20,325 bases of DNA from a virus, in the IMG/VR virus record IMGVR_UViG_3300033153_003152, positions 1 through 20,325 of that record, one strand, 5' to 3'. The translations under genes and the position numbers were made by a program. A model generated the notes under the pieces. That model was not told where the DNA came from, searched no databases, and saw only the letters and a list, made by a program, of their open reading frames with translations. Shown here piece by piece: positions 1 to 20,325 of the stretch. Position 1 is the first letter of the stretch. The number at the start of each line of letters is the position of its first letter.

Positions 1-453
1 ACTCCTTAACAATGATTGCTTCCCAGATAAGCAATTCTGAAGCCCTTCTATTGTGCCTTTCACAACACCATCCATCTTACCAACCAATTCATTGAATATA
101 CTTTCCTGTGTAGCTCCTGCTGCTAATGTCTTGTTGATGGTTGATTCATTTATTGGCTTTATAGAATCACCAGCATAAATTTCACTAAGCCAGTCAACAC
201 CAACCTTCTTATGGATAACATTCACTGTTGTTCCAGAGAATAATAAAACAGGGTCACCATAGCCTGCATAAAGTTCAATAGAAATATCTTCTGCTTCAAT
301 TAACTTTTTGCTGCTATCATTAAGATTATAGATGGTTATAGTGGCTAAATTAGGAAAGCCCACCAAAGACTTGTCCACCTTAAAAGACACCCTTAAATCA
401 GTGATTATAAGGCCTGCAATCAATGCTTTTATTTTCCGGTTATATAATCTCAT
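1..453 (-). CDS. Baseplate hub-like protein, N-terminal part (cut by window edge)
   Basis: This is an open frame of 151 codons running off the left edge, so the C-terminus is missing. The start MRLYNRKIKALIAGLIITDL is followed by VSFKVDKSLVGFPNLATITI and IYNLND, a pattern I know from baseplate hub proteins of Pam3-like and related myophages: a beta-rich domain in which a short interface peptide precedes an IYNL motif. A later part reads IELYAGYGDPVLLFSGTT, also typical of hub or late-control-D-like folds. The ATG overlaps the stop of the upstream plug gene (ATGA), with GGAG just before it. It probably forms part of the central tube/hub under the baseplate plug. The family call is by eye and the full length is unknown. 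Confidence 0.65.
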   Translation of the reverse strand, partial: MRLYNRKIKALIAGLIITDLRVSFKVDKSLVGFPNLATITIYNLNDSSKKLIEAEDISIELYAGYGDPVLLFSGTTVNVIHKKVGVDWLSEIYAGDSIKPINESTINKTLAAGATQESIFNELVGKMDGVVKGTIEGLQNCLSGKQSLLRS

Positions 454-740
454 TTACTCCAAACCTCAACTATTAATGAAGCCAAATTGTCTCTGTCTGG
501 GTCAATAATCCCATCAATGATGAGGTCAAAAGACACTTGTGGATACTGTTGTAACATGAATATTCCAGCAGCTATCTTGGCTCCAGCCACAAGCATATTA
601 CCATCACTATCTGATATATCTAAAGTCCAGAAGCCTATGGTGTTCCACAGTTGCTTGATATCATAATTCACACCATCTATTATGGTTGAAAAATTCTCTT
701 CTGGATTCAATGTTAATGGTAATGTTCCTAATAATTCCAT
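450..740 (-). CDS. Baseplate plug protein, Pam3 gp18-like
   Basis: This 96-aa protein has the layout LPLTLNPEENFST, then a WNTIGFWTLDISDSDGN core and an IIDPDRDNLASL end. The match to the small cyanophage Pam3 gp18-type baseplate plug family is good: a short beta-sandwich with an FWTLD-x-SD-x-DG signature and a conserved D-x-x-R-D-N-L near the C-terminus. In that family the protein sits at the tail tip inside the baseplate. It lies between the Dit-like gene and the hub gene, as expected for a baseplate module. It starts 3 nt after the upstream stop with a GGGG-type ribosome site, and its TGA overlaps the hub ATG. Confidence 0.7.
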   Translation of the reverse strand: MELLGTLPLTLNPEENFSTIIDGVNYDIKQLWNTIGFWTLDISDSDGNMLVAGAKIAAGIFMLQQYPQVSFDLIIDGIIDPDRDNLASLIVEVWSK

Positions 741-743
741 ATA

Positions 744-1265
744 TTACCCCAGCTGCTTTAAGCCACCATTTGTTGTAGATGCCATGCCATCAGATGTATT
801 GGCATCCCCAAAAGTAGCTGATTCAGAGACAGTAGTTACAATATTTATTTCAGTTAAGTTTGCTGTAAACACCAAAGCATTGGCTGTTGATGTATCTTGA
901 TCTTCTTGTAAATTACTGATTACTACATTATCATATGATTTCAATCCTTGAACTAAAGTAAATGGCTCTTTTAAAGCTTGCAATGCAAGCAGTCCCTCCC
1001 AAGCTATCTGAGCCTTTGTCCTGTCTGCAAACCTTGATGCTAAAGCCACAAACTGTCCTAATACATCAGAGCTGACATTGCTTACAACCCCTTGGACATT
1101 ATAAGTCATAGGGTCAATGATAATATGATCATTCATATCAGCACCAGCCTCAACAGGATTCTTTGTGATTCTTGAATTAGTTTTGGCACCTTCAGTAAGT
1201 GTGATGTCAAACTCTACATCATCAAGGATATTTTTATTGCCAAATAGCAAAGTTGCTAAACTCAT
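744..1265 (-). CDS. Dit-like baseplate/distal tail protein
   Basis: This 173-aa protein follows the tape measure directly (TAA-ATG with no spacing). Key stretches are FDITLTEGAKTNSRITKNPV, then ADMNDHIIIDPMTYNVQGVV, and YDNVVISNLQEDQDTSTANA. This arrangement (a target-like beta strand, a statement that the peptide must be kept, an HI-P-Y-x-V-x-G strand, a region of helices, then a VVI-x-x-L strand) is typical of phage Dit-like N-terminal domain proteins that join the tail tube to the baseplate. The C-terminal 30 residues are rich in Ser, Gly and Asn and probably flexible. Position between tape measure and plug supports the call. A more remote alternative is another beta-barrel baseplate subunit. 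Confidence 0.65.
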   Translation of the reverse strand: MSLATLLFGNKNILDDVEFDITLTEGAKTNSRITKNPVEAGADMNDHIIIDPMTYNVQGVVSNVSSDVLGQFVALASRFADRTKAQIAWEGLLALQALKEPFTLVQGLKSYDNVVISNLQEDQDTSTANALVFTANLTEINIVTTVSESATFGDANTSDGMASTTNGGLKQLG

Positions 1266-2765
1266 TTAATTCTCCACATTTGAAGATAAATTCTTTTTTG
1301 CTGAGCCAAAAGTTTTTTGCAACATAGAGTCAAAAGCTGCTTCAACATTTTCTTTTGTGCCTTCCTGGACATTTACAGTAAAGGTATTGTTGTTTGTTGT
1401 AGTTGTGCTTCTACTATTTGATGTGCTTCCTGCTGACACAGGGGTAGCATCTGATCCAAGGCTCTGTGTGATTATATCAGCTGCGCTGAAGGATGATTCT
1501 ACATTCCCTATATCTATGCCAGGGATTTTATTCAAAAGGTCTATAGCACCATTTATTGTGGCAGTAAACCCACTTGCTATTGCATCCAAGAAATCTGCAA
1601 ATAATAATTCAACACCAAGTAATAATGATTCAAAATCACTTGTATCAAACTCCATTGTGAACTTCAGACCTTCTTGGAATTTATTTGCTAAAAATATTAC
1701 ACCCCTCAAGGCAAGCTCAATCAACCCAAATTCTTTTCCAAGCTCACCAAGTGCTGATTCACCACCTTCTGCATACTTTTGGATATCTTCTATAAGCAAA
1801 AGAATAGCAACACCACCAGCAAGCACTAAAGCAGGTAATATCAAAGCGGTAGCATTCAAAGCCAATAAGACCGCTGTTAAAGAAATGGCTGCATTTTCCC
1901 AGCCACCTATTCCTTGAGCAAGCTTATCAACCATCACCCATAGCCTACTAACCACACCAAATACACCCCTGATTGTAGTCACCATATTATCAAGGAACTT
2001 TGTCAGGTTCTGTTGGATTATAGCTTTGTTTATTTTGAACCACTCCACAAATATTTTGATCATTGGTGTTATTTGCTTCATTAACCTTGTGCCAATAGCA
2101 TTAGATACACCAAGCACAATCTTTCTTGCTCTCAACAACTCGTCATTAAAATCAGCTGCAGCAGTTGCAGCATCCCTGTCTATAGCAAATCCAAGTTCCT
2201 GTGCTTCCTTCCTTTGTTGCTTTATGGCCTCACTGCCTTGTTGTAAAGACAATATCAGGTCTTCACCAATACCAAGCTTCTGTGCAAATTCCAACTTCTC
2301 TGCCTGTGAGCCCAGCTTGGCTATAGAATCAGCAATATCAAGCATTAGTGCATCAGCTGCTTTAACTTTCCCAGCAACATCTGTAACTGAAATTCCCATA
2401 ATACCAAAGACCTCAGCCCCTGCTCCAATACCCCTTGCTGCCTCTGAAGCAAGCTTGGAAACATTGGCCAAAGAGCTATTCATGGAATCTATGGAGCCAC
2501 CATTCAACTCAGCTACATAACCAAACTCCTGAAGGGCTGCTATATCCACACCTATGATCTTGGCAAATTTACCAATCTCATCATTGCTCTCAGCAACTTT
2601 CTTTGTGAACAGAAAGATACCTGTGGCAACTGTTGTGGCTGCTGCAACAATAGTCAAAAGACTTTTTTCAACTTGGTCTATAGCCTTGTCAAACTTGTCA
2701 ATGGTGTCTTTATCCCATTCAAAAGTCAACTTAGTTATAAGATTTTCAATCACCTTATCAGGCAT
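1266..2765 (-). CDS. Tail tape measure protein
   Basis: At 499 aa this is the longest helix-rich protein of the tail block. It has a hydrophobic segment at about 36-53, an extended one at about 294-326, Ala-rich helices between them, and a Ser/Thr/Asn-rich stretch at 441-460 before the C-terminal helix. These are the hallmarks of a tape measure protein, which sets tail length and is ejected with the DNA. It follows the frameshifting tail chaperone gene, the standard order. It is short for a tape measure: at the usual 0.15 nm or so per residue it would give a tail of at most about 75 nm (inference). The start ATG overlaps the end of the upstream frameshift ORF by 8 nt. Confidence 0.85.
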   Translation of the reverse strand: MPDKVIENLITKLTFEWDKDTIDKFDKAIDQVEKSLLTIVAAATTVATGIFLFTKKVAESNDEIGKFAKIIGVDIAALQEFGYVAELNGGSIDSMNSSLANVSKLASEAARGIGAGAEVFGIMGISVTDVAGKVKAADALMLDIADSIAKLGSQAEKLEFAQKLGIGEDLILSLQQGSEAIKQQRKEAQELGFAIDRDAATAAADFNDELLRARKIVLGVSNAIGTRLMKQITPMIKIFVEWFKINKAIIQQNLTKFLDNMVTTIRGVFGVVSRLWVMVDKLAQGIGGWENAAISLTAVLLALNATALILPALVLAGGVAILLLIEDIQKYAEGGESALGELGKEFGLIELALRGVIFLANKFQEGLKFTMEFDTSDFESLLLGVELLFADFLDAIASGFTATINGAIDLLNKIPGIDIGNVESSFSAADIITQSLGSDATPVSAGSTSNSRSTTTTNNNTFTVNVQEGTKENVEAAFDSMLQKTFGSAKKNLSSNVEN

Positions 2766-3021
2766 CTTTTTTATTCCTTAGATATTCTGCTTCTTGCCTC
2801 AAGTCCAAAACTTCATTGAGGTAAAACAAATCTGCATAAGTGTAAATTGTTCTGAGCTCATGCAAGGTAGCCATCCCACCATTGATGAGCCTTGCAATAA
2901 ACAGGTCAACATTTAAGTCTCTATCTGGGATTGACCCAGATAGATGGTGTGCAAACTTGACCTTTACTACTCCCCCATAGAGAAGAAGTTGACCTGTAGT
3001 ATGAATGCTGCTACTTCCCAA
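2758..3021 (-). CDS. Downstream frame of the tail assembly chaperone (probably made by -1 frameshift)
   Basis: This 87-codon open frame overlaps the end of the chaperone gene in the -1 frame. Its only start-like codon (TTG, 3021) lacks a good ribosome site, and an in-frame TAA lies just upstream at 3034-3036. It is therefore better read as an extension: a -1 slip on the G run at 2972-2976 would join residues 1-133 of the chaperone to the last 71 residues here, giving about 204 aa. The downstream part contains a helical, basic segment (FIARLINGGMATLHELRTIY and LDLRQEAEYL). In lambda (gpG/gpGT) and many other tailed phages such a long form links chaperone, tape measure and tube subunits. Confidence 0.6.
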   Translation of the reverse strand: MGSSSIHTTGQLLLYGGVVKVKFAHHLSGSIPDRDLNVDLFIARLINGGMATLHELRTIYTYADLFYLNEVLDLRQEAEYLRNKKDA

Positions 3022-3371
3022 ATCTGTGTTGATTTACCTGCAAAGTGTTTTTTAAAATCTAATGTTGTATTGATCTTTTTATCTTCATGATTTTTGATGA
3101 TAAAAACTTTTTTCTTGAACAAAGATAATACAAAGTCAGAAACTTCTTTATCATCCATAGAACCAAGCAGAGGTGATATAAGATCAACTATGGCAGTTGT
3201 TTTTTTGTCCCTTTCCTTAATTTCTGAGACTTCTGTAAACCCTTTGACTATGGCTGGCAAGCCTCCACCAAGTAATTTCACCAGTTTAGTTTGGGTTTTT
3301 AAGCCCTTTTCCCCATCCATAGGTTCAACCCCGTATTCAGTATCACCTATTGTTTTATATTTCATTTCCAT
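2967..3371 (-). CDS. Tail assembly chaperone
   Basis: This 134-aa protein sits between the tail tube and tape measure genes, the fixed place of tail assembly chaperones. It starts with a short beta part (KYKTIGDTEYGVEPM), then helical stretches (LVKLLGGGLPAIVKGFTEV, AIVDLISPLLGSM, EVSDFVLSLF), and ends with a helix (TQIWEVAAFILQVNFF). That matches chaperones of DUF3383/DUF3277-type myophages. It is expected to coat the tape measure during assembly and not to be in the virion. The GGAGG is 10 nt before the ATG at 3371. The ORF overlaps the following one in the -1 frame, the usual frameshift set-up. Confidence 0.75.
   Translation of the reverse strand: MEMKYKTIGDTEYGVEPMDGEKGLKTQTKLVKLLGGGLPAIVKGFTEVSEIKERDKKTTAIVDLISPLLGSMDDKEVSDFVLSLFKKKVFIIKNHEDKKINTTLDFKKHFAGKSTQIWEVAAFILQVNFFSMGE
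2972..2976 (-). other. Candidate -1 slippery site (GGGGG) before the chaperone stop
   Basis: On the minus strand the zero frame reads ATG GGG GAG TAG. A P-site GGG can move back one base and still pair with GGG; the next codon is then GGA in the extension frame. It is the only G run in the window where both frames are open (3033 to 2970). It is a one-codon slip rather than a perfect X-XXY-YYZ heptamer. Confidence 0.5.
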
Positions 3372-3397
3372 TATAATTTGCCTCCAGAAAAATTATG

Positions 3398-3817
3398 TTA
3401 TGCTATTAAATATATCATTGATGCTGTATCAAAAATCCAGCTAACAGGATTTGGGTTCTGACCACGGGTGAAATCTGGCACTTTTTGAATCCAGCTATTA
3501 GCACCAAATAAAAGCTCACCAGTTTCTTTGTTTTGAATAGTCAGCGGAGCTACACCAATCCCAGACAGCTTATCAACATTATAAATTGCTGCAAGTGCTT
3601 TATTACTTGCACTTGTTTGAAGCAGCTTAATTGTTGTGGTAAATCTATTATCATTAGTTTGTGTCCTGACAACATCCCCTCTGGCACCAGCCATAGTTGT
3701 GAACTGCTCTGTTGTAGGGACAGCATTCACAACATCATCCCCATCTGCAAACCCTTCAAGCTCAAGGGTTCCAAATATTACATTTACATCTTTAAAAGTA
3801 TATATATCAAAAGCCAT
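3398..3817 (-). CDS. Tail tube protein (DUF3277-like)
   Basis: This 139-aa protein begins MAFDIYTFKDVNVIFGTLEL and contains VPTTEQFTTMAGARGDVVRT and a strand LTIQNKETGELLFGANSWIQ. The start -YTFKDV-x-V and the D-x-x-T-x-x-x-G-A-R-G-D loop are features I associate with the DUF3277 tube family, found next to DUF3383 sheaths in contractile tails. It should form the inner tube of stacked hexamers. It has an excellent AAGGAGG site and begins 11 nt after the sheath stop. High expression is likely, as for most tube proteins. Confidence 0.8.
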   Translation of the reverse strand: MAFDIYTFKDVNVIFGTLELEGFADGDDVVNAVPTTEQFTTMAGARGDVVRTQTNDNRFTTTIKLLQTSASNKALAAIYNVDKLSGIGVAPLTIQNKETGELLFGANSWIQKVPDFTRGQNPNPVSWIFDTASMIYLIA

Positions 3818-3828
3818 TTGCTACCTCC

Positions 3829-5316
3829 TTATATTGATACAGTGCCTCTAACTACAACCCTGTTTATGCCACCTTGAAGATCACCTTGAAATGTTCCATC
3901 AGGTAACAATCTATCATCTCTGTCACCCTGTGATATTTCTGACTTCTTTGGGAATGATGTCTCAACAGTCCCATCCTCCAGGATATTCTGGTCAACTCCA
4001 TAAGTTTGAAGAGCACCTTTTAATCTACCATCAGTCATTGATATGCCACCATTAGTCATAGGTACAATATCCACTTCAAGTAGCAAGGCCAACAAAGCCT
4101 CTTCTGTTCTGGCCTGAAGAAAATCAACATCTCTCAAGATGTCAATATATTCACCCTCTTTGTCAATATTTTTCCCACCACCCATAGTGCCAAAATATAT
4201 AAAATCAGCACCAGAAGTAGTTGTGTAAACATTGGAGTTAACAGAAAGAGCAGCATCAATTTGTGGCTGGGATAAATTCATGGCCGGGATATCAACAACA
4301 GCTCCTTCAGCAATCCCTGCTAAGGTCTTATAAGCCCAGTTTGTTGAGCCTATTTCTTTAGGCAATTGTTGCCCCATCCAAGACATATCAGGGTACAATG
4401 TATCATCATTGTGATAAACATGCCCAGTCCGCTTATAGTTTGCATTCTTAACATAATAAGCAAACGTTGATGTACTTCCTGATACCAATGTATTAGCAGC
4501 ATTAGTAGCAATCAGAAACATCTTCCTTCTGCTTTCAGTCTCATCAGCCATATCCTGTGTATCATCAATATCCCTAAAAGACTTAAGAGCACCAAGAGCA
4601 TACCAATTATTATTCACATTTTCTATGGCAGTGTACATTGTTGCAACATCTTCAGCTATCTGCCCTTGGGAAAGAATAGAACCACCAAGGTTACTTGGGC
4701 CAACAAGGACATCACCATCAAGATAATCAGAACCACTAATATCAGTACCAGAAGGAGCTGCAACTGTCTGCAAGAGTGTTATTTCTGAGGCTGCTCCAGT
4801 TGTGCCTGATGTTATAAAAAATCGACCATCACCTCTGTGTATGCAATCACCATTGGCTCCAAGCCCTGTGTCAATCACAGTGGCCACATCATCTAAGCTT
4901 GTAACAGAGCTGAAATCAAGACCTGCTATATCAACAAGCCCTCCATCAATATTCACTCCAAATTCACCATCAGAGACAAGCTTCCATACCTCAAAATCAG
5001 ATTCAGGTGAATCCCCACACTCCAGAGCTGCAGCAATAGCAGCATTGGCATACCTCCCAAAAAGCATTTCATCTGGCAGAGCAATGTTTGCTGGATTCTG
5101 ATTGAAAAAAGCATCAGCTGCCAAAGCCTCTTCAGAGTCATCACCAAAATAATCTGCTACAGAGGTGGCATTTGAAAAGCTCTTTACTCTTGTGGTAGTA
5201 GTTATCAACTCACTGTCAGTGAGCACAAGGAGCAATCCAAACCCAGCAGCAGACACACTTGGTGTGCCTTTTGTTATTTCTACATCTATAAACCTTTTTA
5301 TAGCACGTTCTGTCAT
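3829..5316 (-). CDS. Tail sheath protein (DUF3383-like)
   Basis: At 495 aa this is the largest tail structural protein after the tape measure. It starts with RFIDVEITKGTPSVSAAGFG and LLVLTDSE, the N-terminal strand arrangement of DUF3383 sheaths. It ends with a handshake-type C-terminal strand region around GGINRVVVRGTVSI. The middle is rich in Asp, Gly and Ser, as in the surface domains of sheath subunits. It would form the contractile outer layer round the tube, and its presence identifies the phage as a myovirus. It has an AAGGAG site 7 nt before the ATG, and the tube gene follows 11 nt after its stop. Confidence 0.85.
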   Translation of the reverse strand: MTERAIKRFIDVEITKGTPSVSAAGFGLLLVLTDSELITTTTRVKSFSNATSVADYFGDDSEEALAADAFFNQNPANIALPDEMLFGRYANAAIAAALECGDSPESDFEVWKLVSDGEFGVNIDGGLVDIAGLDFSSVTSLDDVATVIDTGLGANGDCIHRGDGRFFITSGTTGAASEITLLQTVAAPSGTDISGSDYLDGDVLVGPSNLGGSILSQGQIAEDVATMYTAIENVNNNWYALGALKSFRDIDDTQDMADETESRRKMFLIATNAANTLVSGSTSTFAYYVKNANYKRTGHVYHNDDTLYPDMSWMGQQLPKEIGSTNWAYKTLAGIAEGAVVDIPAMNLSQPQIDAALSVNSNVYTTTSGADFIYFGTMGGGKNIDKEGEYIDILRDVDFLQARTEEALLALLLEVDIVPMTNGGISMTDGRLKGALQTYGVDQNILEDGTVETSFPKKSEISQGDRDDRLLPDGTFQGDLQGGINRVVVRGTVSI

Positions 5317-5327
5317 GTCTACTCTCC

Positions 5328-5849
5328 TTATTCTATGACGGTTGTTGTTCCATCTATTTCATTTGTTATTTCTATTTTCTGAATTGATGGTGTTTTAGGA
5401 GTTGTATAAACTCCTTTAGTATACTCAGTTCTTGTTGAGAATACCACATCAAATCTTGCTCTATCTTCCCACTTCTTTTTTATTACTTCAGGTATATCAT
5501 CAACAGATGTCTTGCTTATATAAGCCAATCCTGCAGCTCTAAGTGTTGCAAGAATATCTTCTTCATTAAGAGAATCACTTAAATCAGTGGCCAGTTGATA
5601 TGCCCCTGAGTAATAAACATTCACACTCACTGATAACATCTTTAGCTCATCATGCTCAACAGATATTGATTTGTCTATTTCCAAGGTCTGTTTTTTCTCA
5701 GGCTCACCAAGGGTTGCTGTATTGAATATGTTGATCACAGCATAACTTGTTGTTGGCCTTGGTGCACTTGGATGAGCTATGATAGCCTCAATATTAAGCT
5801 TTCCCTTAACCCAGGCTATAAAAGCATTTTCAATAGTTGCTATAGTCAT
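5328..5849 (-). CDS. Neck/tail terminator protein (LIC_12616 / gp12-like family)
   Basis: This 173-aa protein begins with a helix (IENAFIAWVKGKL) and then has PRPTTSYAVINIFNTATLGE, a strand KMLSVSVNVYYSGAYQLATD and ARFDVVFSTRTEYTKGVYTT. Conserved P-x-x-Y-A-V-I-N and a late D-x-x-F-x-x-R-T-E are typical of the LIC_12616/neck terminator family of myophages. It would cap the tail tube and sheath before joining to the head. It sits directly before the sheath gene, as in relatives. The start overlaps the preceding TAA by one base (TAATG), suggesting translational coupling. Confidence 0.7.
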   Translation of the reverse strand: MTIATIENAFIAWVKGKLNIEAIIAHPSAPRPTTSYAVINIFNTATLGEPEKKQTLEIDKSISVEHDELKMLSVSVNVYYSGAYQLATDLSDSLNEEDILATLRAAGLAYISKTSVDDIPEVIKKKWEDRARFDVVFSTRTEYTKGVYTTPKTPSIQKIEITNEIDGTTTVIE

Positions 5850-6190
5850 TATTGCTTCACCGCTATTGCTTTGTTGTAATTACCTACAAACCTGTGATCC
5901 ACATTAAACACCAACCATTGTGCACCTTTGTAGTCAATGAGATCACCAGTTGTATCATCTTTCTGTGCTATTAAATCTGTGGTGGTGTGAATTTTGATAG
6001 ATTCATCTGTATCATTTCCACCTTCCAGCACTTTCAAATCCTTGGGAGTAGCATTCTGCACTACCCCTTTGAAGCTTAAATCAGAGGGTGCATCCTCTTC
6101 CCATCTACCATCAACATAAGAGCCAGTTGTCCTCTTCCCAGTCACTGGAATCAACCATCTCAAGAATGCCCTGGATACATCATTTATCAT
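5849..6190 (-). CDS. Head/neck completion protein (unnamed family)
   Basis: This 113-aa protein includes FLRWLIPVTGKRTTGSYVDG, then WEEDAPSDLSFKGVVQ, a KDLKVLEGGND segment and QWLVFNVDHRFVGNYNKAIA. The mix of a TG-x-Y-V-x-G-x-W opening, an F-x-G-V-V-Q-P/N strand and a final barrel strand with a W-x-V-x-x-x-D-R pattern is common in small head-tail connector proteins that come after the gp10-like gene. It overlaps its upstream neighbour by 4 nt (ATGA) and its downstream one by 1 nt. I am confident of the neck role from the position but less of the exact family. Confidence 0.6.
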   Translation of the reverse strand: MINDVSRAFLRWLIPVTGKRTTGSYVDGRWEEDAPSDLSFKGVVQNATPKDLKVLEGGNDTDESIKIHTTTDLIAQKDDTTGDLIDYKGAQWLVFNVDHRFVGNYNKAIAVKQ

Positions 6191-6633
6191 CTGTTAACCT
6201 CATAAGTGATTGAGTTCTTAAGTTGTCCACTATCCACAAGCGGGTTTGTCTTTGGTGCTTTTGCCTTTAGAGTAGCAGGAGCATTTGGTGGAGTTCTTAA
6301 GGATACAATTTTCTGTCTTATTGCATCACTAAGGAATTCACCAAGCAGTCCCAGTGCTTTCTCAGCACTGATCTTCCCATCTACTATTTGCTTCATTAAC
6401 TTTGTTTGAAGGGCAATAAGGCCTTTTTTGACCTCAATTATAGTTGACCTGAAAAAAGATCTTTCTGGGATAGTCTCTGTCCCATATTCATTGGCATAGG
6501 CAATAGTTGCCACAGTTAAAAGGCTGTCTTCATGGAGCCCAGCATCTATAACCCCTACATCTACTGTGCCAGGAGTTTTAATTCTCTCCTTAAGTAGCTT
6601 TGTACCATCTCCTTTTCTTGTTACTTTAGACAC
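6187..6633 (-). CDS. Neck/tail completion protein, HK97 gp10-like
   Basis: This 148-aa protein shows the order seen in HK97 gp10-like and related neck proteins: a VDVGVIDAGLHED strand, IAYANEYGTETIPERSFFRS in the middle, and KTNPLVDSGQLKNSITYEV at the end. The E-Y-G-T-x-x-I-P-x-R-x-F motif and the L-V-D-[ST]-G-x-L-x-x-S-I motif are the family signatures. It starts with GTG at 6633, inside the stop region of the DUF4054 gene, with AGGAG about 8 nt upstream. It would be added to the head-tail joint during maturation. Confidence 0.8.
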   Translation of the reverse strand: MSKVTRKGDGTKLLKERIKTPGTVDVGVIDAGLHEDSLLTVATIAYANEYGTETIPERSFFRSTIIEVKKGLIALQTKLMKQIVDGKISAEKALGLLGEFLSDAIRQKIVSLRTPPNAPATLKAKAPKTNPLVDSGQLKNSITYEVNR

Positions 6634-6991
6634 TCATTGCTCCTGACCCAAGGCTTTTCCTTAGTGCCAAATATCTCTGGCCATATGATGTTGAAGCATA
6701 CTGGATATCAGATTGATCAGTTGGTGTATTGGCTTGTCCAAAAGCTATAGATACACCATCCACTGATTGGCTTACTATTGGGCCAGATGAACCAGAATTA
6801 CCATTTTCTGCTTCTATCCCAATCTGTAAATAATGGGCTGTGTAATATGCTATGCCCAAATCATATTTGTCACCCCAAAAACTTTCATTCAAGACAAGAT
6901 CAGCATCATCAAGAAACAGTTGTATCCTTGGGTCAGCAATAGGTCCAAATTCTGGGAACCTTACTTTAAAAGTTGTTGGGGTAACAGCCAT
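6626..6991 (-). CDS. Head-tail adaptor, DUF4054-like
   Basis: This 121-aa protein opens with TTFKVRFPEFGPIADPRIQL and a helix IQLFLDDADLVLNESFWGD, followed by AIAYYTAHYLQI-type helices (here LGIAYYTAHYLQIGIE). A VSQSVDGVSIAFG strand and a final YGQRYLALRKSLGSGAMSV complete it. The F-R-x-x-F-P-E-F start, the W-G-x-x-Y-x-x-A and Y-x-A-H-x-L patterns, the V-x-S-x-x-V-G/D-x-V-S loop and the Y-G-x-x-Y-x-x-L-x-R end are characteristic of DUF4054 adaptors that sit on the portal ring. The start has AAGGA 9 nt upstream. Confidence 0.8.
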   Translation of the reverse strand: MAVTPTTFKVRFPEFGPIADPRIQLFLDDADLVLNESFWGDKYDLGIAYYTAHYLQIGIEAENGNSGSSGPIVSQSVDGVSIAFGQANTPTDQSDIQYASTSYGQRYLALRKSLGSGAMSV

Positions 6992-6993
6992 GT

Positions 6994-7422
6994 TTACTTA
7001 TCCTTTTTGTCAAGCTTTGCTTCAAGCTTCTCAATCATTTTTGCCATCTTATCAAGCTTCTTGCCCTGGCTTTCAAGCTTCTTGTCCTGATCTTTAACCT
7101 GCTTCTCAAGCACAGCATTTTCATCTTCCTTCTTAAGAAGATTTTCATTTGCTACAGATATGATTTTCTGGGCTTTGTTCAACTCATCATTTCTCTTCTT
7201 TGATGCCTCAGCCTGTTTTTTGTTAACATGCTTGGGATCAACACCTGAACAGTGATCTTTGAACATAGCCTGAGCTGCTTTATTCCCAACCATATATGGA
7301 CTCAACTCATCAATCTCATCAAAATCAGTCAGGTTGTGGCCAGATAGGATTCTCAAAGTTTTCAAACCCATAGCTTTGAAAACAAGTGCTTTTTTGGCAT
7401 TGCTATTTATTACAAGTTTCAT
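6994..7422 (-). CDS. Unknown virion-region protein with long C-terminal coiled coil
   Basis: This 142-aa protein lies between the capsid gene and the head-tail adaptor. Residues 1-65 form a compact part with TLRILSGHNLTDFDEIDEL and PYMVGNKAAQAMF; I do not recognise this as a named family. Residues about 75-142 are a charged coiled coil made mostly of Lys, Glu, Asp, Leu and Asn with heptad-like spacing (KKLESQGKKLDKMAKMIEKL). The repeats show up in the DNA as several AAGCTTGA copies at 7012-7083. It has a strong GGAGG site (spacing about 5-6 nt). A head fibre or decoration role is possible given the position, but that is an inference. Confidence 0.6.
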   Translation of the reverse strand: MKLVINSNAKKALVFKAMGLKTLRILSGHNLTDFDEIDELSPYMVGNKAAQAMFKDHCSGVDPKHVNKKQAEASKKRNDELNKAQKIISVANENLLKKEDENAVLEKQVKDQDKKLESQGKKLDKMAKMIEKLEAKLDKKDK

Positions 7423-7434
7423 CTATACCTCCAG

Positions 7435-7458
7435 AGTTGGGCCATCCCTGACCCAACT
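7435..7458 (-). terminator. Short hairpin after the major capsid gene (possible weak terminator or attenuator)
   Basis: AGTTGGG at 7435-7441 and CCCAACT at 7452-7458 form a perfect 7-bp stem with a 10-nt loop, in the 50-nt gap between the capsid stop and the next ribosome site. No U tract follows, so it may protect the mRNA 3' end or reduce downstream transcription rather than stop it. Confidence 0.35.
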
Positions 7459-7472
7459 GCTTATTGAATTAA

Positions 7473-8402
7473 TTAAATGCCATCACCATATCTGGCAGAG
7501 CCTGGATATCTGAATTCAACTCCACCACACTTAAATTCTCCAGGCACCTCAAAACCACGGCCTTTCCGCTGTGGTTGGGAGAACCTTAAAGGCATTGGAA
7601 TGTGGAATACAACCTTGTCAATATCCTTTGTGTAGGCCATCATCCTGTCAGTTGACCCTGCCCCAGCTCCAGCAAACTCTGATGTTGGGATAACATCTGC
7701 CTCTGAAGACAGATAAGGACTGTTAGCAACCAACCACTTCAGGATAGTCATGTCAGACTGATCTGAGCGGGCAGTTGTAGCAATGTAGTTCCACTGGGCT
7801 GTAGGAAGAGCCAATGTATCAGCACTTTCAACCTGTAGTGTATCTACAAAAATATCACCCATAAGATCATTGATATCAAACAAAATCTGAGTAGGAGTTT
7901 TATTCACCCACTCAGTACCAGAACCAGGATTTATAACAGTAGCTGCTGTAACATTGCTGTTATTAATGAATCCAGGAAGGTCATGCTCAGTATCACCAGA
8001 CATTGATGTTCTTTGAAGTAACTCTTCATAAGCCCTTCTTGCAACATTGGCTTTTTCAGCAGTTAATGGAACACCAACATGAATAGCTTGTCTCAACTCC
8101 TCATCACTATACTCATAACCAGTAGCAGCAAGCTCAACAGGAACAGTGACCTTGTCCACACCAATCTCAGCAATAGGAACATTAAGTGACTTTGTACCAA
8201 CAAACTGGGCAATTGCCTTTCCATCCATGAAAAAGTAAGTGATACTTGTTGCCCACTCACCTGCCTGTGTAGATATTGGAATCAGCAGGGTGTATGTTAT
8301 GGCTTTGTACTTTTTCTTGTACATCTTTGGTTCAATGAACTCAAGTTGTGAGACAAGAAAAGCCAGCCCAGTTGCTGCATCTATGGTAAACTTTTTCTTC
8401 AT
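7473..8402 (-). CDS. Major capsid protein (DUF2184-like, HK97 fold)
   Basis: This 309-aa protein has the order I expect of DUF2184-type major capsid proteins. It begins with a FLVSQLEFIEPKMYKKKYKA region, followed by ITYTLLIPISTQAGEWATSI and NVPIAEIGVDKVTVPVELAA, a YEYSDEELRQAIHVGVPL helix start, and a helix with ARRAYEELLQR. A W-x-x-KTP-x-x-IL-x-DI helix lies at 164-184, then LALPTAQWNYIAT and an end with FEVPGEFKCGGVEFRYPGS. No propeptide is obvious. AGGAG lies 9 nt before the ATG. The cement protein gene is directly upstream. This protein would make the shell. Confidence 0.85.
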   Translation of the reverse strand: MKKKFTIDAATGLAFLVSQLEFIEPKMYKKKYKAITYTLLIPISTQAGEWATSITYFFMDGKAIAQFVGTKSLNVPIAEIGVDKVTVPVELAATGYEYSDEELRQAIHVGVPLTAEKANVARRAYEELLQRTSMSGDTEHDLPGFINNSNVTAATVINPGSGTEWVNKTPTQILFDINDLMGDIFVDTLQVESADTLALPTAQWNYIATTARSDQSDMTILKWLVANSPYLSSEADVIPTSEFAGAGAGSTDRMMAYTKDIDKVVFHIPMPLRFSQPQRKGRGFEVPGEFKCGGVEFRYPGSARYGDGI

Positions 8403-8418
8403 TTATTATTCTCCTATA

Positions 8419-9213
8419 TTATGCTGTAGCAGCAGTGGCTGTCCCAACTAATCCCCATGAAGAACCAGAAAACAGTAATTCAGCAGAATCGGCAGCATCA
8501 AATGTAAGGGTAGCACCCTCAAGGAAGTTGGCAGGAGTAAGAACCTGATCACCACCATCCACAAGCATTTTCAATGTCTTTCTTTGTCCCTCAACACCAT
8601 CAGCCAGTGTAGAAGTGGAAGCACCAAGAGTTGAATCAAAATAAGTGATTCTTGTATCAAGGCTAATAGCACCAGATGTTGCTGTAATTATTTCAGAGCT
8701 ATCAGGAGCAACAGAGATGCCAAGGCCAGGTGAGTTGATTTTAATCTGCACCAAGTCACCAGCAGCTCCGGTTGTCTCAAAAGTAGCACCAACAATCTGG
8801 TCAGCATCTCCTCCACTTGTGTCTTTTCTGAACCTTCCAATAACATCAAGAGGTGCTGTATCTGCTGTGTGTCTGAAAAATACAGAGTCACCAGGCACTA
8901 CAGCCTGCTCTGTATACACCCAGATTTTTCCATAATCTACAAAGTTGACTTCTCTTTTCTCTTCATACACATGATCTCCATTGGCCTGTACAAGTCCAGC
9001 AGATGTGTACTCTGTAACACCAAGAAAAGCCTGTCCTGTGGCAGAAGGCAATTTACATTGCTTATCTCCTGTGCCTCTGACTACTGCTCTACCTGCTGCA
9101 ATATCAGACCCCTCTGCTGCCTTGGAGTCAACATTGAATAGTGTGAATTCAACTCTTTGACCCTCATGAGCAGCATCTATTTCTTCTGAATATGTTGTTT
9201 GAACTGGGCACAT
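8419..9213 (-). CDS. Capsid cement/decoration protein (Gp24-like) with extra C-terminal beta domain
   Basis: The ATG at 9213 is preferred over a GTG at 9222 because GAGGG is 8 nt before it; the product is then 264 aa. Residues 1-162 show the structural cement pattern: a DAAHEGQ-start, GRAVVRGTGDKQCKLPSA, FLGVTEYTSA, and IWVYTEQAVVPGDSVFFRH. This is a beta-barrel cement protein as in Gp24-like families next to DUF2184 capsids. Residues about 170-264 form a second domain with STLADGVEGQRKTLKMLVDG and FSGSSWGLVGTATA. That resembles a beta domain found at the ends of various phage decoration and fibre proteins (L-A-D-G-x-x-G-Q-R-K, W-x-L). The extra domain would be exposed on the shell. Confidence 0.7.
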   Translation of the reverse strand: MCPVQTTYSEEIDAAHEGQRVEFTLFNVDSKAAEGSDIAAGRAVVRGTGDKQCKLPSATGQAFLGVTEYTSAGLVQANGDHVYEEKREVNFVDYGKIWVYTEQAVVPGDSVFFRHTADTAPLDVIGRFRKDTSGGDADQIVGATFETTGAAGDLVQIKINSPGLGISVAPDSSEIITATSGAISLDTRITYFDSTLGASTSTLADGVEGQRKTLKMLVDGGDQVLTPANFLEGATLTFDAADSAELLFSGSSWGLVGTATAATA

Positions 9214-9214
9214 A

Positions 9215-10312
9215 TTATTCACCCTCCCCTAAGTTGTCCTTAATATATTGTTCACGAGCTGCTTCACGCTTGTCATCAACAGTCAGGTTATCATCAGCAT
9301 CACTGAAATTCTTGTTAAGCTTGTCCAATGACCCTTTGGCCTTTTCAAACTTAGCAACAGCAGCATCATACATGGCCTCAATGTAGTCATCTGATTTTCC
9401 TGCCATATCCAAGCTCATGACCTTGTCAATCACTGCTGTCTTCATTTCTTTGGGGCAGTCATTGCACTCAAGAGCTTTGTCACCAAGAATAATCTTTGAG
9501 TCAACTAACAACTTTGCTCTCTCACCAACCATATCATTCATGGCAGCATCTGTGATTATTTCTTTCTTGGCAGCATCAGCAGTGGCTTCTGCCTTTTCTT
9601 TGCCCTTGATTGCCTTCTCCTTTTCATCTGTTTCTTCTTCCAGTTTCTTGACCATGGCTTCTTTTTCTTCATCCCAAGCCTTTTGCTTGTTCTGAATTGC
9701 CTGGGCCAGCTGTGTATCTTCCACAGTGTACTGGATTCCATCAATTGTAATGACCATTTGGGTTGTCTCCTCTTTATGATCTAAAGTTATTTTACACTGC
9801 TTGCCACAACGGCCAGCATCAACAATTGCCAGGTGGTTCGCTCTTATATTGGTTTGGACAAACTCATAATCCTCACCATTAAAGTCTCCTTTCCTATCCT
9901 CTAAATCATTAGAGTACCCAACAGAAACTTCAATTTTTCCATCTTTAATCTGCTTTATAGTCTTTTGATCTGTTATTGTTATCACTCCGCTGAGGAGGGA
10001 ATCATCCACATCCACCCCAGAAACTGTCCCTATCTGGAGGCGTTTTACATTAGAGACATCAACTGAAGTGGGTGGATGATTATCTGTAACCACAAGATTC
10101 ACAAAGCTGTTAATGCTATCTTGATTAAACACTTCTTCAGGAGGTCTGAAAACACCTATTCTTTCAAGTGCTCTATCCTTAAGACCAAGATCAGAGCCCA
10201 GATAATACTGGACTCCAGGCCTTGCCAAGCTCACAGGAGCAGTCAAGAAACCAGTATCATCATCAATTGTTGCTTTTATTGCACTTGCTTTATCAAGAAT
10301 TATTACTTTCAT
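9215..10312 (-). CDS. Prohead protease/scaffold protein (DUF2213-like)
   Basis: This 365-aa protein has two parts. Residues 1-178 match DUF2213: TGFLTAPVSLARPGVQYY, a NLVVTDNHPP motif with H79, EVSVGYSND with S130 and S134, and NIRANHLAIVDAGRCG with H160. A His-Ser-His arrangement of this kind fits an S78/HK97-type prohead protease. Residues about 200-255 are a Lys/Glu/Ala-rich coiled coil, and the rest is helical, as expected of a scaffold. A fused protease-scaffold just upstream of cement and capsid genes is the usual layout. It overlaps its upstream neighbour (ATGA). The catalytic residue assignment is an inference. Confidence 0.75.
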   Translation of the reverse strand: MKVIILDKASAIKATIDDDTGFLTAPVSLARPGVQYYLGSDLGLKDRALERIGVFRPPEEVFNQDSINSFVNLVVTDNHPPTSVDVSNVKRLQIGTVSGVDVDDSLLSGVITITDQKTIKQIKDGKIEVSVGYSNDLEDRKGDFNGEDYEFVQTNIRANHLAIVDAGRCGKQCKITLDHKEETTQMVITIDGIQYTVEDTQLAQAIQNKQKAWDEEKEAMVKKLEEETDEKEKAIKGKEKAEATADAAKKEIITDAAMNDMVGERAKLLVDSKIILGDKALECNDCPKEMKTAVIDKVMSLDMAGKSDDYIEAMYDAAVAKFEKAKGSLDKLNKNFSDADDNLTVDDKREAAREQYIKDNLGEGE

Positions 10313-10506
10313 TTCTTAATCCTTTCAAACTGTATTCCATGGTCACCAGGAAATGGTTTCAAGTGCTTGCTTTTGCCCAACCATATTGCCATTGGTATGG
10401 TGTCAAATGCCTTGCATACCCTTTTATTAGTGTCAATTAAGTTCTTACAATATGTACACACCTCTGAGAATGCAGGTATATCATGGCCTTTATCCAATTC
10501 AATCAT
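10309..10506 (-). CDS. Small Cys-containing phage protein
   Basis: This 65-aa protein has C17-x2-C20 and C31 (EVCTYCKNLIDTNKRVCKAF), then MAIWLGKSKHLKPFPGDHGI. The C-x-x-C, R-x-C-x-A-F, IW-x-G, H-x-x-P-x-P-G-D-x-G-I-x-F arrangement is recurrent in phage genomes between MuF and protease genes, but I know of no assigned function. The three Cys and His56 could bind one metal ion. The ATG overlaps the MuF stop and its own stop overlaps the next start, so it is coupled on both sides. Confidence 0.65.
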   Translation of the reverse strand: MIELDKGHDIPAFSEVCTYCKNLIDTNKRVCKAFDTIPMAIWLGKSKHLKPFPGDHGIQFERIKK

Positions 10507-11861
10507 CTTTTACTCCTTCCATAGTCAAGCCAATCATTATTCTTTGAAACCAATGACCAGGTAACATGTTGGACATTGGCATTGGCTTCTGCTACTGTCA
10601 TCTTACCATCAGTGATTGCATCTTGGAATTGCTTAATCACTGTGCTCCTTGTTTTGTCATACTCACTGGATATAGTGCCTTCACCAACTATCTTTTTAAT
10701 TTTTGCTGTGTGTGTGTATTCTTTACCAACTGCCCTAATCTCTTTCATTTTATATTTGTTGAGCAAACCTATATCCTCAGGTGAAAATGATGTCCCACCT
10801 GGGTGGTTGTGTGTCATTATGTTGCCTTTGAGCTTTTTAGCATCTACTATAGGGATGCCAACTGATCTTTCAGTGCCTTGAAGTGTGAATAGTTTCTTAC
10901 CATCAGGAGTAAATGCATGTAATGATTCAGTCTTGTTGCCTGCTATCTTTGACTCAATGCTCCTTAAGTTTTTCTTGAGTGCAACACTCTTAGGCAGTGC
11001 CTTCTTTGGTGCCACAACCTTCTTAGGAGCAACTTTCTTTGGCACATCTTCCATCTCACCAGTCTCTATCACAGGACTATATGAGCACCTACAATTGATA
11101 TCTGTTATACCTGGTTGTATGAACTTCTGGCAAGTCTTACTCCAAGCACCTTTCTTCAAGTCATATTCAACACCATCTAACTCTTTATGACATTGTCTCA
11201 CCCTCTCATCCTTGGAGGTTCTGTATATACCCTTCTTAATGCCCAATGATTCAGACCTTCTAAGGGTCAACTGAGAATTGATTGTCTGGACTTCATTCCT
11301 TGCTATGGTCTTAATCCTGTTCTTAAGCTTATCATTAGCACCAGTTTTTGACATTATCTGCTTTGCAATCTCTGAGTATCTGGCTCCACTGGCTACACCA
11401 TTATTCACTATTGTCTCAATTTGTGTTAAGTATTGAGCAGGCAAGTCTTTGATAAGGCTAACATTTCTGCTTACACTCAACTCTTTAAAGTTCATCAACC
11501 CTTCTGTCTGTATTACCTGGCCTATATCTATTCCAGTGGCTCTTTGAACTGTTCTATCAAACTTCTTTGCATTGTTAATAGATACTCTTTTCACCATCTC
11601 TTCTGAAGTAATATTGGCAAATCCAGCGGTTGCAACCCCTCCAAAGGTTTTATTTAAATTATTGAATATTCTACCAAGATCATCAGCAAGTGAATCTATT
11701 GTATATGCAAGGCTACTCTGTTTCAAAAATGGCATCAACTCAAGTCTTACAGCAGCAGCCATAGCTCTTCCCAGCTTCATCAGTTGCTTCTGATAAGCCT
11801 TTTCTTGAGCCTTTTGGCTCTTGATTGGAGGAACTATTTTTGTTTTTTGCCTTTTAGCCAC
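10503..11861 (-). CDS. MuF-type minor head protein fused to a JAB/RadC-like HNHP domain
   Basis: This 452-aa protein starts at a GTG with AAGGA 7 nt upstream. Residues 1-265 are a MuF head morphogenesis protein: helical N-terminus, NEVQTINSQLTLRRSESLGI, then RTSKDERVRQCHKELDGVEY and GITDINCRCSYSPVIE (C224, H225, C257, C259 probably structural). A Lys/Pro/Ala/Val linker spans 272-298. Residues 305-400 form a separate domain with H351-N-H353-P-G-G-T-S-F-S360-P-E-D363, close to the JAMM/RadC metal motif H-x-H-x(7)-S-x2-D but with six residues between His353 and Ser360. The tail 400-452 is helical. MuF proteins are injected or sit near the portal; a C-terminal enzyme cargo is known for the family. 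Confidence 0.75.
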   Translation of the reverse strand: MAKRQKTKIVPPIKSQKAQEKAYQKQLMKLGRAMAAAVRLELMPFLKQSSLAYTIDSLADDLGRIFNNLNKTFGGVATAGFANITSEEMVKRVSINNAKKFDRTVQRATGIDIGQVIQTEGLMNFKELSVSRNVSLIKDLPAQYLTQIETIVNNGVASGARYSEIAKQIMSKTGANDKLKNRIKTIARNEVQTINSQLTLRRSESLGIKKGIYRTSKDERVRQCHKELDGVEYDLKKGAWSKTCQKFIQPGITDINCRCSYSPVIETGEMEDVPKKVAPKKVVAPKKALPKSVALKKNLRSIESKIAGNKTESLHAFTPDGKKLFTLQGTERSVGIPIVDAKKLKGNIMTHNHPGGTSFSPEDIGLLNKYKMKEIRAVGKEYTHTAKIKKIVGEGTISSEYDKTRSTVIKQFQDAITDGKMTVAEANANVQHVTWSLVSKNNDWLDYGRSKR

Positions 11862-11901
11862 TTAAAATCCTTTACATATACCTTAGTATTAGGTCTGCCA
11901 T

Positions 11902-13242
11902 TTACTGCTCTTCTTCAGGCTCTTTCACTGGTTCTTCAGTTGGTTCTATCTCTTCTTCAAATAACTCTTCTAACTCTTCTGCCTTCTTTTCCTCTTCTAC
12001 TCTATTGGCATCTATTGATACATATGTGCCTTTTTGAGCAAGTTGGGCCATAGCATCCATCTCTTCAATAACCTCAGCATCTATATATATTTGATCTCTC
12101 TGTGCATTCTGATAATCAACTGCTGCTTGTTCTGTTTCTGTGAGCTGGTGTAATGGCAAGAATACATATTCTGTATCATCTGTCCAACCAAGTTCTGATG
12201 CTATTACAGCAGTATCAATGATGTCAATTCTTGGCCTGAGCTCATTTTCCTGGTAGGAGGAGACATCATCATAATAATTTCTTCTATCTGATTCACCAGT
12301 AGCATTCTGACCCGCTGGTGATATGCCCAACAACTTTGTAACTGGTATCTTTGAGGCTCCTGCCACTTTTTGCAGCCCTCTATCATCAATGTCTGGTAAG
12401 CTGGCAAAGACATTTGATTTCTTGTCATAAGTGTCTTCACTATCAATAGCTATGCCATTGATTATGCTTTTCATCTCATGAGCTATCTTGAGCCTTTTGA
12501 TAACAAGGTCATCTTGGCCTTCAGCAACCATTGCATTGAGCCCTTTGATGCCATAAACATCAACATTAGCATCATATACTAAGTCAGATATAGCTTGTGA
12601 TGTTACTTGGCTGTCCTCTATTGGCTCCCACATAGTGCTGAAAATACTCAATCCCCAATAGTTTTCCATTCTCCATTCATAGATAGTTGGAGTCTTACCA
12701 AGGAAGGTTATGACTCTTGAGTGATGTATTCTTTGGCCTTCTTCAACCACTGTATAGTATTCTGGCTTACCAAAGTTCTTTGATAGTATACTCATATCTA
12801 TAGCATCAGGAAAAATGCTATATCTATCTAACACAATTAGGTTAGACAAAGAATTTGGTTTGATTTTTTCTAAATCAAGTGGTTCCTCCTGGTCATCACC
12901 ATCTATTACTATGATTATGACAGAGCCTCCAAAGACTCTTGACCACTTAGCAGCAAGGTTAACTTTGCCTTTTACATCAAAGGCTTTCATCACATCTTCA
13001 ACTTCTTTCTTCTTGACATCATCTTCTATAAGGAACTCACGCCATTTTCGGGTAGCATCATCAACAGGACAATCAACAACTTTCTGGGCTAACCAATTGT
13101 GTGAATACAGGTTGTTAGCATCAATCTGTGTTATTCTGTTTTTTGGTGCAAACCTGTTCCATGTCCTTGGGTCTTTATTACCACCAAGCCCCTTAAGGAT
13201 ATTCACAAAACCATCTACTGTGTGTTTAATTTTTTTAATCAT
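11902..13242 (-). CDS. Portal protein (DUF1073-like)
   Basis: This 446-aa protein shows the DUF1073 portal order: an N-terminal helix, ITQIDANNLYSHNWLAQKVV, DDATRKWREF, a WSRVFGGSVIIIVIDG strand, the YSIFPDAID region, and RIHHSRVITFLGKTP. A YWGLSIFSTMWEPIEDSQVT helix follows, then KIPVTKLLGISPAGQNATGE and DRRNYYDDVSSYQENELRP. It should form the 12-subunit ring for DNA passage. The last 30 residues are very acidic (LEELFEEEIEPTEEPVKEPE), which is longer than I expect for the family. The start overlaps the upstream stop (ATGA), with GGAG 8 nt before. Confidence 0.85.
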   Translation of the reverse strand: MIKKIKHTVDGFVNILKGLGGNKDPRTWNRFAPKNRITQIDANNLYSHNWLAQKVVDCPVDDATRKWREFLIEDDVKKKEVEDVMKAFDVKGKVNLAAKWSRVFGGSVIIIVIDGDDQEEPLDLEKIKPNSLSNLIVLDRYSIFPDAIDMSILSKNFGKPEYYTVVEEGQRIHHSRVITFLGKTPTIYEWRMENYWGLSIFSTMWEPIEDSQVTSQAISDLVYDANVDVYGIKGLNAMVAEGQDDLVIKRLKIAHEMKSIINGIAIDSEDTYDKKSNVFASLPDIDDRGLQKVAGASKIPVTKLLGISPAGQNATGESDRRNYYDDVSSYQENELRPRIDIIDTAVIASELGWTDDTEYVFLPLHQLTETEQAAVDYQNAQRDQIYIDAEVIEEMDAMAQLAQKGTYVSIDANRVEEEKKAEELEELFEEEIEPTEEPVKEPEEEQ

Positions 13243-14018
13243 GTAAATAACTCCGAGATATGGCCTTCAGCTGCTATCCTGAATGTTAATAAATCAGACA
13301 AATCATCTTGAACAGTTGTGTTCAGATCATCACCTGGCCCAATAGCTATTGTTGAGCCTAATTTACTTTGGCCTGAAAAAGTCAATCTCACACTAATCCC
13401 ATACACACCTTGCCCAGGATTACTGGCATCATAAGGGGTGTAATCATAAGCAAGCAGTGCCAAATCAGCATTTGTTTTGGCATTAAATATGTTATTGGTT
13501 ATTCCATCTACAGACCTGAGTACCAAACCTTTTGTCAGAGCATCCAAGTCACCAAACTTTCCAAAATCAGGAGCAGATTCACAAGTTATTTGTAGCAATA
13601 TCCTATTTATATGAGCAGATGCTTGTATTGCATCTGGTCTTGGTGACCCTCTTAATCCATATGTAACAGGATTAGAAGAGCCATCAACAGCCAAATCCCT
13701 TGTCCCAACATCAACAAAAGAACCAGCTGGAAAAAAGCTGTCTAATGGTGTATCAAGCTCAACAACATCACCAACAATGGCAAGGATAGTTCCTTGGAAG
13801 AATCTGTTTGTTTCTGTGCTGAATAGAATAAAGTAGTCAGTAGTTGCTAACCCCATCCCTGTGGCATCATCAACCTTAACAAATCTTTGATTCATGGCAG
13901 CATCTGCAACAGTTGCAGCAACCAAAGTCAAATTACTCATATAGGCTATGACCAAAGGATGAGGGTCATCATGGATGGCTACTCTTGCTATTGAATTCAG
14001 TGCATTTTTACTTCCCAT
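13239..14018 (-). CDS. Unknown structural-looking protein between endolysin and portal
   Basis: This 259-aa protein is not one I can name. It has a run with HDDPHPLVIAYMSNLTLVAA, a YFILFSTETNRFFQGTILAI strand pair, VVELDTPLDSFFPAGSFVDV, ITCESAPDFGKFGDLDALTK, FNAKTNADLALLAYDYTPYD and YGISVRLTFSGQSKLGSTIA. The beta-rich makeup with few Cys or Lys looks like a virion structural protein. It overlaps the endolysin stop by 11 nt, has GAGGTGG before the ATG, and overlaps the portal start. A role at the portal or vertex, or as decoration, is possible from position only. Confidence 0.6.
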   Translation of the reverse strand: MGSKNALNSIARVAIHDDPHPLVIAYMSNLTLVAATVADAAMNQRFVKVDDATGMGLATTDYFILFSTETNRFFQGTILAIVGDVVELDTPLDSFFPAGSFVDVGTRDLAVDGSSNPVTYGLRGSPRPDAIQASAHINRILLQITCESAPDFGKFGDLDALTKGLVLRSVDGITNNIFNAKTNADLALLAYDYTPYDASNPGQGVYGISVRLTFSGQSKLGSTIAIGPGDDLNTTVQDDLSDLLTFRIAAEGHISELFT

Positions 14019-14424
14019 TTACCACCTCATAGTGTACCAAGTCTTGGAAATCTTGGTCTGTAATAGGTTCTGTATCCATATCCCAGTTTCCACCCCATCT
14101 AATATCAACACCTAATATCTTAGCACAAGCAAGAACTATACCAGCCAAATGTATACAATGTGCCTTTTTAAAGGATGCTTTTCCACCCACATAAGGAGCA
14201 GCATCAACTGCTTCTGATGGGGCTTTATTGTGCTTTCCATCAGGCCATTTTACTTTTGACTTGTCTTGTTTATACATGAGATTCTGCTCAGACTTTGGTC
14301 TGAAAGCTTCTATGATGGATATGTCCATCAACCCAAGTCCCAAAGCCATGTTAAACACACCTTGTATCTCCCAGCAACTTTGGCTTAAATTCTCTTTTGA
14401 TCTTTTACCATATTCAAGTTCCAT
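14008..14424 (-). CDS. Endolysin, M15-type L-alanyl-D-glutamate/D-Ala peptidase
   Basis: This 138-aa protein starts at the ATG at 14424, with GGAGG 7 nt upstream, and overlaps the large terminase stop (TGATG). It carries the full M15 metal set: EAFRPKSEQNLMY, then DGKHNKAPSEAVDAAPYV with H65 and D74, IRWGGNWDMD, and DFQDLVHYEV with catalytic D128 and ligand H131. It is the length of a single-domain VanY-like phage endolysin. It would cut the peptide stem of peptidoglycan. It has no signal peptide, so it needs a holin; the one-TM protein at 16463-16726 is a candidate. Confidence 0.85.
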   Translation of the reverse strand: MELEYGKRSKENLSQSCWEIQGVFNMALGLGLMDISIIEAFRPKSEQNLMYKQDKSKVKWPDGKHNKAPSEAVDAAPYVGGKASFKKAHCIHLAGIVLACAKILGVDIRWGGNWDMDTEPITDQDFQDLVHYEVVNGK

Positions 14425-15884
14425 CAATCTGCCTCCATTGCTGCTTGTAAGCTATTTGTGGTATTTTTATTTATGTATGTTACTTCAACTGCTGTCATTA
14501 GTGTATCTATGTCATCATCAAACTCACCATTTGGGAACTCTCTTCCTTCAAGAGTCAAGTTATCAATCCCAGGAACATCAGTATATAAGCATACTAAGCC
14601 AGATTCAATATATGGTGAAGCATCTTCTGCCCTGAATTCCTTGTCTGTGCTTCTTGGTACCTCAAATATCTTCATCTTTTTCTTTCTAAGCTCTTGTATT
14701 AACCCAGTTCCTGAGCTCTTATCTTCAATATACATACCCCTAAGTATCGGGTCAGTTACTAAGACACGCTTAGTATCATGCTTTTTATAGAAGATTTCAG
14801 CTTCTCTTCTCAAGGTAGGAGCTTCCATCTTTGCTCTTTTCTTATCTTTTAAGTGTATCTTTCCATCAATCCCAAATTCCCAACACTGGAATACACACCA
14901 GTCACTCTTCTGCTTTGTCTTTTGTGCTGTATCTGCTGTTATGAATTTATACTTTATTGGTGGCCTCTTTTTAGGCCATACCCACCAATCACCTTTGAAT
15001 GTGTTACCACCAGTAACAGTTGGATTACCTTGATATAGGCTTTCCCAACTTTCTTGGCTTGACCTATCTTTTTTGGCTGTCAAAAAGACTTTTGACTTAA
15101 GCTCAGGGAACAATGGATCACCCATCATTCTGTGCTTTTCATCTTTTGTAGCAAGAGCCTGGTAATTGAATAACTTGACATTAGGATTTAAAGTAACCAA
15201 GCGGGCTGTGAGATCATGTGTCACCCATCGTGTCATTATAATAAGGATTCCAGCATACTCAGAAAGCCTTGTATCAAAGTCATCCTCAAACCACTCCCAT
15301 ACTGATTGTGATACAACCATTGACCTTGCTTCTTTCCTGCCCTTAACTGGGTCATCTATGATACCAATGTCCATAGTATCACCAGTTATAGCACCATTGA
15401 CTGTTGTGTTCCTAAAGAAGCCAGTAAACACACTATGGTCTATGTGCCATGTCTCTATCAACTCACTATTTAGCTCACCCCTGTTATTGGGATTTGTAAC
15501 ATTCATATCTGGGAATATTGATTTGTACTTATCTGTTATAAATGTCCGCTGTATTGCTTTGTTGCATCTCTTCCCAAGCCTCTCAGCATATGAGGCATAT
15601 ATGGCCTTGATAGAAGGGTCATCACCCAATATCCAGGTGATTAAGTCCATTATACCAAATGACTTACCATGCTGAGGAGGAGTATTCAATATATAAACAG
15701 GCCTTTTCTTGGCCTTATAATCAGCATAAAAGTTCTGTAACACTCTACAGACATCAGTAGTAAACCAACTATTCTTCAATTGACTATACCTCATAAACAT
15801 CCGGTATGCCAGGAAGTTTACCCTTGCCTTGTTAATCCACCAAGCTTCAAGACAATCTATATCGTGTGATGTTAGTTGGGACAA
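14424..15884 (-). CDS. terL: Terminase large subunit
   Basis: This 486-aa protein carries the DNA-packaging ATPase and nuclease. Walker A is TPPQHGKS (68-75), Walker B DIGIIDDP (172-179), and a coupling motif lies at ILIIMTRW (213-220). The RNase H-type nuclease has ITADTA with D318, an acidic pair in MYIEDKSSGTG (E387, D388) and FDDDID (D457-459). The start is a TTG at 15884, the only start-like codon before an in-frame stop, with AGGAG about 11 nt upstream. The PP-x-HGKS Walker A and gp3-like partner point to a P22-type headful machine (inference). Confidence 0.9.
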   Translation of the reverse strand: MSQLTSHDIDCLEAWWINKARVNFLAYRMFMRYSQLKNSWFTTDVCRVLQNFYADYKAKKRPVYILNTPPQHGKSFGIMDLITWILGDDPSIKAIYASYAERLGKRCNKAIQRTFITDKYKSIFPDMNVTNPNNRGELNSELIETWHIDHSVFTGFFRNTTVNGAITGDTMDIGIIDDPVKGRKEARSMVVSQSVWEWFEDDFDTRLSEYAGILIIMTRWVTHDLTARLVTLNPNVKLFNYQALATKDEKHRMMGDPLFPELKSKVFLTAKKDRSSQESWESLYQGNPTVTGGNTFKGDWWVWPKKRPPIKYKFITADTAQKTKQKSDWCVFQCWEFGIDGKIHLKDKKRAKMEAPTLRREAEIFYKKHDTKRVLVTDPILRGMYIEDKSSGTGLIQELRKKKMKIFEVPRSTDKEFRAEDASPYIESGLVCLYTDVPGIDNLTLEGREFPNGEFDDDIDTLMTAVEVTYINKNTTNSLQAAMEAD

Positions 15885-15886
15885 AG

Positions 15887-16099
15887 TTATTTATTCTCCT
15901 CAACATGTTCAAGTATTATATTATCAATTTTACCACCACAACTCCCACACTTAAAAGGATCATTTGGCTTTGGTGTGGTACTATCAGGAAACATAACCAA
16001 CCCTGCTGGAATTGTAGCATGATGATCAGGTTCTGAATCAAAATAAAAAGCTACTTTTTTGCAACCATCTTCATGATTGTGCATGTATTTGTATTTCAC
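15887..16099 (-). CDS. Small Cys-containing protein
   Basis: I choose the GTG at 16099 because it overlaps the preceding stop (GTGA) and has GTGAGAG about 8 nt upstream; the product is 70 aa. An ATG at 16084 has no ribosome site. The protein begins KYKYMHNHEDGCKKVAFYFD, has PAGLVMFPDSTTPKPNDPFK, and ends with C51-G-S-C54-G-G. C13, H9 and the C-x-x-C pair could form one zinc site. Proteins with this outline occur next to terminases in other phages, with no known role. The large terminase starts 3 nt downstream. Confidence 0.6.
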   Translation of the reverse strand: MKYKYMHNHEDGCKKVAFYFDSEPDHHATIPAGLVMFPDSTTPKPNDPFKCGSCGGKIDNIILEHVEENK

Positions 16100-16461
16100 A
16101 ATGCTGCTCTCACTGCACAATCTTTGGCCTCAAGAAGCTTCCTGAGACAAGCATTCTTCTCATCACCATCCAGATGAGCTCTGTTCAGTGTTTCAGCAAG
16201 CTCACAGAAAGGCTTGCTTATAGCAGCCAGTTTCTCAGGCAAGTGATCATATTTAAAGTATCCCATTATTCTTGTCATATCTTCTTCTCCAAAGATGTGT
16301 TCAGTGATTGTTATCCCATCCAACACAAGCCTTTTGTGTTTTACATACTCTTCAGCTCGCTCTTTAAAAACAAATTTCAATGCTTTTGAGTCTGTAAAAG
16401 GAACCCAGTAATCATCAGAGTTATAGCACTTATTATCTTTTTCTATCATCCATTCTGGCAT
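16096..16461 (-). CDS. Acb2/Tad1 hairpin-domain protein with N-terminal extension
   Basis: This 121-aa protein has a C-terminal half (about 62-121) with MGYFKYDHLPEKLAAISKPF, then FCELAETLNRAHLDGDEKNA and CLRKLLEAKDCAVRAAL. This is the helical hairpin known as the Acb2/Tad1 domain. Characterised members soak up cyclic nucleotides or gcADPR signals and so block CBASS or Thoeris defence. The first 60 residues (PEWMIEKDNKCYNSDDYWVP, then a Lys/Glu-rich helix) are an extra part I do not recognise. GGAG precedes the ATG by 7 nt. The hairpin family is widespread in phages and many members are untested, so the sponge activity here is inferred from family only. Confidence 0.75.
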   Translation of the reverse strand: MPEWMIEKDNKCYNSDDYWVPFTDSKALKFVFKERAEEYVKHKRLVLDGITITEHIFGEEDMTRIMGYFKYDHLPEKLAAISKPFCELAETLNRAHLDGDEKNACLRKLLEAKDCAVRAAL

Positions 16462-16462
16462 A

Positions 16463-16726
16463 TCACTTCTCCCTCAATACATACTCACTTGGTGCTTTAT
16501 TATACTTGACCTTTGCCTTCTTTGTGTTGTTCCCTGTAACAGTAGCAAAGAATCCTATTAATACAAGGGCTATGAACCCATATGTTATTCTCTCAAGAAT
16601 CTTCAATCTGAAGTGGTGAGTCTTACATGGCAACTCTGCATGGTGGACTTTTATGTCATTTACATCTGATACTAAGCTATCAATTTTATCATTTATAGTC
16701 ATTAATAGATCAATAGCACTACTCAT
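16463..16726 (-). CDS. One-TM membrane protein, holin-like
   Basis: This 87-aa protein has an N-terminal helix with a regular hydrophobic pattern (IDLLMTINDKIDSLVSDVND), then HAELPCKTHHFRLKILERI, one membrane segment at 48-65 (ITYGFIALVLIGFFATVT) and a basic cytoplasmic-type tail. The outline of a coiled-coil, an LPC-x-x-H linker and a single TM recurs in phage holin-like proteins. A soluble M15 endolysin is encoded downstream, so a holin is needed; no better candidate is seen in the late operon. The ATG overlaps the preceding TAA by one base. A membrane accessory role unrelated to lysis is the main alternative. Confidence 0.55.
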   Translation of the reverse strand: MSSAIDLLMTINDKIDSLVSDVNDIKVHHAELPCKTHHFRLKILERITYGFIALVLIGFFATVTGNNTKKAKVKYNKAPSEYVLREK

Positions 16727-16965
16727 TATGACCTCATTATCTTATCAAAAGCTTCATCTATATCAACCAGGATGTCATCTGGTGTCTTTGAAACCCATTC
16801 TATTTTGGTAGGTGCACTAACTCGTCTAAGGATGTTCTCATAATGGTCTATGAAATGCTGCTCTGCATCATCCACTATTGGCTCAGGTGTTGAAACTAAC
16901 CCTCTTATAAAAGGAACTGCAGCAAGTGTACTTAAACAACCTTTTAAGAATGTTCTTCTATTCAT
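16726..16965 (-). CDS. Small protein with twin-arginine (Tat) signal and a capsid-like motif
   Basis: An upstream in-frame start (17007) exists, but the ATG at 16965 has AGAGG 7 nt before it and gives a clean N-terminus: MNRRTFLKGCLSTLAAVPFI. R-R-T-F-L-K-G matches the Tat signal motif (S/T-R-R-x-F-L-K), followed by a moderately hydrophobic stretch. The mature part is about 55 residues: a helix (EQHFIDHYENILRRV), then IEWVSKTPDDILVDIDEA. That last segment shares 11 of 21 residues (E-W-V-x-K-T-P-x-x-I-L-x-D-I...I) with residues 164-184 of the capsid protein here. Folded export to the periplasm is predicted. The function is unknown. The gene sits between a small ORF and the holin-like gene. Confidence 0.65.
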   Translation of the reverse strand: MNRRTFLKGCLSTLAAVPFIRGLVSTPEPIVDDAEQHFIDHYENILRRVSAPTKIEWVSKTPDDILVDIDEAFDKIMRS

Positions 16966-17128
16966 TGTTTGCCTCTGTACCAAATATATTTTTGTGGAAT
17001 ATTCCACCAGGCAACACAGTTACATGGTGACCATTTAATAAATCTACATCAAACCACTCATCCAACTTTTTTAATGTCTCTTCTGGTACTGGTGTAGCTA
17101 TATCATCTATTATAAGTATTTCACTCAT
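16958..17128 (-). CDS. Small hypothetical protein
   Basis: The ATG at 17128 is chosen over an upstream one because GGAGGAC lies 4 nt before it and it overlaps the small terminase stop. The 56-aa product reads SEILIIDDIATPVPEETLKK, then LDEWFDVDLLNGHHVTVLPG and a GIFHKNIFG end. It is acidic at the start with one likely helix. I do not recognise the family. Its end overlaps the start of the Tat-signal gene by 8 nt, so the two are probably coupled. Confidence 0.5.
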   Translation of the reverse strand: MSEILIIDDIATPVPEETLKKLDEWFDVDLLNGHHVTVLPGGIFHKNIFGTEANNE

Positions 17129-17627
17129 CACAGTCCTCCAAATCATTAATATCAATATCTGGCAGCGGTATGCCTCGTTTTTTGAGCTCTTCTGTTGGGT
17201 CTTGAATAGTTACTTTTGTAGCATTTTCTGTCATCAACTTATCAGCCAATCCTAAGTCACGAGCTATGATGTTGGCATTTAGCAGGTCTGCAGATGCCGC
17301 TGTAAATTTTTGGTTGTAGATGACTGATTCTATGTGGGACAAGATAGGAAAAAAATCTATATCCTTTTTATATCCATTCCATGTTCGGGTGGTGATATTG
17401 AGGTAGATACAAAGACCACCAATTGTATATGCCCTAAGCTTTGGCACCTTTGTATGGGTTATCTGCCCCTGAGCATGAAACACTTTATGTTCAAACAAAG
17501 GATTCTCTTCACACCACAGAAAGTACTGTTTACACTGCTTCCAAAGGAATGTAGGATTGGAAAAAATCTTCTTCCTACCATGCCTTGTTCTAATTTCCCA
17601 GAATTTGTTACCCTTTGGTGCAGGCAT
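17121..17627 (-). CDS. terS: Terminase small subunit (P22 gp3-like DNA-packaging protein)
   Basis: The start at 17627 (TAATG overlap, GGAGGG 7 nt upstream) gives 168 aa beginning MPAPKGNKFWEIRTRHGRKK. Diagnostic parts are FLWKQCKQYFLWCEENPLFE, VPKLRAYTIGGLCIYLNITT, RTWNGYKKDIDFF and NQKFTAASADLLNANIIARD followed by LGLADK. This is the order of P22 gp3-type small terminases, which recognise the pac site and feed DNA to the large subunit for headful packaging. Four small genes separate it from terL here. The C-terminal tail is acidic. The pac site could lie within or near this gene, as in P22 (inference). Confidence 0.85.
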   Translation of the reverse strand: MPAPKGNKFWEIRTRHGRKKIFSNPTFLWKQCKQYFLWCEENPLFEHKVFHAQGQITHTKVPKLRAYTIGGLCIYLNITTRTWNGYKKDIDFFPILSHIESVIYNQKFTAASADLLNANIIARDLGLADKLMTENATKVTIQDPTEELKKRGIPLPDIDINDLEDCDE

Positions 17628-17863
17628 TAAGCTTCCCTCCATATACTATCTTCAATAATTATGTATATATCATCATTATTAAATAGAACCTCTGATATTC
17701 TTGTAAGAAAGTATTTAAACCCATCAACAGATTCAGTGATAACCACTGTATCACCAGCTGCATAATCAACACCCTGTGGCACCTTTAATAAAAGCTTTCG
17801 TACTGTATCTTTTATTGTACTATCCACAAGTTTGATTTCATGGAATTTTTTCTTTCCTAACAT
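17627..17863 (-). CDS. Small hypothetical protein, possible ASCH/PUA-like barrel
   Basis: The ATG at 17863 has AAGGAA 8 nt upstream and gives 78 aa; an upstream start would lack a site. It reads KKKFHEIKLVDSTIKDTVRK, then VDYAAGDTVVITESVDGFKY, a LTRISEVLF strand and DDIYIIIEDSIW. The pattern HE-x-K-L, GD-x-V-x-I and R-I-x-x-V recalls small ASCH/PUA-like (DUF3850-type) barrels, but conserved residues are too few to be sure. It is the first gene of the late block, after the non-coding region, so the late promoter should lie just upstream. Confidence 0.55.
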   Translation of the reverse strand: MLGKKKFHEIKLVDSTIKDTVRKLLLKVPQGVDYAAGDTVVITESVDGFKYFLTRISEVLFNNDDIYIIIEDSIWREA

Positions 17864-17920
17864 ATCAACTTTCCTTGTTACAATTAAAATTATTAGCCTA
17901 AACAAAAAAATATAAATAAG

Positions 17921-17934
17921 TCTTTCTATACTAT
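17921..17934. repeat. 14-bp direct repeat TCTTTCTATACTAT, copy 1
   Basis: The same 14 bases occur again at 18076-18089. This copy also lies in a palindrome, TTTCTATA-CTA-TATAGAAA (17923-17941), with an 8-bp stem. It overlaps the candidate late promoter -10, so it could be an operator. Confidence 0.55.
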
Positions 17935-17953
17935 ATAGAAATATGAAAGTAAA
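17925..17953 (-). promoter_or_regulatory. Candidate sigma70-like promoter for the late operon
   Basis: On the minus strand TTTACT (17948-17953) lies 17 nt before TATAGA (17925-17930). Each matches its consensus at 4 of 6 bases. The start of transcription would fall near 17918, about 55 nt ahead of the first late ORF. AT-rich DNA gives such matches by chance, so confidence is low. Confidence 0.3.
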
Positions 17954-17993
17954 GCTTTATTTTAGTTGAAACAAAAATAGTTCATAAATTCAC

Positions 17994-18026
17994 TTATAAC
18001 TCACTAATATAACTGAGCATTTAGGG
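17994..18026 (-). promoter_or_regulatory. Box element copy C (inverted orientation): CCCTAAATGCTCAGTTA-N10-TTATAA
   Basis: Read on the minus strand, the 17-bp box (18026-18010) is followed by 10 nt and TTATAA (17999-17994). It matches the box of copies A and B except for one C/G change in the core. It points toward the late operon 130 bp away, so an activator-dependent promoter or operator is possible. Confidence 0.45.
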
Positions 18027-18075
18027 TATTCGGGATTATAGGTTTCTCATCCACCAGTACAGGGAGTATTTAAAC

Positions 18076-18089
18076 TCTTTCTATACTAT
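18076..18089. repeat. 14-bp direct repeat TCTTTCTATACTAT, copy 2
   Basis: This is the exact second copy of the repeat at 17921-17934, 155 bp away. It is followed by TATATATA-type sequence and is not part of a palindrome here. Confidence 0.55.
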
Positions 18090-18270
18090 TTATATATATT
18101 ACAACTATACACTTTTTTTAGGTTTATATGTGTTTATACTATATATATATTTTATTTCTCTAATCTCTAAGGGTAGTAAAACCTAATGAAACCTAAAGTG
18201 CTCTAAGTAACTGATATAATTGAAGATATTAACTTTATTTTTATCAATAAAATCAGGCACTTATGCCAAT

Positions 18271-18303
18271 CCCTAAATGGTCAGTTATTTCCAATACTTA
18301 TAA
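18271..18303 (+). promoter_or_regulatory. Box element copy A: CCCTAAATGGTCAGTTA-N10-TTATAA
   Basis: The box at 18271-18287 is followed by TTTCCAATAC and TTATAA (18298-18303). The 16-bp core CCTAAATGGTCAGTTA is identical in copy B, and the spacing to TTATAA is the same in all three copies. This suggests a bound protein next to a -10-like element. Confidence 0.45.
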
Positions 18304-18322
18304 CTTTTCTTAAAGTTGAGAA

Positions 18323-18355
18323 ACCTAAATGGTCAGTTAAAACAAGTACTTATAT
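18323..18355 (+). promoter_or_regulatory. Box element copy B: ACCTAAATGGTCAGTTA-N10-TTATAT
   Basis: The box at 18323-18339 is followed by AAACAAGTAC and TTATAT (18350-18355). It starts 52 bp after copy A in the same orientation. A degenerate fourth site with nearly the same 10-nt spacer (AAACAAATAC, then TTATAA) ends at about 18473 but lacks a clear box. Confidence 0.45.
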
Positions 18356-18520
18356 TTTTATATTTGAAAACCAATATCAACACCATATTTTAAATCCTCA
18401 ATATTCTCCAACAGTTATAACTATTTTATTGTCCCAACTAACATTGTATGTACTATAAAAACAAATACTTATAAGAAAAAACACCAAGAGTGAACTAAAA
18501 AATACCAACTCCAACCCAAA

Positions 18521-18563
18521 TTCTTAAATTAAATTTAAAAACCTATAAAAATTAATTTAAGAA
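18521..18563. repeat. 12-bp perfect inverted repeat after the zinc-ribbon gene
   Basis: TTCTTAAATTAA (18521-18532) and TTAATTTAAGAA (18552-18563) are exact inverse copies with a 19-nt spacer. They begin 8 nt after the stop of the last small gene, so a transcript-end hairpin is possible. The stem is almost all A-T and has no U tract, so a terminator is weakly supported; a protein site or origin element is the alternative. Confidence 0.4.
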
Positions 18564-18571
18564 AATAAAAG

Positions 18572-18809
18572 CTATTTTTCAACCTTAACAAACTTATTCA
18601 AATACATCCCACACCCAGGACATGTTGAATGTGATCTCTCCCTCATCCAATATTTAGACCATTGAGTCCCATTATACTTCACTTCACAGCGAGGACACAC
18701 CCAGGTTTCTTGCTTAGGGGGCTTTTCTCCTCTTATATATATAATTACCTATACTTATAATAAACACCACTATAGCCCAATAAATATACACTAATAATGT
18801 ATCACTCAT
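18572..18809 (-). CDS. Membrane-anchored zinc-ribbon protein, probably made by +1 frameshift
   Basis: If the ribosome moves forward one base at CCC-T (zero frame GCC CCC TAA), the TM ORF joins a 47-residue tail: KQETWVCPRCEVKYNGTQWS, then a basic helix, STCPGCGMYLN and a Lys-rich end. Four Cys (C38, C41, C63, C66 of a 78-aa product) form a typical zinc ribbon. The zinc-ribbon frame has no ATG, GTG or TTG between its last upstream stop and its first Cys motif except a GTG inside W-V-C without a ribosome site. The fused product makes sense: one TM, a KRRK anchor, a cytoplasmic zinc ribbon. A real single-base insertion in the C run, or a sequencing error, would look the same. Confidence 0.55.
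18714..18809 (-). CDS. Small one-TM protein (zero-frame part of a probable frameshift gene)
   Basis: This 31-aa ORF begins at an ATG overlapping the stop of the upstream gene (ATGA), with a strong AGGAGG 8 nt before it. It encodes a short N-terminus (MSDTLL), one membrane helix (about 6-24: VYIYWAIVVFIISIGNYIY) and a basic end KRRKAP. It stops in GCC CCC TAA. On its own it is a tiny membrane protein with the basic end inside the cell by the positive-inside rule. The +1 frame just after the stop encodes a zinc ribbon with no start codon, so the two are probably parts of one protein. Confidence 0.65.
   Translation of the reverse strand: MSDTLLVYIYWAIVVFIISIGNYIYKRRKAP
18716..18721 (-). other. 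Candidate +1 frameshift site CCCCC-T before TAA
   Basis: The minus strand reads GCC CCC TAA G. A P-site tRNA on CCC can re-pair with CCT after a +1 move while the slow stop codon waits. Similar CCC-U-stop sites are known for +1 frameshifting in Listeria phage PSA. An AGGAG lies 7 nt before the CCC codon. Confidence 0.45.
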
Positions 18810-19126
18810 CTCTCATGCCTCCTATAAAAATGTTCATAATCTTCTTGAGTCCAAGTATCATCAAAAGGTTCATCATTCAGGTCCTCTTCAGAATAATTTA
18901 ACTTTCTTCTTAGATTATGATCCACTGATAGCACATCCATTAACCTTTCACCTTGGTCAAGCCAACCCTCTGATTTTAACTCCATCTCTAAAACATCAAT
19001 AGGCAAACCACTTTTCTTGAATAAGCACTTAGATGAGACAGGAAAATTCTGTATCTCATGCTTATAGACAGACCAAGGAACACAATTTATGCCTCCTTTT
19101 CTTATTCTTTGTCTTAGAGTGGTCAA
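18806..19126 (-). CDS. Hypothetical protein, charged and helical
   Basis: The start chosen is a TTG at 19126: it overlaps the upstream TGA by 4 nt and has GGAG 8 nt before. A GTG at 19135 has its only GGAG one base away. The product is 106 aa, reading TTLRQRIRKGGINCVPWSVY, then FKKSGLPIDVLEMELKSEGW and a strongly acidic, aromatic end (EPFDDTWTQEDYEHFYRR). It is mostly helical and has two Cys. I do not recognise it. Its stop overlaps the start of the small TM gene. Confidence 0.55.
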   Translation of the reverse strand: MTTLRQRIRKGGINCVPWSVYKHEIQNFPVSSKCLFKKSGLPIDVLEMELKSEGWLDQGERLMDVLSVDHNLRRKLNYSEEDLNDEPFDDTWTQEDYEHFYRRHER

Positions 19127-19320
19127 TCTCCACACTCCAATAACATTTGATTTTCCTCATCCAATGGAAGCTTGTTCACTTTTACCATCTCATGACAGAA
19201 CAAACACTTCATCCTATGTGGCTTGTTAAACTGGTTCCTTGTACAATGAGCACTATGTACAGTACCACAAAGGGCACATTTCCATGAATATTCTATGTAA
19301 GTTAATTGGTTATGGTTCAT
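19123..19320 (-). CDS. Small zinc-ribbon protein
   Basis: The ATG at 19320 overlaps the upstream stop (ATGA) and has AAAGGA upstream, giving 65 aa. It has WKCALCGTVHSAHCTRNQFN and RMKCLFCHEMVKVNKL. The C-x2-C pairs (C15, C18; C38 and C41 by my count) make a two-knuckle zinc ribbon, with the extra C24 and H20 nearby. Such ribbons often bind nucleic acid or RNA polymerase, but no specific role can be inferred. It is one of several Cys-rich small proteins in this block. Confidence 0.65.
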   Translation of the reverse strand: MNHNQLTYIEYSWKCALCGTVHSAHCTRNQFNKPHRMKCLFCHEMVKVNKLPLDEENQMLLECGD

Positions 19321-19481
19321 GATAATCCTTTCATCCATTGGCTTAGTATCCAACAGATATTGGTTATTACACACCCAATCCCATAAGCCTCAAATTTGTC
19401 AATATCATCATGGTTCACTGCACAGAAGCCAAGGGTAAAAATACACCCAACCAGTATAACAAAAATAGATAAATTATTCAT
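19317..19481 (-). CDS. Small membrane protein with two TM segments
   Basis: The ATG at 19481 has GGAGG only 3 nt upstream, a short gap, but the alternative start at 19499 has no site. The product is 54 aa with a first hydrophobic segment at about 4-21 (LSIFVILVGCIFTLGFCA), a polar turn (NHDDIDKFEA) and a second at about 34-48 (YGIGCVITNICWILSQW). It overlaps both neighbours. No family is recognised. Small early phage membrane proteins are often involved in host takeover or superinfection exclusion, but that is speculative here. Confidence 0.55.
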   Translation of the reverse strand: MNNLSIFVILVGCIFTLGFCAVNHDDIDKFEAYGIGCVITNICWILSQWMKGLS

Positions 19482-19722
19482 TTTCCTCCAATACACCATA
19501 AAAGCCTGATTTTTGTTGATGCTTTGGACACAATGCTTTTATATCCTGTGTGCTAACTCTTTTAGTATTACAATCAGGACATTCAACATATTGATCAACC
19601 CACCAAGCACACTCATCTGCAAGACAAAATACTCTCTTTAAATTCCTACCCATAGCTGTTTCATATATACCAGACATCTTTGGACAGACTAACTTTTTAT
19701 ATTCAGCTATTGTTTTGATCAT
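19474..19722 (-). CDS. Cys-rich small phage protein (zinc binding)
   Basis: The ATG at 19722 overlaps the upstream stop (TGATG) with GGAGG 7 nt before. The 82-aa protein reads KTIAEYKKLVCPKMSGIYET, then KRVFCLADECAWWVDQYVEC, PDCNTKRVS and KALCPKHQQKSGFYGVL. The C-L-A-D-x-C-x-x-W motif with an opening L-V-C-P is a recurring pattern in phage small proteins of unknown role. Seven candidate ligands (C13, C33, C38, C48, C51, C65, H68) could hold one or two zinc ions or an iron-sulphur centre. Confidence 0.65.
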   Translation of the reverse strand: MIKTIAEYKKLVCPKMSGIYETAMGRNLKRVFCLADECAWWVDQYVECPDCNTKRVSTQDIKALCPKHQQKSGFYGVLEENE

Positions 19723-19925
19723 CAATATTCCTCCCAATATCCATACTCATTAAGGTATTTACCATCATTCTCCTCACCAGGCTCCCAATCAACCCATTCC
19801 CCACAACTATTTTTCTTTTTACCTCTTGGGCCAGAGTCTTCTTCTTTTTTACCAAAGTCACTGCTTCCTATTGCTCCAGGAGCACAATCATCATATTCAT
19901 CTTCTTCATCATAAGGCCAAGTCAT
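19722..19925 (-). CDS. Very acidic small hypothetical protein
   Basis: This 67-aa protein starts with an ATG overlapping the upstream stop (ATGA), with GGAGGGG upstream. It begins WPYDEEDEYDDCAPGAIGSS, has a small basic stretch PRGKKKNSCGEW, and ends in WEPGEEND and an aromatic tail YGYWEEY. It is low-complexity and probably disordered, with many Asp/Glu and Trp/Tyr. Acidic proteins of this kind can mimic DNA, but nothing here shows it. No family is recognised. Confidence 0.5.
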   Translation of the reverse strand: MTWPYDEEDEYDDCAPGAIGSSDFGKKEEDSGPRGKKKNSCGEWVDWEPGEENDGKYLNEYGYWEEY

Positions 19926-20209
19926 TTCTTCCCCTCCATTAATTTATCCCAACATTCTTTGCTACATATACAAGGCTCAATAGGCTGCCCCATACACCCA
20001 CATTCATGACCAGAGCAACACATCTGATATTTAAACTTGTATACAAATTCACCACATATTTCACAATACTCTCCAAACTTTCTGGTGTATAAGAAAAAGT
20101 GCATGTCCTCCCTAATTTGTTTGTTATCAGCCTTCTTTGTAATACCTCTGCCAGAATATATGTACAAACTATATAAACTTATTGGTTTTGGCCAAATTTC
20201 TTCTTCCAT
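19922..20209 (-). CDS. Cys-rich small phage protein (multi zinc-knuckle)
   Basis: The ATG at 20209 follows GGAG by 7 nt and gives 95 aa; an upstream TTG would not have a site. The first half is aromatic (ISLYSLYIYSGRGI) and the second carries YCEICGEFVYKF, QMCCSGHECGCMGQPIEPCI and CSKECW. Nine Cys plus a His form at least two metal sites. The order C-x-x-C, MCC-x(2)-H-E-CGC-x-GQPIEP, C-S-x-EC is a recurring phage protein pattern of unknown role. It overlaps its downstream neighbour. Confidence 0.65.
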   Translation of the reverse strand: MEEEIWPKPISLYSLYIYSGRGITKKADNKQIREDMHFFLYTRKFGEYCEICGEFVYKFKYQMCCSGHECGCMGQPIEPCICSKECWDKLMEGKK

Positions 20210-20241
20210 ATCACTTCTCCTCAATCACCCAATATATGATA

Positions 20242-20325
20242 TTACTGTTTTTCCTCTTCAAAGAAAGGTTGTGAAGCACAACATCTACCATGCTTGACAA
20301 GAATCTTCCTACAGACAAAGAATTT
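20242..20325 (-). CDS. C-terminal end of an upstream gene, Cys-containing (cut by window edge)
   Basis: One open frame reads FFVCRKILVKHGRCCASQPF and stops at TAA (20242-20244). Three Cys and a His make it look like the end of another zinc-binding small protein, like its neighbours. A second frame (20324-20211) is also open, ends in YWVIEEK and stops 1 nt before the next ATG, which would fit the tight packing. Only sequence to the right can decide. Confidence 0.35.
   Translation of the reverse strand, partial: KFFVCRKILVKHGRCCASQPFFEEEKQ

Follow-up and report, generated by a model that had tools for sequence, protein, structure and literature searches.

A short membrane-protein frame in a viral DNA record ends at GCC CCC TAA, and a four-cysteine zinc-ribbon frame lies directly behind it in the +1 frame. 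Are the two halves one gene split by a one-base change in length, two neighbouring genes of an operon, or one gene completed by a +1 slip of the ribosome at the stop codon? The DNA analysed, hereafter the window, comprises 20,325 bases of virus record IMGVR_UViG_3300033153_003152 with a G+C content of 38%. It carries late genes of a tailed phage assigned through PHROGs (tape measure, tail assembly chaperone and small terminase subunit), and its large terminase is 43.6% identical to that of Erwinia phage RF1. The high-coordinate end of the window is taken up by a small-gene cluster that lies entirely on the minus strand, and the membrane/ribbon pair is its last member. The features of the pair and its surroundings, read along the minus strand, are as follows.

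18806..19126, minus strand: upstream neighbour gene; its TTG start overlaps the preceding TGA, and it shares an ATGA overlap with the 31-residue ORF
18818..18823, minus strand: Shine-Dalgarno sequence AGGAGG of the 31-residue ORF, with an 8-nt spacer
18714..18809, minus strand: ORF for a 31-residue single-pass membrane peptide, MSDTLLVYIYWAIVVFIISIGNYIYKRRKAP; stop TAA at 18716-18714
18572..18748, minus strand: +1 open frame with the four-cysteine zinc ribbon CPRC...CPGC; stop TAG at 18574-18572
18727..18734, minus strand: internal Shine-Dalgarno-like AAGAGGAG, which encodes part of KRRK and lies 7 nt upstream of CCC; its role is putative
18717..18721, minus strand: run of five C (C5); CCC at 18719-18717 is the last sense codon, giving CCC_TAA with CCT as the +1 codon
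18572..18700, minus strand: shortest start-bearing ribbon form, 42 residues, from GTG 18700, which has no Shine-Dalgarno sequence
18521..18563, minus strand: A+T-rich hairpin with 16-nt arms, about 10 nt past the ribbon stop (fold z -3.0)

The first-pass annotation described a membrane-protein ORF of 31 residues with a strong ribosome site and a GCC CCC TAA end, and this description is borne out in every part. The start codon sits in the ATGA overlap with the upstream gene, and the ribosome site scores -10.2 kcal/mol, within the best 1.1% among all ATG, GTG and TTG codons. The 3' end of the ORF reads AAA GCC CCC TAA, with the junction codons GCC CCC TAA at 18722-18714. The peptide has a hydrophobic helix with a Kyte-Doolittle value of 2.03 over 19 residues, followed by KRRK. 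In an AlphaFold model made without an alignment, most of residues 3-28 form a helix of high confidence, and the ribbon is of low confidence. The positive-inside rule is the basis for predicting membrane topology. Since KRRK follows the helix, the peptide is predicted to be oriented with its N terminus outside and its C terminus inside, so that a ribbon fused to it would be cytoplasmic and tethered to the membrane.

The +1 frame encodes the four-cysteine ribbon, as had been claimed for it, and has no stop between 18748 and the TAG at 18574-18572. The window contains a single CPxC...CPxC motif, and 100 dinucleotide shuffles produced none, suggesting that the frame is very probably coding rather than a product of chance. 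The two CPxC knuckles stand at a ribbon-like spacing. They share the CxxC...CxxC pattern with generic four-cysteine zinc ribbons, namely Pfam models and the PHROG Lar-like phrog_6422, in weak matches with E values of 2e-4 or worse; all Pfam matches fall below the cut-off, and none places the frame in a curated zinc-ribbon family. The ribbon would be expected to bind zinc, and it may act as a small nucleic-acid- or protein-binding module tethered at the membrane.

How translation of the ribbon would begin is central to the question. The ribbon had been said to have no usable start codon, and this has to be qualified, since GTG 18700 exists in frame. This GTG is the first ATG, GTG or TTG after the TAA and the only one in the ribbon frame; it lies 13 nt past the TAA, directly before CPRC, and a protein starting there (MCPRC...) would be soluble, 42 residues long and in possession of all four cysteines. 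The substance of the claim holds to the extent that the GTG has no Shine-Dalgarno sequence: its anti-Shine-Dalgarno score is -0.7 kcal/mol, weaker than that of 72% of start-like codons at large, whereas the scores of 27 other starts in the window range from -3.0 to -13.5 kcal/mol with a median of -6.8. Other in-frame starts were considered and rejected, because upstream of the GTG the frame offers only rare ATT and ATA codons without a ribosome site.

A start at GTG 18700 would make the pair two genes, in which a ribosome that terminates at the TAA is held near the stop by the upstream AAGAGGAG and reinitiates at the GTG. The organisation of the cluster speaks for this arrangement: its genes are tightly coupled by ATGA and TTGA overlaps, TTG and GTG starts are in use, and one other membrane-protein gene has a distinct ribbon gene behind it. 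In this second pair (19481-19123, minus strand) a gene for a 54-residue membrane protein, 19481-19317, precedes the ribbon gene n83, 19320-19123, and the two are plainly separate genes in an ATGA overlap. A solo membrane peptide of similar size, 32 residues, is present in a relative (L004:4106-4204), and E. coli provides documented cases of both GUGUG initiation and termination-reinitiation (PMC9841429). The pair thus resembles its coupled neighbours in having an in-frame start close to the upstream stop, but the ribosome site at that start is unlike theirs. In addition, reinitiation at the GTG would lose a tryptophan at position -2 from the first cysteine (WVCPRC), whose codon precedes the GTG. 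In this operon the n83 ribbon, too, has tryptophan at -2 (SWKCALC), suggesting weakly that the protein extends upstream of the GTG; BLASTP gives no support for paralogy between the two ribbons. Taken with the codon usage at the junction described below, two genes joined by reinitiation are a possible reading, but rather an unlikely one.

Small cysteine-rich genes n83, n87 and n100 form a run at 19123-20206 on the minus strand. Clear PHROG matches exist for n100 alone (phrog_19268), and no relatives of n83 and n87 were found in viral contigs. At the other end of the cluster, the hairpin at 18521..18563 is a possible operon end. Between the cluster and the gene preceding the small terminase, about 600 nt (17906-18520) contain no evident genes; direct repeats CCTAAATGGTCAGTTA lie at 18272 and 18324, and CTCTTTCTATACTAT-like copies at 17918 and 18073. 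This region is possibly regulatory.

The junction itself is unusual in composition. CCC accounts for 6 of 5,892 codons in the window (about 0.1%) and for 6 of 188 proline codons, and the C5 at the junction is the only such run on the coding strand. Therefore, CCC-TAA as the end of an ordinary gene would be a coincidence, which weighs against two independent genes, for which CCC as the last codon would be expected by chance at about 0.1%. When CCCT is read as one proline, the two frames give a 78-residue reading that is open without a stop, as the first-pass annotation had proposed for a slip from CCC to CCT, and that consists of the membrane helix, KRRK and the ribbon, with KAPKQETWVCPR around the junction. 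The join of the halves falls at a linker after the stop-transfer sequence. Both frames are open together over 33 nt, 18748-18716, and so the frames could be joined by a shift or indel at any point of this stretch, not in the C run alone. C5 is a short run for transcriptional slippage, which was set aside on these general grounds.

The 78-residue protein could also be made from the DNA as it stands if peptidyl-tRNA-Pro slips from CCC to CCT with UAA in the A site. Such a slip, programmed or merely tolerated, would yield a minority of membrane-anchored ribbon alongside the 31-residue peptide. Sites at which CCC_U precedes a stop are known to allow +1 shifting: CCC_UGA directs it in tsh of the Listeria phages PSA, A118 and A500, and E. 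coli K-12 pheL, with CCC_UGA, shows about 15% shifting that is held to be incidental (PMC5009743). The features of the site add to the case, since CCC is rare, C5 occurs nowhere else on the coding strand, the stop follows the run without a gap and an SD-like AGGAG precedes it. The parallel with PSA that had been drawn for this locus holds for CCC followed by U and a stop in the A site, as in tsh; it does not extend to the stop codon, which is UGA in tsh and UAA here, nor to the second PSA site, ACA_CCC_(UCC_GAA) in cps, which has no stop (PMC5009743).

The tsh genes of PSA, A118 and A500 are phage genes with a proline CCC directly before the stop and +1 re-pairing on CCU, but they are tail genes with UGA, whereas the present site has UAA and lies in a small accessory gene with a putative fusion product. 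The pheL gene is likewise a short ORF with a CCC-stop end, at which slipping is measurable, but its stop is UGA and its shift is held incidental. The prfB gene for RF2 resembles the locus in having a pyrimidine run with a stop and an SD-like sequence upstream; it differs in the site, CTT_TGA_C against CCC_TAA_G here, and in the distance of the SD-like element from the slip codon, which is 3 nt in prfB and 7 nt here. In the study that gives the 3-nt distance (PMC12421855), 98.6% of prfB motifs have TGA and 1.4% have TAA, a stop that its authors regard as poorly tolerated. The weak UGA shared by tsh, pheL and prfB is replaced here by UAA followed by G, and the 107 nt downstream fold no better than shuffles (z -0.64). 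PSA tsh is described with the stop codon only (PMC5009743), and by analogy a stimulator element may be dispensable for a shift at CCC_stop. Judged by its sequence, the site is weaker in its features than known +1 sites, with UAA, a spacing of 7 and no structure above chance, and no conserved relative was found in the collections searched. Programmed +1 shifting is possible, and a slip of either kind appears somewhat more doubtful than reinitiation. The specific proposal of a programmed shift in a phage accessory gene at CCC_UAA, by which one start would supply a free 31-residue peptide and a minority of tethered ribbon, is less probable again.

Elsewhere in the window, the tail assembly chaperone ORF 3371-2967 (phrog_1613) has at its end the sole G5 run of the coding strand, 2972-2976 (minus strand), and is overlapped by ORF 3021-2758 in the -1 frame. 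The run and the overlapping ORFs at 3371-2758 are probably the usual -1 frameshift of tail chaperones.

Relatives of the pair were sought by sequence and by synteny. The 78-residue reading has no significant match in viral contigs, phages, species genomes or plasmids, in scans that used exact 8-residue seeds, by which diverged relatives could be missed, and that may leave out records very near the window's own. Three weak matches were rejected as chance-like: one has no ribbon in the matching frame (L013), one is a different CPEC/CPKC frame (L014) and one is a viral zinc-finger ORF of different arrangement (L015). The DNA pattern of the junction, with variable run length, was found in four contigs, all unrelated. 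The synteny search used the large and small terminases and three other neighbour genes. Eight contigs have related large terminases (57-68% identity), and the pair was not seen in the stretches compared, which do not span every contig whole. The upstream neighbour is common to only two contigs (79% and 42%), namely L011 and the one represented by L009 and L012, and both lack the membrane/ribbon pair in the stretches compared. On this evidence, the pair appears to be an accessory, orphan unit.

Since CCC is rare, C5 is unique, the only in-frame start has no Shine-Dalgarno sequence and the tryptophan lies before the GTG, the sequence favours the view that the two parts belong together, whether through a programmed slip or as a gene changed in length by one base, between which these features do not discriminate. 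The reading we prefer, tentatively and at somewhat under an even chance, is a single membrane-ribbon gene that a one-base change in length has interrupted. The ancestral product would have been a small protein with an external N terminus, a single membrane helix, KRRK as a basic stop-transfer sequence and a cytoplasmic zinc ribbon, whose halves would now stand one base out of frame. The change would probably lie in or next to C5 and may represent natural variation, early decay or an error of assembly. In agreement with this, the ribbon frame has no supported start (-0.7 kcal/mol at GTG 18700), the tryptophan of WVCPRC stands upstream of the GTG as in the n83 ribbon, the halves join at a linker after the stop-transfer sequence, and the junction has no special signals beyond the run. 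A length change would be easiest to understand at C5, and any point of the 33-nt overlap could serve. Against this reading, the other checked genes of the window are open over their full length, suggesting that the general error rate is low, and a stop directly after the run would arise by chance only. The fused ancestor is hypothetical, since the searches yielded no relative that carries both halves in a single frame. The weights given to the readings, including the very small one left to other explanations, are judgements and not computed probabilities. A length change, or two ordinary neighbouring genes, explains the locus as well as or better than a programmed slip.

The reading chosen bears on how recoding is viewed in phages. 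If the slip is real, a non-structural phage gene would carry a +1 CCC_stop site with UAA as the stop and would give rise to a small membrane protein in two forms. If it is not, a gene split at a homopolymer in a single contig is a caution against calling recoding without read support.
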